DNA of 64,000 nt, from assembly GCA_003021785.1 (NCBI GenBank), contig PXQU01000003.1, positions 1-64,000 on the forward strand. The letters are read 5' to 3'. This stretch comes from Halobacteriales archaeon QH_7_65_31 (GTDB lineage: Archaea; Halobacteriota; Halobacteria; Halobacteriales; Haloarculaceae). Below the pieces are notes generated by a model, which saw nothing but the letters and a program-made list of their open reading frames with translations, did not search any database and was not told the origin of the DNA. The translations under genes were made by a program, and so were the position numbers. Numbering within the stretch: position 1 is the stretch's first letter; every line of letters starts with the position of its first letter. This document shows positions 1 through 64,000 of this stretch, in pieces.

Positions 1-104
1 GATACGCTGTCAGGAGACTTAATGCCGGCGGTTGTGGCGGCGTTGTCGGATTCATCCCTGCCGTGAACGGCGGGGTTTTCTCCTCGTACTTTCCGTAACT
101 CGCA
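1..104. other. Flank beyond the leader-distal end of the CRISPR array; no gene seen
   Basis: No convincing coding region, RNA or further repeat is visible here. The segment lies just past the oldest repeat. A short CCGTAAC at 93-99 resembles the end of a repeat, but nothing before it matches the rest of the unit. Confidence 0.5.
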
Positions 105-3100
105 GCTTCAACCCCACGAGGATTCGTCTGTAACAAGCCGTCGTCGCTTGCCACGTCGTCACGACCAGTCAGCTTCAATCCCACGAGGGTTCGTCTGTAA
201 CCACGCTCACGGAGGCCATCAGATACCGCCCCCGAGCTTCAACCCCACGAGGGTTCGTCTGTAACCCGTCCCCGCCTGCTGCATCCGTTTTGAGAGCGAG
301 CGGCTTCAACCCCACAAGGGTTCGTCTGTAACCGATCCGAGTTCGATGTATCGCTGTGACTGCTGCAGGCTTCAACCCCACAAGGGTTCGTCTGTAACGA
401 CCGCACGCTGTGGAGTCTGCGGGCGCGCCTTCCGCTTCAACCCCACAAGGGTTCGTCTGTAACTCTCCATCCGTCGATTACCATCTCTCGGGGTGGTTCG
501 GCTTCAACCCCACAAGGGTTCGTCTGTAACGAGTCGATAACAGGCGATGAGTATCGGCATCTGCCGCTTCAACCCCACAAGGGTTCGTCTGTAACGCATA
601 TCGTTGAGGACACGATGCATGGACGCGTACTGCTTCAACCCCACGAGGGTTCGTCTGTAACTTCGCGTCCTCCAATGGGGATGATGTGGTCGGCTGGCTT
701 CAACCCCACGAGGGTTCGTCTGTAACCGGTCCCGTCGCACCGAGAGCACTCTTGATGGCCGCTTCAACCCCACGAGGGTTCGTCTGTAACAGGGATCGAC
801 GGAACGCGTTTCGGGTCTCGATGTCCAGCTTCAACCCCACGAGGGTTCGTCTGTAACCGTACGTCACCGCCGTGAACCGGGGTATCAGCCCATCGCTTCA
901 ACCCCACGAGGGTTCGTCTGTAACGAGCATATCCTCGGTTGGGACGCCGGCGTGAACGCGGCTTCAACCCCACGAGGGTTCGTCTGTAACGCGGTTCCGC
1001 ACTTGTCGCCGTCCCACGGATTGATGCTTCAACCCCACGAGGGTTCGTCTGTAACGGTGGGCGCGGCTGGTGGCGAGCATCGAGATCTCCTCGCTTCAAC
1101 CCCACGAGGGTTCGTCTGTAACCTGCTCGCTGATGTGAGGATTCAGCGTGGGCCTCTCGCTTCAACCCCACGAGGGTTCGTCTGTAACTCGGTGTCGACA
1201 CCATAATATCGAGACTTTGTTGGCCTTCAACCCCACGAGGGTTCGTCTGTAACGTGATTTCCCACCGGACCTTCCGACGGATTTTCGAGTCCTTCAACCC
1301 CACGAGGGTTCGTCTGTAACGAGACCGCCGCACAGGTGGCACGTTACCCCACTCGTCCCTTCAACCCCACGAGGGTTCGTCTGTAACCAGAACGGTTGTT
1401 CCGGTCGTTCCAGCCCGAAGGCCTTCAACCCCACGAGGGTTCGTCTGTAACTTTCCGGTCCAGCGTGTACTTCGGGCCGATCACGCCCCTTCAACCCCAC
1501 GAGGGTTCGTCTGTAACTCCCGTCCCGTGCAAGCACCCGGACTATCGGCGGCGCCTTCAACCCCACGAGGGTTCGTCTGTAACTCGTCGCCGTACTGACT
1601 GTCCGGGGTCGGGTCCCCGCCTTCAACCCCACGAGGGTTCGTCTGTAACCGAGCTGATCGCGTCGACGAGCTGCGCGACGATCTGCCTTCAACCCCACGA
1701 GGGTTCGTCTGTAACTCGATCCAAAATATAGAGTCCCACGGCGCGCTGTCAGCCTTCAACCCCACGAGGGTTCGTCTGTAACCTCTACTTCAGAAACAAG
1801 ATACGCCTCGTTATTGACCCTTCAACCCCACGAGGGTTCGTCTGTAACCTTTCGCAGCGGCTCGCTGCTCGTCACTCACCTCTGCCTTCAACCCCACGAG
1901 GGTTCGTCTGTAACATCCAAAGATGAGGAGTCGAGCCCATCCGCGTGCTTCCTTCAACCCCACGAGGGTTCGTCTGTAACGATGCCAGTTCTCCGCCCCA
2001 CTTCCCGGAGTTATCTCCTTCAACCCCACGAGGGTTCGTCTGTAACTAGCGTAACATTCCTTCCGACCGCCGTTCGCCGGTGACCCTTCAACCCCACGAG
2101 GGTTCGTCTGTAACCCTGCGCTTGGCGAGCGCGGCGCTCGCACGCGTCCCCCTTCAACCCCACGAGGGTTCGTCTGTAACCATGGCGAGCACAAGCGGTA
2201 GCAGTACCCGGACGGTCCTTCAACCCCACGAGGGTTCGTCTGTAACTATCGAGATAGCTATTTATCATGTCTTTGCCGCCGCCTTCAACCCCACGAGGGT
2301 TCGTCTGTAACTACAGTCCGACGACCACCACGGGCGGTATAAAGACCCTTCAACCCCACGAGGGTTCGTCTGTAACCAAAGTAATCCGGTCGCTTGTCCT
2401 CGTCTACGAGCACCCTTCAACCCCACGAGGGTTCGTCTGTAACGTTCGATTGGCTGTCATTCACCGATTTGTACAGGGTCCTTCAACCCCACGAGGGTTC
2501 GTCTGTAACTGTGTGGATTCATGGCATTCGATGGGGGTTCTTTGATCCTTCAACCCCACGAGGGTTCGTCTGTAACCGCCGGTCGGGTTCGGAACCTGCT
2601 GACGCGTCTCCTCCTTCAACCTCACGAGGGTTCGTCTGTAACTATCCAGATAGCTATTTATCATGTCTTTGCTGCCGCCTTCAACCCCACGAGGGTTCGT
2701 CTGTAACGAGATCACGGAAGCCGGCGGATCGGTCGCCGCCGTCCCTTCAACCCCACGAGGGTTCGTCTGTAACAACGAGATTTGCGTGGTCCGACACACC
2801 GACCGACTCCCTTCAACCCCACGAGGGTTCGTCTGTAACGCCGAGTTCTTTCGTCAGCATCTCACGAATTTCTCCCCTTCAACCCCATGAGGGTTCGTCT
2901 GTAACGCGACCGCGCAGGCCGAGGCCAGCCGACACGACGACCTTCAACCCCACGAGGGTTCGTCTGTAACGCGCGCCGGCTATATCACGGAGATAGTCAG
3001 CATCCCTTCAACCCCACGAGGGTTCGTCTGTAACCGTCAGCATCGGGGAGGGTAACTGATATGCCCGCCTTCAACCCCACGAGGGTTCGTCTGTAACTGG

Positions 3101-5387
3101 GCGACAGCGACCGACTGGGATAATGCTTCCAGTCCTTCAACCCCACGAGGGTTCGTCTGTAACACGCATATTCAAATTACAGCGCCCCGGCGATTACCCA
3201 CCTTCAACCCCACGAGGGTTCGTCTGTAACTAGCCGCTGAGCAGCACATCGAACTCCTGCCGCCCCCTTCAACCCCACGAGGGTTCGTCTGTAACGATCT
3301 CTCCCGACCGCGGCGAGCTGGTCCGCATCCTCCTTCAACCCCACGAGGGTTCGTCTGTAACGAGACGTTCACCGAATGTTTTGTCGAACAGGTAGCCCCT
3401 TCAACCCCACGAGGGTTCGTCTGTAACGGTCGTGGTCGATTGGGACCCGGCGGTGTCCGGCTCCCTTCAACCCCACGAGGGTTCGTCTGTAACTCGCGGC
3501 GACGATGTTCGGCGTGTTCAGTCTCACAGTACTTCAACCCCACGAGGGTTCGTCTGTAACCTACTACACTGTAGTTCGGGAGGATGGTGTCGCAACTTCA
3601 ACCCCACGAGGGTTCGTCTGTAACGGGCTGTTGTATGGTGGATTCCCCGCGATTAGCACTTCAACCCCACGAGGGTTCGTCTGTAACCGTCGCTCGCGAA
3701 CGATCCAGCCAGCACGGAAATCACTTCAACCCCACGAGGGTTCGTCTGTAACCGTGGCGATCCCCCGCGTAGCACTCCGGGACCGGCTCACTTCAACCCC
3801 ACGAGGGTTCGTCTGTAACGACCACGGTGCGACAGCCTCGCACGACTATCGGACACTTCAACCCCACGAGGGTTCGTCTGTAACCGAGCAACGACGCGGC
3901 ATGGACGCGCACGTCACATACTTCAACCCCACGAGGGTTCGTCTGTAACAGGGGCCACGTGTCTCGATGCTGGACGACGAGGGGCACTTCAACCCCACGA
4001 GGGTTCGTCTGTAACCCCTGTTCTGATTCCCACATCGGGACGTGTCACGCCACTTCAACCCCACGAGGGTTCGTCTGTAACCGTGGTCTCCGCGTCGGGA
4101 AGCGACGGTCGAAACTGACTTCAACCCCACGAGGGTTCGTCTGTAACGCGTTCAACGCGGTCAATCGCGGAGTCCAACGTAGTACTTCAACCCCACGAGG
4201 GTTCGTCTGTAACTCGACCGCGTCCCGGTCATCTGGCAGGAGTACGAGACACTTCAACCCCACGAGGGTTCGTCTGTAACGTGATCGCGTCGACGGTCCC
4301 GTCGTCGCCGTCCGGACTTCAACCCCACGAGGGTTCGTCTGTAACCCGCAGAGATTGACCCAACAGAGATGACTACAAGTACTTCAACCCCACGAGGGTT
4401 CGTCTGTAACCGCGACCGAGAAGGGGACCGCGTCGTAGAACTCGAAACTTCAACCCCACGAGGGTTCGTCTGTAACCGATTTCCGCGACGATCTTGAAGC
4501 CGATATCGCGACTTCAACCCCACGAGGGTTCGTCTGTAACACCGGTTGTATCTCCAGCGTCTTCCAACGCCTACTTCAACCCCACGAGGGTTCGTCTGTA
4601 ACCCGCTCTGCCGCCTCGCGGAGTGGGTCGGTCACAGCACTTCAACCCCACGAGGGTTCGTCTGTAACCATGTGCAAGGCCTGCAACCCCTACCACGAGC
4701 GCGAACTTCAACCCCACGAGGGTTCGTCTGTAACCAGCTGTAGCTCCCCCGACTACGGACCCAATAAGCCCACTTCAACCCCACGAGGGTTCGTCTGTAA
4801 CGGGCGCACACGGTCGATGGCTCTCGTCCGCGGTCACTTCAACCCCACGAGGGTTCGTCTGTAACCAACGTTTTTGCAGTAGGGTAGTGTAGCATTGACT
4901 ACTTCAACCCCACGAGGGTTCGTCTGTAACCCGGCGAGCCGCCGATCGTGTTCGAGCCGGGCGACACTTCAACCCCACGAGGGTTCGTCTGTAACGGCCA
5001 GCGACTTGCGCAGATAAACTCAGATTTCGAACTTCAACCCCACGAGGGTTCGTCTGTAACGAGGCGCTCACCGACGACGCGATGCTCGCGCTCGTACTTC
5101 AACCCCACGAGGGTTCGTCTGTAACTGTATACGGCCGTCGTGCGCTCGACCTCGGCGACCCTCACTTCAACCCCACGAGGGTTCGTCTGTAACGGCGATC
5201 TCGCCGGCGGCGAGGACGGTGACGCGACACTTCAACCCCACGAGGGTTCGTCTGTAACCCGGGCGACACACTCTACATCCGCGTCGGTGAGACTTCAACC
5301 CCACGAGGGTTCGTCTGTAACCTCCAAAAAATGCGGCCCTGCGTTGCCCTGCACCGCACTTCAACCCCACGAGGGTTCGTCTGTAAC
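105..5387 (-). CRISPR. Subtype I-B CRISPR array, 81 repeats and 80 spacers
   Basis: A 30-bp repeat recurs about every 62-68 bp. On the plus strand it begins [G/C/A]CTTCAACCCC and ends GGTTCGTCTGTAAC. Read as crRNA (minus strand) it begins GTTACAGACG and ends GGGGTTGAAG plus one variable base. I count 81 repeats (first 105-134, last 5358-5387) and 80 spacers of 32-38 bp. The cas genes lie at the 5387 end. The repeats at the other end are degenerate (105-134 has GAGGATTCG, 172-201 has CAATCCC), so the leader is at the right and transcription runs leftward. Five consecutive repeats (303-595) carry CACAAGGG instead of CACGAGGG. Isolated mutations sit at 2613-2642 and 2876-2905. The first plus-strand base is G in repeats 1-17, C in 18-52 and A in 53-81. 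Spacers 2247-2281 and 2643-2677 differ at only two positions. Confidence 0.98.
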
Positions 5388-5484
5388 CATGCCCAATTTA
5401 GAGCATTCACACGGTATACCGGCTACTCACGATTTAGTGTTTCCATCGACCCGCGATACCAGCTGTATCCCCGGAGGTCGATGA
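5388..5484 (-). promoter_or_regulatory. CRISPR leader between cas2 and the newest repeat
   Basis: These 97 bp separate the cas2 stop codon from the newest repeat and are AT-richer than the cas genes. On the minus strand the segment contains ACTAAAT (about 5439-5433) and TCTAAAT nearer the array, either of which could serve as a TATA element. A perfect 10-bp palindrome, CGGTATACCG, lies at 5412-5421. By analogy with other type I leaders it should hold the array promoter and the site where Cas1-Cas2 integrate new spacers. Because cas2 reads in the same direction, read-through from the cas operon is also possible. The promoter assignment is inference. Confidence 0.6.
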
Positions 5485-5748
5485 TCAGAGGAACTGCTGG
5501 TCGTCCATCGGGTCGTCACCGAACACCGAGCGAGTGACGTACTTCTCTGAGGACATCCGATAGAGCATGACCGACTCGCCCGGCTCCAACATCGACTCCA
5601 GCGTTCCCTCGATCGCTTCGACGTTCCCCTCCGTCAGTTCGCCTTCGAAGACGGAGTTCTGGACGTGGACGAGATACTGCCGGAGGTAGTTCAGGAACTT
5701 CGGGGTACGGTCGGCCTGCACGTCGTAGACGACGATGACGTACACCAC
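5485..5748 (-). CDS. cas2: CRISPR-associated endoribonuclease Cas2
   Basis: This 87-residue protein has the usual Cas2 length and ferredoxin-like start, MVYVIVVYDV, with the conserved Asp at residue 9. Cas2 forms the core of the Cas1-Cas2 integrase that inserts spacers next to the leader. The start is a GTG at 5748, with a second in-frame GTG immediately after it, so either could be used. The start lies one base after the cas1 stop codon, which points to translational coupling. It is the last gene of the cas operon, and the array leader follows directly. Family identification is firm; activity is inferred from the family. Confidence 0.95.
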   Translation of the reverse strand: MVYVIVVYDVQADRTPKFLNYLRQYLVHVQNSVFEGELTEGNVEAIEGTLESMLEPGESVMLYRMSSEKYVTRSVFGDDPMDDQQFL

Positions 5749-5749
5749 G

Positions 5750-6742
5750 CTACCACCACCGTTCGAAGGGGACGTACTCCTCGCCGGTGAGCAGATGCTT
5801 CTTCAGCTTGTACGCCTCGATCCGGAGCAGGTACTGGTAGCTCACCTTCCGGTTCAGCCGCGGATGCTCGATAGTCTCATCGAGCGTCTTCTCGAACGCC
5901 TTCGAGACGGTCTCGCGTCCCGACTCCGTGAGCAGACAGCCGTTCAGGTCGGTCTCGAACTCCTCGGGCGTGATCTGTGAGCGGTTCACGACGCGGAAGA
6001 CGACGCGGTCTGCAAGCACCGGCTTGAAGATATCCGCGATATCGAGCGCGAGCGAGTAGCGACGGTCGCCGGGTTCGTGAAGGAAGCTCACCGCGGGGTC
6101 GAGTGCCGTCGCACGGATCGCGGAGACGACGTTCGCGTACACGAGCGAGTTCGCGAAGGAGATGAGGCTGTTCACCTCGTTGTCCGGCGGGTTGTACTGG
6201 CGACCGCCGAAGACGAACCCGTCGGGAAGCACGTCGTCGAGAATCGAGTAGTACGCCCGCCGTGCCGTCGCCTCGACGCCCATCAGTTCGCTCACATCCA
6301 TTCCCGAATCGAGCGTCTCCTGTTGGGTGTCGAGCCGCTCGATGACCTCACCGAGATCGTGGCCGCGACCGTCGTAGTAGCTGACGTTCGCCCGCATGTT
6401 GTGGATGCTGGCGCGGATGAACTTCCGCGCGAGCGCCTGCCGACGCCCGGGCGTATCGTACGCGCGCACCTGCTCGACGACGGTTCGCCCGGAGGTCTGT
6501 CCGCGTTCGGGCATCACCGAGCCGGCGTAGTAGTCCTTCCAGCCGAAGACGTGGATCGCGACGCCGTGATCGTCGAGAAACGACATCACGCGCGTGTTGA
6601 AGTCGATCTGTCCGTGGAGAAACAGCGCCTCCGCGTTCTCGATCGGGAGATACGACTTCTCGTCGTCGAGCGTGACCAGCCGAACCGTGTCGTTGTGTCG
6701 CTCGATACGCCCGTCGCTGAAGATGTGGTAGTTGTCGTTCAT
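5750..6742 (-). CDS. cas1: CRISPR-associated integrase Cas1
   Basis: A 330-residue Cas1 of the archaeal I-B type. The catalytic metal-binding set is visible in the C-terminal half: a Glu in NEVNSLISFAN, the His in FLHEPG and the Asp in ALDIADIFKP. With Cas2 it integrates prespacers at the leader-repeat junction. The open frame continues twelve codons upstream, but I chose the ATG at 6742 because MNDNYHIF is the typical Cas1 beginning. It lies two bases after the cas4 stop codon, and the longer frame would overlap cas4. All acquisition genes (cas4, cas1, cas2) are consecutive here. Confidence 0.97.
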   Translation of the reverse strand: MNDNYHIFSDGRIERHNDTVRLVTLDDEKSYLPIENAEALFLHGQIDFNTRVMSFLDDHGVAIHVFGWKDYYAGSVMPERGQTSGRTVVEQVRAYDTPGRRQALARKFIRASIHNMRANVSYYDGRGHDLGEVIERLDTQQETLDSGMDVSELMGVEATARRAYYSILDDVLPDGFVFGGRQYNPPDNEVNSLISFANSLVYANVVSAIRATALDPAVSFLHEPGDRRYSLALDIADIFKPVLADRVVFRVVNRSQITPEEFETDLNGCLLTESGRETVSKAFEKTLDETIEHPRLNRKVSYQYLLRIEAYKLKKHLLTGEEYVPFERWW

Positions 6743-6744
6743 GC

Positions 6745-7320
6745 TCAACAGCTCCAACAGAAGTCGTGGTAGGCACACGACTCACAGAACGGCTTCTCCT
6801 CCGCCGGCGGGGGCGACTCACGGGTCACGACGCGGTGGACGCCGCGGATCGATTCTTCGACCCACGCGGCGTTCTCCTCGGTGAGCTCGACCGATTCACG
6901 CCGGCGCTCACGCGGATGTGCCAACACGCCGTCGCGACTGACCCCGACCACGCGATCCAGATACCAGAGGTAGTACAACAGCTGGAGCTTCGCCGGTTCG
7001 ACGAGCGATGAGGAGGGTTTCACCTCCATCACGCGCCCGTCCTCCAACACGTCGATAGCAATTGTGCCGTCGATGGAGAGATTCCGCCGCTCCTCCTCGT
7101 ACGCCGAGTCGTCTACCTGTGTCCCGCGGACGACGGCCGCGTTCTCGCGATCGATCTCGATGTTTCGCGATTCGAACCAGAGCTCGCGTTCACACACCTC
7201 GTAGTACTGCATCATGACGCCCGTGACGTGGAACTCGTTTTCCCGCGTCTCGTCGCGTGCCGAATCGAGAAGCAGCTCCACGGGATCGTCGGTCTCGTCC
7301 GCGCTGTCTGGATCGGTCAT
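6745..7320 (-). CDS. cas4: CRISPR-associated exonuclease Cas4
   Basis: A 191-residue RecB-like nuclease. An early Cys in YYEVCERELWF and a C-terminal cluster, CESCAYHDFCWSC, supply the ligands for the expected iron-sulfur cluster. The nuclease signature appears as Asp in DGTIAIDVL, then MEVKPSS (the E-x-K motif) and QLLYYLW. Cas4 trims prespacers and helps select the PAM and orientation during acquisition. The ATG start at 7320 overlaps the cas3 stop codon as ATGA. One extra Cys beyond the usual four is present at the very C-terminus. Confidence 0.95.
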   Translation of the reverse strand: MTDPDSADETDDPVELLLDSARDETRENEFHVTGVMMQYYEVCERELWFESRNIEIDRENAAVVRGTQVDDSAYEEERRNLSIDGTIAIDVLEDGRVMEVKPSSSLVEPAKLQLLYYLWYLDRVVGVSRDGVLAHPRERRRESVELTEENAAWVEESIRGVHRVVTRESPPPAEEKPFCESCAYHDFCWSC

Positions 7321-9896
7321 AGGAACTGATGGGAGACGCTGCTGTCGGGCACGACGAACCCCTTCGCCGTGTCGAAGTGGTCGCCGTGTTGGCGAACGTC
7401 CAGCTGATACAGCCCTTCGTCCTCGACGAGCAGCGGGAGTCTCTGGATCGCCTCTTTGCGCTCGTCGTCCCAGCCGTACGGCACGGAGATGCGGCGGGAC
7501 TTCGACTCGTCGAGCAGGCTGCGAAGCCGGTCCCAGTCGTACTCCTCCTCGGCGCGTCGAATGTCCTCCGCCAGCCGTCGGTCGGCTGCCGTCCGACAGA
7601 CGAGTATCTCGGCAGTCCGTCTGGCGTCGATGAGCGAGAGATCACCCAGTGCCGCCGCCCGTGCAGCATCGACGTGGTCGGCGTACTCCTGTTTTCCGAC
7701 GTTCTTCTCCTCGTGTAACCGGTCGTAGTATCGCGTCACTGCTCTGTCCGCGACGGCCTGCTCGGTCAGCGTTCCGTCGTCGCTCCGCACCTCGGCGAGC
7801 GTCTCGGCCGTCACCGGCAGGAGCGTGACGTCGCGGTTGTATATCTTCGCCGCCGGCGTCTTCGGCTGGTCGTCCGGTGCGTCGAGCCACCAGACGGTCA
7901 CCTGCCCCTGTTCGCGTTCGAACGACCGATTACACCGTCCTGCAGCCTGCACGATACTGTCGATAGGGGCGAGGTCGCGATACACGGTGTCGAAGCTGAT
8001 ATCCACGCCGGCCTCGATGAGCTGTGTCGAGACGACGGCGAGCGGATACCCGGACTCGGTGAGCCGCTTGGCCGCCTGAACGAGGCGGAGTCGATCAACA
8101 GGTCGAAGCCGGGTCGAGAGGTGTAACGTCGCAGCCGAACCTTTCTGCCGGACACGGCTCGCGATCGTCTCCGGCTGCACGCGCTCGGCTCCGTCTGTCT
8201 CCGCGAGCAGGTCGTCGTACGTCTCCGCGACGCTCACGTACGAGGCCCCGGACAGCTGTTCTGTCAGCTCGCGCGCGCTATCGATCGTGTTACAGACCGC
8301 GAGCGCGGAGTCCCCGTCGCCGAGCGTCCGCTCGAGCTCTGCTCCCGCGTCGTCGTACGATTTCGGCGTCCCGTCGCTCCGATTCGCCACGTACCGTTCC
8401 GTCGAGTCGTCGAGTTCGTACCGCACGCGCTCGACGGCGTCGAAGTACGACCCAGGGTCATCGACCAGTTCGGGGGCCTCGTTGAATAACTGTGGCTGTG
8501 TGGCGGTCATAGCGATCACCGTCGCGTCGTACCGCTCGGTCAGTATCGCCACCAGCCGCGGAACGAGCTTCCACCAGTCGAGCGGGAGACTCTGTGGCTC
8601 GTCGAGGACGACGACGGCGTTCTGGAGCGCCGGAAGCTTCAGTGACTGTCGGTTCGCCGGACCGGCGAGACTCTCGAACAGCTGGACGAACGTCGTCACC
8701 GTCAGTCCGGCACGCCAGCTCTCAGCGAGCATCCCGGCGACCTCGTCGCTCCTGTCTGCTTTCTCCTCGTCACCGCCGTCCTCGCGGATGACCGTCTCTG
8801 CGAGATGGTGGTGAGCAGTGAGCAGCCCCTCGGTCCCGTCCGTCTCGTATATCCCCTCCAGCTCGTCGACCACCTGATCGATGATGCTCGTGAACGGGAG
8901 CGCATAGACGACCCGTTCGCCGTCGAGCCGCTCGCGGAGATCGAGCGCGCCCGAGAGCCCGGTGAGCGTCTTTCCCAGTCCGGTCGGGAGCGTGAGCGTC
9001 GCCACGCCGCCGCCGGTCGCGGCGAACCGCTCCGTCGCGTCGAGCACCTCCGCGCGAGCGCGCGAGCGGTGGTAGTTCAGCCGCTGTTCGCGCGTTCCGT
9101 CTCTGTCCGCCGCCGCATCGGCCTCCAGCTGTTCGATATGCGACCGGAGCGTCGCTCGCGGTGGCTTCGTCGCCTCGTACGTCGATGCGTCCCGCGCCGT
9201 CCCCGCTGCACTCGTCTTATCAGCGAGCGTCAGCGTGCTCCAACACCGCAGGACGGTCGCATAACAGTCCGACGAGAGAGCCTCCTCGTCCACGCCGCTC
9301 ATCGCTCCGCGCCCCGTAACTGTCGCCGTTATCTCATCGAGCAGTGAGACGAACCCGTGGGCGAACTCGTCCCACGACCCGCTCCCGTCGGTTGCCCGCT
9401 CGAACACCTCAACAGCGAGGTCCGACGCGTGGTCGTCGATGTCGCGTATCTGCCTTGCGACCGTTCGCTGTCGGTCGGTCACCTGCGTCTCCGGATCGCC
9501 GTCGTTCCGATTCGCTCTGTCGTTGATATACGCCGCCACGTCCGGAAGCTCGCCGTGGTGTTTCGCGACCGCGACGAAGCCGGCGAGACAGGTTTCGGTC
9601 TCGAAGCCGCGAGCGTCGAGCGCGTAGTACGCCGCGAACGACCCCAGCGGCGCGTGATAGCGCAGCGCCGAGTCGTCGGGTGAGTCGTCGTCCAGATACG
9701 ACTGGAAGTAGCTCGTCGCCTTCCCCACGTCGTGCAGCCACGCGAGCGTCTCGACGACCGCACGAACCGACTCGTCTGCCGGTGTCGTCACCGACGCCGG
9801 CACGACATGCGGGACGCGAGCCGCGACGTCGGCCAGATGCTCACGGAGCAGCACTCCCGGCTCGCCGTGCTCCGGGGGATGTGAGTAGATCGCCAC
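7317..9896 (-). CDS. cas3: CRISPR-associated nuclease-helicase Cas3 (HD plus helicase)
   Basis: An 859-residue protein with an N-terminal HD nuclease and a C-terminal superfamily 2 helicase. The HD pair is at residues 55-56 (WLHDVGK), followed by HAPLGSF and AKHHGELPD. The helicase has Walker A LPTGLGKT near residue 300, DEPQ near 430, TATQP just after, and QAAGRCNR near 650. Cas3 unwinds and degrades target DNA once Cascade has bound. The open frame extends to 10664, but that part is the shadow of cas5. I chose the GTG at 9896, which overlaps the cas5 stop as TAGTG and gives the normal family start. Confidence 0.97.
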   Translation of the reverse strand: MAIYSHPPEHGEPGVLLREHLADVAARVPHVVPASVTTPADESVRAVVETLAWLHDVGKATSYFQSYLDDDSPDDSALRYHAPLGSFAAYYALDARGFETETCLAGFVAVAKHHGELPDVAAYINDRANRNDGDPETQVTDRQRTVARQIRDIDDHASDLAVEVFERATDGSGSWDEFAHGFVSLLDEITATVTGRGAMSGVDEEALSSDCYATVLRCWSTLTLADKTSAAGTARDASTYEATKPPRATLRSHIEQLEADAAADRDGTREQRLNYHRSRARAEVLDATERFAATGGGVATLTLPTGLGKTLTGLSGALDLRERLDGERVVYALPFTSIIDQVVDELEGIYETDGTEGLLTAHHHLAETVIREDGGDEEKADRSDEVAGMLAESWRAGLTVTTFVQLFESLAGPANRQSLKLPALQNAVVVLDEPQSLPLDWWKLVPRLVAILTERYDATVIAMTATQPQLFNEAPELVDDPGSYFDAVERVRYELDDSTERYVANRSDGTPKSYDDAGAELERTLGDGDSALAVCNTIDSARELTEQLSGASYVSVAETYDDLLAETDGAERVQPETIASRVRQKGSAATLHLSTRLRPVDRLRLVQAAKRLTESGYPLAVVSTQLIEAGVDISFDTVYRDLAPIDSIVQAAGRCNRSFEREQGQVTVWWLDAPDDQPKTPAAKIYNRDVTLLPVTAETLAEVRSDDGTLTEQAVADRAVTRYYDRLHEEKNVGKQEYADHVDAARAAALGDLSLIDARRTAEILVCRTAADRRLAEDIRRAEEEYDWDRLRSLLDESKSRRISVPYGWDDERKEAIQRLPLLVEDEGLYQLDVRQHGDHFDTAKGFVVPDSSVSHQFL

Positions 9897-10693
9897 TACA
9901 CGAACACCACCGTTCGGTCGCCGACGCGAGCCGTCTCGACGCCGTCTGCCCTGAGCGACCCGCCGTCTGTGTTGTACGCGTACGTCGTGAACGCTGTCGT
10001 CGTCCGTCCGGCGTCGTCGGTCGTCATGAACGCCGGCGACTCCTCGATTCCGCTGTCGACGCCCGCCTCTACGATCAGCGAGTCGACCGCGTTCGGCACT
10101 GCGGAGTCGATCTCGACCGTTCCCGACGGCGGCTCCGTCTCGACGGCGAACTCGCCGTGATACTCCAGCTCGGCGAGATACTCCGAGAGGCCGAGACTCG
10201 GGACGTAATGCGATTGCCCGGCATCGAGCATCCCGCGCAGCTCGGCGTACCGTTCCTGATCGCGCAGCGTCACGTCGATCCGGTAGGCCGGCTCGACGAG
10301 CACCTCGTAGTTGTGCTGCTGGCGAAGCGCGCTCGGGTCGGGGAGCTGCACCGAGGGCTTCCCTCGGCTGTTGAGCGATCTGAGATTCCCCTCCGCGGTC
10401 GAGAGCGAGTTCATCGGCATATTGACCGTCCGAAGCCGGCTGACCGGTTCGATAGCGATCGCCGACTCGTCCGGCCCGAACAGCTCGTAGTAGCCGTCTC
10501 GCTCGATACCCAACACCGCGGCGAGCAGTCCCGCGACCGTCGTCCGGGGCATGACGTGGTACGTCTGCTTGACGACGTTCCCCTCGACGCGACGGAAATG
10601 CCCCCACGGTCCGCGAACGGTCACCGAGAGACAGCGATCGGGAAACGCCTCGTCGTCCGTCCACTCGGTGAGCGGTTCCTGTCCCATCGTCAC
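9896..10693 (-). CDS. cas5: CRISPR-associated protein Cas5 (I-B)
   Basis: A 265-residue RAMP-fold Cascade subunit. The N-terminal region carries the haloarchaeal Cas5 signature CLSVTVRGPWGHFRR, followed by PRTTVAGLLAAVLG. Cas5 caps the crRNA 5' handle and contacts Cas8b. Two starts are possible: GTG at 10693, which overlaps the cas7 stop codon as GTGA, and ATG at 10687 two codons later. I list the longer one because of the coupling, but the ATG is equally plausible. Its stop overlaps the cas3 start by one base. Confidence 0.95.
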   Translation of the reverse strand: MTMGQEPLTEWTDDEAFPDRCLSVTVRGPWGHFRRVEGNVVKQTYHVMPRTTVAGLLAAVLGIERDGYYELFGPDESAIAIEPVSRLRTVNMPMNSLSTAEGNLRSLNSRGKPSVQLPDPSALRQQHNYEVLVEPAYRIDVTLRDQERYAELRGMLDAGQSHYVPSLGLSEYLAELEYHGEFAVETEPPSGTVEIDSAVPNAVDSLIVEAGVDSGIEESPAFMTTDDAGRTTTAFTTYAYNTDGGSLRADGVETARVGDRTVVFV

Positions 10694-11757
10694 TCGGCCG
10701 CCGCGAGCGTCTCCAGATGCTCGTCGTACACGTCGATCACGTCGACCGCGTCCGCACCGACGGCGTCACGGAGTGCGTCGTAGAGCAGGTCCGGGCCGCC
10801 GGGCTCCCCACCGCGTGTGAACTGGAGCACGTCGCTCGCGACGACGCGAACGCGAGCGATCTGCTCGCTCGCACCGGCCAACCGGTCGACGAGCCCGTCC
10901 ACCTCGATCGCGAGATCGCGGACGTTCCGAAGCTCCTCGTCCGGCTTCGACGCCGCCTCGTCGAGCCGGAGGTCCTTGTCGAGCCCGCCCAGATGGTAGC
11001 TCTCTTCGTCGTACTCGACGCGGAGATAGAGCCGCGGCTCCTGTCCGACCTTGCTCCGGGAGATAGTCTGATTCTTCAGCGCGCGCCAGCAGAGCGTGTC
11101 GAGTCGTCGCACGTCCTCGTCGGTGAGCTTCGTGTTCTCTGCGCCGTGTTCGTCCACCAGCCCGTGGAATCGAATCATCCCGTACTGGATGCGGTGGTCG
11201 TCGAGATCGAAGCCGCCCTGCTCTTTCCCCTCCTGTGTCGCGATGACGCTCGTCAGGCTATCGTACTCCTCGTTCTCGTTGACGGCGTGCATCGTCTTCC
11301 CGGGCGAGAACTGCACCGGGCCGGTGAAGTGGTCCGGCAGGTGGTCGTTGTACGTGTTGTCGACGGACATCGTCGCGCCGAAGTAACGAACGTCGGCACT
11401 CGTTTCGAGAAACGTGCCGAAGATCTCGTCCCGGAACTTGTCTGCTTCCTCGTCGTCGTCGAGATCGTAGTCGTCCGGATCGACGGCCTTCAGCCGGTCT
11501 TCGAGCAGCTGTGCCCGGGTGAACTGCTCACCCTCTTCTTGGACGTTGCGGATGTAGACGCCGTGGCCGTCGTCGTCGAGCTGATCGCGGAGATACCGCT
11601 TCAGCCGCACGTCGGTGACGATCGCCTGCTGTGTCTGTGGGTCGATTCGCGGGCGGTTCGAGCCGCTGAGCGGATTTCCGTTGGGGTTCGCATCGACTGC
11701 GTCGTACAGGAAGACGATCTCGGAGCGGTTCGTGACGGTGTCGGTAGTGTCTGTCAT
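10690..11757 (-). CDS. cas7: CRISPR-associated protein Cas7 (Csh2 type, I-B)
   Basis: A 355-residue RAMP-fold protein with the haloarchaeal Cas7/Csh2 beginning EIVFLYDAVDANPNGNPL and the DPQTQQAIVTDVRLKRYLRD stretch. Cas7 forms the Cascade backbone that wraps the spacer part of the crRNA and also stabilises Cas6-processed crRNA. The ATG at 11757 follows the cas8b stop codon by one base. Length and motif order match the family. Confidence 0.96.
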   Translation of the reverse strand: MTDTTDTVTNRSEIVFLYDAVDANPNGNPLSGSNRPRIDPQTQQAIVTDVRLKRYLRDQLDDDGHGVYIRNVQEEGEQFTRAQLLEDRLKAVDPDDYDLDDDEEADKFRDEIFGTFLETSADVRYFGATMSVDNTYNDHLPDHFTGPVQFSPGKTMHAVNENEEYDSLTSVIATQEGKEQGGFDLDDHRIQYGMIRFHGLVDEHGAENTKLTDEDVRRLDTLCWRALKNQTISRSKVGQEPRLYLRVEYDEESYHLGGLDKDLRLDEAASKPDEELRNVRDLAIEVDGLVDRLAGASEQIARVRVVASDVLQFTRGGEPGGPDLLYDALRDAVGADAVDVIDVYDEHLETLAAAE

Positions 11758-11758
11758 G

Positions 11759-13858
11759 TTAGGTTTCCTCGTCGGTTTCGTTGCTCGTCGCGCGGTCGTT
11801 CATCCCGTAGGTGACACCGAGCGCGTAGTAGAAGCGCAGGTCGTCGGTGTCGAGCACCCACTCGTCGGGTTCGGGGTTCAGGACGGTTCTGCGGAGCCGT
11901 TCGACGATATGATCGAACTTCGTCACCGTCCGGCTCTCCTCGCGGGTGTACGTCACCGTCTTCCCGATCGCCTCCTGTGTCACCTTCTTGATTCGTGTGC
12001 GCGTGATCGACTTCACCGGGAACTGATCGATGAGCGTGGTCGAACGCCCCAGATCGTACCCTTGGTAGTTCCCGACCGCGCCGACAAGCGCGCCCAGCAG
12101 GAACGCGCCCCGGCGCTGGTCCGTGGTGTCGTCGTCATCGCTCGGCGCGATAGCGGGCGTCTGTTCGATGAACGATTCGAGCTTCGACTCCCCGGGGTTA
12201 CCCCCGTCGGGCAGGATAGCTTCGACTGTTTCCATTGGTGGTGTCTCGTAGGTCGGTTCGCGGGTGATCGGCTCCTTCGTGTCGTCGGTCGTCGAGAGCA
12301 GGTCCAGCTCGTCGTCGGCCAGCGCACACAGCTGTGCGAACTGGCTCGCGACGCGGAACACCGGGAATCCGTCGCGGTCGTCGTCGTCCGCGTCGGCGGT
12401 AATCCGGTCGGTGTACTCGTCCAGCAGCTGCTCGACGGCGATCGATTCGCCGCTCAACACGGCGACGAGCGCATCGATGCGCGGGTCGTCTTCCGCCGCC
12501 TCGTCGTCGTCGTGCTCGGCGAACGTCTGGGTGAAGTACCAGCCCGTCGTCACCGAGTCAAGCTGGTCGTCGCTGCCGGCAAGCAGCGCCCAGTTCTCGT
12601 TCGTCGGCAGCGGAGCCGTCCACTTGTCGTCGGTGAACGGCTCCGTCTCGGCGACCGCGTTGTGCGCGAGCGCGAGCTGTCTCGGATAGAACAGCCGTCC
12701 GTTCAGCGTCTCGCCGACCACGTCGTACCGAGAGGTCTGGTGTGCGAGGACGGCGGAGACGTAGAACCGTAGCTCGGCGTCCTCGAACACGTCGTCGCCG
12801 CCGCGCTCCTTCGTGTACGCCGCTTCGACGGGGTTGAGTCCGTCGTCGTCGAGGGTGTCGTACAACAGCCGGTAGAGGTTCCGCGCGTCCTCCGGGGTGA
12901 TCGTCCCGAACGGGTACGGGAGATAGAACACCTTCGCCCCGAGGGCGTAGAAGGAACACGCGTCGGTGAACGCGTCGGCGTTCATCACCGTCACCGCGGA
13001 GTCCTCCGAGATCGGATGGCTTCGCCACGCCTGCTCGACATCAAGCCCGGGGAACTTCTCGCGCTGTTTGCCGAGGAAGTGGTTCTGTGGATCGTCGGCC
13101 GTCCCGACCGTGCGCGTCTGTGCCCCCGTGACGATATCGATGGCCTCACCGGAGGAGTCGTTCGCCTTGTTCTTGGTGACGAGCTTCGAGAGCTTCCGCT
13201 CGCGCATCGCAGACAGGAACACGTCCCGCTGGCCGGGCCACAGATACTCCTCGCCGTCGAGCGATACCTGTACCGTGAGCAGTGCCGTCGCAGACTCCCC
13301 GTCGAGTGCGTCGGTCAGTTCGGTCTCGATGCGGTCGAGACTTTCCTCATCCTCGCCGAGTGTTGCGAGGCTGTCGATGATCCAGCCGGAATCGTGATCG
13401 GCGGCGGCGTCCTGAACCACGTCGTCGACCGCCCACTTCGTCAGCCGCTCTTTCGCGTAGCGGGCCAGCTTCTCCGGATCGCTGTTCCGCCCCGCTTGGT
13501 GGGTGACACTGTGATCGATTCCCCGGGCGGCGGCGTACTTGCAGTGTGCGACCTCCGTCACGAGATCGTCGGTGTAACGCGTCACGTGAACGGGACCACG
13601 ATCATCGTCGGCCAGCTGCGGCTGCTCCGCCGACAGATCGACGCGGACTACGACGAGACTGTCGTCGGTATCGATCAGGTCGCCCGCGGCGTCGGGCGTC
13701 AGATACGGCGCGTACTCACCGCCACCGGTCGTGGCGAGCGTGTACAGCTTTCCGTACAGATACTGGATATCCCGCAGCGAGCCGACGGGAGAGTCGGGTA
13801 GCTCCGCGGCGAGCGCCTCGTCGGAATACTCCGTCCGGAACGCCTCAGGCGAAAGCAT
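11759..13858 (-). CDS. cas8b: CRISPR-associated large subunit Cas8b
   Basis: A 699-residue large subunit of the haloarchaeal I-B effector, responsible for PAM recognition and for recruiting Cas3. Identification rests on its place between cas6 and cas7, its length, and the C-terminal region RRGAFLLGALVGAVGNYQG typical of Cas8b/Csh1. I chose ATG 13858 (MLSPEAFRTEY) over the frame start at 13882. It gives a 14-bp overlap with the cas6 end, whereas the longer form adds a basic peptide that looks like cas6 in another frame. An in-frame ATG at 12235 would yield a separate 158-residue C-terminal product, a candidate Cas11-like small subunit. Confidence 0.93.
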   Translation of the reverse strand: MLSPEAFRTEYSDEALAAELPDSPVGSLRDIQYLYGKLYTLATTGGGEYAPYLTPDAAGDLIDTDDSLVVVRVDLSAEQPQLADDDRGPVHVTRYTDDLVTEVAHCKYAAARGIDHSVTHQAGRNSDPEKLARYAKERLTKWAVDDVVQDAAADHDSGWIIDSLATLGEDEESLDRIETELTDALDGESATALLTVQVSLDGEEYLWPGQRDVFLSAMRERKLSKLVTKNKANDSSGEAIDIVTGAQTRTVGTADDPQNHFLGKQREKFPGLDVEQAWRSHPISEDSAVTVMNADAFTDACSFYALGAKVFYLPYPFGTITPEDARNLYRLLYDTLDDDGLNPVEAAYTKERGGDDVFEDAELRFYVSAVLAHQTSRYDVVGETLNGRLFYPRQLALAHNAVAETEPFTDDKWTAPLPTNENWALLAGSDDQLDSVTTGWYFTQTFAEHDDDEAAEDDPRIDALVAVLSGESIAVEQLLDEYTDRITADADDDDRDGFPVFRVASQFAQLCALADDELDLLSTTDDTKEPITREPTYETPPMETVEAILPDGGNPGESKLESFIEQTPAIAPSDDDDTTDQRRGAFLLGALVGAVGNYQGYDLGRSTTLIDQFPVKSITRTRIKKVTQEAIGKTVTYTREESRTVTKFDHIVERLRRTVLNPEPDEWVLDTDDLRFYYALGVTYGMNDRATSNETDEET

Positions 13859-14657
13859 CCGCACCCTCCAGCTCCGTCTCACCGGGCCGTGTTCGCTCGA
13901 CGACGTTGACGAACCCGAAGCCGAGCCCGTTCCGACCGCCGAGCCCGGTGTCGAGCGCGAGGTTCAGATGCCGGCGGTGGGTGTCGTCGCGAACCCGGTA
14001 GCCGAACCGCCACTTCGAGACGACCAGCTCGATCTCGACGCCGGTCGTCACCGTCGTCGGCAGCGCGTACGTCTTGAGCAGCTCGTATCGGTCGAACAGC
14101 CGCTCGTCCACCTCGGTCGGACTCGGAACGTACGCCGGCGCGAACCGGTCGTGTTTCCGTGCGAGGCTCCCGTCGAGCGCGTCTCGAACCGGCTCCAGCC
14201 CGTGCTCGGGTTGCCAGTACGTCGGCGTTCCGGACTCGCCGTCGATACCGTACGCCTCGCGCCGTTCGTCGTAGAACCGAACGACGACGCCCGTCGCCGT
14301 CTCGATGACCCCTCGCGTTCCGGGCTCACCGACGTCCGGCTCGACCTGCGTGAGATCGGTGACCGTGAACGGCATGTCGCCGACGTTGAACTCCGGATTC
14401 GCCTTGAGCGACGTCGCTATCGCCGCCAGTAACCCCTCGCGAGGTGAGGCGAGGAGCAGCGACCGCTCGTCCCCCTCGGTGATCTCTCCCCACGGAAAGA
14501 TATTCGAGAAGCAGAGTCCAGTCGGCTCCGCCCCGTCGTGTTCGGACTCGTACTCCGTCCCGTCCAGTGCCCGCCACAGCCGGCCACGCAGTTTGTGATG
14601 GTAGCTCGTCCGGTACGCGACGTCGGCATCGGCCTCTAACTTGACTAACAGCCGCAT
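13845..14657 (-). CDS. cas6: CRISPR pre-crRNA endoribonuclease Cas6
   Basis: A 270-residue Cas6. The C-terminal glycine-rich signature LDTGLGGRNGLGFGFVNVV is clear, and a candidate catalytic His occurs in the early YRTSYHHKLRG. Cas6 cuts within each repeat, leaving the 8-nt 5' handle on mature crRNAs. It is the first gene of the eight-gene operon, so the operon promoter should lie directly upstream. The end overlaps cas8b by 14 bp in another frame. Confidence 0.95.
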   Translation of the reverse strand: MRLLVKLEADADVAYRTSYHHKLRGRLWRALDGTEYESEHDGAEPTGLCFSNIFPWGEITEGDERSLLLASPREGLLAAIATSLKANPEFNVGDMPFTVTDLTQVEPDVGEPGTRGVIETATGVVVRFYDERREAYGIDGESGTPTYWQPEHGLEPVRDALDGSLARKHDRFAPAYVPSPTEVDERLFDRYELLKTYALPTTVTTGVEIELVVSKWRFGYRVRDDTHRRHLNLALDTGLGGRNGLGFGFVNVVERTRPGETELEGADAFA

Positions 14658-14760
14658 CCGTTCTGCCCGTCACCCCGATAGTAGTACATTAGCTGACACA
14701 CGGAACGGTTCGGTCAGACTGTAGTTAGTTCTTTCCCCGCGAGCGCCGAAAATATGCGCC
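14658..14760 (-). promoter_or_regulatory. Intergenic region expected to hold the cas operon promoter
   Basis: This 103-bp gap separates the siroheme decarboxylase gene from cas6, both on the minus strand. It is AT-richer than its flanks, with a GTACTACTATCG stretch just upstream of cas6 and an ATTTTCG run just after the upstream stop codon. It must contain the end of the upstream transcript and, since the cas genes are tightly coupled, the likely operon promoter. I could not pick a single convincing TATA box. Confidence 0.4.
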
Positions 14761-15795
14761 TCACTCACCGACCAGCGTCTCGTACTGCGCGCCGGTCTGC
14801 TTGAGCGTCGCCGTCGAGTAGAGCCGTTCGTGCGGGACGGGGAGATACTCGCTCGCCAGCTCGTCGATGACCTCGTCCACGGCGGCGGAATCACGCCCGT
14901 GGACCATCGTGAAGATGTTGTAGGGCCAGTCCTGCTCGGGGCGGCGCGGTCGGTGGTAACAGAGCGTGACGTACGGGAGCCGTCCGACGCGCTCGCCGTA
15001 CTCGTCGAGCTGCTCGTCGGGAACGTCCCAGACGACCATGCAGTTAGAGTCGAACCCGGTGACGACGTGGTTGACGATACAGCCGATACGCTTGATACAG
15101 CCGTTCTCGCGCAGTCGTTCGATACCGGCGAGGACGGCCTCGACGCCGGCTCCGATCTCGGCGGCGACGTCGGCGTACGGCGTCTCAGTCAGCGGGAAGC
15201 CGTCCTGAATCGCGAGCAGGAGCCGGCGGTCGAGCGACGACAGATTGCTGACGGCCTGCTCGGAGATGCGGGTCGCGCTCACCGACGTCTCGGGGAGCGA
15301 CTCGCGCGCGAACCGATCTCCGTTGACGACGGGAAACTCCAGATCGATGTAGTAGTCCGTCAGCATCGGGAGGTTCAACACGGTACAGCCGGTCTGTTCC
15401 TCGATATCTGTGAGAATCTCGTCGCGAGTCGCGCGGTCGCTCGCGGTGACGACGAACCACATGTTCCACTCGTGATCGCGGCGGTAGTTGTGGTTCACCT
15501 GCCGGTAGCCGTTGAGCGTCTCGGCGATCTCGTCGAACCGGTCGGCGGGGGCCTTGACGGCCGCGAGCGTCGACGAGCCGATGACGGGTGGGTTCAACAC
15601 CGCGCCGAAGCGGCGGAAGATACCCTGCTCGCGGAGCCGTCGCACGCGGTCGAGCGCATCGTGCTCCTCGACACCGATTTCGGCGGCGAGCACGCGAAAC
15701 GGGCGCTCAGTGACGGGAAAGCCGCTCTGGTACTCGTCGATGAGGGCGGCGTCGGTGTCGTCGAGACCGACACGCCAGTCTGCCTGCTGGCTCAT
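14761..15795 (-). CDS. ahbAB: Siroheme decarboxylase, fused AhbA-AhbB
   Basis: A 344-residue protein built of two Lrp/AsnC-like halves (about 15-165 and 185-340), each with a winged helix followed by a ligand-binding domain. The first half has RRFGAVLNPP and NHNYRRDHEWNMWFV; the second has KRIGCIVNHVV and CYHRPRRPEQDWPYNIF. These paired signatures mark the AhbA/AhbB siroheme decarboxylase, which converts siroheme to 12,18-didecarboxysiroheme in the alternative haem pathway. The two subunits, separate genes in many organisms, are one chain here. I chose ATG 15795 over the GTG two codons earlier. Confidence 0.85.
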   Translation of the reverse strand: MSQQADWRVGLDDTDAALIDEYQSGFPVTERPFRVLAAEIGVEEHDALDRVRRLREQGIFRRFGAVLNPPVIGSSTLAAVKAPADRFDEIAETLNGYRQVNHNYRRDHEWNMWFVVTASDRATRDEILTDIEEQTGCTVLNLPMLTDYYIDLEFPVVNGDRFARESLPETSVSATRISEQAVSNLSSLDRRLLLAIQDGFPLTETPYADVAAEIGAGVEAVLAGIERLRENGCIKRIGCIVNHVVTGFDSNCMVVWDVPDEQLDEYGERVGRLPYVTLCYHRPRRPEQDWPYNIFTMVHGRDSAAVDEVIDELASEYLPVPHERLYSTATLKQTGAQYETLVGE

Positions 15796-15837
15796 TACCA
15801 CCGGTACGCGTGGCAGCTATACCCCGTTTTCGGTTCT

Positions 15838-16305
15838 CTACGCCCGAGCGACGGCCTCGACCAGCTCCTCGTACTCCGGCTCGACCGTTGGGTCGTCGGT
15901 CGTCCACGCGTAGCTGACCGTTCCGTCGCCGTCGAGCACGTAGACGGCGCGGTTCGCGACGCCGAACAGCCCCAGCTCCTCGATGTCGATGCGGAGGTCG
16001 TACGCCTCGATCGCCTCGCGGCTCGTGTCCGAGAGCAGATCGAAGGAGAGATCATACTCGTCGCGGAAGGCGTTCAGCGCGAACGCGGAGTCGGCGCTCA
16101 GCCCGAGGACGCGCGCGTCGCCGAACTCGTCGGCGTGTGCTTCGAGCGCGACCATCTCGTTGGAACACGGCGGAGTGAACGCGCCGGGGAAGAAGGCCAA
16201 CACGATCGGGTCGCCACCGAGTGCGTCCGCCAGTTCGAACGCCTCGACCTCGCCGTTTGCGATCGTCGCCTCGAATCGCGGTGCGTCGTCGCCAGTCGTA
16301 ACCAT
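15838..16305 (-). CDS. Peroxiredoxin (AhpC/TSA family)
   Basis: A 155-residue thioredoxin-fold peroxiredoxin. The peroxidatic cysteine is residue 47 in PGAFTPPCSNEM, a variant of the Pxxx(T/S)xxC motif. No obvious resolving cysteine is present, which suggests a 1-Cys or BCP-like enzyme. It would reduce hydrogen peroxide and organic peroxides in the cytoplasm. I chose ATG 16305 (MVTTGDDAPRF) rather than the frame start at 16332, because the shorter form matches the family N-terminus. Confidence 0.88.
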   Translation of the reverse strand: MVTTGDDAPRFEATIANGEVEAFELADALGGDPIVLAFFPGAFTPPCSNEMVALEAHADEFGDARVLGLSADSAFALNAFRDEYDLSFDLLSDTSREAIEAYDLRIDIEELGLFGVANRAVYVLDGDGTVSYAWTTDDPTVEPEYEELVEAVARA

Positions 16306-16521
16306 ACTCGGTACGACGATCGAGAGACGCATAAACTCGTGACAGACGGGCGGTGTTGCGTGTTCTCGCCCGTGTTACCGTGGCCCGTCACGGATCGGTT
16401 AGTAACCGCGCGGTAGCTCCGTCAGCGCCGTGCCCCCTGTCCGAACCGAGTCCCCGTCCGAACACTGCTTGCTCGACGCCGGAGCCGACGGGTTTTCGTC
16501 GCCTGCGACCTCATATCGCGT

Positions 16522-17583
16522 ATGGCAACGACGAACGCGACGGACGAGACGTGGCCGCTCACCAGACTGATGACGGAGGTCGTCGGCTCCGGTCACAAAT
16601 CCGCGGACGACATGACACGCACACAGGCGAGCGAGGCGTTCCGCCGCATCCTCGACGGCGAGCCGGACCAGACGACACTGGGCGCGTTCTGGCTCGCCAA
16701 CCGCTGGAAGCGAAACACGCCCGAGGAGCTGGGGGCCTTCGTCGATCAGATGGCAGTCGATACCGAGACCGCCGCGCCCGACTGTGACCCCGTGGACTGC
16801 GGCGCGAACTACGACGGCAAGGGCCGTACCGCCATCCTCGGCGTCGCCGCCGGACTCGTCGCCGCCGCCGCCGGGACGCCCGTCGTCGTCCACTCCGGCG
16901 ACCGGGTCCCGACACAGAAACAGGACGCCTACAAACACGTGCTCGACGAGCTCGGCGTCGAGACCGATCTCGCCCCCGACGACTCCGCGGCGATGACCGA
17001 CGAGGTCGGGTTCGGCTTCTACTACCAGCCGAACTTCCTCCCGGCGATCGACCGGCTCTCGGATCGCCGTGCTGCGATGGGCGTGCGCACCTTCGTCAAC
17101 ACCATCGAAACGCTGGCGAACCCCGCCGAGGCGTCGACGCATCTCGGCTCCTTCTACCATCTGCCGTACGCGGTTCGCATCATCGAGACGTTCCAAGAGG
17201 CCCGCTCCGCGGACGTGGAGCGCGTCCTGATGTTTCAGGGGATGGAGGGGTACGACGACATTCGACCGGGGTCCACGACGGTCGCGGAGTGGTCTGGCGG
17301 CGACGTGACGGACTTCACCGTCGAGACGCCCGACTACGGGATGGACTTCGAGACGGAGGCGCTCGGGGTCGAGGACGTAGCCGGTGACTCCGCGACCGTC
17401 ACGGAGACCGTCCTCTCCGGTGAGCGCGACGGGGCCTTCGCCGACGCCGTCGCTCTCAACGCCGCGCTCCGTATCTACGCGGGCGGGGACTGCGACTCGA
17501 TCGACGACGGGCTCGCACGGGCCCGTGAGACGATCGACTCCGGCGCTGCTGCCGATCGACTCGCCGCCCTGCGTGAGTTCTGA
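16522..17583 (+). CDS. TrpD2-like protein (anthranilate phosphoribosyltransferase family)
   Basis: A 353-residue protein of the nucleoside phosphorylase/TrpD fold. The N-terminal helical domain (about 10-80) and the central region AAGLVAAAAGTPVVVHSGDR resemble TrpD. The PRPP-binding loop is not canonical, however: instead of the GTGGD...NIST pattern it reads CGANYDGKGRTAIL, as in the TrpD2/YbiB-like branch. It is therefore probably not the tryptophan enzyme, and no trp genes are adjacent. Its substrate is unknown. ATG 16522 is the first good start. Confidence 0.75.
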   Translation: MATTNATDETWPLTRLMTEVVGSGHKSADDMTRTQASEAFRRILDGEPDQTTLGAFWLANRWKRNTPEELGAFVDQMAVDTETAAPDCDPVDCGANYDGKGRTAILGVAAGLVAAAAGTPVVVHSGDRVPTQKQDAYKHVLDELGVETDLAPDDSAAMTDEVGFGFYYQPNFLPAIDRLSDRRAAMGVRTFVNTIETLANPAEASTHLGSFYHLPYAVRIIETFQEARSADVERVLMFQGMEGYDDIRPGSTTVAEWSGGDVTDFTVETPDYGMDFETEALGVEDVAGDSATVTETVLSGERDGAFADAVALNAALRIYAGGDCDSIDDGLARARETIDSGAAADRLAALREF

Positions 17584-17660
17584 TCGCTCCGGCAGACATT
17601 GCCGTTTCGTCGGGGACACACGCCGGCGGATTAATGCCGCGGGCAGCCGCAGACTGACTC

Positions 17661-19646
17661 ATGCCCGATGATGACATGACGGACGTACAGCTCGAATCCC
17701 GGCTCCGCGAACAGGAGTACTTCTCTCCGCCACCGGAGTTCGTCGGTCAGGCGAACGCGACCGATCGCGACATCTACGACGAGGTCGGCGAGTTTCCCGA
17801 GGGGTTCGACCGCTACGCCGAGCTGCTCGACTGGGACGAGCGCTGGGACCGGACGTTCGACGGCTCGAACCCGCCCTTCTTCGAGTGGTTCGTCGGCGGG
17901 AAGCTGAACGCCTCGCACAACTGCATCGACCGACATCTCGACGAGCGAAAGAACCAGACGGCGATCTGCTGGGAAGGCTCTGACGGTACACAGGAGAACA
18001 TCACCTACCGGGACCTCTACCGGCGGGTGAACGAGACGGCTGCCGCCCTCCGTGCCCGAGGGGTCGAGGAGGACGACGTGGTGACGATCCACCTGCCGAT
18101 GGTTCCGGCCCTGCCGATTACGATGCTCGCGTGTGCCCGGCTCGGTGCGCCCCACTCGGTCGTCTTCGCGGGATTTTCCGCACAGGCGCTCGCCGAACGA
18201 ACCGATTCGGCCGACTCGGATTACATCGTCACTATCGACGGCTACTACCGCCGCGGTGCGTTCCTGAGCCACATCGAGAAGACCGACGAAGCGCTCGATC
18301 TGGCCGACCGCGAGCCGGACGTGCTGACGTGGCTCCGACACGACGAGCCACAAGCTGACATTTCGGACGACTACATCCGGATGGGCGACCTGCTCGACGA
18401 GCACGCGGGCGAGCGCGTCGATCCCGTCTCCCGTGACGCGGAGGACCCGCTGTTCCTGATGTACACCTCGGGAACGACGGGGAAGCCGAAGGGGTGTCAA
18501 CACCGCACCGGCGGCTATCTCGCGTACGTCGCCGCCACGTCGAAGCACGTCCTCGATATCAAGCCCGGCGACACCTACTGGTGTGCGGCCGATATCGGCT
18601 GGATCACCGGTCACTCGTACATCGTCTACGGCCCGCTCGCGCTCGGAACGACCAGCGTCATGTACGAAGACACGCCCGATCACCCGCACAAGGGGCGCAT
18701 CTGGGAGATTGCCGAGAAGTACGACGTGGATATCTTCCACACGTCACCGACCGCCGTCCGGATGTTCATGAAGTGGGGTGAGGAGTACCCCGAGCGGTAC
18801 GACTTCGACTTCCGACACATGACGACCGTCGGCGAGCCGATCCAGCCGGAGGCGTGGCTCTGGTACTACAAACATATCGGCGGTGAGGACGCCGTCATCG
18901 TGGACACGTGGTGGCAGACGGAGACGGGCGGCCATCTGCTCACGAACCTCCCCGCCCTCGACGACATGAAGCCCGGCTCTGCCGGCCGTGCGGCCCCGGG
19001 TATCGAGCCGGCGCTGCTCGACGACAGCGGCGAGAACGTGCCCGAGGCGGCGGGACAGGCGGGAAATCTCGTCATCGAGCGGCCGTGGCCGTCGATGCTC
19101 CAGACGGTGTACGGCGACGATGAGCGGTTCATCGACACCTACTGGGCCGACTACTCCGACACCGACTCCGACGACTGGCGCGACTGGACCTACAAGGCCG
19201 GCGACGGCGCGGTACAGTCACAGGACGGCTACTGGCGCGTGCTCGGGCGGCTCGACGACGTGATGAACGTTGCCGGCCACCGGCTCGGCACGATGGAGCT
19301 GGAGAGCGCCGCCGCCGAGGTAGAGCAGGTGGCCGAGGCCGCCGTCGCCCCCCGCGAGGACGCACAGAAGGGCGAGGTCCCCGACGTGTACGCGGTGGTT
19401 CGCGAGGGCGTCGAGGAGAGCGACGCCGTCCGCGCGGAGATCGTGAGCGCGGTCGAAGCGGAGATCGGGAAGTTCGCCCGCCCGGCGAACGTCGTCTTCG
19501 TCGACGATCTGCCGAAGACGCGGTCGGGGAAGATTATGCGACGCATTCTGGAGAACATCTCCAACGGGGAGGATCTGGGGAACACGACGACGCTTCGCGA
19601 TCCGTCGGTTCCCGAGCAGATTCGCGAGCAGACGGTCGGGGAGTAG
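17661..19646 (+). CDS. acs: Acetyl-CoA synthetase (AMP-forming)
   Basis: A 661-residue enzyme of the ANL superfamily that makes acetyl-CoA from acetate, ATP and CoA. Key motifs are visible: [11 protein letters not shown] from residue 268, the acetate/CoA-site region [31 protein letters not shown], and the C-terminal SGKIMRR with the catalytic, usually acetylatable, lysine at residue 624. Length matches Acs. It stands alone on the plus strand. Confidence 0.95.
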
Positions 19647-19801
19647 CGAGAGCCGACCGACAGAGGAGGCGTCACTTCCCGCCATCCGTGGCCGGTCTCG
19701 ACGACGCGAGAGCCGACACCGACGGTCGCGAGTGCGGTTCACTGCTCCCTCTCGCCGGTCGGTTCCACTACCTTTTTGCGCGCAACACCTCAGCTACGAG
19801 C

Positions 19802-20371
19802 ATGGAGAACAACGAGCGTGTCGACCCGGAGAATCCGACAATCACCCTTCACACGACCCACGGCGATATCACGGTCGAGCTGTTCGCCGACCGCGCACCG
19901 AGGACAGTCGAGAACTTCCTCGGACTCGCTCGCCACGAGCCGGCCGCCGACGCCACGCCGGCCCCGGACACGGATACGTGGGAAGATCCCGAGTCCGGTG
20001 AGGTGCGCGGCGACTCGCTGTACGCCGGCGTCCCGTTCCACCGGGTCATCGGCGGCTTCATGATTCAGGGCGGTGACCCGACCGGAACCGGTCGCGGCGG
20101 CCCGGGCTATCAGTTCGACGATGAGTTCCACGACGAGCTGACCCACGACGGGCCCGGGCTGTTGAGCATGGCGAACTCCGGGCCGGACACGAACGGCTCG
20201 CAGTTCTTCATCACGCTCGACGCCCAGCCGCACCTCGACGGCAAACACGCGGTCTTCGGTCAGGTCATCGACGGCGCGGCAGCGGTTGAGACGCTCGGCT
20301 CGCTTCCGACCGACCGACAGGACCAGCCACAGGAGGACGCCGAGATCGAAGCCGTCACCGTCGAGGCGTAG
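19802..20371 (+). CDS. Peptidylprolyl isomerase, cyclophilin type
   Basis: A 189-residue cyclophilin. The fold signature is clear: [28 protein letters not shown] with the catalytic Arg, and [15 protein letters not shown], then [10 protein letters not shown]. It catalyses cis-trans isomerisation of Xaa-Pro bonds. The open frame starts at 19688, but the ATG at 19802 begins the family sequence, and a T-rich box (CTTTTTG near 19772) lies about 30 bp upstream. No signal peptide is seen, so it acts in the cytoplasm. Confidence 0.93.
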
Positions 20372-20459
20372 CCGCTGACGCCGTCCCCGTTTTGCCGCTC
20401 GCTTCCGGGTCGCCGCGCGGCTCGAAAAAGGTTATCAGACCCCGCGCCCGATCACCGGT

Positions 20460-20969
20460 ATGAAGCTCGACCTCCGGGTCATCGCGCTCCTCCTGTTGAT
20501 CCCGCTGTTGGACGCGATGCTGCTCGCCGTGCTCGCGACGCGGCTCTCCTTCGTCGCCATCGTCGCGCTCGTCGTCCTGACGGCGCTCGTCGGCATGCTG
20601 CTCGTGCGGGCCGAGGGCCGGCGAACGCTCGCGAGGCTCCAGAAGCGGATCGCCACCGGTGAGATGCCGACCGACGAACTCGTCGATGGCGGACTACTGT
20701 TGATCGCCGGTGGGATGTTTCTCACGCCCGGGCTGGTCACGGACTTCGTCGCGGTGCTGTTGACGCTGCCGCCGACCCGCTATCCGCTCCGGCTCGTCGT
20801 GAAGCGGTACGTCGTCACGCCGTATCTCGACGCTAAGACCGGTGGCTTTGCCACCGGGAACGTCTACACGGGCGGGTTCCCGAACGACGGTAGCGGGCCG
20901 AATCCGTCCGACGGCGACACCATCGATATGGACAGCGACGAGTACCGCAACGTGGACAGCAACGAGTAG
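20460..20969 (+). CDS. fxsA: FxsA family membrane protein
   Basis: A 169-residue protein with three hydrophobic segments (about 7-30, 33-52 and 75-100), the FxsA-type motif GGMFLTPGLVTDFVAVLL, and a soluble Gly/Asp-rich tail. FxsA in Escherichia coli is known for suppressing F-plasmid exclusion of phage T7; its archaeal role is unknown. The ATG at 20460 directly starts the hydrophobic N-terminus. Confidence 0.88.
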   Translation: MKLDLRVIALLLLIPLLDAMLLAVLATRLSFVAIVALVVLTALVGMLLVRAEGRRTLARLQKRIATGEMPTDELVDGGLLLIAGGMFLTPGLVTDFVAVLLTLPPTRYPLRLVVKRYVVTPYLDAKTGGFATGNVYTGGFPNDGSGPNPSDGDTIDMDSDEYRNVDSNE

Positions 20970-21026
20970 TCCACGGAAACGAAACGATTAAACAACAGAG
21001 GGCGATACGCTAAGATGCGCTGACCT

Positions 21027-21101
21027 GGGCCAATAGCTCAGCCAGGTATGAGCGCTCGGCTGATAACCGGGAGGCCCTCGGTTCAAATCCGAGTTGGCCC
21101 A
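21027..21101 (+). tRNA. tRNA-Ile (anticodon GAT)
   Basis: A 75-nt cloverleaf. The acceptor stem GGGCCAA pairs with TTGGCCC (21094-21100) and A21101 is the discriminator base. The D stem GCTC/GAGC, anticodon stem CTCGG/CCGGG with loop CTGATAA, and T stem CTCGG/CCGAG around TTCAAAT all form. The anticodon GAT reads Ile codons ATC and ATT. CCA is not encoded. It sits at the left edge of the AT-richer island, a common integration setting, but I see no duplicated 3' end downstream. Confidence 0.96.
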
Positions 21102-21474
21102 TCCCAACTGCGAACGGGCCGATTCCGTTCCGACTTCGGGCGTGGGCCTCCCCAGCCACTCTAACTCTGCCGATCACCCTTCGAGTAACTACTGTTCCGC
21201 TCCGAGTTCAGGAGGGACACGAACTGCTATCCGCGAAATCTGTCGATTTCCGTACCGAATGGGGGAGTCAGCGTGCGGCTCTGCCGAGTCGCGGGACTCG
21301 CCTGAAGCGCGACACACCGACGGGATCAGCTATCGAGCGACATCTCACAGAACCGACCGGGAGACACACCGGAGACGCTCTAGCCGGGATTTGAATATCC
21401 GGTGTACCTACAACTCCCCCGTTACGTCCAGTACGAAGGTTTATTCATAAATAGGCTGGAATTCTGACTACGTT
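21102..21474. other. Gene-poor gap between tRNA-Ile and the restriction-modification island
   Basis: About 373 bp without a convincing gene. An open frame crosses it, but it starts inside the tRNA and shows no haloarchaeal protein character. Base composition shifts towards AT from about 21385. On the minus strand, TTCAAATCCCGGC (21395-21383) resembles the 3' part of a tRNA T-arm, but the arm does not pair, so at most it is a tRNA relic. Confidence 0.5.
21434..21450 (+). promoter_or_regulatory. Promoter of the methyltransferase gene
   Basis: CGAAGG followed by TTTATTCATAA resembles the archaeal BRE plus TATA arrangement. The TATA-like element begins about 35 bp before the ATG at 21475, which predicts transcription starting a few bases from the start codon and a leaderless or nearly leaderless mRNA. 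Confidence 0.6.
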
Positions 21475-22362
21475 ATGACTAAGAAACTGCTTCCCTTCCG
21501 GTGGTACGGTGGAAAATATAGCCATCTGGATTTCATTCTGCCGCAACTCCCTGAGACCGACCAGTATATTGAGCCGTTCGGTGGCTCAGCAGCAGTTCTA
21601 ATCAATCGAGACCCATCTCCCGTAGAGACGTACAACGATTTAGACGGAGACGTTGTGACCTTCTTCAAAGTTCTACGAGAGAACCGTGACGAGCTATTAG
21701 AAAAGATTGCGCTGACACCGTTCTCTCGCGAGGAGCTCGCTACAGCAGTCGAAAAGAAAAACGACGACTCGCTGAGTGAGATCGAACAAGCACGACTGTT
21801 CTTTGTCCGTGCAGGGCAAACTCGATCTGGCTTAGCACAAGAGGCAACTCCGGGACGCTGGGCGTACTGTAAGGGGACCAGCCGACGAAACATGTCTGGT
21901 GCAGTCTCTCGCTGGCACGGGCGGCTCGAACAGCTATACAATGTTGCAGACCGCCTTCGGCGCGTCCAGATCGAGAACAAGCCAGCAACTGAGGTCGTAG
22001 ACCGACATGACGACGAAGATGCTCTCTTCTACTGTGACCCACCGTACGTTCACGACTCCAGAGGAGATACCAACTCATACGGGTTCGAGATGAGAGATGA
22101 GGAACACCGTGAGCTCGCAGAGGTCCTCTGTGATGCGGAAGGGAAAGTAGCGATCTCCGGCTACCAATCCGAACTGTATGAAGAACTGTACGAAGACCAC
22201 GGCTGGACTCGAATCGATGCTGAAGAGAAAACGATGCACACCACGAAAGATACCAGACAAGAATCGCTGTGGGTGAACTACGAACCCCCAAACCGGGATA
22301 TTGAGATTGGCGCGAACGTCGATAGCGACCAACGAACCCTCGGCGAATCCGTCAACAACTAA
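21475..22362 (+). CDS. DNA adenine methyltransferase (Dam/D12 class)
   Basis: A 295-residue N6-adenine methyltransferase of the alpha class. The SAM-binding motif appears at the start as PFRWYGGKYS (residues 7-16), the next conserved block is YIEPFGGSAAVL, and the catalytic DPPY is at 188-191 in YCDPPYVHDS. Together with the restriction endonuclease 86 bp downstream it makes a predicted type II restriction-modification pair. The gene is visibly AT-richer than its neighbours, with less GC-biased third positions, which suggests horizontal transfer. The target sequence cannot be read from the protein. Confidence 0.93.
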   Translation: MTKKLLPFRWYGGKYSHLDFILPQLPETDQYIEPFGGSAAVLINRDPSPVETYNDLDGDVVTFFKVLRENRDELLEKIALTPFSREELATAVEKKNDDSLSEIEQARLFFVRAGQTRSGLAQEATPGRWAYCKGTSRRNMSGAVSRWHGRLEQLYNVADRLRRVQIENKPATEVVDRHDDEDALFYCDPPYVHDSRGDTNSYGFEMRDEEHRELAEVLCDAEGKVAISGYQSELYEELYEDHGWTRIDAEEKTMHTTKDTRQESLWVNYEPPNRDIEIGANVDSDQRTLGESVNN

Positions 22363-22382
22363 CCGAATACATCCGCTAATTC

Positions 22383-22390
22383 GATATATC
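22383..22390. repeat. GATATATC site upstream of the endonuclease gene
   Basis: This perfect 8-bp palindrome lies in the 86-bp gap between the methyltransferase and endonuclease genes. The same octamer recurs twice at the 3' end of the endonuclease gene, ahead of the winged-helix gene. Such a short AT-rich word could recur by chance in this DNA, so a role as a binding site is inference. Confidence 0.35.
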
Positions 22391-22448
22391 TCGCTTCTCG
22401 CTAGATGATCTACCTACCCCACCACAGTACCAACTATCGGTACTCTAA

Positions 22449-23543
22449 ATGGCAGTCTCAGTGGACAACGAAGCTGCAGATGAGCTTCTGAACGCCGAGT
22501 GGAACCGTATCTTACAGAGCGAGGAAGACATATTCATTGACGACCAGCAGATTCGGGAGCAACTTCGAGGTGTTCTAAATTCGTCTCAACTGACGTACAA
22601 GTATATTCTCGTCACTAACGTCTTGGCGAAAGCAACAAATCCAGACATCAACTACCGTGCGATGCAGGCGCAGTGGGAAGACGATGGAGCGTACAACGCG
22701 CGGTCGCTCGGACATGACGTTTTGGTTGAGTGGGAGAAGGCGAACGGAGAGCGACTGGGCGGCTCAAACGAGCCGTTCCTGAACAATCCCGCTCGCAATC
22801 CATCGTTCTCTATGGACAACTCCTACCGTTCAAACGATGCCCATCGTCGACTCTACAAGCTTCTGACTCGACTTGAACAGAAGGTCAACGCGGGCGATAT
22901 CGACTCCGTCGATGTGCTTCGACAGACGCTGTTTGAAATATCACAACTACCAAGCCAGACCATCGACTTTATTGGAGTCTCTTCAGCCCCTTACGATACT
23001 GTCGACTCTGTGGTTAGTGATTACTTGGAAACCTCTGGAGGTGGTGAACGATTAGCCGCGGTCACCGCTGGTGCTATGCGGGCGTATTATGAGCACGCTG
23101 GAGACGGTAATGTTACCGTTGAGGCTGAACACGCAAACGTCCCAGATGAGTTCTCTGAGGCTGCCGGAGATGTGGAGGTAACACGCGAGGGAGAGCTCAT
23201 TGAGGCGATTGAGGTGAAGGACAAGCCTAGCGAACGAAGCGATATCCAACACGCTATCACGAAAGGTCGGGCAAACAAACTCGATCAGTACCTGTACCTC
23301 GTCGGTAACGGCTGGCAGAGTGAGACAGAGTATGAAAATGCACTGGCAGATATGGAGGCTGCTGATATCGAGATCATTCTCCTCTATCCAGACGAGATTC
23401 TTTCGCTGCTCAAGTTTATCGGCGACGACGGTCGACGCATATTGGTGAAGGAGGTAGCAGATGTGCTTGACGAGATGCGTGCGGAGGCTGAAAATAAAGA
23501 CGACTGGGACGAGGCTACGAACCGACTTGATATATCTAAATAA
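22449..23543 (+). CDS. Restriction endonuclease, SacI family
   Basis: A 364-residue protein that I assign to the SacI family from the order of blocks NARSLGHDVLVEWEK, LGGSNEPFLNNPARNPSF and the C-terminal nuclease core. That core has Asp 241 in AGDVEV and EVK at 255-257 in EAIEVKDK, a PD-(D/E)xK active site, followed by a helical HAITKGRANKLDQYL. SacI itself cuts GAGCTC; whether this enzyme shares that site is unknown. It follows the methyltransferase gene on the same strand in the AT-richer island. ATG 22449 is a clear start. Confidence 0.82.
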   Translation: MAVSVDNEAADELLNAEWNRILQSEEDIFIDDQQIREQLRGVLNSSQLTYKYILVTNVLAKATNPDINYRAMQAQWEDDGAYNARSLGHDVLVEWEKANGERLGGSNEPFLNNPARNPSFSMDNSYRSNDAHRRLYKLLTRLEQKVNAGDIDSVDVLRQTLFEISQLPSQTIDFIGVSSAPYDTVDSVVSDYLETSGGGERLAAVTAGAMRAYYEHAGDGNVTVEAEHANVPDEFSEAAGDVEVTREGELIEAIEVKDKPSERSDIQHAITKGRANKLDQYLYLVGNGWQSETEYENALADMEAADIEIILLYPDEILSLLKFIGDDGRRILVKEVADVLDEMRAEAENKDDWDEATNRLDISK

Positions 23544-23570
23544 CGGATATATCTACTTATCAGATATAAC
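23529..23570. repeat. Two GATATATCTA direct repeats before the winged-helix gene
   Basis: GATATATCTA occurs at 23529-23538, overlapping the last endonuclease codons, and again at 23546-23555, 17 bp apart. A partial CAGATATAA follows at 23562. They lie just before the small winged-helix gene. Spaced identical palindromic cores are what an operator for a dimeric wHTH protein would look like, and they may also serve as TATA elements. Confidence 0.45.
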
Positions 23571-23602
23571 CGTGATTGTGGTGCATCGTCAACACAGATA
23601 CA

Positions 23603-23839
23603 GTGTCCCTAATCGCCGATATCCAACTGCAGATTCTCCAATCCCTCCGCGAGAGTCCCAGCCACGGTTACGAACTTCATAAAGAAGTGGGTGCTGCGAC
23701 CTCCACAGTCTACAGTCATCTTGATGAGCTCGCCGAAGCTGGCATGATAGAGCAGAATACGATTGACGAGGACTCCCGAGGAAAAATCGAGTACAGAATT
23801 ACAGGAGATGGTGAGAAGTTGCTGGAATTGTTAGCATGA
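23603..23839 (+). CDS. Small winged-helix regulator (PadR/ArsR-like)
   Basis: A 78-residue protein that is essentially one winged-helix domain: helices in LQILQSLRESPSHGYELHKE, recognition helix TSTVYSHLDELAEAGMI, and a wing with EYRITGDGEKLLELL. No effector domain is present. I chose GTG 23603; a TTG at 23576 would add nine residues. Downstream of the restriction-modification genes and sharing their composition, it may control their expression, as C proteins do in some type II systems. That role is inference. Confidence 0.75.
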   Translation: MSLIADIQLQILQSLRESPSHGYELHKEVGAATSTVYSHLDELAEAGMIEQNTIDEDSRGKIEYRITGDGEKLLELLA

Positions 23840-23953
23840 CTGGATCATTCCAGCGCCCGTTGATACGCATTCTATGTTTCTTATCTGGCACGCTGAACGG
23901 ACGAACGGACCCCGGCATCTCTGAAAACGTACTCGGAGGCGACAAACGACCTT

Positions 23954-24487
23954 CTACCCCTCTCCGACGACCGCCGAGACGGCGCTTGCGATCTCGGTCG
24001 CGTCGAGCGGGAGCCGGAGCGTCGTCTCCCCGCCCGTCGAGATGATCTCCACGAGGATACAGCTCTCTCGCGTGGTGAACGCGTCGTAGGCGATATACGC
24101 GCCCGACGGGACGAGCAGGAGGCCACCGAGCGCGATGATGAGCGCGAGTTCACTTTCGGTCGGCGTGCCGAGGAAGCTCTGGAGGAGACTCGCGTAGCCG
24201 AACAGCGCGCCGATCCCGGTGAACAGCGACCCGAGTGCGATCTTCCCCCACTCGGGGGCCGTCGCCGGATAGGTGCGGACGCGTGCACCGAGTATCTGCG
24301 GGCCGGTCAGCATGACCGACTCCATGTCCGTCGTGTCCGTTCCCTCGATCTCGTGCTCGCGCGAGCGGAGGATGCGTCGGTCGGTGACGACGGTGACGGT
24401 CTCGTCGTCCGTGTGCACCGTGCGCGGCTCTTCTCCCAAGGCGAGATGTGGTTCGACGATCTCCCGAACCGACTGTTCACTCGCCAT
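23954..24487 (-). CDS. Conserved haloarchaeal membrane protein of unknown function
   Basis: A 177-residue protein. The first ~60 residues are soluble, with a beta-rich stretch around TVHTDDETVTVVTDRRILR that recalls PH-like domains of small membrane proteins. Two hydrophobic segments (about 84-108 and 115-135) follow, and then a soluble tail with TTLRLPLDATEIASAVSAV. The pattern, a PH-like head, a membrane hairpin and a second beta segment, suggests a membrane-associated protein. I do not recognise a specific function. Composition returns to the GC-rich host type here, so it lies outside the island. Confidence 0.7.
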   Translation of the reverse strand: MASEQSVREIVEPHLALGEEPRTVHTDDETVTVVTDRRILRSREHEIEGTDTTDMESVMLTGPQILGARVRTYPATAPEWGKIALGSLFTGIGALFGYASLLQSFLGTPTESELALIIALGGLLLVPSGAYIAYDAFTTRESCILVEIISTGGETTLRLPLDATEIASAVSAVVGEG

Positions 24488-24617
24488 TACCGGGAGTCAG
24501 ACGCGCCGCCGGAATAAATCGCCGGGTGTCACTGCGTGTCGTGAAAAGCGATCGGCGGTCTCGTTTCGTCCCGTGTCGGACCGGCGGATTCAGGTGGCCA
24601 CATCCGTTAGCAGGCGT

Positions 24618-24824
24618 ATGGCCGCCGACACAGACCGTCCCGACTGGCTCCCGCTCGCTGGCCTGTTCGCCGCAGCGATCGCAATCGCCGGGATTGGAAC
24701 GTACGTCTTCTCACAGGTCGGACTCGAACGGGTTGGGACCCTCATCTGGGTGCTCGGCTACGGTGGCGTCATCGCGACCGGGTGGGCGCTGTGGTTCCGA
24801 GGCCAGACGTTCGAGCCGCAGTAG
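24618..24824 (+). CDS. Small two-helix membrane protein, unknown function
   Basis: A 68-residue protein with two predicted membrane helices, LAGLFAAAIAIAGIGTYVFS and LIWVLGYGGVIATGWALWF, joined by a short loop. The larger overlapping frame has no protein character, whereas ATG 24618 gives a compact, haloarchaeal-like product with a short acidic start. Nothing in the sequence gives a function. It is divergent from the upstream membrane protein gene. Confidence 0.65.
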   Translation: MAADTDRPDWLPLAGLFAAAIAIAGIGTYVFSQVGLERVGTLIWVLGYGGVIATGWALWFRGQTFEPQ

Positions 24825-24864
24825 CCGAACGCTCTTCTCGCTGTGTCTCTTCGGCTCGCGTGTG

Positions 24865-25281
24865 GTGTCTGATACCCCGACCGTCATCGATCGCGTCGTC
24901 GTCCACACCGACGACATCCTCACCGCGCTGGAGGCGAACGTCCGTCGTGATGCCGGTGCGGTGTTGCGTGTCACGCCGCCCTTCTCGGGTCGTATCCGCG
25001 CGCGACTCCATCTCGACGGGCAGGAAGCGACGTACGACGAGCCACGGCCGATCCATATCGCTCCCACGCGGCTCGTCGGCTCGACGCCGGCGTTTCCGAC
25101 GCCGGACGAGACCGACGACAGGCTTCGCGAGCGCGACGACTACTCGCTCGACCGTCATCACGCGGAACACACCGATGCCGTCGACGAGTGGCGACGAGCG
25201 GTCGCGACGAGTATCGCCGACTCCGTCGCGCTCGATACGTCCGCGGGGGTCCACGAGGTCACCGTCGTCACCCTCGGCTAA
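24865..25281 (+). CDS. Conserved haloarchaeal protein, unknown function
   Basis: A 138-residue acidic soluble protein starting at GTG 24865 (VSDTPTVIDRV). The central part, VLRVTPPFSGRIRARLHL, is followed by YDEPRPIHIAPTRLV and a helical C-terminal half with RHHAEHTDAVDEWRRAV. The composition is typical haloarchaeal coding. No catalytic motif is evident and I do not recognise the family. It lies between the small membrane protein and an aldo/keto reductase on the same strand, which is only weak evidence for a shared transcript. Confidence 0.65.
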   Translation: MSDTPTVIDRVVVHTDDILTALEANVRRDAGAVLRVTPPFSGRIRARLHLDGQEATYDEPRPIHIAPTRLVGSTPAFPTPDETDDRLRERDDYSLDRHHAEHTDAVDEWRRAVATSIADSVALDTSAGVHEVTVVTLG

Positions 25282-25317
25282 CAGAACGTTGAGGTGAGCG
25301 CCGCCCAGAGAGTCGGT

Positions 25318-26295
25318 GTGGAGTACACCCAACTCGGCAACACGGGAACGGCAGTGACGGAGATCTCCTTCGGAACGTGGCGGTTCGGCCGCGAGACCGA
25401 CGACGGCTACGAGGTTGACAAACAGCAGGCACACACGCTACTGGACGCGTATGCTGACGCCGGCGGCAACTTCATCGACACGGCAGATGTGTACGGCGGT
25501 GGACTGAGCGAGGAGTGGATCGGCGACTGGCTCGCCGACCGCGACCGCGAGCAGTTCGTCATCGCCTCGAAGGTGTACTGGCCGACCCGCGAGGACGACC
25601 CGAACGGTCGCGGGCTCTCGCGGAAACACATCCGCCGACAGATCGACCAGATTCTCGACCGGCTCAACACGGAGTATCTCGACGTGCTGTATATCCACCG
25701 CTGGGACGACGACACCCCCGCCAACGAGCTGATGCGAACGCTCGACGGTCTCGTGCGCGCCGGGACGGTGAACCACCTCGGGACCTCGACGATGGAGCCG
25801 AACGCTTGGCGTATCGCGCAGGCGAACGAAATCGCGCTGCGTGAGGGGTACGAGCCGTTCACGGTCGCCCAGCCGCGCTACAGTCTCGTGACGAAGGAGG
25901 TCGAGTACGACTACACCGACGCGCTCGCCGAGTACGACGTCGGGATGTGTCCGTGGTCGCCACTCGGGGGCGGCTTCCTCTCCGGGAAGTACACGCGAGA
26001 CGAGATCCCCGAGGGGACACGCGGCGCCGAGAGCGACCGCTTCGAGGACCGGTATCTGACGGAGGCGAACTTCGACGTGTTGGACGAGGTGCGGGCCATC
26101 GCCGACGAGGAGGACGCCACCCCGGTACAGGTGGCCATCGCGTGGCTGCTTGAACAGCCGACGATGACCGCACCAATCGTCGGTGCTCGGACCGTCGATC
26201 AGCTGGAGGAGAATCTCGCCGCGACCGAGATCGACCTCGCAGACGAGCAGGTCGCCCGGCTGAGCGAGGCGAAAGACGCGCCGTCGCTCGTCTGA
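25318..26295 (+). CDS. Aldo/keto reductase
   Basis: A 325-residue NAD(P)H-dependent oxidoreductase of the aldo/keto reductase superfamily, TIM-barrel fold. The catalytic region shows FIDTADVYGGGLSEEWIG with the Asp and Tyr, then the Lys in VIASKVYWP, and the His in LDVLYIHRWDD. The C-terminal cofactor part has PIVGARTVDQLEENLAA. The GTG at 25318 (VEYTQLGNTG) fits the family N-terminus; an earlier GTG at 25294 would add eight residues. The substrate cannot be inferred. Confidence 0.9.
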   Translation: MEYTQLGNTGTAVTEISFGTWRFGRETDDGYEVDKQQAHTLLDAYADAGGNFIDTADVYGGGLSEEWIGDWLADRDREQFVIASKVYWPTREDDPNGRGLSRKHIRRQIDQILDRLNTEYLDVLYIHRWDDDTPANELMRTLDGLVRAGTVNHLGTSTMEPNAWRIAQANEIALREGYEPFTVAQPRYSLVTKEVEYDYTDALAEYDVGMCPWSPLGGGFLSGKYTRDEIPEGTRGAESDRFEDRYLTEANFDVLDEVRAIADEEDATPVQVAIAWLLEQPTMTAPIVGARTVDQLEENLAATEIDLADEQVARLSEAKDAPSLV

Positions 26296-26346
26296 TCTGC
26301 CCCCGCAACCGGAGACGCGACACTCGTGGCCGGCAGTACACGACGG

Positions 26347-27276
26347 TTACCGGAGCGTGGCCGCGACCGCCCGCCGTTTTATCAGGAGGAACCCCGCGAG
26401 GATGACGGTGAAGCCGAGCACCGCCTGCGCGTCGATGACCTCACGCAGGAAGAGGAAGCCGACGAGCGCGGTCACGACCGGCGCGGCATATGAGACGAGA
26501 TTGATCTCGATCGGCCCCAGCCGTGCCAGAAGATCGAAGTAGATGAGGAAGCCGACCGCGCTGGCGACGAGCGCGAGAAAGAGGAGCGCCCCGATCGCAC
26601 GGGGCGTGACGGTCACGTCGGCGGGCGACTCACCGACAGCGAGGCTCCCGACGTGGAGCAGGACCGCACCGATGACCATCGCCCACGCTTCGAGCGAGGC
26701 GTCCGGGAGCGCGACGTCGAGCCGGCGGTTGATCACGGAGCCGGCGGCGAACGCGAGGATCGCGAAGAAGACCGCGACGAGTCCCGGCGCGACCGTGAGA
26801 CGCCGGGGGTCCTCGACGGCGAGTGTCGCGACGCCGACGAAGCCGAGCAGGAGTCCGACCACGCCGAGCGGGGTGAGCCGTTCACTCGGCAGGAGCAGCC
26901 GCGAGAAGCCGGCCGTCAGCACCGGGGATAACGAGACGACGATAGCGGCGGCGGCACTCGTGACGGCGGGATCGGTCTCTCCGACGAACAGCAGGGCGTG
27001 ATACAGCGTAATGATGAGAACCGCCGTCGAGAGCACGCTCGCCCACTCGCGGCGACCTTCGGGGCGGAGTCGGTCGGTCGCGACGGCGGCGTAGCCGATC
27101 ATCACGACGCCGGCGATATCGAATCGGAGCGCGGCAAAGAGGACAGGCGTCTGGAAGAACCCCGCCGGCTCGGCGGGCGTCCCGAGACCGGCCTTGATCG
27201 CGACGAACGCCGACCCCCAGACGGTCGCCAACGTCGCGAACAGGACGAGATTGCGATGTCGCACGGCCACACTCAC
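26347..27276 (-). CDS. EamA/DMT family transporter
   Basis: A 309-residue integral membrane protein with ten hydrophobic segments arranged as two EamA repeats. Typical blocks are ATVWGSAFVAIKAGL near the start, and the second-repeat motif YFDLLARLGPIEINLVSYAA before a final VVTALVGFLFLREVI. DMT-superfamily members export metabolites or drugs; the substrate here is unknown. It starts with GTG 27276. No coupled gene indicates a role. Confidence 0.88.
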   Translation of the reverse strand: MSVAVRHRNLVLFATLATVWGSAFVAIKAGLGTPAEPAGFFQTPVLFAALRFDIAGVVMIGYAAVATDRLRPEGRREWASVLSTAVLIITLYHALLFVGETDPAVTSAAAAIVVSLSPVLTAGFSRLLLPSERLTPLGVVGLLLGFVGVATLAVEDPRRLTVAPGLVAVFFAILAFAAGSVINRRLDVALPDASLEAWAMVIGAVLLHVGSLAVGESPADVTVTPRAIGALLFLALVASAVGFLIYFDLLARLGPIEINLVSYAAPVVTALVGFLFLREVIDAQAVLGFTVILAGFLLIKRRAVAATLR

Positions 27277-27341
27277 CGTGGTTTGCGCCTGAACCTTTCG
27301 GAACCGACATCTGTGCTATATCATCTCACGAATGCCGTAGG

Positions 27342-27347
27342 TTTAAC
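27342..27347 (+). promoter_or_regulatory. TATA-like box for the RNase HI gene
   Basis: TTTAAC lies 25 bp before the ATG at 27372, the spacing expected for a leaderless haloarchaeal transcript. Confidence 0.45.
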
Positions 27348-27371
27348 AGCACAGCCGCACTATCCACCGAT

Positions 27372-28010
27372 ATGGCCGCATACGGTCGGCCCGAACTCAG
27401 ATCGCTGTTCGACGACAGCCCCACGCCGCATATCGCACACCCCCCGCGCACCCACCGCCGGGACTTCTACGTCGCCACCGACGGCTCCTATCGCGACTCC
27501 GGAGCCGGCGGCTTGGGCGTGCTCATCGAGACGGGCGACGGCGAGACGGTCGCGCGGCTGGCTGTCACCGACGCGCCGCCGGACAACAACGTCGCGGAGT
27601 ATCGCGCGCTCCACCTCGGTCTGGACGTGCTCGCGGCACGCGCGCCGAACTCCGCACGTATCGGGGTCGTCGTCGACCACGACAGGCTCGCGGCGAACGT
27701 GAACCGGGCGATGCTCGCGCTCGCGAGGCCCGACGCCGAGCCGCCGCATCCGGTCGAGCGACCGACCGCGACGACGAACCACTGGCGCGGGATCCTCGCC
27801 CGCATCGGCAGCTTCGATGCGCTCCGGGCGGCGCGGCTCGACTCCCGAGAGAACCCGGCCCACCCGCTCGCGAACGATCCCGTCGGCTACGCCCACGTCA
27901 ATCAGGAGCCCGATCGGTGTGTCCTCCCCTCGACGCTGGACTCGGCAGCGACACGGACGACCGGTGAACAGATCCCTCCGCCCTCGCGCGCTGACCGCCA
28001 CGCTGACTAA
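27372..28010 (+). CDS. RNase HI family protein
   Basis: A 212-residue protein with an RNase H fold from about residue 30. The metal-binding residues are Asp 37 in VATDGSYRD, Glu 76 in NNVAEYRAL and an Asp at 102 or 104 in VVVDHDRL. RNase HI hydrolyses the RNA strand of RNA-DNA hybrids. The C-terminal 80 residues are haloarchaeal-specific and of unknown role. Its stop codon overlaps that of pth2 on the opposite strand by four bases, so the two genes converge. Confidence 0.85.
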
Positions 28011-28345
28011 ACCAGAGAGAGATCCCCCGTCACTCGATCGACGAGATTCTCCTCGCCCGGCCCGACCGCGAGTGCTGTCACCGTCCCCGGTTCGAGCTGG
28101 GTGTAACCGGCGTCGCTGATGACGGCGTTCGGAAGCCCCTCACGGCGGGCCTGCTCCGCGAGCTCGTGAATCTCGCGCTCGCTCGCGACCGCCAGCACGA
28201 TCTTCTTCTGTCCGTCTGCTTTCCAGTCGGACTGGCTCGCCGTGTGGCTGTTCTCGTACGCCTTCAGCGAGGCGTGTGACGCCTGTGCTGCGAGCTTCCC
28301 TGTCCCCATGCCGATATCCGTACGGACGACGATCGCCTGTTTCAT
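28007..28345 (-). CDS. pth2: Peptidyl-tRNA hydrolase Pth2
   Basis: A 112-residue archaeal/eukaryotic-type peptidyl-tRNA hydrolase that frees tRNA from dropped-off peptidyl-tRNA. The family signature is near complete: [29 protein letters not shown], and the C-terminal [19 protein letters not shown]. Length equals the family's usual ~115 residues. The ATG is at 28345. Confidence 0.96.
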
Positions 28346-28426
28346 ACTCGTCGCTCGGAGGGCAGCGCGGAAAGGCTTTCAGACACGACCGCCCCATTTT
28401 TGCCCGCTTCGCTCGCGTACTCTGGT

Positions 28427-29011
28427 ATGATACTCTCGGACACCGACATCGAGCGGCGACTCGACGGCGATCTCGTCGTCGAGCCGCTGGACGACCCAGA
28501 TATTCAGATCCAGCCGGCCAGCGTCGATCTCAGGCTCGGCAACGAGTTTCTGGAGTTTCAGCACGCCAATATCTCGGCGATCCATCCGGACGACGAGACC
28601 GAGACCGAGGAGTACACGACGGAGACGACCGTCCCGGCGGGCGACGACTACATCCTCCATCCGGGCGACTTCGTCCTCGGGACGACCATCGAGCGCGTCG
28701 AGATCCCGCCCGATCTCATCGCGCACGTCGAAGGGCGCTCCTCGCTGGGACGGCTGGCCGTCGTCGTGCACGCAACGGCGGGCCTGTGCGATCCGGGCTA
28801 CAAGGGGCAGATAACCCTCGAACTGTCGAATCTCGGCCGTGCGCCGGTCGCGCTCTCGCCGGGGATGCGCATCTCACAGCTCACGTTCACGGAGCTGAAA
28901 AGCGAGGCTGACCGCCCGTACGGGAGCGGACGCGGCTCGAAGTATCAGGGACAGACCGGGCCGCAGGCATCGCGGATTCAGGGGGACAGAGAGTTCGGTG
29001 GTGACCAATGA
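28427..29011 (+). CDS. dcd: dCTP deaminase
   Basis: A 194-residue trimeric dUTPase-fold enzyme that deaminates dCTP to dUTP for thymidylate synthesis. Conserved blocks: [14 protein letters not shown] near residue 30, [20 protein letters not shown] with the catalytic Glu region, [14 protein letters not shown], and [14 protein letters not shown] at the end. I chose ATG 28427 ([12 protein letters not shown]), which follows a T-rich box. The end of the gene, EFGGDQ, is repeated at the end of the next small frame. Confidence 0.95.
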
Positions 29012-29126
29012 GCGGGCGATGCGACGAAACGGCGTATCGCCGAACGGCGAGCGGCGACGCCGCGAGCGTCGAGCCGTGCGAGACCGGCGATGCTGGGCAG
29101 CGAACGAGTGAGTTCGGTGGTGACCA
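28991..29126 (+). repeat. 17-bp direct repeat at the dcd end and before thiR
   Basis: GAGTTCGGTGGTGACCA occurs at 28991-29007 and again at 29110-29126, 119 bp apart, with no mismatch. Both copies are read in frame as EFGGDQ followed by a stop codon, first by dcd and then by the small frame between dcd and thiR. The arrangement suggests a tandem duplication of the dcd 3' end. Confidence 0.85.
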
Positions 29127-29130
29127 GTAA
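29008..29130 (+). CDS. Micro-ORF of 40 codons between dcd and thiR
   Basis: The frame starts with ATG 29008, overlapping the dcd stop as ATGA. It ends in TAA whose last base is the first base of the thiR ATG (TAATG). It encodes a 40-residue peptide beginning [13 protein letters not shown] and ending TSEFGGDQ, identical in its last six residues to Dcd. I do not recognise it as a protein family. It may be a small expressed peptide, or mainly a device that passes ribosomes from dcd to thiR. Expression is unproven. Confidence 0.45.
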
Positions 29131-30020
29131 TGCGGTTCATCGAGGAGGTCGTCGTCGACGAGTTCCTGCCGACGTTCCGTGCGCTGTTGGCGGGTGAGCT
29201 TCGCGAGCAGGGGCTGACACAGAGCGCGGTCGCCGATCTGCTGGGCATCTCACAGAGCGCGGTCTCGAAGTACGCCCACGGCGAGGTGGAGATGAACGAC
29301 CGGCTCGTCGACGACGAGCGCGTCACCGAGCTCACGGCGCGACTCGGTCGCGGGCTCGCCGACGGAGACATGAGTCCCGTTCAGGCGCTCGTGGAGACGG
29401 AGGTGCTCGTTCGCCAGCTCGAACGCGGCGACGTGCTCGCGCGGCTCCACGAGGAGACGTTCCCGCCGCTCTCGGCGTACGAGGGCGATTTCGCCGTCCA
29501 CGACGCCGACTCCGAGATCAGGACCGCAGAGCGGGTGCTCGCGTCGGTTCGTCGGGGCGTTCGCACCCTCGAAAACACGAGCGGGTTCGCGGGTCTCATC
29601 CCCGCCGTCGGCTCGAATCTGGTCGAGACGCTTCCCGACGCCGACGGCATCGAGGACGTGGCTGCCGTCCCGGGTCGGATCCTCGACGTGAAAGGGCGGG
29701 CGACTGTGCCGGGCGAGCCGGAGTTCGGCGTCTCCGAACACGTCGCGACCGTCCTGCTCGCCGCTCGTGACGGTGGGAGCGACGCCCGGGCGGCGCTCAA
29801 CGTCCGCTATGACGACGATATCGCGAGTCGCTTCGAGACGGCCGGACTCACGACGGCTCGGTTCGACGCCGAGGAGCCGGTCGAAGCCGCCGTCGCCGAT
29901 GTCGCCGACCGCGATGTCGACGTGGTGTATCAGTCCGGCGGCTTCGGGATCGAGCCGGCGGCGTACCTGCTCGACCCGGACGCGGAGACGGTGGCAGACC
30001 GAGTGCGACAGCTGTTGTAG
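29130..30020 (+). CDS. thiR: HTH-ThiN regulator (ThiR, thiamine-phosphate synthase family)
   Basis: A 296-residue protein with an N-terminal helix-turn-helix (about 25-50, LTQSAVADLLGISQSAVSKY) and a C-terminal ThiN domain (about 120-296, AVPGRILDVKGRATVPGEPE and VYQSGGFGIEPAAYLLDP). In archaea this architecture is a transcriptional regulator that senses thiamine phosphate; ThiN alone can be a thiamine-phosphate synthase. It converges with thi4 (15-bp gap), a likely target. It is translationally coupled to the micro-ORF through TAATG. Confidence 0.85.
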   Translation: MRFIEEVVVDEFLPTFRALLAGELREQGLTQSAVADLLGISQSAVSKYAHGEVEMNDRLVDDERVTELTARLGRGLADGDMSPVQALVETEVLVRQLERGDVLARLHEETFPPLSAYEGDFAVHDADSEIRTAERVLASVRRGVRTLENTSGFAGLIPAVGSNLVETLPDADGIEDVAAVPGRILDVKGRATVPGEPEFGVSEHVATVLLAARDGGSDARAALNVRYDDDIASRFETAGLTTARFDAEEPVEAAVADVADRDVDVVYQSGGFGIEPAAYLLDPDAETVADRVRQLL

Positions 30021-30035
30021 GACGGTATTTGACGA

Positions 30036-30971
30036 TCAGTCGTCCGCCGGTGTGGGACCGGTGACGTTCACCGCGGTCGCGTCGACGCCCAGCTCGTCGA
30101 GCGCGGCCTGTGCCGCGCGTTTCCCCGATACCAGCATCGCACCGAAGGTCGGTCCCATCCGCGGCAGTCCGTGAACCGTCGCGGCGGCCATCCCCGACGC
30201 GAGGAGACCGTCGTGAATCTTTCCGGTGTTCTCGACCACCTCGTCCTCCGACTCTGCGACCCACATGGAGTCGTGACCCGGCGAGTCGTGGCCCGGTGCG
30301 CCGTAGCTGTCATCGCCAGAGGCGTCCATCCCGGTGTTGTGCTCCTCGGCGTGGGCGATCCCCTCGGCTTCGATGACCCCGCGCTCCTGAAGCTTCGAGG
30401 CGACGACGGCCTCGTGGCCCGTCGCGTCCAACACGAGTTCGGACTCGACGGCGACGGGATCGACGCAGGTCAGCTCTCGGGGGAGCGCGTGAACCGGGGT
30501 CCAGTTCATCACGATCCCGCCGACGCGGTGGTTCTCGCGGACGACGACGTCGGTGAACTCCGTCATGTTCTGGACGCGGACGCCGGCATCACAGGCGGCC
30601 TTGATGAGTCCGGAACACGCCTCCGGACCGCTCGCGACGTAGAGACCGTCGGCTTCGTCGGTCGGCTCGTACGCCACGTCCAGCTCGTCGAGCACCGACT
30701 GGGCCGGCTCGCGGACGGTGACCTTGTTCATGAGGAAGCCGCCGAGCCAGAACCCACCGCCGAGATAGTTGTTCTTCTCGACGACGGTCACGTCGACGCC
30801 GCGCTCGGCCAGCTCCTTCGCGGCCACCAGCCCGGACGGCCCGCCACCGACGACGATAACCTCTGTCTCCGTCGCGTCGAGGAACTCCTCGCTCCAGTCG
30901 CTCGCAATCGCTCGCGTCACCTGTGCCTCGTCGACCGGGGCGAACCCCTCGAACTCGGATTCGTCGTGCAT
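30036..30971 (-). CDS. thi4: Thiamine thiazole synthase Thi4
   Basis: A 311-residue FAD/NAD-binding-fold enzyme that makes the thiazole moiety of thiamine. The dinucleotide motif is [17 protein letters not shown], followed by [17 protein letters not shown] cysteine at residue 169 in [13 protein letters not shown] corresponds to the position that donates sulfur in single-turnover Thi4 enzymes and is needed in haloarchaeal ones. The His-rich [11 protein letters not shown] loop and [16 protein letters not shown] are also typical. I chose ATG 30971; TTTATTA about 40 bp upstream is a likely TATA box. Confidence 0.93.
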
Positions 30972-31032
30972 ACAACCCAGTAATATCGACTCGTGGTAAT
31001 AAACCCCGGGGAGTTTCGATACGCCCGCGTCG

Positions 31033-31569
31033 TCACCGGCGAGGACGCGAGTCCGGCGAGCCCACAGATCCGGCGGCGGACCCGGACCGATCACGGGCCG
31101 ACCGGTCGTCCCTCTGCCCGGCTGCCGCGTCGACGACGTACGTTCCGGCGGCCTGATCGAAGAGCCGCTGGCGGCGGTCGTCGGTCGCGATGGCGACCAG
31201 CGCCACTACGACGGTGAGCCAGCTGAACAGGACGACCGCAGGGAGGTTCCGGGACAGCGCCGCACCGAGTTCGGGCTCTGCACCGCGGCCGTCGACCACC
31301 TTGATGCCCATCGCCCGTTTCCCGAGGGTCTGGCCGTTCCAATACGCCTCGAACAGGCCACCGTACAGCGGGAGGGTGAACACACCGAGGATCGCCAGCC
31401 CGTTGACGCTGGCTTCCGAGCTCGGACGGAAGAGCACCGCGATCAGAAAGACAACGAGTATCAGCTGGACGAACACGGCGACGGTGTCGATGATCTGGGC
31501 GCCGACCCGCTTGCCGATCACGTCGGTCGTGGTCTCGTCGGGCGGAATCCGCGCTTTGCCGGAGGGCAT
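31033..31569 (-). CDS. RDD family membrane protein
   Basis: A 178-residue protein with an RDD domain: [15 protein letters not shown], in which Asp is kept, then helices [30 protein letters not shown] and [20 protein letters not shown], and the family block [16 protein letters not shown] between them. The C-terminal 40 residues are hydrophilic and low-complexity. RDD proteins are integral membrane proteins, some implicated in transport; no specific role can be given. I chose ATG 31569. Confidence 0.88.
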
Positions 31570-31638
31570 GCCGGACGGGAGCGTCGCGTCGGTGGTAAGT
31601 CTTGTCGCCGGCGAGGGCGGGCAAGGTTGATTGTGCAC

Positions 31639-31656
31639 TACCACGGTCTTGTGGTA
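31639..31656. repeat. Inverted repeat at the aminotransferase start
   Basis: TACCAC-GGTCTT-GTGGTA is a perfect 6-bp inverted repeat whose last base is the A of the ATG at 31656. It could be an operator over the transcription start, or a hairpin at the 5' end of the mRNA. Confidence 0.4.
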
Positions 31657-32792
31657 TGCGACCGACCACTCGCGTCCGGCGCTGTGACCGCTCCTCGATT
31701 CGCGTGCTCTTCGATCTCGCGGAGCGAACCGACGGTGACCTCGTCCGGCTGGAAGTCGGCGAGCCCGATTTCGACACGCCAGAGCACGCGAAGGAGGCTG
31801 CCATCGCTGCTATCGACGACGGCGCGACGAACTACACCTCCAACGCCGGGCTGGCTGCGCTCCGGACGGCGATCGCCGACACCCTCGCTCGTGAGTACGA
31901 CCACGCGTACGACTCCGACGACGTACTCGTCACGACGGGCGGGATGGAGGCGCTGCATCTCGCCTGTCTCTCCGTGCTCGAACCGGGCGATGACCTCCTG
32001 ATCCCCTCGCCGGGATGGCCGAACTACTGGACACAGGCGCGACTCGCCGACGCCACGCCCGTCGAGATCCCGATGCCGTTCCCGTACGATCTCGACGCCG
32101 ACCGCGTTATCGACCAGATGGGTCCCGATACCGGGGCTGTGATGCTCTGTTCACCGTCGAATCCTACCGGTCGCGTCTTCGAGAACGACGCCGTCGCTCG
32201 CGTCATCGACGCGGCCCGCGAGCACGACGCGTACGTCATCGCCGACGAGGTGTACGCCTCGCTCACCTACGACCGCGACCCTGTGGGGATGGCGACGCTC
32301 GTCGGTGACTCCGCACACATCATCACGGTCGGCTCCTGCTCGAAGTCCCACGCGATGACTGGATGGCGGGTCGGCTGGCTAGCGACCGAGTCCGACGTCA
32401 TCGACGAGGCGACGAAGATCCGCGAATCGACGACAGCGAGCACGCCGACGCCCTCACAACACGCCGCGCTCGCCGCGCTGGACGGCTCACAGGAGCCGGT
32501 TCGCGAGATGCAGACCGCGTTCGCCGACCGGCGCGACTACGTCGCCGACCGGCTCGCCGACATGACTGGCGTTACCGCGCCGCGCTCACAGGGCGCGTTT
32601 TACGCCTTCCTTGACCCCGACGGCTACGACGACAGCATGGCGCTCGCGAAGGAACTGGTCACGGACGCGGGCGTCGTGCTCGCGCCCGGCTCCGGATTCG
32701 GCGACGCGGGTGCGGGGAAGCTCAGACTCTCGTTCGCGAACTCGCTGGACCGGCTGGAGACGGGGCTCGACCGCCTCGACGCGTTCCTGTAA
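31656..32792 (+). CDS. Pyridoxal-phosphate aminotransferase, class I/II
   Basis: A 378-residue fold-type I aminotransferase. The family blocks are present: LEVGEPDFDTP, TNYTSNAGLAALRTAIAD, SPGWPNYW, CSPSNPTGRVF, VIADEVYASLTYD, and the PLP lysine in VGSCSKSHAMTGWRVGW. Such enzymes transfer amino groups from aspartate, alanine or aromatic amino acids to 2-oxoacids; the substrate is not evident. I chose ATG 31656 over the upstream frame start, because the extension overlaps the divergent RDD promoter region. Confidence 0.9.
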   Translation: MRPTTRVRRCDRSSIRVLFDLAERTDGDLVRLEVGEPDFDTPEHAKEAAIAAIDDGATNYTSNAGLAALRTAIADTLAREYDHAYDSDDVLVTTGGMEALHLACLSVLEPGDDLLIPSPGWPNYWTQARLADATPVEIPMPFPYDLDADRVIDQMGPDTGAVMLCSPSNPTGRVFENDAVARVIDAAREHDAYVIADEVYASLTYDRDPVGMATLVGDSAHIITVGSCSKSHAMTGWRVGWLATESDVIDEATKIRESTTASTPTPSQHAALAALDGSQEPVREMQTAFADRRDYVADRLADMTGVTAPRSQGAFYAFLDPDGYDDSMALAKELVTDAGVVLAPGSGFGDAGAGKLRLSFANSLDRLETGLDRLDAFL

Positions 32793-32796
32793 CCGA

Positions 32797-33525
32797 TCAC
32801 TGCATCCGCTCGCCGCCGTTGACGTGGAGCGTCTCGCCGGTCACGAAGCCGGCGTCGCGCAGATACGCCGCCGCCTCCGCGATGTCCTCCGGCTGACCGT
32901 ACCGGTCGCGCGGAATCGCCGCCAGCTCCCGCTCCTTCTCGCTCTCGGTCCGATCGGCGGTCATGTCCGTCTCGATGTGGCCCGGCGCGATGGCGTTCAC
33001 CCGGATCTCGGGAGCGAAGTCCCGCGCGTGGCTCTTCGTGAGCGACAGGAGTGCGCCTTTCGAGGCGGCGTAGTGACACTCGACCGGCGCACCGGTGAAC
33101 GCCAGAATCGAGGAGAGATTGACCACCGAGGGGTCGTCGTCGGAGTCGTACAGATACGTGCGTGCGGCTTTCGTGCAGTTGAACGCGGAGTTGACGTTCA
33201 CGTCGCTGACGCGGTCGAAGTCCTCGGGCGAGAGCGAATCGGTGTACACGTGCTGGTCGATACCCGCGTTGTTGACGAGATGGTCGATCCCGCCGAAGGC
33301 GTCGGTAGCCGTCTCCACCAGTCGCTCGGCGTCGTCGTACTCCGACACGTCGGCTCCGACGACGACCGCCTCGACTCCGTGCTCCCGGGCACGCTCTGCG
33401 ACGGCTTCGGCCTCCGCTTCGCTCGTGTGATAGTTGACAGCGATGTCGTAGCCGTCGCGCGCGAACTGGAGGGCGATTGCCCGGCCGAGACCGCGCGATG
33501 AACCAGTGATAACTGCACTTGCCAT
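32797..33525 (-). CDS. Short-chain dehydrogenase/reductase
   Basis: A 242-residue classical SDR with a Rossmann fold: TGSSRGLGRAIALQFA at the cofactor site, ADVSEYDD, the NNAG motif (LVNNAGID), and the Ser-Tyr-Lys triad as SSILAFTGAPVECHYAASK. It resembles FabG-type 3-oxoacyl reductases, but the substrate is uncertain, since archaea lack bacterial fatty-acid synthesis. It converges with the aminotransferase, with only four bases between the stop codons. Confidence 0.9.
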   Translation of the reverse strand: MASAVITGSSRGLGRAIALQFARDGYDIAVNYHTSEAEAEAVAERAREHGVEAVVVGADVSEYDDAERLVETATDAFGGIDHLVNNAGIDQHVYTDSLSPEDFDRVSDVNVNSAFNCTKAARTYLYDSDDDPSVVNLSSILAFTGAPVECHYAASKGALLSLTKSHARDFAPEIRVNAIAPGHIETDMTADRTESEKERELAAIPRDRYGQPEDIAEAAAYLRDAGFVTGETLHVNGGERMQ

Positions 33526-33551
33526 ACTGACGACGACGCTCGCGTCTGTCT

Positions 33552-34328
33552 TTATTCCCCGCGTCGAATCGTCTCCTCGGCAGCCGCCAGCGCGGCGTCG
33601 GCGTCGAAGGAATCGACGATCGCCCGAAGCTCGGACTCGTCGGCGTCCCGTAGCTCGCGAGCGTGACGCGCCACGTTCGGCACGGCGCGGATAATGTTAT
33701 CGACGATCGGGACGCTCGCGGCCTGTGCCGACCGCGAGAGCGGGTTCAGGTCGATGACGATCTCCGCCTTTCCCATCGCCGCCAGCGCCTCGGCGCGGTC
33801 GCCGTCCTCCAGCGGAACGAGCACCGCGTCCGCAGCTCCGATACCGTCGGCGTCGACCGTCGCGCGGGCGTGGTCCAGCCCCGGGATCTCCCCGTCGCCG
33901 GCGAGTCCTTTCACATCCTCGGCCCCGTGTTCGCGGAGATGGGCGGCGATCCGCTCCATCCGCTCTTTGGTGCGGTTGAACAGGTTCACCTCGATCTCTG
34001 CGCCGGTCACGTCCGCGAGTTCGACGACCTCACCGGGGACGAGCGCAGCGACGTTTCCGTTGACAGAGACGACGGGGTGATCCGCGAGCAGGAACTGTGC
34101 GGTGGCCGCGCGGGCGGCGTCGTCGGCGCTCTCGATCGTGCGCTCGCCGAGCAGGTAGTCGTACGCCTCGCCTCGCCCCTGTGCGATGAGTCCCTGTCGA
34201 GAGGTGATGCCGAGATCGACCCCGTGCTCGATTCGGTGGCGGGTGAGCAGCGACTCGTAGCGCGGGTGTGACTCCGGAATCTCGGTCTCGTCGTCGGGTG
34301 AGACGGGTATCTGTGGCTCGTCGCTCAT
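33552..34328 (-). CDS. 4-phosphopantoate-beta-alanine ligase (phosphopantothenate synthetase)
   Basis: A 258-residue archaeal enzyme that joins 4-phosphopantoate and beta-alanine with ATP to give 4'-phosphopantothenate in CoA synthesis. Family blocks are HPRYESLLTRHRIEHGV, HPVVSVNGNVAALVPGE, VNLFNRTKERMERI and EIVIDLNPLSRSAQAASVPI. It lies directly after pantoate kinase on the same strand, so the two archaea-specific steps that replace bacterial PanC/PanK are encoded together. I chose ATG 34328 (MSDEPQ); the upstream eleven codons are not family-like. Confidence 0.92.
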   Translation of the reverse strand: MSDEPQIPVSPDDETEIPESHPRYESLLTRHRIEHGVDLGITSRQGLIAQGRGEAYDYLLGERTIESADDAARAATAQFLLADHPVVSVNGNVAALVPGEVVELADVTGAEIEVNLFNRTKERMERIAAHLREHGAEDVKGLAGDGEIPGLDHARATVDADGIGAADAVLVPLEDGDRAEALAAMGKAEIVIDLNPLSRSAQAASVPIVDNIIRAVPNVARHARELRDADESELRAIVDSFDADAALAAAEETIRRGE

Positions 34329-34370
34329 ACCCCCTCTCGACGGGCCGGCTACAAATGTCACCGGATACGG

Positions 34371-35192
34371 TCACTCGACGCGCAACCCCGCACCGGACGG
34401 GTGGGTCCGACAGACCTCCGGGTCATAGCCCGCGTCCGACAGCCCGGTTCCAAGCGTGAACGCCGTCTCGCCCAGCATCGCCATCGACGCCGTCGAACCG
34501 GCGTCGTCGACGCTCCGGAGTATCTCGCGCAGCTCGTCGGTGAGCAGTCCGGCCTCCTCGGCGAACTGTCGCGACGCCTCGATGAAGACGGACTGCGTGG
34601 ACCGCTCCCGAACTGTTTCGAGTGCGCGCTCGCCGGCCGCCGACAGCGTCTCGGTATCACCTCCGAGCACGTCCGCCGTCGACAGTCCACCGAGCGAGAG
34701 GTACTCGACGCGCGCGCCGCCCGGAATCTCGTCCATCCGTCCGTAGCCCGGGCCGCCGGGTTCGAGCCGGAGCGGGATCCCGCCCTGCGCCTGTCCGACC
34801 ACGTCGCCGAGTCCCGTCCCCGATCTCACCTCTGCGCGGTGGGCGATCGAGACGAGGTCGTTCGCCGAACGCCCGGCTCCCGTCTCGGCGTTCACGACGT
34901 ACGCCGTCCCGAGCGCCATCGCGCCCGAGACGCCGAACCCCGACCCCAACGGGAGCGGCGTCTCACACGCCACCCCGAACTCCGCGTCGAGCGCGTCCAG
35001 CACTCGCTCGACGGGTTCGACCGCGACGCGCTCGCCGTTGAGCGTGATCCCCGAGGTCTCCGTGGCGGTCGTCTCGACACCGTGTGAAAGCGTGACGCCG
35101 CCGCCGCGTGACCCTGCCCGAAGCGGGTCCTCGTCGGGGTGCGTGGAGAAGAACCCGGTCACGTGACCCGGGACGAACGCCGTCGCGTGCAT
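34371..35192 (-). CDS. Pantoate kinase
   Basis: A 273-residue GHMP-superfamily kinase that phosphorylates pantoate. The ATP-binding glycine-rich loop is PLPLGSGFGVSGAMALGTAY near residue 80. The start, AFVPGHVTGFFSTHPDEDPL, and SGTGLGDVVGQAQGGIPLR are typical of archaeal pantoate kinase. It precedes the phosphopantothenate synthetase gene with a 42-bp gap, as an operon. The ATG is at 35192. The preceding 158 bp hold a set of repeated hairpin arms. Confidence 0.92.
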   Translation of the reverse strand: MHATAFVPGHVTGFFSTHPDEDPLRAGSRGGGVTLSHGVETTATETSGITLNGERVAVEPVERVLDALDAEFGVACETPLPLGSGFGVSGAMALGTAYVVNAETGAGRSANDLVSIAHRAEVRSGTGLGDVVGQAQGGIPLRLEPGGPGYGRMDEIPGGARVEYLSLGGLSTADVLGGDTETLSAAGERALETVRERSTQSVFIEASRQFAEEAGLLTDELREILRSVDDAGSTASMAMLGETAFTLGTGLSDAGYDPEVCRTHPSGAGLRVE

Positions 35193-35269
35193 ACTCCGGC
35201 GTCGGCGTGGCTCGGTTTAAACAGTATGTTTGAGTCCCCGAACGAAGCGGGTCTCACAAGCTTCCGCTC

Positions 35270-35339
35270 GACGGGCTGCGTTCTCGCCTCACGGCGAGAG
35301 TCGCTGCCGGTACGGCGAGACGCAGTCTCGCCTCCCGTC
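35270..35339. repeat. Interleaved inverted repeats between aspS and pantoate kinase
   Basis: TCTCGCC (35282-35288) and GGCGAGA (35293-35299) can pair around TCAC. GGCGAGA (35314-35320) and TCTCGCC (35326-35332) can pair around CGCAG. Because both pairs use the same 7-mers, the outer and inner arms can also pair with each other. GACGGG (35270-35275) and CCCGTC (35334-35339) enclose the set. It may be a terminator for aspS or a switchable 5' structure for the pantoate kinase transcript. Confidence 0.55.
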
Positions 35340-35350
35340 AACGCTTCGCC

Positions 35351-36652
35351 CTACGGGCTCAGCCGTTGACGATCGCGCGGGAACAGCACGGCTTCGCGAA
35401 TGTTATCCAGCCCGAGCATCGTGGCGATGAGCCGCTCGCCGCCGATCGCCCAGCCGGCGTGGGGAGGCATCCCGTATTTGAACATCTTCGTGTAGTAGTC
35501 GAACTCCTCGGGATCGAGACCCTGCTGTTCGAACCCCTCGACCAGCTGATCGAACCGGTGTTCGCGCTGGCCGCCCGAGACCAGCTCCATGCGCGGGTGC
35601 ATCATGTCGAAGCCGGTCGAGAGCGTCTCGTCGTCGTCGTGGTCCTTGATGTAGAACGGCTTGATCTCCGCGGGCCAGTCGGTGATGAAGTAGTGCTCAC
35701 CGACAGCCTGCCCGAGCGCGTGTTCCCCCTCGGTCGGCAGGTCGTCGCCCCAGACGAGCTGTTCGTCGAGTTCGCCCGTCGCGTTGATTCGCTCGATTGC
35801 CTCCTCGTAGGTGAGCCGCGGGAACGCCTCGTCCGGAACCTCGAAGTCGTCGATACCGAGGGTCTCCAGCTCGTCGGTGCAGTTCTCGGCCACCGCCTCG
35901 TAGGCGGCCTTCACGATAGCCTCACACACGTCCATCGCCTCGGTGTGGTCGAAGAAGGCCGACTCGAAGTCGATGGAGGTCGCCTCGTTCAGATGGCGTG
36001 GCGTGTTGTGCTCCTCGGCGCGGAAGATGGGACCGACCTCGAAGACGCGTTCGAGCCCGGAGCCGACCATCAGCTGTTTGAACAGCTGTGGCGACTGGTT
36101 CATGAACGCCTCCTCGCCGAAGTAGGTGATCGGGAACAGCTCCGTTCCGCCTTCCGTCCCGGTGGCGACGATCTTCGGCGTCGTGATCTCCGACGCGCCG
36201 AAGGAGCGGAACGCCTCGCGCACGGCACGCAGCACCGTCGAGCGGATCTCGAAGATCGCCTTCGACTCGCCGCGGCGCACGTCGAGCGTCCGGTTGTCGA
36301 GCCGGGTCGGTAGCTCTGCGTCCACCTTCCCCGAGGGGTCGAGCGGCAGCTGCGTCTCCGCCTCGGCGACGACCTCGATGGCCGTCGGAACGATCTCGAC
36401 GTCGGTCGGCGCGCGCGGCTCCTCTTTCACGTCACCGACGATTTTCACGACCGACTCGCGAGTCACGTCGAGTCCGGTCTCGACCAGCTCCTCGTCCATC
36501 TCGTCTTTCTCCAGTTTCACCTGAATCTTCCCGGTCGTGTCGCGCACGATGAGGAAGGCGATCCCGCCCAGATCGCGCAGTTCGTGAACCCAGCCGGCGA
36601 CGGTGACGGTGTCGTCCGGCGTTGCATCCGCGGTGTACGTCCGTTCGTCCAT
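35351..36652 (-). CDS. aspS: Aspartyl-tRNA synthetase (archaeal type)
   Basis: A 433-residue class IIb synthetase. The N-terminal OB-fold anticodon-binding domain includes [19 protein letters not shown]. The catalytic domain has motif 2 [19 protein letters not shown] and motif 3 [19 protein letters not shown]. Length matches the short archaeal form without the bacterial insertion. It charges tRNA-Asp; archaeal enzymes of this type may also charge tRNA-Asn, which the sequence alone does not settle. ATG at 36652. Confidence 0.96.
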
Positions 36653-36726
36653 ACGATTGATTCCCGCGGTCGGGACTTAAGCCCCCTTCTTTCGCGACAC
36701 GTCGGACTAGATTGCGTCCCGACCCC

Positions 36727-37470
36727 TCACGCCGTGCTGTCCGGCTGTAGCTCCGTCGCCGCGGCCTTCGCCCCGTCGACCGTCTCCGCGACCGCGTCGG
36801 CCCCGGCGTCGTGGACGAGATCGCCGACGACGACGGTGTCGGCGCGGCGTCGCATCTGGTAGGCGGCGTCGTAATCGCCGATTCCGCCGCCGTAAAACAG
36901 CGTCGCGTCGTCGAGTGCCCCGCTGGCCGCGGCGACGATATCGGTGTCGCCGAACGTCCCGGAGTACTCGAGATAGACGATATCCTGCCCGAGCATCCGC
37001 TCTGCGACGGTCGCGTACGCCGCGACGTCGTCGGCGTCGAGATCGCAGTTCGCCTCGGTGTAGGTCGCGACCGAGGCGTCCGGGTTCATGATGATGTACG
37101 CCTCGTTGGACGTTCGCCCCCAGTCGATGCGACCGTCAGAGCGCACCCAGTCGAGATGTGCACCGGTCGTCCAGAACGTATCGCCCGCGTTGAGCACGAT
37201 CGGGACGAGAAAGCCGTCGGGAGCCGGGTCGTGGACGACCGCGTTCGCGTGTGACGGCTCGATGTAGCAGGCCACGTCGTGTTCGGCACACGCGGCCAGA
37301 CACGGTTCGAGGTACTCGCGCATCTTCTCCGCCGTGATGTCGAGGGTCCCGCCGATCTCGATAGCGTCGGTCCCGGTCGCACACACGTCCGTGAACGTCT
37401 CGTCGCCGTACAGCGTCTTGTCGGGATCGAGCTTCACGATGTGGTCCCAGTCGGTCCACGGAGCGGTCAT
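36727..37470 (-). CDS. Geranylgeranylglyceryl phosphate synthase
   Basis: A 247-residue TIM-barrel prenyltransferase that links geranylgeranyl diphosphate to sn-glycerol-1-phosphate, making the first ether bond of archaeal lipids. Recognisable blocks are [15 protein letters not shown] at the start, [34 protein letters not shown] and [12 protein letters not shown], which bind the phosphate groups. ATG at 37470. It is divergent from the HNH-like gene and lies downstream of aspS's start in its own unit. Confidence 0.93.
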
Positions 37471-37573
37471 ACTCGCTGAAACCCGGCGCTTGGAGAAAAC
37501 CCCTTCGGATACCGGTATCGGCCCATCAGACGCAGCCGGTAAGGCTAACGGTCCCGTGTCCCGAGCGTACGGT

Positions 37574-38110
37574 ATGGTTCGAGAGACGCCGAAGGGGACC
37601 TCCGTCGGCGTAGACGACCCGTACGCGTTCGTTGAGCGGTGCGACTATCTCACCGACGACGGGCGCTGCCGGTACGCCGTCGAACACGGGCACAACGACC
37701 CCGAGTTCGCCCGCGAGCGCCGCCGTGACGACCTCAGATGTCCCGCAGCCGACCCCCACGGTTCGTGGGCGTGGGTCGACTGCCCGAAGTTCCGATCACG
37801 CACCGACGGCGGGGAGTGTCTCCGTTGTGGACTGACGGCGCACCGACAGGCACACGACGACAGCCGCCCGCTGTTAGAGGAGCACCATCTCGAATACGCC
37901 GCCGACGACCGCCGCGAGCTGAGCCACGAGATCACCGTCTCGCTCTGTCGGTGGTGTCACGCCACGGTCCACCAGTCGTGGGGGCGGGTGGACGACGATG
38001 TCTCCCCGGACGCCGAGGCGCTGGCCGCCCGCGAACAGCGCCGGAGCGACGAGCAGTCCGAGACCGCGTTCACGACGGCCGCAGACCGTGCCGCCGACGG
38101 CGACGAGTAG
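37574..38110 (+). CDS. HNH-like zinc-binding protein, haloarchaeal
   Basis: A 178-residue protein rich in Cys and His. The N-terminal half has [25 protein letters not shown] and VDCPKF; the second half has [26 protein letters not shown] and [15 protein letters not shown]. The last part is laid out like an HNH endonuclease finger, a His pair followed by a CxxC-H...H element. I infer a zinc-stabilised HNH fold, but a nuclease role is not shown. I chose ATG 37574 because the longer frame covers the divergent promoter of the GGGP synthase gene. Confidence 0.75.
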
Positions 38111-38173
38111 CCCGAACGCGTCTGCTCGGCCCGTATTCCGTAGATATTTGACGACGACCGTGCTACGACCGGT

Positions 38174-38722
38174 ATGACCCGTATCGTCGTCGTGGACAAC
38201 CACGGCCAGTTCACCCACCTCGAACACCGGACGCTGCGCGATCTGGGCGTCGACGTGGAGACCGTCGATAACGAGACGCCGCCCGCCGAGACCGACGCCG
38301 ACGGCTATGTCCTCTCTGGCGGGCCGTCGATGGACCGCGTCGGTCGCGCACCGGAGTATCTCGACGCTCCCGTCCCCGTCCTCGGCATCTGTCTCGGCCA
38401 CCAGCTCATCGCGACCGAGCTGGGCGGCGAGGTCGAATCCGGCGACTACGGCGGCTACGCCGACGTGGACGTGCGTATCGACGACGACACCGACCCGCTG
38501 GTCGGCTCGCTCGCGTCCCAGACCCGCGTGTGGGCCAGCCACGCCGACGAGGTCACCCGCGTTCCCGAGGGGTTCGAGCGCACCGCAACGAGTGACGTGT
38601 GCGGTATCGAGGCGATGAGCGACACCGACCGCGATCTGTACGGCGTCCAGTGGCATCCGGAGGTCGCCCACACCGAGCGCGGCGAGGAGCTGTTCGAGAA
38701 CTTCGTCGCTCGCTGTTCGTGA
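38174..38722 (+). CDS. guaAA: GMP synthase, glutamine amidotransferase subunit
   Basis: A 182-residue class I glutamine amidotransferase, the archaeal stand-alone subunit that feeds ammonia to the GMP synthase ATP-pyrophosphatase subunit. The nucleophile is Cys 73 in LGICLGHQLIA and the catalytic His-Glu pair is in GVQWHPEVAHTERG. The start MTRIVVVDNHGQFTHL is typical. The partner subunit is not in this window. ATG at 38174. Confidence 0.94.
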   Translation: MTRIVVVDNHGQFTHLEHRTLRDLGVDVETVDNETPPAETDADGYVLSGGPSMDRVGRAPEYLDAPVPVLGICLGHQLIATELGGEVESGDYGGYADVDVRIDDDTDPLVGSLASQTRVWASHADEVTRVPEGFERTATSDVCGIEAMSDTDRDLYGVQWHPEVAHTERGEELFENFVARCS

Positions 38723-38817
38723 CCGTCGGACGGAGGTCAGACGAACCAACGTGTGAGTCGTCTCCACCCCGGGTTGGTGTCCGTAGGGTTATTTGACCCG
38801 AGCGAGAACGCGAGCCA

Positions 38818-40689
38818 ATGACAGCATCACAGGGTGATCTCGCCTCGCTGTCCCGGTTCATCTTCCGCGCGCCGAGCTGGTACTCCAGTCTCGCCTTCGC
38901 GCTCGCCGTCGCGGCGCTCGCCGGTATCGCGGCCTTCGACTCCCGATTTATCCTCGAAGACGTCTGGGAGGGGATCTTCTACATCGGCATTCCGACGGTC
39001 GTCGCCAGTGCCGTGACGCCGTACGTCGATCGTCTGCTCGGTGGCAGTCTCACCCCGAACCGCGCCTCGCTGCTCGCGCTCGTCTGTGAGCTGCTCATCG
39101 TCGGCGTCCTCATCGTCGCCTCCGTCCTCGCGGTCGCGACCCGGCTCGGACAGAACTTCGTCTTCGATTCGCTGTTGGCCGCGCTCGCGGCCGTGTTCGC
39201 GCTCCGGCTGCTCGTGACGATGGCGATCTCACACCGGTCGCCGCTGCGCGCGAGTCTCCCCGCCAGCATCCAGACGGTGACCGCCGCGCTTCTGCTGTTC
39301 GTCTACACCGGCGCGGCCCGCTATCTGGAGGTCGGCGGCTCGCTCTCCATGTCGTTCCTCTCGCCGGCCTCGCGGGTCACCGAAGCACCGGCGGAGCTGC
39401 AGCTGCTCTACGTCGTCCCGTCGGATTTCGTCGTGCTGGGCGGGATGTGCGTCCTGTACGCGTCCGCGGTGACGCTGTTCGTCGCCATCATCGACCGACC
39501 GTGGCAGCGGTCGATGGGGATCTCCGTCCTCGATTTCCTCCGCGGGTTCATCGGTCACATTGCGGAAGGGACCCGCGAGCTGGAGACGTTCTTCGAGCGG
39601 ATCGGCGAGGAGGCGGTCGTCCCCGTGACCGTGCTCTCCTTTCGCACCGACGAGGGGGAGAAAGCCCGGCTCGTGCTCCCGATGATCCACCCCGGCCCGA
39701 TGGGTGAGATCGGCGGTGGAAATCTCCCCGAGCGCATCGCCCGACAGGCCGACGGGCTCGCCTTCCCGCCCCACGCCACCGCCGGACACGACTTCAATCT
39801 CGTCACCTCGCGCGAGGTGGACACCCTCCTCGATGCGACCGACCGCGCGATGGCGGAGCTGGAGTATCACGACGCGGCGACCGAGAGCGTCCGCACGAGC
39901 GATGGCGACGCGACGCTGCTCGCGCAGGCGTTCGGGGACGACGCGTTCATGACCGCCACCTACGCTCCGAACTTCGCCGACGACGTGGAGTACGCCGTCG
40001 GACTCTCCGCGCAGGCGGAGGCCCGGCGGGGTGGACTGGAGGACATCATGCTCGCTGACGCCCACAACTGCAACAACGGGCTCGACGGCGACGACATCGG
40101 CCACGTCGTCCCCGGATCGAAACGCTCCTTCGACATGATCGAGGGCGCACGCGAGTCCGGCGACCGACTCGCCGACTCGCCCCGACATCCGATCCAGCTC
40201 GGCACGGCGTGGGACCGCACCCGCTGGGAACCGCTCGACGGGATCGGCCCGCTCGGCGTCCGAGTCGCCGTCACCGAGGTGAACGGGCAGGAGACGGCGT
40301 ACGTCCTCGTCGACGGCAACAACATGGAGCCGGGGCTGCGCGACTCGATCGTCGAGACCCTCGAATCCCACGTCGATCTCGCCGAGGTGTTGACGACGGA
40401 CACCCACATCGTCAACACCGTCGAGGCGTCGAATCAGGTGGGCGAGCGCATGGACGGCGAGGAGCTCCGGCTCCTCATCACCGAACTCGTCGAGGAGGCA
40501 TGTGACGATCTCGAACCGGTCGAGGCGGGAATGGCGACGGAACGCGCCGAGGTCACCGTCTTCGGCAACGACCGTACTGAATCGCTGGCCGCCCACGCCA
40601 ACGCGATGGTACAGATGGGTGGCGCGCTGGCGGCGATGTTCGGCTTCGCGCTCACCGTCATCTCGATCGTCCTATTCTTCCTGACCTAA
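38818..40689 (+). CDS. DUF2070 family membrane protein
   Basis: A 623-residue archaeal protein. The first ~240 residues hold six or seven hydrophobic helices, a long soluble domain follows, and a last helix lies at the very end (GFALTVISIVLFFL). The soluble part includes LPMIHPGPMGEIGGGNLPER, ATAGHDFNLV and LADAHNCNNG, His/Asp-rich blocks that suggest a metal site. The family is widespread in archaea but uncharacterised. Its end overlaps the convergent DUF3194 gene by 18 bp. Confidence 0.88.
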   Translation: MTASQGDLASLSRFIFRAPSWYSSLAFALAVAALAGIAAFDSRFILEDVWEGIFYIGIPTVVASAVTPYVDRLLGGSLTPNRASLLALVCELLIVGVLIVASVLAVATRLGQNFVFDSLLAALAAVFALRLLVTMAISHRSPLRASLPASIQTVTAALLLFVYTGAARYLEVGGSLSMSFLSPASRVTEAPAELQLLYVVPSDFVVLGGMCVLYASAVTLFVAIIDRPWQRSMGISVLDFLRGFIGHIAEGTRELETFFERIGEEAVVPVTVLSFRTDEGEKARLVLPMIHPGPMGEIGGGNLPERIARQADGLAFPPHATAGHDFNLVTSREVDTLLDATDRAMAELEYHDAATESVRTSDGDATLLAQAFGDDAFMTATYAPNFADDVEYAVGLSAQAEARRGGLEDIMLADAHNCNNGLDGDDIGHVVPGSKRSFDMIEGARESGDRLADSPRHPIQLGTAWDRTRWEPLDGIGPLGVRVAVTEVNGQETAYVLVDGNNMEPGLRDSIVETLESHVDLAEVLTTDTHIVNTVEASNQVGERMDGEELRLLITELVEEACDDLEPVEAGMATERAEVTVFGNDRTESLAAHANAMVQMGGALAAMFGFALTVISIVLFFLT

Positions 40690-40920
40690 GAACAGCTCGT
40701 CGACGGCACTCCGTGCGGCGCGGGCCGCCTCGTCGGCCACCTGCGCGGCGTCCTCCTCGGCGTCGAGATACACGTCGACGTCGAGGACGCCTTCCTCGAA
40801 GGTGACCGTCACGTCGAGATCGCGTACGTCACTCTGCGCGTAGCGTGAGAAAACGAGACCCTCCGCGGCGTCGGAGGCGGTTTCGACAATCTGTTCGGCA
40901 GTCGGCTCGTCGTCGCCCAT
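40672..40920 (-). CDS. DUF3194 family protein
   Basis: An 82-residue acidic protein that I assign to DUF3194 from its size, its position directly after prefoldin beta, and the pattern of an N-terminal helix, the beta pair LDVTVTFEEGVLDVDVYL, and a C-terminal helix. Its function is unknown. The ATG at 40920 shares one base with the prefoldin stop codon (TAATG), so the two are probably translated together. Confidence 0.75.
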   Translation of the reverse strand: MGDDEPTAEQIVETASDAAEGLVFSRYAQSDVRDLDVTVTFEEGVLDVDVYLDAEEDAAQVADEAARAARSAVDELFLGQEE

Positions 40921-41312
40921 TACGCGCCGCCCGGACCCTGTGGTCCCTGCGGGCCGCCCGCACCGCCACCCTGCTGGAGCATGTTCTGTAGCTCCGACTG
41001 GAGACTGTCGAACTGCTCTTCGACGCGCTCCTCCTGCTTTTCGAGCGTGTCGACGCGGACTTCGAGCGAGTCGACCTTCTCGTCGAGCGTCTCGTACGCC
41101 TCGTCGTACTCCGTCTCGACGAGCAGCTCGCCGACCTCGCGGTACATCTCAAGCCCCTCGTCCAGCTCGTCCAGCGTCTCCAGTGCCATCTTCGACTCCT
41201 GATACGTGGTCTGGGCCTGCTCCTTCTGTGCGGCGACCTGTTGGGCCGTGTCCTGCAGATCCTGTAGCTCCTCGATCTTCTCTTGTGCTTCCGGCGGAAG
41301 GTTACCCTGCAT
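40920..41312 (-). CDS. pfdB: Prefoldin subunit beta
   Basis: A 130-residue coiled-coil protein. Two long helices (about 5-55 and 70-115) flank the short beta hairpin region [12 protein letters not shown], as in prefoldin beta. The Gly/Pro/Gln-rich tail is an addition. Prefoldin alpha-beta hexamers hand unfolded proteins to the thermosome; alpha is not in this window. ATG at 41312. Confidence 0.94.
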
Positions 41313-41404
41313 GTCTTCGGCGACGGGCTTGCCGGTGAAAAACCCCCGCTTTCCGTCTCTCTCCGTTCAGGGGCTGATTCGCCCGCCGGCGTCCGGATTC
41401 TCGC

Positions 41405-41650
41405 TCACACCTCGGCGACGGACTCGGCCACCTCGACCAGCGAGAGCCAGGTGTTCACCCCCGCGCGGAGTGCGACGAGATCGTCCGCCTCGACGCGTAG
41501 CTCGACCGTCTCACCCGACCGGGAGAGGACGGCGCGGCTCCGGTCCTCCTCGATATCGTCGATCTCCTGCTCGACGCTTCCGGCGACGAGTCGCGCGGCT
41601 CTCTCGTCGGCGTACTCGAAAACGAGCGTCGCCGCGTGTGGCCGGCTCAA
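41405..41650 (-). CDS. pcc1: KEOPS complex subunit Pcc1
   Basis: An 81-residue protein with the Pcc1 pattern [20 protein letters not shown] followed by a paired-strand region and [18 protein letters not shown]. Pcc1 dimerises the KEOPS complex, which makes the t6A modification of tRNAs. The only start available at this end is TTG 41650, which overlaps the rpoP stop codon as TTGA. A TTG start is unusual here, and it implies dependence on rpoP translation. Confidence 0.85.
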
Positions 41651-41778
41651 CTGACCTGAACGGTCTTGATGTCGCGGCTGCGCTCCTTCAGCAGGACGCG
41701 GTGGCCGCAGTACGGACAGCGGACGCCGCCGTACTCGTCGAGGCTCACGTCGCGCTTACAGCGTGAACACTTGTACAT
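41647..41778 (-). CDS. rpoP: RNA polymerase subunit P (Rpo12)
   Basis: A 43-residue zinc-ribbon protein, [11 protein letters not shown] followed by [18 protein letters not shown]: two CxxC pairs and the basic, conserved C-terminus of archaeal Rpo12/eukaryotic Rpb12. The ATG at 41778 follows the eL43 stop codon by two bases. Together with eL43, pcc1 and pfdB it forms a tight, conserved translation/transcription cluster. Confidence 0.94.
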
Positions 41779-41780
41779 CG

Positions 41781-42050
41781 TTACTCCTCGTCGCCGAGCG
41801 CGGCGCGCAGCGACCGTCGGACGGTGCGACCGCCCGGCGTCTCCGGCTGGTAGGAGCCGCCGGCGAACTTGTGTCCGCACGCACCACACTGCCAGATCCC
41901 GGTCCCCTGTCGGTCGACGCGGTCCTCACCGCAGGACGGGCAGCTGTGGTCGGCGTTCATCTCTCCTTCGATCTCGGCGACGCGGCGACGCGCGACGCGG
42001 CCGTAGCGTGCGCCGAATCGGCCGGCGCTCCCGGTGACACTGTTGCTCAT
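41781..42050 (-). CDS. rpl37ae: 50S ribosomal protein eL43 (L37Ae)
   Basis: An 89-residue ribosomal protein with the L37Ae zinc finger [19 protein letters not shown]...CGACGH, spaced as in other archaea, and the N-terminal [19 protein letters not shown] chose ATG 42050 ([10 protein letters not shown]), because it matches the family; nine extra codons upstream are open but not family-like. First gene of the eL43-rpoP-pcc1 group. Confidence 0.95.
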
Positions 42051-42095
42051 GTCGTATCGGACTGGTCTCGCGGTCATAAACCCTACGAGACGGCC

Positions 42096-42818
42096 CTACT
42101 CCCGAAGCTCCGTCTCGCCGAGCGCGTGGTTCAGATCTGCCCGGATCCGCTCGCCGAGCTTCCGGCTGTCGGCCGTCGTGACGACGCGGTTCTCCTGGAC
42201 CGACGAGCCGTCGCGAATCAGCAGCCGGACGTTGCCGGTGTCGTCGGCACGCGTCGCCTTCGCCCGCACCCCGGAGTTCGACCCAGCGCCGCCGGCGTCA
42301 ATCGGTCCCGGAATGATCTTCTTCACGTGCGGATGCTCACCGACGGTCTGGATCGCCTCCATCCCATCGCGCTCACCGATGAGCGTGGTGTGGCTCCCGC
42401 CTAACTTCTCGCCCGGCGGCGTATTCACGACCTCCAGTGCCGGCTCGCCCTGCTGGTCGAGCACGTGTTCGACAGGGTTCTCCTCGGGGACGCGATACAG
42501 CGTGTAATGAAGCTCGGCGCGAACGGCATCGAGCACCGCCCTGTTGCCGGCCGCATAGAGCTCCTCCGGGCGCTTTCTGTGGACCTCGTCAGCGACCCGA
42601 CCGGCGAAGTTCCGGAGCTCTCGCGGCTCCCGCTCGGGGTCGGATTCTGGGCGGGTCGTCACCGTGCGCTGGGCGACGGTCTCCTCGTCGAGCAGGCAGG
42701 TGACGGTCGCGCGGTCGCGGTTACAATCGATGACGGCGGTGTCGGTGTTGTGCGTCCGGCAGGTGAGACAGAAGTCACCGGGGCGTTCGAGCGGCGTGCC
42801 ACACTGCCGGCAGTCCAT
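42096..42818 (-). CDS. DUF2103 domain protein with N-terminal zinc ribbon
   Basis: A 240-residue protein. An N-terminal zinc ribbon (CRQCGTPLERPGDFCLTCR) is followed by a central region and a C-terminal DUF2103 part with HTTLIGERDGMEAIQ, HPHVKKIIPGPIDAG and LLIRDGSSVQENRVVTT, which looks like a small RNA- or DNA-binding metal-binding domain. Function is unknown. It sits 45 bp upstream of eL43 on the same strand, which suggests a link to translation. Confidence 0.82.
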   Translation of the reverse strand: MDCRQCGTPLERPGDFCLTCRTHNTDTAVIDCNRDRATVTCLLDEETVAQRTVTTRPESDPEREPRELRNFAGRVADEVHRKRPEELYAAGNRAVLDAVRAELHYTLYRVPEENPVEHVLDQQGEPALEVVNTPPGEKLGGSHTTLIGERDGMEAIQTVGEHPHVKKIIPGPIDAGGAGSNSGVRAKATRADDTGNVRLLIRDGSSVQENRVVTTADSRKLGERIRADLNHALGETELRE

Positions 42819-42860
42819 ACGCGAACGAGACGACGCCGGCGCATAAACCGCCCGGAGCCG

Positions 42861-43580
42861 CTATCGGGACTTCCGTAGCTCGGCGACGTAGTTCCCGCGC
42901 TCGTTCCGCTCGATCACCTCGCGCAGCTCCCACGTTGACGGCGCGAGCAGTTCGCGCATCTCCGTCGGCGACACCGTGAGCAGATCGAACCACGGGGTAT
43001 GAGTCGTCTCGTACCGACTCCGCACGCGGAGCGCGCCGGGAAGCCGCCCGCGCCGGCGGTTCAGATCGTGGTAGTCGCGGTGGACAGGATCGTCAGTAGC
43101 GTGTGGATCGCGCGTGTCGGCCAGAACCCGGGCGTCGTCGGTCGTCACCTGCGCGAGGGCGTCGAGCACCCGCGGGGCGCGCTCGCGCGTCCCGACCAGT
43201 CCGAAGCCGTTCCCGAACATCACCACCGTGTCGAAGGTCCCGTCGAGCCGTGTCGCGTCGGCCACGTCCAGCTCGCGGGCGTCCACACCGCGCTCTCGGG
43301 CCACGGCCACGGCCCCCGGCGACACGTCGATGCCCACGGTCTCGGCGTCGAGCGCGTGTCCGACCCGGCCCGCGCCACAGCCGACGTCGAGGACACGCCC
43401 GTCGGCACGCTCGATCGCTGTCTGCTCGCGCGGACTCCACTGTTCGCGCTCGGCGAAGTACAGTTCCGGTCGCGGTGCGACCGTCACCAACCCGTCGTCG
43501 CGTTCGAGTATCTCACTGCCGGCGTCCCCCTCCGCGTGATCGCGGAGGAGCCGTCCGAAGGCGTCCTGCTCGCGGTCCAT
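42861..43580 (-). CDS. SAM-dependent methyltransferase, class I
   Basis: A 239-residue protein with a Rossmann-like methyltransferase fold: motif I RVLDVGCGAGRVGHAL, the acidic end of strand 2 in TVGIDVSPGA, and FDTVVMFGNGFG for motif IV. The C-terminal part includes RSRYETTHTPWFDLL. The substrate is unknown. ATG 43580 gives MDREQDAFGRLL; the longer frame start at 43628 is less likely. It lies between truD and the DUF2103 gene, all on the minus strand. Confidence 0.87.
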   Translation of the reverse strand: MDREQDAFGRLLRDHAEGDAGSEILERDDGLVTVAPRPELYFAEREQWSPREQTAIERADGRVLDVGCGAGRVGHALDAETVGIDVSPGAVAVARERGVDARELDVADATRLDGTFDTVVMFGNGFGLVGTRERAPRVLDALAQVTTDDARVLADTRDPHATDDPVHRDYHDLNRRRGRLPGALRVRSRYETTHTPWFDLLTVSPTEMRELLAPSTWELREVIERNERGNYVAELRKSR

Positions 43581-43629
43581 GCGCTCGCTACCGGGAGTCG
43601 GCACAAAACCTCTCCGCAGGTGTGTCAAC

Positions 43630-44955
43630 TCATCCCAACCGCTCGGGACGCACCTTCAGATACTCGCGCACCAGCGTCGTCGCGTAGCTCCCCTTCGGCA
43701 GCGCGAACCGGAACGTCAGCGGCTCCGGTCTCGTGAGATCGGTCGTTACGAGCACGGCACGCCGGGTTCCCTCGGAGTGGAACTCACCGGGAAGCTCGAA
43801 ATCCGATCGCTCGACCTCCTCGTCGGCGAGTATCTCGCATTCGATCTCACCCGGCTCACCGGCAGCGAGCTCGGTCTCCGTGCCGACGAGCGGCGCGGTG
43901 ACGAACGCCCGCCCGCGCTCGATATGGCGGTTGACCGTCTCGACGCGCTCCTCGTCGACGCGCTGGCGTCGGTCCATGTCGGGGACGGGTATCGGCGCAT
44001 CGCGGTCAGCGAAGGCGACCACGTCCCCTGCGACCGCGGCGTCGAACGGGAGCCCGCGTTCCAGTCGCGCCGAGACGACCCGGTTGAACAGATACGACTG
44101 GGCGGCGTGGACGAGGAGCTGCTGGAGATTCGACGGGAACTGTTCGAGTGCGGCCCGGAAGTCAGCCGGCTCCTCACCCCCGGTCTCCGCGAGTCCCTGT
44201 AACAGCGACCGCTCGTAGTGGAGCCGGCTCGGGAGCAGTTCGGTCAGCTCCCCCCAGTCGCTCCCCCAACGCTCCGCGACGGCACGACGAGCCTCGGCAC
44301 TCCCGTCCGGCTCCGTCTCGCTCGTGACCGTGACGTACGTTCGGACGGCTTCCTCCCACTCGCCACGGAGGATCGCCAGCCCGACCCGGTGCGTGACGGG
44401 CCGTGCGCTGCCGAACCGCTGCGGGCCGAAGTAGTTCGGCACGCCGACGCGCTCGTCGTCGCCGGCGAACGCCCGGAGTTCTGCCGTGATCTCGTCGACC
44501 TGTTCGGGGTGGTCGGCGTCGGTGACGGTGATCTCGAACTCGTTGCCCGCGAGGTCGCCAAAGAGGACAGGGCGACCGACACGCCCGAGGGGTTCGATCT
44601 CCGCGCCGTCGAGGGTCGGAAGCTCGGTCTCGTCGTCCAGCCGGACGGAGAACAGCTGCGTGGTGACGGCGTACTTGTCCTTCGTTCCGGCCCACGAGAC
44701 GCGCTCGCGAGAGACGCCGAGCTTCGCGGCGAGCGCCCCCGCGAAGTCGTTCGTGTCCCACTCGCGGAGCGTGGCACGGAAGACGACGTGTGCGTACGAG
44801 CCGGGATCGGCGTCGAGCGGCTCCGACTCGACGGCTTCGAGCTCGCGCACGCGGAACGCGTCGGCCGACTCGCGCAGGTGGCCGCCCGTCCCGTCGGTGT
44901 CACTGACGTACCACTCGACGCCCGTCGGACGCTCGTGACGGTGGGCCTCTCTCAT
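43630..44955 (-). CDS. truD: tRNA pseudouridine(13) synthase TruD
   Basis: A 441-residue archaeal TruD. The catalytic Asp lies near residue 93 in [14 protein letters not shown], and [12 protein letters not shown] and the C-terminal [14 protein letters not shown] are family signatures. It converts U13 of tRNAs to pseudouridine. I chose ATG 44955 ([12 protein letters not shown]), since the frame start at 45117 overlaps the topA promoter region and looks non-coding. Confidence 0.94.
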
Positions 44956-45179
44956 CTGGTGTCCGTTCGGTCGGTGTCGGTATAGAGGCCGTGCTTCTGG
45001 TCTGGTGTCTCCGGGGTGTACTGTCAGCGAGCGAGCGGTCGCAGTGCCGTCGAAGATCGAGGTCGTCACGGCGTCGTCGATGTCGGTTTCACACGCAGAA
45101 TCCGAGAGCAGATACACAAGCCTCCCGTCGATTCCGGGCGTCGAAGTGTTTATTCCGGCTGTCGGCCCTAATTTCGATA

Positions 45180-47714
45180 ATGGAACTCATCGTCACCGAG
45201 AAGGACAACGCCGCCCGGCGTATCGCTGAGATCCTCGCCGAGGGCGGCCACGCTGTCGAGCGGACGAACGGCGTCAACGTCTACCGGTGGGGTGACACGC
45301 GCTGTATCGGGCTGTCGGGCCACGTCGTCGGCGTCGACTTCCCGCCCGAGTACAGCGACTGGCGCAACGTCCGGCCGGTCGAACTCTCCGAGGCGTCGGT
45401 CGTCAAGACCCCGACGAAGGAGAACATCGTCGCCGCGCTCGAATCGCTGGCGCGCGACGCCGACGAGGCGATCATCGCCACCGACTACGACCGCGAGGGA
45501 GAGCTCATCGGCAAGGAGGCGTACGAGCTCATCGAGGCGGTGACGGAGATTCCCATCGAGCGCGTCCGGTTCTCCTCGATCACTGAACGCGAGGTCCGGG
45601 ACGCCTTCGCGAGCCCCGAAGCACTCGATTTCGACGTGGCGGCCGCCGGCGAGGCCCGCCAGATAATCGACCTGATGTGGGGGGCCGCGCTGACGCGGTT
45701 TCTCTCGCTCACCGCCGGCCAGCTGGGCGACGATTTCATCTCCGTCGGACGGGTCCAGTCCCCGACGCTCAAGCTCATCGTGGACCGCGAACGAGAGATC
45801 GAGGCGTTCGACTCCGACGACTACTGGGAGATATACGGCGAGCTGACGAAAGCCGACGAGGGGTTCGAGGCGCAGTACTTCTATGAGGGCGAGGACGGCA
45901 CGGAGAACGAACGCGTCTGGAACGAGACCGACGCCGAGGACGCCCACGCCGACCTGCGAGCGGTGACGAGCGCGACCGTCACGTCCGTCCGCCGACGCAC
46001 CCGGACGGACGACCCGCCGGCGCCGTTCGACACGACGCAGTTCATCCGCGCCGCCGGGTCGTTGGGTTACTCCGCCCAGCGCGCGATGTCCATCGCCGAG
46101 GAGCTGTACACGACGGGCTGGATAACCTACCCGCGGACCGATAACACCGTCTATCCCGATGACCTCGACCCCGAGGAGCTGCTCGCGACGTTCGCTGACA
46201 CGGGGGCGTTCGGCGAGGACGCGGCGAGCCTGCTCGAACAGGAGTCAGTCGAGCCGACCGAGGGCGACGAGGAGACGACCGACCACCCGCCGATCCACCC
46301 GACCGGCGAGATCCCGGGCAGACAGGACCTCTCCGAGGACGAGTGGGAGGTGTTCGAACTCGTCGTCCGGCGGTTTCTCGCCACCTGTGCGGAGCCGGCG
46401 ACGTGGGCGCATCTGCGCGTCGTCGCGACGGCGAGCGGTCGCTCGCTGAAGGCGAACGGGAAACGACTCCTCGAACCGGGGTATCACGACGTGTACCCCT
46501 ACTCGTCGGCGAGCGAGAACCACGTCCCGGCGGTCGAGGAGGGCGACGAGCTCGCGCTCTCGGACGTGCGTATCGAGGAGAAGGAGACCCAGCCGCCCCG
46601 TCGGCGCGGCCAGTCGCGGCTCATCGAGACCATGGAGTCGCTCGGGGTAGGCACAAAAGCCACCCGCCACGAGACCATCCAGAAGCTGTACGACCGCGGC
46701 TACATCGAGAACGATCCGCCGCGACCGACCGGGCTGGCGATGGCGGTCGTCGAGGCCGCAGAGCAGTTCGCCTCCCACATCACCGACGAGGGGATGACCG
46801 CGACCCTCGAAGCCGATATGGACGCGATCGCCGCCGGCGAGAAGTCGCTCGACGCGGTGACCGACGACTCGCGCGAGATGCTCCGGCGTGTCTTCGAGGA
46901 CCTCCACGAGCACCGCGAGGAGATCGGTGAGTTCCTCCGCACGTCGCTGAAAGCCGACAAGACGCTCGGCCCGTGTCCGGAGTGTGGCGACGACCTGCTC
47001 GTACGTCGGTCGCGACAGGGATCGTACTTCGTCGGCTGTGACGGCTACCCCGACTGCGAGTACACGCTCCCGCTCCCGAGTCAGGGGGAGCCGACCGTCA
47101 TCGACGAGACGTGTGAGACGCACGGACTCGACCACGTGAAGCTGCTCGCCGGTCGCTCGACGTTCACCCACGGCTGTCCGCTGTGTAAGGCGAACGAGGC
47201 CGACGAGACCGAGGACAGAACAATCGGTGCGTGCCCGGAGTGCGGCGGGGACCACGCGGACGCCGCGAGCACTGGGGGCGACGGGGACGGCGGCGAACTC
47301 GCCATCAAACAGCTCCGCTCGGGGTCGCGACTCGTCGGCTGTACGCGGTATCCCGACTGCGACTACTCGCTCCCGCTCCCGCGGCGCGGCGATGTCGAGG
47401 TGACGGACAGCTACTGCGACGATCACGACCTGCCCGAGCTCGTCGTCCGCGACGGTGACGACGAGCCGTGGGAGCTGGGCTGTCCGATCTGTAACTACGC
47501 CGAGTATCAGGAGCGACAGGCCGCCAGTGCTATCGAGGACCTCGACGGCGTCGGTGCGAAGACGGCCGAGAAGCTCGCCGCCGCGGGGATCGAGAGCCTC
47601 TCGGACCTCTCGGCGGCAGACGCCGAGACGGTCGCCGGTGACGTGCAGGGGGTCTCGGCCGATCGGCTCCGCGACTGGCAGACCGAAGCGACCGACGCCG
47701 AGACCGCAGAGTAG
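45180..47714 (+). CDS. topA: DNA topoisomerase I (type IA)
   Basis: An 844-residue type IA topoisomerase. The TOPRIM motif DYDREGE is near residue 101, and the active-site Tyr is about residue 317 in [12 protein letters not shown]. The C-terminal part holds Cys4 zinc fingers ([13 protein letters not shown] with CDGYPDCEY, and two more pairs) and ends in a helix-hairpin-helix ([17 protein letters not shown]). It relaxes negative supercoils. The ATG at 45180 ([14 protein letters not shown]) is the family start. Confidence 0.96.
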
Positions 47715-47715
47715 C

Positions 47716-48246
47716 TCAGAACTCGATTGCGCCCGGCTCACCGGGGTCGTGTGCGCCGTCGAGGTCGGCAAACGACTCGCGCACGCGGTCGTACGTCTCC
47801 TCGACCGCCTCAACGATGACCGTCGTGTCCGCGAGCACGGGCATGAAGTTCGTGTCACCGTTCCACCGCGGGAGGACGTGGGTGTGGACGTGATCGGCGA
47901 TGGAGCCGCCCGCGGGACCGCCCAGATTCATCCCCGTGTTGAACGCCTCGGGACCGAGCGCGGCGTCGAGCGCGTCGAACGTCCGCTGTTTGAGCGTCGC
48001 AATCGCGAGCAGCGTGTCTTCGTCGAGGTCGCGGTACTCCCCGGTGTGGTGGTAGGGGATGACCATCGCGTGGCCCGGATTGTACGGGTAGTTGTTGAGG
48101 ATGACGAACGCGTGGTCGTTTCGCGCGAGGATGCGGGAGTCGCGGTCGTCCTCGCGGTCGGGGAGGACGCAGAACGGGCAGCCGTCGATCTCGGTCTCGT
48201 CGCGTTCGACCCAGTCGATACGCCACGGTGCGAACAGCTGGTCCAT
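47716..48246 (-). CDS. HIT family hydrolase
   Basis: A 176-residue histidine-triad protein. The triad is HVHTHVLPR near residue 120, preceded by PYNPGHAMVIPYHHTGEY. A zinc-like CPFC pair lies near residue 23, common in archaeal HIT proteins. HIT enzymes hydrolyse nucleotide phosphates or phosphoramidates. ATG at 48246. It converges with topA, with one base between the stop codons. Confidence 0.92.
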   Translation of the reverse strand: MDQLFAPWRIDWVERDETEIDGCPFCVLPDREDDRDSRILARNDHAFVILNNYPYNPGHAMVIPYHHTGEYRDLDEDTLLAIATLKQRTFDALDAALGPEAFNTGMNLGGPAGGSIADHVHTHVLPRWNGDTNFMPVLADTTVIVEAVEETYDRVRESFADLDGAHDPGEPGAIEF

Positions 48247-48340
48247 ACTCGATGTGTGCGCGCCGACGGTAAAATAGCCGTACTCTAGCGTCGTCGTACC
48301 GACGACCTATTGAGACTCCGCCCGCTCCTCGATAACCGGG

Positions 48341-48883
48341 ATGAGAGCGCCAGCCGACGACGAGGAAATCGAACGAGCCGTCCGGTATCTGGTCCACTCC
48401 TTCGAGACCTCGGGAGACAACCCGAAGCCGGTGATTCTCCACAGCACGCGAGTGGGAATGGACCTCTACGACAGGGGCTACGAGACACCGGTCGTCGTCG
48501 CCGGCTTCCTCCACGATCTCGTCGAGGACACGGACGTGACTCCCGACGAGATCCGTTCGGAGTTCGGCACGGAGGTCGCGAACATCGTGGACGCCGTCAG
48601 CTTCGACGCGAGCATCGACGAGTATCTGGAGCGCCACTACGACCTCTACGACAACTGCTTCGCGTTGGGGCGGCCAGCGGTCCTCGTCAAGGCCGCGGAC
48701 GTGCTGGACAACAGCAACTACTACGGACTGGCCGACTCGGAGGAGCTGGCACGGAAGCTACTCACGAAGATGGAGTACTTCATCGCGGAATCGGAGCCGT
48801 ACATTGGCGGGGAGCCGTTGCATCGAGAGCTCACCGACACGCTTCCCACAGTAAAAGCGCGGGTCAACGACACCCAGACGTAA
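48341..48883 (+). CDS. HD-domain phosphohydrolase
   Basis: A 180-residue HD-domain protein with LHSTRVGMDLY, the HD pair in AGFLHDLVEDTDVTPDEI and the later Asp in LVKAADVLDNSNYYG. This order resembles the RelA/SpoT-type hydrolase half and related small HD hydrolases (MESH1-like). It could hydrolyse a nucleotide pyrophosphate, but the substrate is unknown. It converges with the ferredoxin gene. Confidence 0.85.
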   Translation: MRAPADDEEIERAVRYLVHSFETSGDNPKPVILHSTRVGMDLYDRGYETPVVVAGFLHDLVEDTDVTPDEIRSEFGTEVANIVDAVSFDASIDEYLERHYDLYDNCFALGRPAVLVKAADVLDNSNYYGLADSEELARKLLTKMEYFIAESEPYIGGEPLHRELTDTLPTVKARVNDTQT

Positions 48884-48887
48884 CGGC

Positions 48888-49625
48888 TCAGTCGGATCTC
48901 GCGCTCGAAAACCGACTCGGACGGAGAATCAGCTCCTCTAACCCGGGCAGCTGCTTGACGTTGTAGACGACCTTCGCCGACTCCGTGACGGGCGCGGAGA
49001 GACAGGAGAGCCGGATGCCGCGATCGAGCCACTCGTCGGTGAGGATATGTCCCGCCGGGGTCGGCATCTCCCCCTCGACGAGCGCGACGGCGCAGTTCGA
49101 GCACGCGCCGCCGCGACAGGAGTAGGGCCACGCGAAGCCGCGATTCTCGGCGGCTTCGAGCAGGGTCTCCGTCTGCTGGACGAGCAGGCGGCCGTGGTCC
49201 TCGGAGTCGAGACCGGCCTCGCTCGCCTTCTCGAAGAGATCGTCGTCGGTCAGCTCCCAGCCGCGGTCGTCGAGCACCTCGTAGTTGAGATACTCGACGC
49301 GGGTCGTCTCCGAGTGCGGGTCCGGCTCGGTCGGCTCCTCCTCGCCGGGACCGGGACGGCGGCGCGCTCCTCGCCGCTCGCCGGGGTCGCTCGGACCTGC
49401 CCCGGTGTCTTCACTCGACCCCGTGTCCGTCGGCTCCGCCGGCGTCGCCGGCAGATCGCCGGCCTGTATCGTCTCGTACGCGGCACGCACCCGGCGGAAC
49501 TCCTCGATCGTCCCGCCGTGGTCCGGATGGCTCTCCTTGACGCGCTCCCGATAGGCGGTCTCGATACGCTCCTCGTCGGCGTCTGAAGCCACCCCCAGAA
49601 CCTCGTACGGATCCTCCACATCCAC
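48888..49625 (-). CDS. J-domain protein fused to a 2Fe-2S ferredoxin
   Basis: A 245-residue chimera. The N-terminus is a J domain (DPYEVLGVASDADEE, HPD at 33-35) able to stimulate DnaK ATPase. A Pro/Gly-rich linker (about 60-110) leads to a plant-type 2Fe-2S ferredoxin with CRGGACSNC near 168-176 and the fourth Cys in RLSCLSAP. It may insert or repair a chaperone-assisted redox centre, or simply carry electrons. The start is GTG 49625; a second GTG follows at codon 3. Confidence 0.88.
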   Translation of the reverse strand: MDVEDPYEVLGVASDADEERIETAYRERVKESHPDHGGTIEEFRRVRAAYETIQAGDLPATPAEPTDTGSSEDTGAGPSDPGERRGARRRPGPGEEEPTEPDPHSETTRVEYLNYEVLDDRGWELTDDDLFEKASEAGLDSEDHGRLLVQQTETLLEAAENRGFAWPYSCRGGACSNCAVALVEGEMPTPAGHILTDEWLDRGIRLSCLSAPVTESAKVVYNVKQLPGLEELILRPSRFSSARSD

Positions 49626-49674
49626 CGTACGGTTCGTGTGTGTAAATCTCCTCGGCCTCCGACAATCGGCTCGC

Positions 49675-50583
49675 CTACCGGGTCGTCACTTCACAGCCGT
49701 CTTCGGTGACGATAATCGTGTGCTCACGCTGTGCGACGAGACAGTCCTCGTCTTCTTGGAGCACGGGGTAGCCGTGGACGACGTCCTGTCGTTCGAGTCG
49801 GCGGAGCGCCATCTTCGCCCGCGAGGTGTCGAGCCAGCGCCGGGCGAACGGGAGCGTCTTGAACTCCTCGACGATCTGTTCGAGCGCCTGTCGCGCCTGT
49901 CGGTTCCGGACTGACGCCTCCTGTTCGAGCGAGTAGATTTCTTCTTGTTGCCCCTGTGTGACCTTCCCGCCGCCGTCGGTGACGAACGGCTCGATGGCGA
50001 CGGTATCCCCGACTTCGAGCTCGGTTCCGCTATCGACAGCGCGGTTCGGGACGTTCGGCGCAGTGTGTTGCTCCCAGTGGCCGAGCCCGTGGCCCGTCAG
50101 ATTGACGACCGGGTTGTAACCGTAGCCGTCGATGACGGATTCGATCTCCGCGCCGAGCTCGCCGGTGTGGACGCCCGGTTCCACGAGATCGAGCGCGGCG
50201 TCCAGCGCCTGCTCGGCCGCCTCGACGATCTCGGTCTCGCCGGTAAAATCGACCGTCACTGCGGTGTCGGCCAGCCAGCCGTCGACGTGGACGCCGATAT
50301 CGAGCTTCACCATCTCCTCACCGACGGTGCGGTCGTCGTCGGGACCGGCTGCCCCGTGTGCGGCCTCGTTGTCCACGCTGACGTTCACCGGAAAGGCGGG
50401 CTTCGCGTCGATATCTCGCTCGTCGCCCAGCTCGCGGATGCGATTTTCGGCCCACTCGGAGATCTCCAGATAGCTCGTGCCGATCTCCGTGCGCTCTGCG
50501 GCCTCCTCGCGCACCTGTGCGAGGATCTCGCCGGCCTGTCGGTGTTTCTCGTACTTCTCCGCGTCGAGGTCGATATCGCTCAT
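49675..50583 (-). CDS. map: Methionine aminopeptidase, type II
   Basis: A 302-residue archaeal (type II) methionine aminopeptidase that removes N-terminal Met. The metal ligands are visible: Asp in DIGVHVDGWLADTAV (two), His in GHGLGHWEQH, Glu in VAIEPFVT and Glu in QREHTIIVT. I chose ATG 50583 (MSDIDLDAEKYEKH) rather than the frame start near 50838, because the intervening bases are degenerate hexamer repeats. Confidence 0.95.
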   Translation of the reverse strand: MSDIDLDAEKYEKHRQAGEILAQVREEAAERTEIGTSYLEISEWAENRIRELGDERDIDAKPAFPVNVSVDNEAAHGAAGPDDDRTVGEEMVKLDIGVHVDGWLADTAVTVDFTGETEIVEAAEQALDAALDLVEPGVHTGELGAEIESVIDGYGYNPVVNLTGHGLGHWEQHTAPNVPNRAVDSGTELEVGDTVAIEPFVTDGGGKVTQGQQEEIYSLEQEASVRNRQARQALEQIVEEFKTLPFARRWLDTSRAKMALRRLERQDVVHGYPVLQEDEDCLVAQREHTIIVTEDGCEVTTR

Positions 50584-50624
50584 ACACTGATTCGGTGGGG
50601 ATAGGCCAAGGGGCTTTCCGTCCG

Positions 50625-50720
50625 TCGCGGTGGCGATGCGGCTGCGGTCGCGGTGCGGGTAACGGTAGCAGTAGCTGTCGCGGTAGCGATGCGGTTGCGG
50701 TAGCTGTCGTTGCAGTTGCC
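50625..50720. repeat. Degenerate hexanucleotide repeat upstream of map
   Basis: About 16 imperfect copies of a GCGGTA-like hexamer (such as TGCGGT, CGCGGT, AGCAGT, AGCTGT, GCGGTA) fill 96 bp. On the minus strand they read as GC-rich ACCGC-type units. They lie between map and the KaiC-like gene, adjacent to two perfect GAA-loop hairpins. No protein is encoded. Confidence 0.7.
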
Positions 50721-50755
50721 AAGACGGCATACGCCGACCGGAGGGAGGCGTTTCA

Positions 50756-50827
50756 CCGCGCCGAAGGCGCGGCCGCGTTGCGGTTTTTGGTGCAGATTTT
50801 TGCAAGGAGTGGTGCGCGAAGCGCACC
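50756..50827. terminator. Twin GAA-loop hairpins with T-runs after the KaiC-like gene
   Basis: CCGCGCC-GAA-GGCGCGG (50756-50772) and GGTGCGC-GAA-GCGCACC (50811-50827) are two perfect 7-bp stems with the same loop, about 55 bp apart. On the minus strand, short T-runs precede or follow them (near 50833 and 50805). They lie just after the KaiC-like stop codon, so they probably mark transcript ends, though a structural role is also possible. Confidence 0.5.
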
Positions 50828-50847
50828 CGACGCAGCAAAAAGGTGCG

Positions 50848-52005
50848 TTAGAAGATATTCGCCTGCTGGTACACCGAAATCCCGTCATCGGTGATCTCGT
50901 ACGGCTTGGTCTCTCGCGAGTGGTTCGCGTTCCGTATCTTCTGGATCTCGACGGCCAGCCGCGTCTCCTGAAACTCTGAGCGGACGTACTGGAGGACGAA
51001 CACCGCGTCGGTCAGATACTCGATAATACCGTGACGAGAGACGTACGGGTTGTCGTCGCTCCCCTCGGAGGTGAGCATCGTCGTGACGCCGGCTCGCTTC
51101 AGCGATTTGGTGAAGTCGAACACCTCGGTGCGGCGCTTGGCCTGATCGTCGTACATCATCTCCAGCAGGGAAACCGAGTCGAGCACGAGCCGCTCCGCGC
51201 CGAAATCGTCGATGAGCCGGGGGAGATCGCTCCGAATCGAGGCGAGTGAGTTCGCCATCTCGATCGGATCGAGATCGACGATCGCGAGCTTGTTCTCGTC
51301 GGTGTACTGTTCGAAATCCCACCCTTTCTCGCTCGCGGCGGCGATGATCGCCTCGCGCGTCTCCTCTAAGGTGATATACACCGCTTTCTCGCCGTTCTCG
51401 ACGCCGCGGTTGGCGAACTGCAGTCCGAACGTCGTCTTTCCCGTCCCAGCAGACCCCATCACGACCATGAGCGAGCGGGCCGGAACGCCGCCCTGAATCA
51501 TCTGATCGAGTCCGGCGACGCCCGTATCAATGCGGGGAATATCGGACTCGAACGCCTCGTCGAACCCGTCGTCCGCCGGCTCGCCGAGGGACTCCTCCGT
51601 GGCCGTGTCCTCAGCGAAGGGAGCATCCATCTCGTCGTCGCTCGGTAGCTCCGCCGTGCTGCCGCTGCCGAAGAACTCCGAACTGCCGAGGCTCCCGGAG
51701 TTATCAGCCGTCTCGTCGCCAGTCGCGTCGTCCTCGCCGGACGGCTCGGATACGCCGCTGTCCACGTCCGAGGTGAACGCCGAGTCGCCGACATCGTCGA
51801 ACCCCGCCGTCAGGGAGCCGCCGGCGGTCTCGTCACCGTCCGACTCGTCCCGCACACCGGCAGTCTCTGATTCGGTCGGCTCGGTCGGCTCGCCGGTCTC
51901 GCCGTCGCTGTCGTCACCGACCTCCCAGTCGTCCCACTCCAGCTCGTCCGTCTCGTCGGTCGAGTCGGATTCGAACCAGTCGTCCGTCTCGGTATCATCG
52001 CTCAC
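50848..52005 (-). CDS. KaiC-like RecA-superfamily ATPase with acidic N-terminus
   Basis: A 385-residue protein. Residues 1 to ~165 are acidic low-complexity sequence (Asp, Glu, Ser, Gly and Thr dominate), followed by one KaiC/RecA core: Walker A VMGSAGTGKTTFGLQF near 180-190, YITLEETREAI, Walker B ERLVLDSVSLLE, and TMLTSEGSD. KaiC-like archaeal proteins often control signalling or motility; this function is unknown. The start is GTG 52005, chosen because GGAGGTG lies six or seven bases upstream on the minus strand. Confidence 0.85.
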   Translation of the reverse strand: MSDDTETDDWFESDSTDETDELEWDDWEVGDDSDGETGEPTEPTESETAGVRDESDGDETAGGSLTAGFDDVGDSAFTSDVDSGVSEPSGEDDATGDETADNSGSLGSSEFFGSGSTAELPSDDEMDAPFAEDTATEESLGEPADDGFDEAFESDIPRIDTGVAGLDQMIQGGVPARSLMVVMGSAGTGKTTFGLQFANRGVENGEKAVYITLEETREAIIAAASEKGWDFEQYTDENKLAIVDLDPIEMANSLASIRSDLPRLIDDFGAERLVLDSVSLLEMMYDDQAKRRTEVFDFTKSLKRAGVTTMLTSEGSDDNPYVSRHGIIEYLTDAVFVLQYVRSEFQETRLAVEIQKIRNANHSRETKPYEITDDGISVYQQANIF

Positions 52006-52107
52006 CGTTTCACCTCCGATCCGCGCATACACTCTGTTCCCGGCCCAGAGAGATAAGTGTGGCCTCGGGCCGTGACGCTTATTCACGGGCCGGCAGAACT
52101 ACCGACG

Positions 52108-52920
52108 ATGCACGTTGGTGTCGTCGCGAAACGCGGCAACGACCGGGCGGTTCGACTCGCAGCCCGACTCGACGGCGTGCTCGATGCGAGCGTCGCGTTC
52201 GACACCGAGACCGCGGCCGCGCTCGGGCGCGACGGCGTCGACCCGACCGAGATGGGCGAGTTCGATCTCGTCGTCTCGATCGGCGGCGACGGAACCTTCC
52301 TCTTCACCGCACGGACGACCGACCCCGCCCCGCTGCTCGGCGTGAATCTCGGCGAAGTCGGCTTCCTGAACGCCGTCGCGCCGGAAGACGCGCCTGAGGT
52401 CGTCGCCGACACAGCCGCGCGGATTCGGGCCGGTGAGGCGACGTACCGCGAACTGACACGCGTTCAGGCCGCCGGCGACGGTGTCGATCTGCCGCCGGCG
52501 CTCAACGAGGTGTCGGTGCTCGGCGGACAGCGCGGCCACGGGAACGGACTGGACGTCGAGGTGCGACTCGACGGGGAGACCTACTCGGAGACGCACGCCG
52601 ACGGACTCATCGTCGCGACGCCGACCGGATCGACGGCGTACAATCTCTCGGAAGGCGGGCCGGTGGTCCATCCACGCGCGGACGGGCTGATCGTGACGGA
52701 GATGGTCGTCGACAGCGGGATGCCGTCGCTCGTCGTCGATCCGGACGACGAGCTGTCCGTTCGCGTCTCGAACGCCGAGACAGCCTACGTCGTCGCCGAC
52801 GGACGGTCGCGCGCGACGCTCACCCCGCCGGTCGAGCTGACAGTACGCCGGGCGGCGACACCGACCGTCACGGTCGGCCCGAAGCTGGATTTCTTCACCG
52901 CGGTGGAGAAGCTGGAATGA
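52108..52920 (+). CDS. nadK: NAD kinase
   Basis: A 270-residue kinase that makes NADP from NAD. The family signature GGDGT is at about 59-63 in LVVSIGGDGTFLFTA, followed by LLGVNLGEVGFLNAV, and HADGLIVATPTGSTAYN for the diphosphate and NAD sites. I chose ATG 52108 (MHVGVVAKRGND), the first family-like Met; the upstream frame is short and non-coding. Confidence 0.95.
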   Translation: MHVGVVAKRGNDRAVRLAARLDGVLDASVAFDTETAAALGRDGVDPTEMGEFDLVVSIGGDGTFLFTARTTDPAPLLGVNLGEVGFLNAVAPEDAPEVVADTAARIRAGEATYRELTRVQAAGDGVDLPPALNEVSVLGGQRGHGNGLDVEVRLDGETYSETHADGLIVATPTGSTAYNLSEGGPVVHPRADGLIVTEMVVDSGMPSLVVDPDDELSVRVSNAETAYVVADGRSRATLTPPVELTVRRAATPTVTVGPKLDFFTAVEKLE

Positions 52921-52985
52921 CGGAGAGCCAGTAAGCCACCACAGGGGTAGAAACCCGTAAATGGATCCCGACCGTGGGTAGGGTA

Positions 52986-53909
52986 ATGAGTCAGCAACTG
53001 CCGGACGTGCAGGCGACCAGTCCGGACGTGAGTGTCGGTCTCAACCGCGTCGGCGTTACCGGCGTCGAAAAGCTCGTCAAGCTCGATCGCGAACACGAGC
53101 GACCTATCGTTCTCATGGCGGAGTTCGAAGCGTACGTCGACCTGCCGAAGTGGCGCAAGGGGATCGATATGTCCCGCAACATGGAGGTCGTCGACGAGAT
53201 GCTCGAAGAGGCGCTCGACGAGCCGGCCTACCGCGTCGAGGACGTGTGTGGCGACGTCGCCGAACGCCTGCTCGAGAAACACGAGTACACCTCGCGCGCG
53301 GAAGTCGAGATGGAAGCCGAGTACGTCATCCGCGAGGAGACGCCGGTGTCGGACCACCAGACGCAGGCGACCGCCGATATCATCGCCGGTGCGACTGCCG
53401 ACGAGGACGGGACTCGCGAGGAGATCGGCTGTCACGTCGTCGGCATGACGGTCTGTCCCTGCTCGCAGGGGATGAGCGAGGCGCGCGCCCGTCAGACGCT
53501 CGATCAGATGGGCGTCGACGGCGAGATCATCGAGTCGTTCCTCGACGAGGTCCCACAGCCGGGCCACAGCCAGCGCGGCCACGCCACGCTCACCGTCGAG
53601 ACGCCGAGCACGCCCGAGATCGAGCTACACGATCTCATCGACATCGCGCGCGACTCCATGTCGGCACGCATCTACAACTACGCCAAACGCCCCGACGAAG
53701 ACCACATGACCTACGAGTCACACGCGAACGCGAAGTTCGTCGAAGACTGCGTGCGCTCGCTGGCGGAGCTGTCCGTCGATCGACTCGATCTGCCCGAAGA
53801 CGCCGTGCTGACGATGGTGCAGTCGAACGACGAGTCGATCCACCAGCACAACGCACACGCCGAGCGGATCGCCGAGTTCGGCCAGCTCCGCGAGGAGTTA
53901 GCCGACTGA
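52986..53909 (+). CDS. mptA: GTP cyclohydrolase MptA (FolE2 type)
   Basis: A 307-residue GTP cyclohydrolase of the FolE2/MptA family, catalysing the first step of archaeal pterin synthesis. The start has [20 protein letters not shown]. The metal-site signature is in [18 protein letters not shown], and the C-terminal half has [12 protein letters not shown] and [17 protein letters not shown] chose ATG 52986 rather than GTG 52974, because the family begins with a short Met-Ser-Gln-Gln-type start. Confidence 0.93.
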
Positions 53910-53982
53910 GGCCACGCACACGCAGTCTTTTTTATCCACCCACGAGTCAACTAAATTACCGAATGACACGAGAGGGTTGGAG

Positions 53983-55260
53983 ATGCGGGTAGCGATCGTC
54001 GGAGCCGGTATCGCCGGCGGATCGTTAGCGTGGTTTCTACGCGAGCGACTCGGCGAGCGGGGGCGTATCGACGTGTACGAGGCGAGCGAGCGCGTCGGCG
54101 GACGGCTCCGCGCCGTCTCCCTCGGCGGAACGCAGTTCGAGGCGGGCGGGAAACACATCCACGAGCGGAACCGCTGTATCGGCTCGTTCGTCGACCGGCT
54201 CGGTCTCGATCGGCAGTCGGTCGGTCACGGTGACGCCGGTCGCATCGGCGTCTGGGACGGCGACCGGTTCGCCGTCACCACGTCGCCGTCGAAACCGGTG
54301 ACGCTGTTCCGGCTCCTCTCGCGGTACGGGCTCTCGCCGCGGCGCGCGCGCAACCGAACCAGAGCGGTCGCGGATCGCTTCGACGACATCTACGATCACC
54401 CCGGGACGGCCTTCGCGACGCCCACGGCGCTGCTCGGATCGGTCGGGCTGGCCGATCTCCAGTCGCAGTCCGGTCACGAGTATCTGACCGACAGCGGCGT
54501 CGATCCGCAGTTCGTGAACGAACTCATCGCCGGGACGACGCGCACCATCTACGGGCAGGATCCGGCGCTGAACGCCTTCGCCTGTCTCACCGCACTGACC
54601 GGGATGGGGGGTGACACGTACACGCTCGGTCTGTCGAACGCGACGCTGTGTGACCGGCTGTTCACCGCGGCCGAGGCGACCGTCCGCACGGAGACGCCGG
54701 TCGAGCGCGTCACCCTCGGCCCGGACGGCGCGCGCCTCACCGCATCGACCGGAAGCCGCGACTACGATGCGGTCTGTCTCGCGACACCCGCCGAATCGGC
54801 CGGTATCGAGCTGTCGGGAGTTACACAGCCGGCGGGGTACGGCGATCGCGAGATCTCTGAGCTGTCGGTCGCGTACGTCGCCGGACGGCTCGATCCCGAG
54901 GCGTTCGGTGAGCAGTCGCCCGAAGACGTGCCGGGGGTCGTCGTCACCTCGGCCGACTCGACGGCGGGGTTCGTTCACCTTCGCGACGTGAGCGAGCGCG
55001 CCGGACGACCGGCGTACAAGCTGACGACACAGGGCGGAGCGACACCCGAACTCCTCGACTCGCTGTTCGCGACGATCGACGAGACCGCGGAGGTGAGCTG
55101 GCGAGCGTTTCCGCGGCTGGACCCGGAGTCACCGACCCCGCCGTTCCGGCTCGCCGACGGACTCTACTACGTGAACGCCATGGAGTCGATCGTCTCGACG
55201 ATGGAGACACAGGCGATCGCTGCTCGGTCGGTGGCGAATCTGGTCGTGCGCGACCGTTAG
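53983..55260 (+). CDS. FAD-dependent oxidoreductase (prenylcysteine oxidase-like)
   Basis: A 425-residue flavoprotein. The dinucleotide motif is VAIVGAGIAGGSLAWFL at the start, then EASERVGGRLRAV, and the GG motif region QFEAGGKHIHERN. The C-terminal FAD site is the YYVNAMESIVSTMETQAIAA stretch. It resembles prenylcysteine oxidase/protoporphyrinogen oxidase-like amine oxidases. The substrate is unknown. The ATG at 53983 is inside a 9-codon frame (53963-53992) that overlaps its start. Confidence 0.83.
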   Translation: MRVAIVGAGIAGGSLAWFLRERLGERGRIDVYEASERVGGRLRAVSLGGTQFEAGGKHIHERNRCIGSFVDRLGLDRQSVGHGDAGRIGVWDGDRFAVTTSPSKPVTLFRLLSRYGLSPRRARNRTRAVADRFDDIYDHPGTAFATPTALLGSVGLADLQSQSGHEYLTDSGVDPQFVNELIAGTTRTIYGQDPALNAFACLTALTGMGGDTYTLGLSNATLCDRLFTAAEATVRTETPVERVTLGPDGARLTASTGSRDYDAVCLATPAESAGIELSGVTQPAGYGDREISELSVAYVAGRLDPEAFGEQSPEDVPGVVVTSADSTAGFVHLRDVSERAGRPAYKLTTQGGATPELLDSLFATIDETAEVSWRAFPRLDPESPTPPFRLADGLYYVNAMESIVSTMETQAIAARSVANLVVRDR

Positions 55261-56063
55261 ATCGAGAGGGGGGCGGCGGCCGCCCACCGCGGCTCGAACG
55301 TCTCCGCCAGCGAGTCGGCGAACTCGCGGTCGGTCAGATCGATGACGCCGAACGTCTCCGAGCGGTCGAGCGGATGCGGGACCTCGACGACGGTCTCGAC
55401 GGTGTCGACGAAGGTGAACGTCCCCGTGATATTGTCGCTGGTCCGCACCTGAAACCGCTCGTGGTCGGCCAGCGACTCGCGATACCGGACACCGATCGCC
55501 TCGGGCAGTGCGGACACGAGGTTCCGGCGCAGGAGCAGTCGGACGGTCCCACCGCGGTCGAGCGCGGCGACGAGCTCGTCGAGCACGGTTTCGCCGTACC
55601 GGTCAATGTCGAACAGCTGCGGGGTCTGTGAGGAGAGACACATGACGATCTCGTCGCTCGCCGCGCCGAGCCGTTCCACGAGGAGCTCCGCCGTCTCCTC
55701 CGTTCCGACGGCGGCCGTCCAGAACGTCTCCTCGGGGCTGTCGGTCGCTTCGAGCGTCCCCTGTAGCGTGCTGGCGATGGACTCGTACTGCTCTCGCTGG
55801 GCGGCCAGTGTCGATTTCTTCGCGTCGAGTAGGCGATCGAGCGCGGTCTGTGGCTCGATCGGTGCGTACTTCTTCGGCCGGCTCGCGCTCTGTGACCGGA
55901 CGAGCCCCTGCCGATCGAGACTGTTCAACACGTCGTAGATGCGCCCCATCGGCACGTCGCTCGCAGCCGACAACTGCTTTGCCGTTGTCGGTCCGGTGTC
56001 GAGGAGCGCACGATAGACCCGCTCCTCGTACTCGGAGAGGCCCATATCCCGCAGCGTTGCCAT
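55257..56063 (-). CDS. TrmB family transcriptional regulator
   Basis: A 268-residue regulator. The N-terminal winged helix (about 5-70) shows MGLSEYEERVYRALLDTGP, AKQLSAASDVPMGRIYDVLN and LVRSQSASRPKKY. A coiled region follows, and then a C-terminal sugar-binding-like domain with VGTEETAELLVERL. TrmB proteins regulate sugar metabolism or respond to other metabolites. I chose ATG 56063 as the start of the winged helix. Its stop overlaps the FAD gene stop by four bases. Confidence 0.88.
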   Translation of the reverse strand: MATLRDMGLSEYEERVYRALLDTGPTTAKQLSAASDVPMGRIYDVLNSLDRQGLVRSQSASRPKKYAPIEPQTALDRLLDAKKSTLAAQREQYESIASTLQGTLEATDSPEETFWTAAVGTEETAELLVERLGAASDEIVMCLSSQTPQLFDIDRYGETVLDELVAALDRGGTVRLLLRRNLVSALPEAIGVRYRESLADHERFQVRTSDNITGTFTFVDTVETVVEVPHPLDRSETFGVIDLTDREFADSLAETFEPRWAAAAPLSI

Positions 56064-56132
56064 TAATCGGTGTTTCCGTCTACAGGTAAAAACACCCGGC
56101 TTGTTCACTCGCTCGTGAAACACGCGGGCTGT

Positions 56133-57758
56133 TCACTCGTCGGTGATCGACTCCGAAGGGGTCTCGGCGGCTCGCTCAAGCAGCTCCTCGGGCGTTTCCG
56201 CGGGCGTCGAGCGTTCGCCGCCCCGCACGACGACGGCGTCCGATCGCTCGCTCGGAACGATCACCTTCTCGTGGTCGGCGACGCGCCACGCCGCCCGGTG
56301 GAGATCGCTCCCGGCGACGGGCGTCTCGATGACGAGCGGGTCGTAGACGTGACGGGCACAGGCGGCTCCGTACCCGGCCACGTCGGCCCCCATTCGGGTC
56401 GCCGCACCGGCGAACGCTTCGAGCGTCTCCCCCGCCAGCTCGCGGTAGCTGTCCTCGCCGGTCAGTACCGCGAGGTCGACGAGCGCGTTCGCGAGCTCGA
56501 CGTTCGCGTCGAGCGGACGAAGCGGCTGGTCGAGAAGCCCGACTCCCGCCTCCGGCCCGTCGAGAAACGCACCGTCGTCGGCCTGTCGGTCCCGCAGATC
56601 GGCGGCGATCTCACGGGCCGTGTCGAGATACGCCCGCTCGCCGGTCGCCTGCACCCCGGCAGTCAGCCCGAGCAGGACGCGCGCCCCGTCGAGCAGGAGA
56701 CCGGACTCGCTCTCCGGGTCGTCGTAGTGGGTGACGACGCCGTCATCAACGAGCGTGTCGGTGACGTGTTCGATTGCACGGCTCGCGTATGCCCGGCTCC
56801 GCTCGTCGTCGGTGTAGCCGGCGAATCGGAAGAGCGCGTCCGCCGCCAGCCCGTTCCGGTCGGCGTACACCGTCTCGTCGACGACCGGCGGCTCGGCTTC
56901 CTCGCGCTCCGCGGGACCGAGGGCGTAGTAGTCGCCGCCGGCCTGTGAGCCGGCGAACGCCTCGCCCGTCCAGAGATCGGTCGTCAGATACTCGACGGTC
57001 CCGCGGGCGGTGTCGCGGTAGGACTCGTCGCCGGTGTGGAGATAGCCGGTCGCGAACGCGCGCACGAGGGCGGCGTTCTCGTCTGTGAGCTTCTCGCGGT
57101 GGATATTCCCCGCCCAGTTCCGATTGGTCGCGTAGCGGTAGAAGCCGCCGGCGTAGGTGTCGTACAGGTGCGCCTGAATCGCCTGCAGGGTCCGGCTGGC
57201 TCGCTCGGTGTCGCGTTTCGCCGCGAACTCGACGGTGCGCGGGAGCGGGAACTTCGCGTCCGTCCCCCAGCCGCCGAACTCGTCGTCGAAGGCGGCGCCG
57301 CTCTGCTCGACGAAATGCGCCTCGATCTCGGCCGTCACCTCGCCGCGTGGCGGCTCGGGGTTCTGGAGCGCCCGCGGGACGCGACCGGCGTCCGCTCCTT
57401 TCTCGTCCCATGTCTTCCGCACGGTGTCGATCGCCCGCCGAAGCCCGTCCGGCGAGAGATAGCCCGCGCCGGTGATGAGCTTCCCCTCCGGGGTGCAGAA
57501 CACCGTCGACGGGAACCCCCCCATGTTGTACCGTTCGCGGACGCGCGGCTGGCGGTCCACGTCGATGCGGACGGGAACGAAGCGCTCCGTCAGATGCCCG
57601 GCGAGCCGCGGGTCGGCGTACGCTCCGCGGTCCATCTCGTCGCAGGCGACACACCACGACGCCGACAGCGACAGCAGTAGCGGCTTCGACTGCGCGCGCG
57701 CCTCGGCGAACGCCGCCTCCCCCCACTCGCGCCACTCCACGAGCGTCTCGTCTCTCAT
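56133..57758 (-). CDS. Thioredoxin-domain protein DUF255 (YyaL/SSP411-like)
   Basis: A 541-residue protein. The N-terminal ~110 residues form a thioredoxin-like domain with WCVACDEMDRGAYADPRLA (CxxC), PVRIDVDRQPRVRERYN and GGFPSTVFCTPEGK. The rest is an alpha/alpha-toroid region of the glycosidase-like type. The family (YyaL, SPATA20) is widespread but poorly understood; disulfide or carbohydrate-related functions have been suggested. ATG at 57758. Confidence 0.9.
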   Translation of the reverse strand: MRDETLVEWREWGEAAFAEARAQSKPLLLSLSASWCVACDEMDRGAYADPRLAGHLTERFVPVRIDVDRQPRVRERYNMGGFPSTVFCTPEGKLITGAGYLSPDGLRRAIDTVRKTWDEKGADAGRVPRALQNPEPPRGEVTAEIEAHFVEQSGAAFDDEFGGWGTDAKFPLPRTVEFAAKRDTERASRTLQAIQAHLYDTYAGGFYRYATNRNWAGNIHREKLTDENAALVRAFATGYLHTGDESYRDTARGTVEYLTTDLWTGEAFAGSQAGGDYYALGPAEREEAEPPVVDETVYADRNGLAADALFRFAGYTDDERSRAYASRAIEHVTDTLVDDGVVTHYDDPESESGLLLDGARVLLGLTAGVQATGERAYLDTAREIAADLRDRQADDGAFLDGPEAGVGLLDQPLRPLDANVELANALVDLAVLTGEDSYRELAGETLEAFAGAATRMGADVAGYGAACARHVYDPLVIETPVAGSDLHRAAWRVADHEKVIVPSERSDAVVVRGGERSTPAETPEELLERAAETPSESITDE

Positions 57759-57860
57759 TACCGCTACTCACGCGCCCACCGGCAAAGCGTCGGCGTTCCC
57801 GGAACGGTCCTCGACGCGACCGAACGGCACACCCAAACCCCTCCCGTCCGTAGCCGGCGT

Positions 57861-58175
57861 ATGGTCTCGGTCGCCGACGTCGTCGGACTGCTAATCATCC
57901 TCGGCGTGAACAGCGTCGTCGCGGCGCTGCTCACCCGCCTCTTTCGCGTGCAGCTCGACACCCAGTGGGGACCTATCGTCTACTCCACTCTGTTGACGCC
58001 GCTCGTGCTCGTGGTGCTCGTGCTGGTGATGGGCGGAGCCGGGCTCGGGCCGAATCTCGGGAGCGCGTCTACGGTCCTCGGGCTAACGGTCCTGATGCCG
58101 CTCGCGCTGGGGATGTCCTTCGACTACTTCTGGCAACCCGCACCCGAAGAGGTGGAGATTCCCGATACGTTATGA
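57861..58175 (+). CDS. Small haloarchaeal membrane protein, unknown function
   Basis: A 104-residue protein with three hydrophobic segments: [39 protein letters not shown] and [16 protein letters not shown]. It has a short charged tail with [13 protein letters not shown] do not recognise a named family. Its stop codon overlaps the start of the Nudix gene as ATGA, so the two are likely translated together. Confidence 0.72.
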
Positions 58176-58654
58176 ACGACGCTCCCAGAGCGACGCAGAC
58201 GCTACGGCTCTCGACCCAACGACTCGCCGATCTCGAACCGTGGGCGGTCGATGGTACGGGTCGGTCGGTGCTCGCACGCGTTCGTGATGGTGCTGACCGG
58301 CTCGCGCTCATCCGCAACGAGTGGTCGGACGGCTGGTTCCTCCCCGGCGGTGGCGTCGAACCCGGCGAGACGCTCCGCGAGGCGGCCGCACGCGAGATCA
58401 GCGAGGAGACGGGACTCGCTGCCGAGATACGGGCTCCGCTCGTCGTGCTCGATCAACGCTACTGCGACGAGCGCGGCGAGGAGTGGTTCACGAGCGACTG
58501 TGTCGTCTTCGACGCGCGCGCCGACGGCGAGATAGCGGCCCCCGAGACGCTCGGCGTCCACGACGACGAGATACGGGACGCCCGGTGGTTCGACTCGCTT
58601 CCGGCGGCGTTCCACGAGCGCGAGCTGCTGGCTCCGTATCTCACGGACGGCTGA
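58172..58654 (+). CDS. Nudix hydrolase
   Basis: A 160-residue Nudix hydrolase. The Nudix box spans about residues 61-83: [16 protein letters not shown] then SEETGL, matching GX5EX7REUXEEXGU. Nudix enzymes hydrolyse nucleoside diphosphates linked to other groups, which often makes them housecleaning enzymes; the substrate is unknown here. The ATG at 58172 overlaps the upstream stop codon. Confidence 0.9.
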
Positions 58655-58686
58655 AGACATTTACCGTCCGAGCGGCGACCGGTGAT

Positions 58687-59499
58687 ATGCGACGGCGTAC
58701 TGTTCTGACCGCGTGTGGCGTCGGTGTCGCCGGTCTCGCCGGCTGTACGGACGATACGAGGTCCCGGACGCGAACCGATAACCGAGCCGACCCACCCGCC
58801 ACGGCTACGACACCGACGCCGGAGCCGGCTGTCTCGGTGACGTTCGATAGCCTCCAACCGGCACGCGTCGCGCTCGACACGGATTATCTCTCTATCTCGG
58901 CCGCCGAGCGGCAACACCTCTTCGTCGCCGTCGAGAGCGAGGGCCGACTCGCTCGCGACGCGTTCGCGTTTCAGTTCGACGGGGAGACGTACGCGCCGCT
59001 CGAACCGCTCGCACGGGGGACGTATCGCGCCTACGGCGACGGCGCGTACGGCGAGGAGACGTCGAACGGCTGGCTCCTGTTCTCGCTCCCCGAACAGGGG
59101 GACGGCTCGACGGCGCGGCTCTCGTGGCCGGGCGGCGAGTGGACGCCCGACGAGTCGGTGCGCGCCAGACTTACCGCGCCGGAACCGCCGATGGCGGCGA
59201 CGGTTTCGATGCCCGAGCGGGCGGAGAACGGCTCGGCGTTCACGCTCTCGGTGGAGGTCACGAACGAGGGGGGTATCGGCGGGCGATTCGTCGCAGCCGT
59301 CAGCCGGTACGGGCCGCAGGTCGCGGCCACCCCCGTCGAACGCGTCTCGGCGTTCGTCCGTCCCGGTGAGAGCGTCACGCGGACGTACAGTCAGACGCTC
59401 CACGCTGACACCGACGACGTCGGCGACGGTGAGCCGGACGCGACGTACGAGTTTCAGTGGGTCGGCAGCGGAGCCGAGCGGAAGGTCGGGCTAACGTAA
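58687..59499 (+). CDS. Predicted Tat-exported lipoprotein
   Basis: A 270-residue exported protein. The N-terminus [20 protein letters not shown] has the twin-arginine pair and a lipobox-like LAGC, suggesting Tat export and lipid anchoring at Cys 20. A Thr/Pro-rich linker (about 25-50) precedes a beta-rich body with two Ig-like segments, such as [20 protein letters not shown]. No catalytic motif is evident. ATG at 58687. It overlaps tmk, which converges, by nine bases. Confidence 0.82.
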
Positions 59500-60069
59500 C
59501 GAGTCGAGCACGTCCTCGGCAGCGGCGATGACGGCTTCGGGCGACTGGCCGGCGTCGATCCGATGGAACCGCTCCGGCTCGCCGCGGATGAGCTGCTCGT
59601 AGTTGTCGTGGACCTCTGTGAGGAAGTCGGCGTGTTCGAGCTTGTTCGTCGCGCCGGCGCGTTCCGCACCGGTCTCGGGGTCGATATCGAAGTAGATGGT
59701 GGCGTCGGGCATCGTGCTGAAGGCGGTGTGGACGCCGCGGATGTACTCCATCGGGCGGGTTATCTCGCCGTCGAGGGCCGCGCCCTGATAGGCGATCCGG
59801 GAGTCGATGTAGCGGTCGGAGATGACGAGCTCGTCGTCGGCGAGCGCCGGCTCGATCACCCGCGAGAGGTGGTCCGCGTGATCGGCGACGAATAAGAACA
59901 GCTCCGCCAGCGAATCCGAGTCGGACGAGGAGATCGAGCGGTTGACGGCGTCGCCGTACCACGAGGCGGTCGGCTCGCGCGTCGTGCGGGCGTCGGGGTA
60001 GGCGTCCGAGAGGGCTTCGAGCACGGTCGTCTTCCCCGCGCCGTCGATCCCTTCGAGCGTGACGAGCAT
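59491..60069 (-). CDS. tmk: Thymidylate kinase
   Basis: A 192-residue kinase that converts dTMP to dTDP. The P-loop is GIDGAGKTT (residues 7-15), the DRY-type motif is in [17 protein letters not shown], and the lid region is in the last third. I chose ATG 60069 ([12 protein letters not shown]) over the upstream frame, because the P-loop normally sits this near the N-terminus and the longer frame crosses the divergent promoter. Confidence 0.95.
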
Positions 60070-60158
60070 ACTCGCCCGTCGGCGGCCCGACACATGAACA
60101 CCCGGGAACCGCGATCGTCGAAGCGAGTATTTAGGTTCCGCTCCGTATATGTGGGGGT

Positions 60159-61166
60159 ATGCACGTACTGGTAACTGGCGGAACCGGCTTCGTCGGCTCG
60201 TATCTCTGTGACACACTCGCGGCACGCGGCCACGAGGTGACCGCACTGGCGCGCAGTCCCGAGGAGGCCGACTTCGAGCACGACGTGGCGACGGTTCGAG
60301 GGGACGTGACGGAGTACGACTCCATCGAGCCGCATTTCGAGGGGACGGACTGCGTGGTTCAGCTGGTCGCGCTGTCGCCGCTGTTCAAACCGGACGGCGG
60401 CGACGAGGTGCATTTCGACGTGCATCTGCGCGGGACCGAAAACGCCGTCAAAGCAGCGGAGGCACACGACGTACCGCGGTTCGTCCAGCTGTCGGCGCTC
60501 GGCGCCGACCCGGACGGCCCGACGGCGTACATCAAATCGAAGGGCGAAGCCGAGGCCGCCGTCAAGCAGTCGACGCGTGACTGGGTGATCTACCGACCGT
60601 CGGTCGTCTTCGGCGACGGCGGCGAGTTCGTTCCGTTCACGCGGACGCTGGCGACCCCGTATCTGACGCCGCTCCCCGGCGCTGGAACGACGCGGTTCCA
60701 GCCCGTCTTCGTCGAGGAGCTGGTCGAGATGATCGCCGACGGCGTCGAGGGGACGACGACGGGACCGAACGCCGAGGACGACGACACTGACGACACCGAC
60801 GAGGATATCGTGCAGGCTACCGTCCGGATCGACGAGGACGGCGACTCCGCCGACGGCCCGCACACCGGTCGGACCTACGAGATCGGTGGCCCGGAGGAGC
60901 TGACGCTCGCCGAGGTGGCAGAGCTGGCGTGGGCGGCGAAGAACAAGCCGACCTCCGTGGTTCCCGTCCCGATGGCGCTGGCCGGGCTCGGACTCTCGGT
61001 GCTGGATCTGGTTCCCGGCGCGCCGATGGGGAGCGATCAGTACCGCTCGCTCAAGTTCGACAACACGACCGTCGACAACGGAATCGACGCGTTCGGCTGG
61101 GAGGCGTCACAGCTCACGACGCTCCAGTCGTATCTCGGCGTCGCCGACGCCGATCTCGACGGGTAA
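60159..61166 (+). CDS. NDUFA9-like atypical SDR (NAD-dependent epimerase/dehydratase)
   Basis: A 335-residue extended SDR with a Rossmann fold: [28 protein letters not shown], and [12 protein letters not shown] with [17 protein letters not shown], where the Tyr and Lys are spaced as in the catalytic site. This subgroup resembles the NDUFA9 accessory subunit of complex I. A low-complexity Asp/Thr stretch sits near residues 200-215. The exact role in haloarchaea is not settled. The TATTTAG upstream at 60128 is a good TATA box. Confidence 0.85.
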
Positions 61167-61219
61167 TTATCGGAGACGACGGGACGGATCGGCGTCGGCT
61201 CCGCAGCGTCGCTCTCGGG

Positions 61220-61232
61220 CGAAAGCTTATCA
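61220..61232 (+). promoter_or_regulatory. Candidate BRE/TATA upstream of cetZ
   Basis: CGAAAGCTTATCA combines a BRE-like CGAAA with a TTATC stretch about 30-40 bp before the ATG at 61262, the right distance for a cetZ promoter. This is inference. Confidence 0.4.
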
Positions 61233-61261
61233 TGCGCGCGAGTCCGCGTATAGCCAAGAGA

Positions 61262-62437
61262 ATGAAACTCGCAATGATTGGCTTCGGGCAAGCCGGCGGG
61301 AAAGTACTCGACAAGTTCCTCGAGTACGACAAGCGATCCGGCAGCGAGATCGTCCGGGCGGCGGTCGCCGTCAACAGTGCGAAGGCCGACCTCATGGGTC
61401 TCGAACACATCCCGGAGCAGAACCGCGTCCTCATCGGACAGGCTCGCGTGAAGGGCCATGGTGTCGGGGCCGACAACGAGCTTGGCGCCGAGATCGCAGA
61501 GGAGGACATCGACGAGATCCAGAGCGCCATCGACTCGATTCCGGTCCACGAGGTCGACGCGTTCCTCGTGCTCACGGGGCTCGGTGGCGGGACCGGCTCC
61601 GGCGGTGCACCCGTGCTCTCGAAGCATCTCCAGCGCATCTACACCGAGCCGGTGTACGGGCTCGGCATCCTGCCGAGTCAGGACGAAGGCGGTATCTACA
61701 CGCTCAACGCCGCCCGCTCGTTTCAGACGTTCGTCCGCGAGGTTGACAACCTCATGGTGTTCGACAACGACGCATGGCGGAAGACCGGCCAGTCGGTCGA
61801 GAGCGGCTACGACGAAATCAACGAGGAGATCGTCAGACGGTTCGGCATCCTCTTTGGAGCCGGTGAGATCGAGCCGGGCGGTGAGGTCGGCGAGTCGGTC
61901 GTCGACTCCTCGGAGATCATCAACACGCTGTCGGGCGGTGGCGTCTCGACCGTCGGCTACGCCGCAGAGGAGATCGAACAGGACTCCTCGGGGGGGCTAC
62001 TCTCCCGGTTCAAAGGCGGTGGCGAGGACGAGCTCGACGTCGCGAACACCACGAACCGCATCACGTCGCTCGTTCGGAAAGCCGCACTCGGACGGCTCAC
62101 GCTCCCGTGTGAGATCGACGGCACGGAGCGGGCGTTGCTCGTGATGTCCGGGCCGCCGAAGTACCTGAATCGGAAGGGGATAGAGCGGGGGCGGAAATGG
62201 CTCGAAGACCAGACCGGATCGATGGAGGTGCGAGGGGGCGATTACCCCGTTTCGGAGTCCGGCTTCGTCGCAGGTGTCATCCTGCTGTCAGGGGTGACGG
62301 ATGTGCCACGCATCAAGGAGCTCCAGCAGGTCGCGATCGAGGCACAGGACAACATCGAGGAGATCCGCAACGAGAGCGAAGAGAATTTACACGGACTCGT
62401 CGAAGACGACGAAGATGAGCTTGAGCCGCTGTTCTAG
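61262..62437 (+). CDS. cetZ: CetZ tubulin-like cytoskeletal protein
   Basis: A 391-residue tubulin/FtsZ-superfamily GTPase of the CetZ group, which controls cell shape and motility in haloarchaea. The start, KLAMIGFGQAGGKVLDKFLE, and the tubulin signature LGGGTGSGGAPVL (about 108-120) bind GTP, and the acidic tail ends DEDELEPLF. Synteny with cofC and cofG just downstream suggests the CetZ1-type gene. ATG at 61262. The last 23 bp overlap the next gene. Confidence 0.93.
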   Translation: MKLAMIGFGQAGGKVLDKFLEYDKRSGSEIVRAAVAVNSAKADLMGLEHIPEQNRVLIGQARVKGHGVGADNELGAEIAEEDIDEIQSAIDSIPVHEVDAFLVLTGLGGGTGSGGAPVLSKHLQRIYTEPVYGLGILPSQDEGGIYTLNAARSFQTFVREVDNLMVFDNDAWRKTGQSVESGYDEINEEIVRRFGILFGAGEIEPGGEVGESVVDSSEIINTLSGGGVSTVGYAAEEIEQDSSGGLLSRFKGGGEDELDVANTTNRITSLVRKAALGRLTLPCEIDGTERALLVMSGPPKYLNRKGIERGRKWLEDQTGSMEVRGGDYPVSESGFVAGVILLSGVTDVPRIKELQQVAIEAQDNIEEIRNESEENLHGLVEDDEDELEPLF

Positions 62438-63194
62438 TGCGGTCGTCGTCGCGCTCGTTGTACTGTCCGTCGCTGTCGGTGCGGTCGCGGCGGTCGAGAC
62501 CACGAGCGACGGCGTCCCACAGGAGTCCGAGGTCGGCAGTGAGGTAACGGCCACCTACACGTTCACCGAACTGTACACCGAGTACGAGTCGTGGACGCTC
62601 TCCGGGGAGACGAATCTCACGAGCGTCACGTGGACGGTGACGAAGTACAATCAGGCCGGCAACCAGATCGCCCAACAGTCGTACGACGGACGCGAGTTCG
62701 ACGCGCAGATCGATATCGACTCCGGCTCCGAGGAGACGAACCGCGTCACCGTCGAGATACAGGGCGTGACCCCCGAGGTGGACACGTTCCAGTTCGATCC
62801 AGCACAGACGTACACGCTCTCGCGGTTCCAGCTCGTCCGCTCCGGCGGAACGAGTCAGAGCCTCTCCAGCACCTCCGTCCACCACTTCACGACCGACTCG
62901 AAGGACGCCCGTGAGGCGATCGAAGCGGCACAGGCCACGATCGACGAGACCGGCGGCAGCAGCGAGGCAGCGGCCACCCTCGATGACGCGATCGAGGCGT
63001 ACAACGGTGAGGAGTTCGGCTCTGCCGTGACGTTCGCTAACAACGCTCAACAGCAGGCCGAGCAGGATCAGAGCACCGAGACCCGTAACCGGCTTATCCT
63101 CTACGCGATCGGTGGACTCGTCGTCGTCGGGCTGCTCGTCGGTGGCGTCTTCTACTGGCGCTCCCAGCAGGACAGCTACGACAAGCTCGGATAG
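62415..63194 (+). CDS. Exported single-span membrane protein overlapping cetZ
   Basis: A 259-residue protein with an N-terminal signal sequence (AVVVALVVLSVAVGAVAA), a beta-rich extracellular region with TATYTFTELYTEYESWTLSG, a helical, Gln/Glu-rich stretch (about 165-225), and a C-terminal membrane helix (LILYAIGGLVVVGLLVGGVF). It therefore spans the membrane once, with a large domain outside. The ATG at 62415 overlaps the cetZ end by 23 bp in another frame, suggesting joint expression. The function is unknown. Confidence 0.8.
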   Translation: MSLSRCSSAVVVALVVLSVAVGAVAAVETTSDGVPQESEVGSEVTATYTFTELYTEYESWTLSGETNLTSVTWTVTKYNQAGNQIAQQSYDGREFDAQIDIDSGSEETNRVTVEIQGVTPEVDTFQFDPAQTYTLSRFQLVRSGGTSQSLSSTSVHHFTTDSKDAREAIEAAQATIDETGGSSEAAATLDDAIEAYNGEEFGSAVTFANNAQQQAEQDQSTETRNRLILYAIGGLVVVGLLVGGVFYWRSQQDSYDKLG

Positions 63195-63803
63195 ATGCGC
63201 GTGCTCGTCCCGTTCGGGGCGAGAGACCCCAAGAGCCGTCTCGCGCCCGTCTTTTCGACTACCGAGCGCCGTGCCCTCGCCGAGACGATGCTTGCAGACG
63301 TGCTCGCGGCGCTGTCCGATCACGAGCCGGTCGTCGTCGCCAACGCACCGGTCGAGACGCCCGTCCCGACACACGTCGACGATCGCCCCCTCACGGCGGC
63401 GGTGAACGCACGGCTCACCGGCGAGCCGACGGCGATCGTGATGGCGGACCTTCCGCTCATCAGTAGCGAGACGATCACACGGCTCCTCGCGACCGACTCT
63501 GACGTGGTCATCGCACCCGGACTCGGCGGCGGAACCAACGCACTCGTCGTGCGCGATCCGGCGTTCGAGACCGACTATCACGGCGTCTCGATCCGGGACC
63601 ACCGCGAGACGGCGCGAGCGATCGGTGCGACCGTCGCGACCGTCGACTCCTACCGACTCGGGATCGATGTCGACGAGCCGGCCGATCTCGTCGAGGTGCT
63701 GTTACACGGCACTGGAGACACCGCGCGGTGGCTCCGCGAACACGACGGATGGATCGAGACGACGGACGGACGGACGAGGTTTCGTCGGGAATCGTCGGGC
63801 TAA
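63195..63803 (+). CDS. cofC: 2-phospho-L-lactate guanylyltransferase CofC
   Basis: A 202-residue nucleotidyltransferase that activates phospholactate or a related acid with GTP for coenzyme F420 synthesis. The start, RVLVPFGARDPKSRLAPVFS, with the Lys-Ser-Arg-Leu-like motif, MADLPLISSETITRLL and APGLGGGTNALVV are family blocks. It begins directly after the upstream stop codon and precedes cofG, so F420 genes are grouped here. Confidence 0.93.
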   Translation: MRVLVPFGARDPKSRLAPVFSTTERRALAETMLADVLAALSDHEPVVVANAPVETPVPTHVDDRPLTAAVNARLTGEPTAIVMADLPLISSETITRLLATDSDVVIAPGLGGGTNALVVRDPAFETDYHGVSIRDHRETARAIGATVATVDSYRLGIDVDEPADLVEVLLHGTGDTARWLREHDGWIETTDGRTRFRRESSG

Positions 63804-63876
63804 GCTATCTCGATATTTGCTCCGGCGTTCGGACCGCATCCCCACACTTTTGCCGACAGAGCCGTTGTGCTCTGTC

Positions 63877-64000
63877 GTGATTTCCGGGCTTGACGAGTAC
63901 GACGTGCAGGTCGATATCGATCCGTCGGCGGTCGATGCCCTGCTCGCGACGACACCCGACGATGTCGCTGCCGCGGACGAACTCACGTTCGCACGCAACG
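63877..64000 (+). CDS. cofG: CofG, FO synthase subunit 1 (N-terminus only)
   Basis: The window ends inside this gene; 41 codons are visible from GTG 63877. The start reads ISGLDEYDVQVDIDPSAV and reaches ADELTFARN, which matches the N-terminus of haloarchaeal CofG, a radical SAM enzyme that makes the deazaflavin FO of F420 with CofH. The radical-SAM cysteines lie beyond the window edge, so the assignment rests on the N-terminal match and the neighbouring cofC. Confidence 0.75.
   Translation, partial: MISGLDEYDVQVDIDPSAVDALLATTPDDVAAADELTFARN

Follow-up and report, generated by a model that had tools for sequence, protein, structure and literature searches.

Probably inherited changes of the last repeat base form ordered blocks in a haloarchaeal type I-B CRISPR array

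Introduction

That changes in a CRISPR repeat propagate to later repeats during duplication is stated in the portion of the CRISPRDetect paper considered here (PMC4869251), so the general principle behind the observations reported below is already known. Two described systems concern the very base in question, the last of the repeat, which occupies position -1 of the crRNA handle. In E. coli type I-E this base lies beside the spacer and the PAM, is derived from the PAM and tracks that of each protospacer, according to the cited sections of Swarts 2012 (PMC3338789). In the type I-B system of Haloferax volcanii, a TTC target was subject to interference when the crRNA carried C, U or A at -1, and G abolished interference; the usual base is C, which is also the final base of the PAM TTC, and whether it originates from the invader is stated as not known in the part of that paper used here (PMC4326828). 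Degenerate terminal repeats, also changed near the repeat 3′ end, are confined to the trailer-end repeat in the relevant part of a review (PMC8047081).

Here we analyse a CRISPR array of Halobacteriales archaeon QH_7_65_31 that lies within a stretch of 64,000 nucleotides (contig PXQU01000003.1, positions 1 to 64,000), referred to as the window. As far as the cited sections of these sources extend, the array shares the position of the variable base with the E. coli system (PMC3338789) and both its subtype and the occurrence of C at -1 with the Haloferax system (PMC4326828). It differs from the former in that the base forms long inherited blocks and is not the same for one spacer present in two arrays, and from the latter in that G, inactive at -1 in Haloferax, occurs naturally in 35 repeats and T in 29. 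Unlike in degenerate terminal repeats, the change is carried by all newer repeats. Propagation itself is as described in the consulted part of the CRISPRDetect paper (PMC4869251), but sampled haloarchaeal arrays place half of their inherited switches on the last base. Among literature titles and opening abstracts we found no last-base blocks in type I-B repeats, and Mitrofanov 2025, which treats repeat mutations in arrays, may already describe such blocks. What looks new is that the last base predominates among inherited switches of haloarchaeal type I-B arrays, together with the comparison of one spacer in two arrays, and we regard the locus as a clear case of the known principle with an apparently new regularity, namely a hot spot on the PAM side of the repeat.

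Results and discussion

The array and its cas locus

Repeat parsing places the array of 81 repeats at 105–5387, on the minus strand at the start of the window. The repeat is 30 nt long in crRNA sense, and its base 30 corresponds to handle position -1. Rfam family RF01337 (CRISPR-DR24) gave 81 matches in the window, and the Rfam output ties this family to no subtype. To the right of the array, and likewise on the minus strand, a 97-bp leader (5388–5484, between cas2 and the first repeat) is followed by cas2 (5485–5748; NCBIfam TIGR01573), cas1 of type I-B (5750–6742; TIGR03641), cas4 (6745–7320; TIGR00372), cas3 with HD and helicase parts (7317–9812, the latter a provisional start; TIGR01596 and TIGR01587), cas5b (9896–10693; TIGR02592), cas7, or Csh2 (10690–11757; TIGR02590), cas8b, or Csh1 (11759–13861 being the stretch scanned, within an open frame that reaches 13882; TIGR02591) and cas6 (13845–14657; TIGR01877). 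All eight Cas proteins scored above the curated NCBIfam cut-offs, those of Cas1, Cas5b, Cas7/Csh2 and Cas8b/Csh1 in I-B-specific models and those of Cas2, Cas3, Cas4 and Cas6 in general cas models. The system in the window is a full type I-B cas set beside its array.

The leader was delimited by its adjoining cas2 and by alignment with the leader of a second array of the genome, on contig C13: 77 of its 97 positions are identical to the 97 bases that precede the first repeat there. Because the leader sits at the right end, the rightmost repeats are the newest, and this sets the age order of the blocks described below.

Three unmixed blocks at base 30

Base 30 divides the array into three blocks on the minus strand: C in repeats 1–17 (105–1188), G in repeats 18–52 (1224–3493) and T in repeats 53–81 (3531–5387), corresponding to plus-strand G, C and A. 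The C block, at the trailer end, is the oldest, followed by G and then by the leader-proximal T block. With all 81 repeats parsed, the arrangement is exactly that given in the original prediction, which had described three blocks with no mixing. When the 81 letters are shuffled, a perfect three-block arrangement in any block order has a probability of p ~3e-35, and runs at the neighbouring control positions are short, reaching at most 3 at the base that precedes the repeat and at most 4 at the first spacer base as compared with 35 at base 30. The consensuses of the three blocks agree at the other 29 positions. The change extends far past the trailer-most repeat, as 64 of the 81 repeats have a base 30 unlike that of the oldest repeats, and the array has the form expected of inherited repeat mutations, i.e., contiguous leader-side blocks that each carry one common change.

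A smaller block went unmentioned in the original prediction. Repeats 4–8 (303–595, minus strand) carry T at position 17, where repeats 3 and 9–81 have C; it emerged from repeat parsing and from comparison with the array on contig C13. Changes restricted to a single repeat were also seen in repeats 1, 2, 39 and 43.

Other arrays of the genome and a spacer shared between two of them

All 54 repeats of the second array, on contig C13 (L010), end in C. The array has T at position 17, and window repeats 4–8 are identical to its main repeat. A third array on this contig (L158, 14 repeats) has C at every repeat end. The fourth, on contig C1 (L009, 10 repeats), is decayed: several repeats are degenerate, the sequence preceding it is unlike the other leaders, and base 30 is C in all repeats but 2 and 10, which have T. 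This interleaving of C and T runs counter to a strict rule that the bases never interleave, and it counts against the explanation by repeat copying set out below. A genome-wide scan for non-C repeat ends returned 62 reverse matches and 2 forward ones, accounted for by the G and T repeats of the window (64 minus two with core changes) and by the two repeats on contig C1, so that no other G-ended array was found.

These comparisons bear on the idea that recombination assembled the blocks from different arrays. The identity of repeats 4–8 with the main repeat on contig C13 is in keeping with such an origin, as is an array elsewhere, L096, that is mosaic at several positions. In our estimation recombination is nonetheless a very improbable source of the three blocks: the scan of the genome found no further G-ended array, the other 29 consensus positions are identical across blocks, and a comparison of 6,912 spacer records, of which 5,661 are distinct, revealed no run of spacers common to the window and other arrays. 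In these same records no window spacer was found in another genome.

One spacer is shared within the genome. Spacer comparison showed that window spacer 54 (34 nt; 3561–3594, minus strand) and spacer 37 of the array on contig C13 (37 nt) are identical from the first base through base 34, the 5′ ends being common and the 3′ ends different, and a search of 116 genomes with up to three mismatches found it in these two arrays only. It is preceded by T in the window and by C on contig C13. A common 5′ end with different 3′ ends most likely reflects separate acquisitions from one protospacer start, and hence presumably from behind one PAM. Since one protospacer start stands behind both T and C, base 30 belongs to the array and not to the invader; the argument is made from one spacer pair, with the PAM itself inferred from the spacer start.

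An alternative modelled on E. coli type I-E is that the PAM of each protospacer supplies the last base and that the three blocks record shifts in PAM preference from C to G to T. The E. coli precedent lends this some plausibility, and so does the match between the usual Haloferax C and the final base of TTC. However, the array on contig C13, in the same genome, kept C in all of its repeats, and there the protospacer start that follows T in the window follows C. A supply by the PAM is in our estimation very improbable. The original prediction held that individual PAMs do not supply the base, and both the long blocks and this one protospacer start support it; on this indirect evidence, with one PAM presumed for the two acquisitions, the window array does not follow PAMs in the manner of type I-E. 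At least in this haloarchaeal type I-B genome, the -1 handle base seems to be array-derived and not invader-derived, which bears on the question raised for Haloferax.

Survey of other haloarchaeal arrays

Other arrays were sampled through a search with the Cas1 of the window, and not by their last base. Among 391 genomes of the class, 101 gave a total of 103 matches, and the array side was fetched at 100 of the 103 places, leaving out the genome's own locus and the two weakest matches. Of these, 87 loci yielded 90 arrays with 4,671 repeats. We analysed 86 arrays with 4,450 repeats after dropping two pieces of L079 and one of L140 because of their register, and L120 as too short. A switch was counted as inherited if both runs comprised at least two repeats, the trailer-most repeat being excluded.

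Half of the inherited switches in the 86 arrays (11 of 22, in seven arrays) fall on base 30, an enrichment with a binomial p of ~3e-11 against 1/30. Seven of the 11 switches at other positions come from the single mosaic array L096. The result depends on run length: leaving aside one scaffolded Halobellus array, the share of base 30 is 10 of 21, rising to 10 of 14 for runs of at least three repeats and 9 of 10 for runs of at least four, and if runs of one are allowed it drops to 15 of 58, which counts against the enrichment. The array set aside in these recounts, that of Halobellus captivus (L027, L044, L135), is included in the 11 of 22. N gaps occur at its repeat ends, and some of its spacers recur in versions distinguished by their first bases alone, a pattern that looks like an assembly problem.

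Non-C repeat ends occur in 29 of the 391 genomes, counting the genome of the window, and the leader-proximal base is non-C at 13 of the 87 survey loci. Notable successions are those of L132 (also L037), with C in 9, A in 18 and T in 17 repeats above two odd terminal repeats; of L095, with C in 20 and T in 118; and of L088, where four repeats with C are followed by four with T, four with G and five with A, plus a degenerate last repeat. L088 shows no other leader-side change, and an identical spacer occurs in two of its T units. In L075 and L085 base 30 goes back to C, which refutes the idea, suggested by arrays picked for their non-C ends, of a ratchet in which C is lost and never regained. 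Switching was more frequent from non-C states (9 of 508 steps) than from C states (8 of 3,691; Fisher p 5e-5), but with single-repeat runs included and a few arrays carrying most of the events we attach no weight to the difference. Base 30, the most frequent site of switches in related arrays, can serve as a layered date mark, and its blocks offer such a mark internally and at no cost.

Probable copying of the leader-proximal repeat

Taken as a whole, the observations are probably best explained by copying of the whole repeat with heritable changes at base 30, and the data support this explanation. Addition of a spacer would copy the entire 30-nt repeat, last base included, from the leader-proximal repeat; should base 30 of that repeat change, as it rarely would, every later repeat would receive the new base, and the array would retain such changes as ordered blocks, here from C to G to T. 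The original prediction had proposed that newer repeats inherit from the leader-proximal repeat, and this agrees with the block order, with the spacer shared with a C-only array and with the 11 switches at base 30 in 7 of 86 arrays elsewhere. The changes themselves may originate as substitutions in the leader-proximal repeat. Changes at the 3′ end would be frequent, and only base 30 of that end would be dispensable for recognition of the repeat at integration, so that a hot spot would result; over long times the base would return to C, probably through crRNA function.

The distribution of changes within and between arrays is relevant to this filter. Among 70 non-inherited single changes within arrays, 7 fall on base 30, 8 on position 29 and 7 on position 28, so that in-place change is more frequent at the 3′ end. 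Positions 28 and 29 form no block of two or more repeats and hardly vary between arrays, as would follow if they are required for integration or crRNA processing. The ratio of blocks to singletons is 11:7 at base 30 and 11:63 over the remaining 29 positions (Fisher p 2e-4). Plain tolerance of change is insufficient to explain the hot spot, because the free positions vary more between arrays and yet rarely form blocks. Positions 4, 11, 17 and 20 have a variability of 1.05 to 1.51 bits compared with 0.87 bits at base 30, and show one block switch outside the mosaic L096. Together with positions 9, 15 and 23 they account for six blocks, five of them in L096, and 19 singletons, and these seven positions differ from base 30 with a Fisher p of 0.03, or 3e-4 without L096. 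Base 30 thus seems to acquire changes, or to retain them, more often than the other free positions do. The three base-30 switches of L088 within 17 repeats fit a uniform mutation rate poorly, which counts against simple substitution.

Such rapid switching in L088, every four or five repeats and without other leader-side changes, could be explained by a one-time slip in which the leader-distal cut falls 1 nt short, 29 nt are copied and the base that opens the new spacer is inherited as base 30. The slip would also account for the hot spot. It predicts a switch spacer 1 nt below the array mean, and we observed a difference of -0.27 (standard error 0.22) over 18 events, of which 2 are from the window, 13 from the survey and 3 from arrays picked for non-C ends, 3 of the events having a single older C repeat. 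Moreover, T begins the fewest spacers (851 of 4,545) but is the commonest new base in switches from C (5 of 8), the latter as ordinary substitution predicts. Because the switch spacers are on average not 1 nt shorter, copying of 29 nt is disfavoured, and we consider it quite unlikely.

A further alternative is that the PAM-side end of the prespacer now and then overwrites base 30 at integration while spacer length stays unchanged, a rare but heritable counterpart of what happens in type I-E. Overwriting would limit changes to base 30, spare the spacer length and account for the long-term prevalence of C. If most PAMs end in C, however, a return to C should dominate, and only 4 of 9 switches from non-C states lead there, a weak argument as single-repeat runs are included. 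In addition, we found a protospacer for none of the switch spacers that we searched with. Two arrays in full and most of L040 (from 6500, the array starting at 5358), each used as a single query, gave no credible match among 50,697 phage records. Eight spacer stretches of 22 or 23 nt had no exact match in IMG/VR; four came from window spacers, including two switch spacers, and four from switch spacers of L132, L095 and L088. Among plasmids, the two switch spacers of the window gave only weak Rhizobium matches (E 0.03) or nothing. Comparison of the 6,912 spacer records with the collected DNA outside arrays produced 49 rows, several of them overlaps of survey loci and none informative about PAMs, and a search for self-targets in ~100 kb of the genome's own DNA gave no full-length match among the matches listed, of which the longest spanned 34 nt (76%) and the best had an E of 5e-4. 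A weak match to a Gordonia phage (E 0.5) appeared in one search of an array against phages. On balance we judge overwriting unlikely and prefer substitution in the leader-proximal repeat combined with a selective filter, keeping a writing step at integration as an alternative.

Handle base and interference

Base 30 is a single position at which the accuracy of repeat copying meets the working of the crRNA handle. By analogy with the Haloferax result, the G block of the window is predicted to yield inactive crRNAs, unless the Cas5 or the PAM of this lineage differs. A bolder reading, which strikes us as doubtful, is that base 30 could act as a heritable switch, written occasionally by the integration reaction and setting the efficacy of later crRNAs; the 35 G spacers of the window might then represent a disabled era that was rescued by T (U in the crRNA), with the C-only array staying functional. 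The significance of the pattern would be greater if the G block proved inactive or if the integration reaction proved to write the base. Long arrays with G at base 30 do occur elsewhere, in 27 of 27 repeats of L076 and in 69 of 71 repeats of L154, and from these arrays we argue that G at -1 is tolerated in at least some species.

Repeat blocks in other haloarchaeal arrays

Base 30 is the last base of the repeat in crRNA sense. The fastest switching among the arrays seen occurs in L088, in which 17 repeats are divided into four successive blocks at this base (C4, T4, G4, A5). The long array L059 carries C at the end of every one of its 224 repeats and has zero base-30 switches; the Cas1 adjoining it is 81% identical to that of the window. 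For the three-block array L132, the adjoining Cas1 match is partial and contains an internal TAG stop, and a second Cas1 match is located on another contig of the same genome.

Inherited switches also occur away from base 30, and seven of these 11 are found in a single mosaic array, L096, whose repeats change in blocks at positions 5, 9, and 17. The Halobellus captivus array (L027/L044/L135) has repeat ends with N gaps as well as repeated spacers that differ only in their first one or two bases, and looks like an assembly problem.

Repeat variation in the window genome

Within the window, position 17 is T in repeats 4–8 (303–595), and these repeats have exactly the sequence of the main repeat in the genome's C13 array. 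They make up a second, older block, which may have been formed by reversal or by transfer from the C13 array. Window spacers 34 (2247–2281) and 40 (2643–2677) have their start in common and display two differences; they probably reflect two acquisitions from related viruses.

The window genome also holds the 14-repeat array L158, in which a change at position 20 sets the oldest two repeats apart from repeats 1–12. DNA upstream of L158 gives a cas2-like reading split over two different frames. A further array, L009 (2158–2768), is decayed, and its repeat variants are mixed, with C and T interleaved at base 30.
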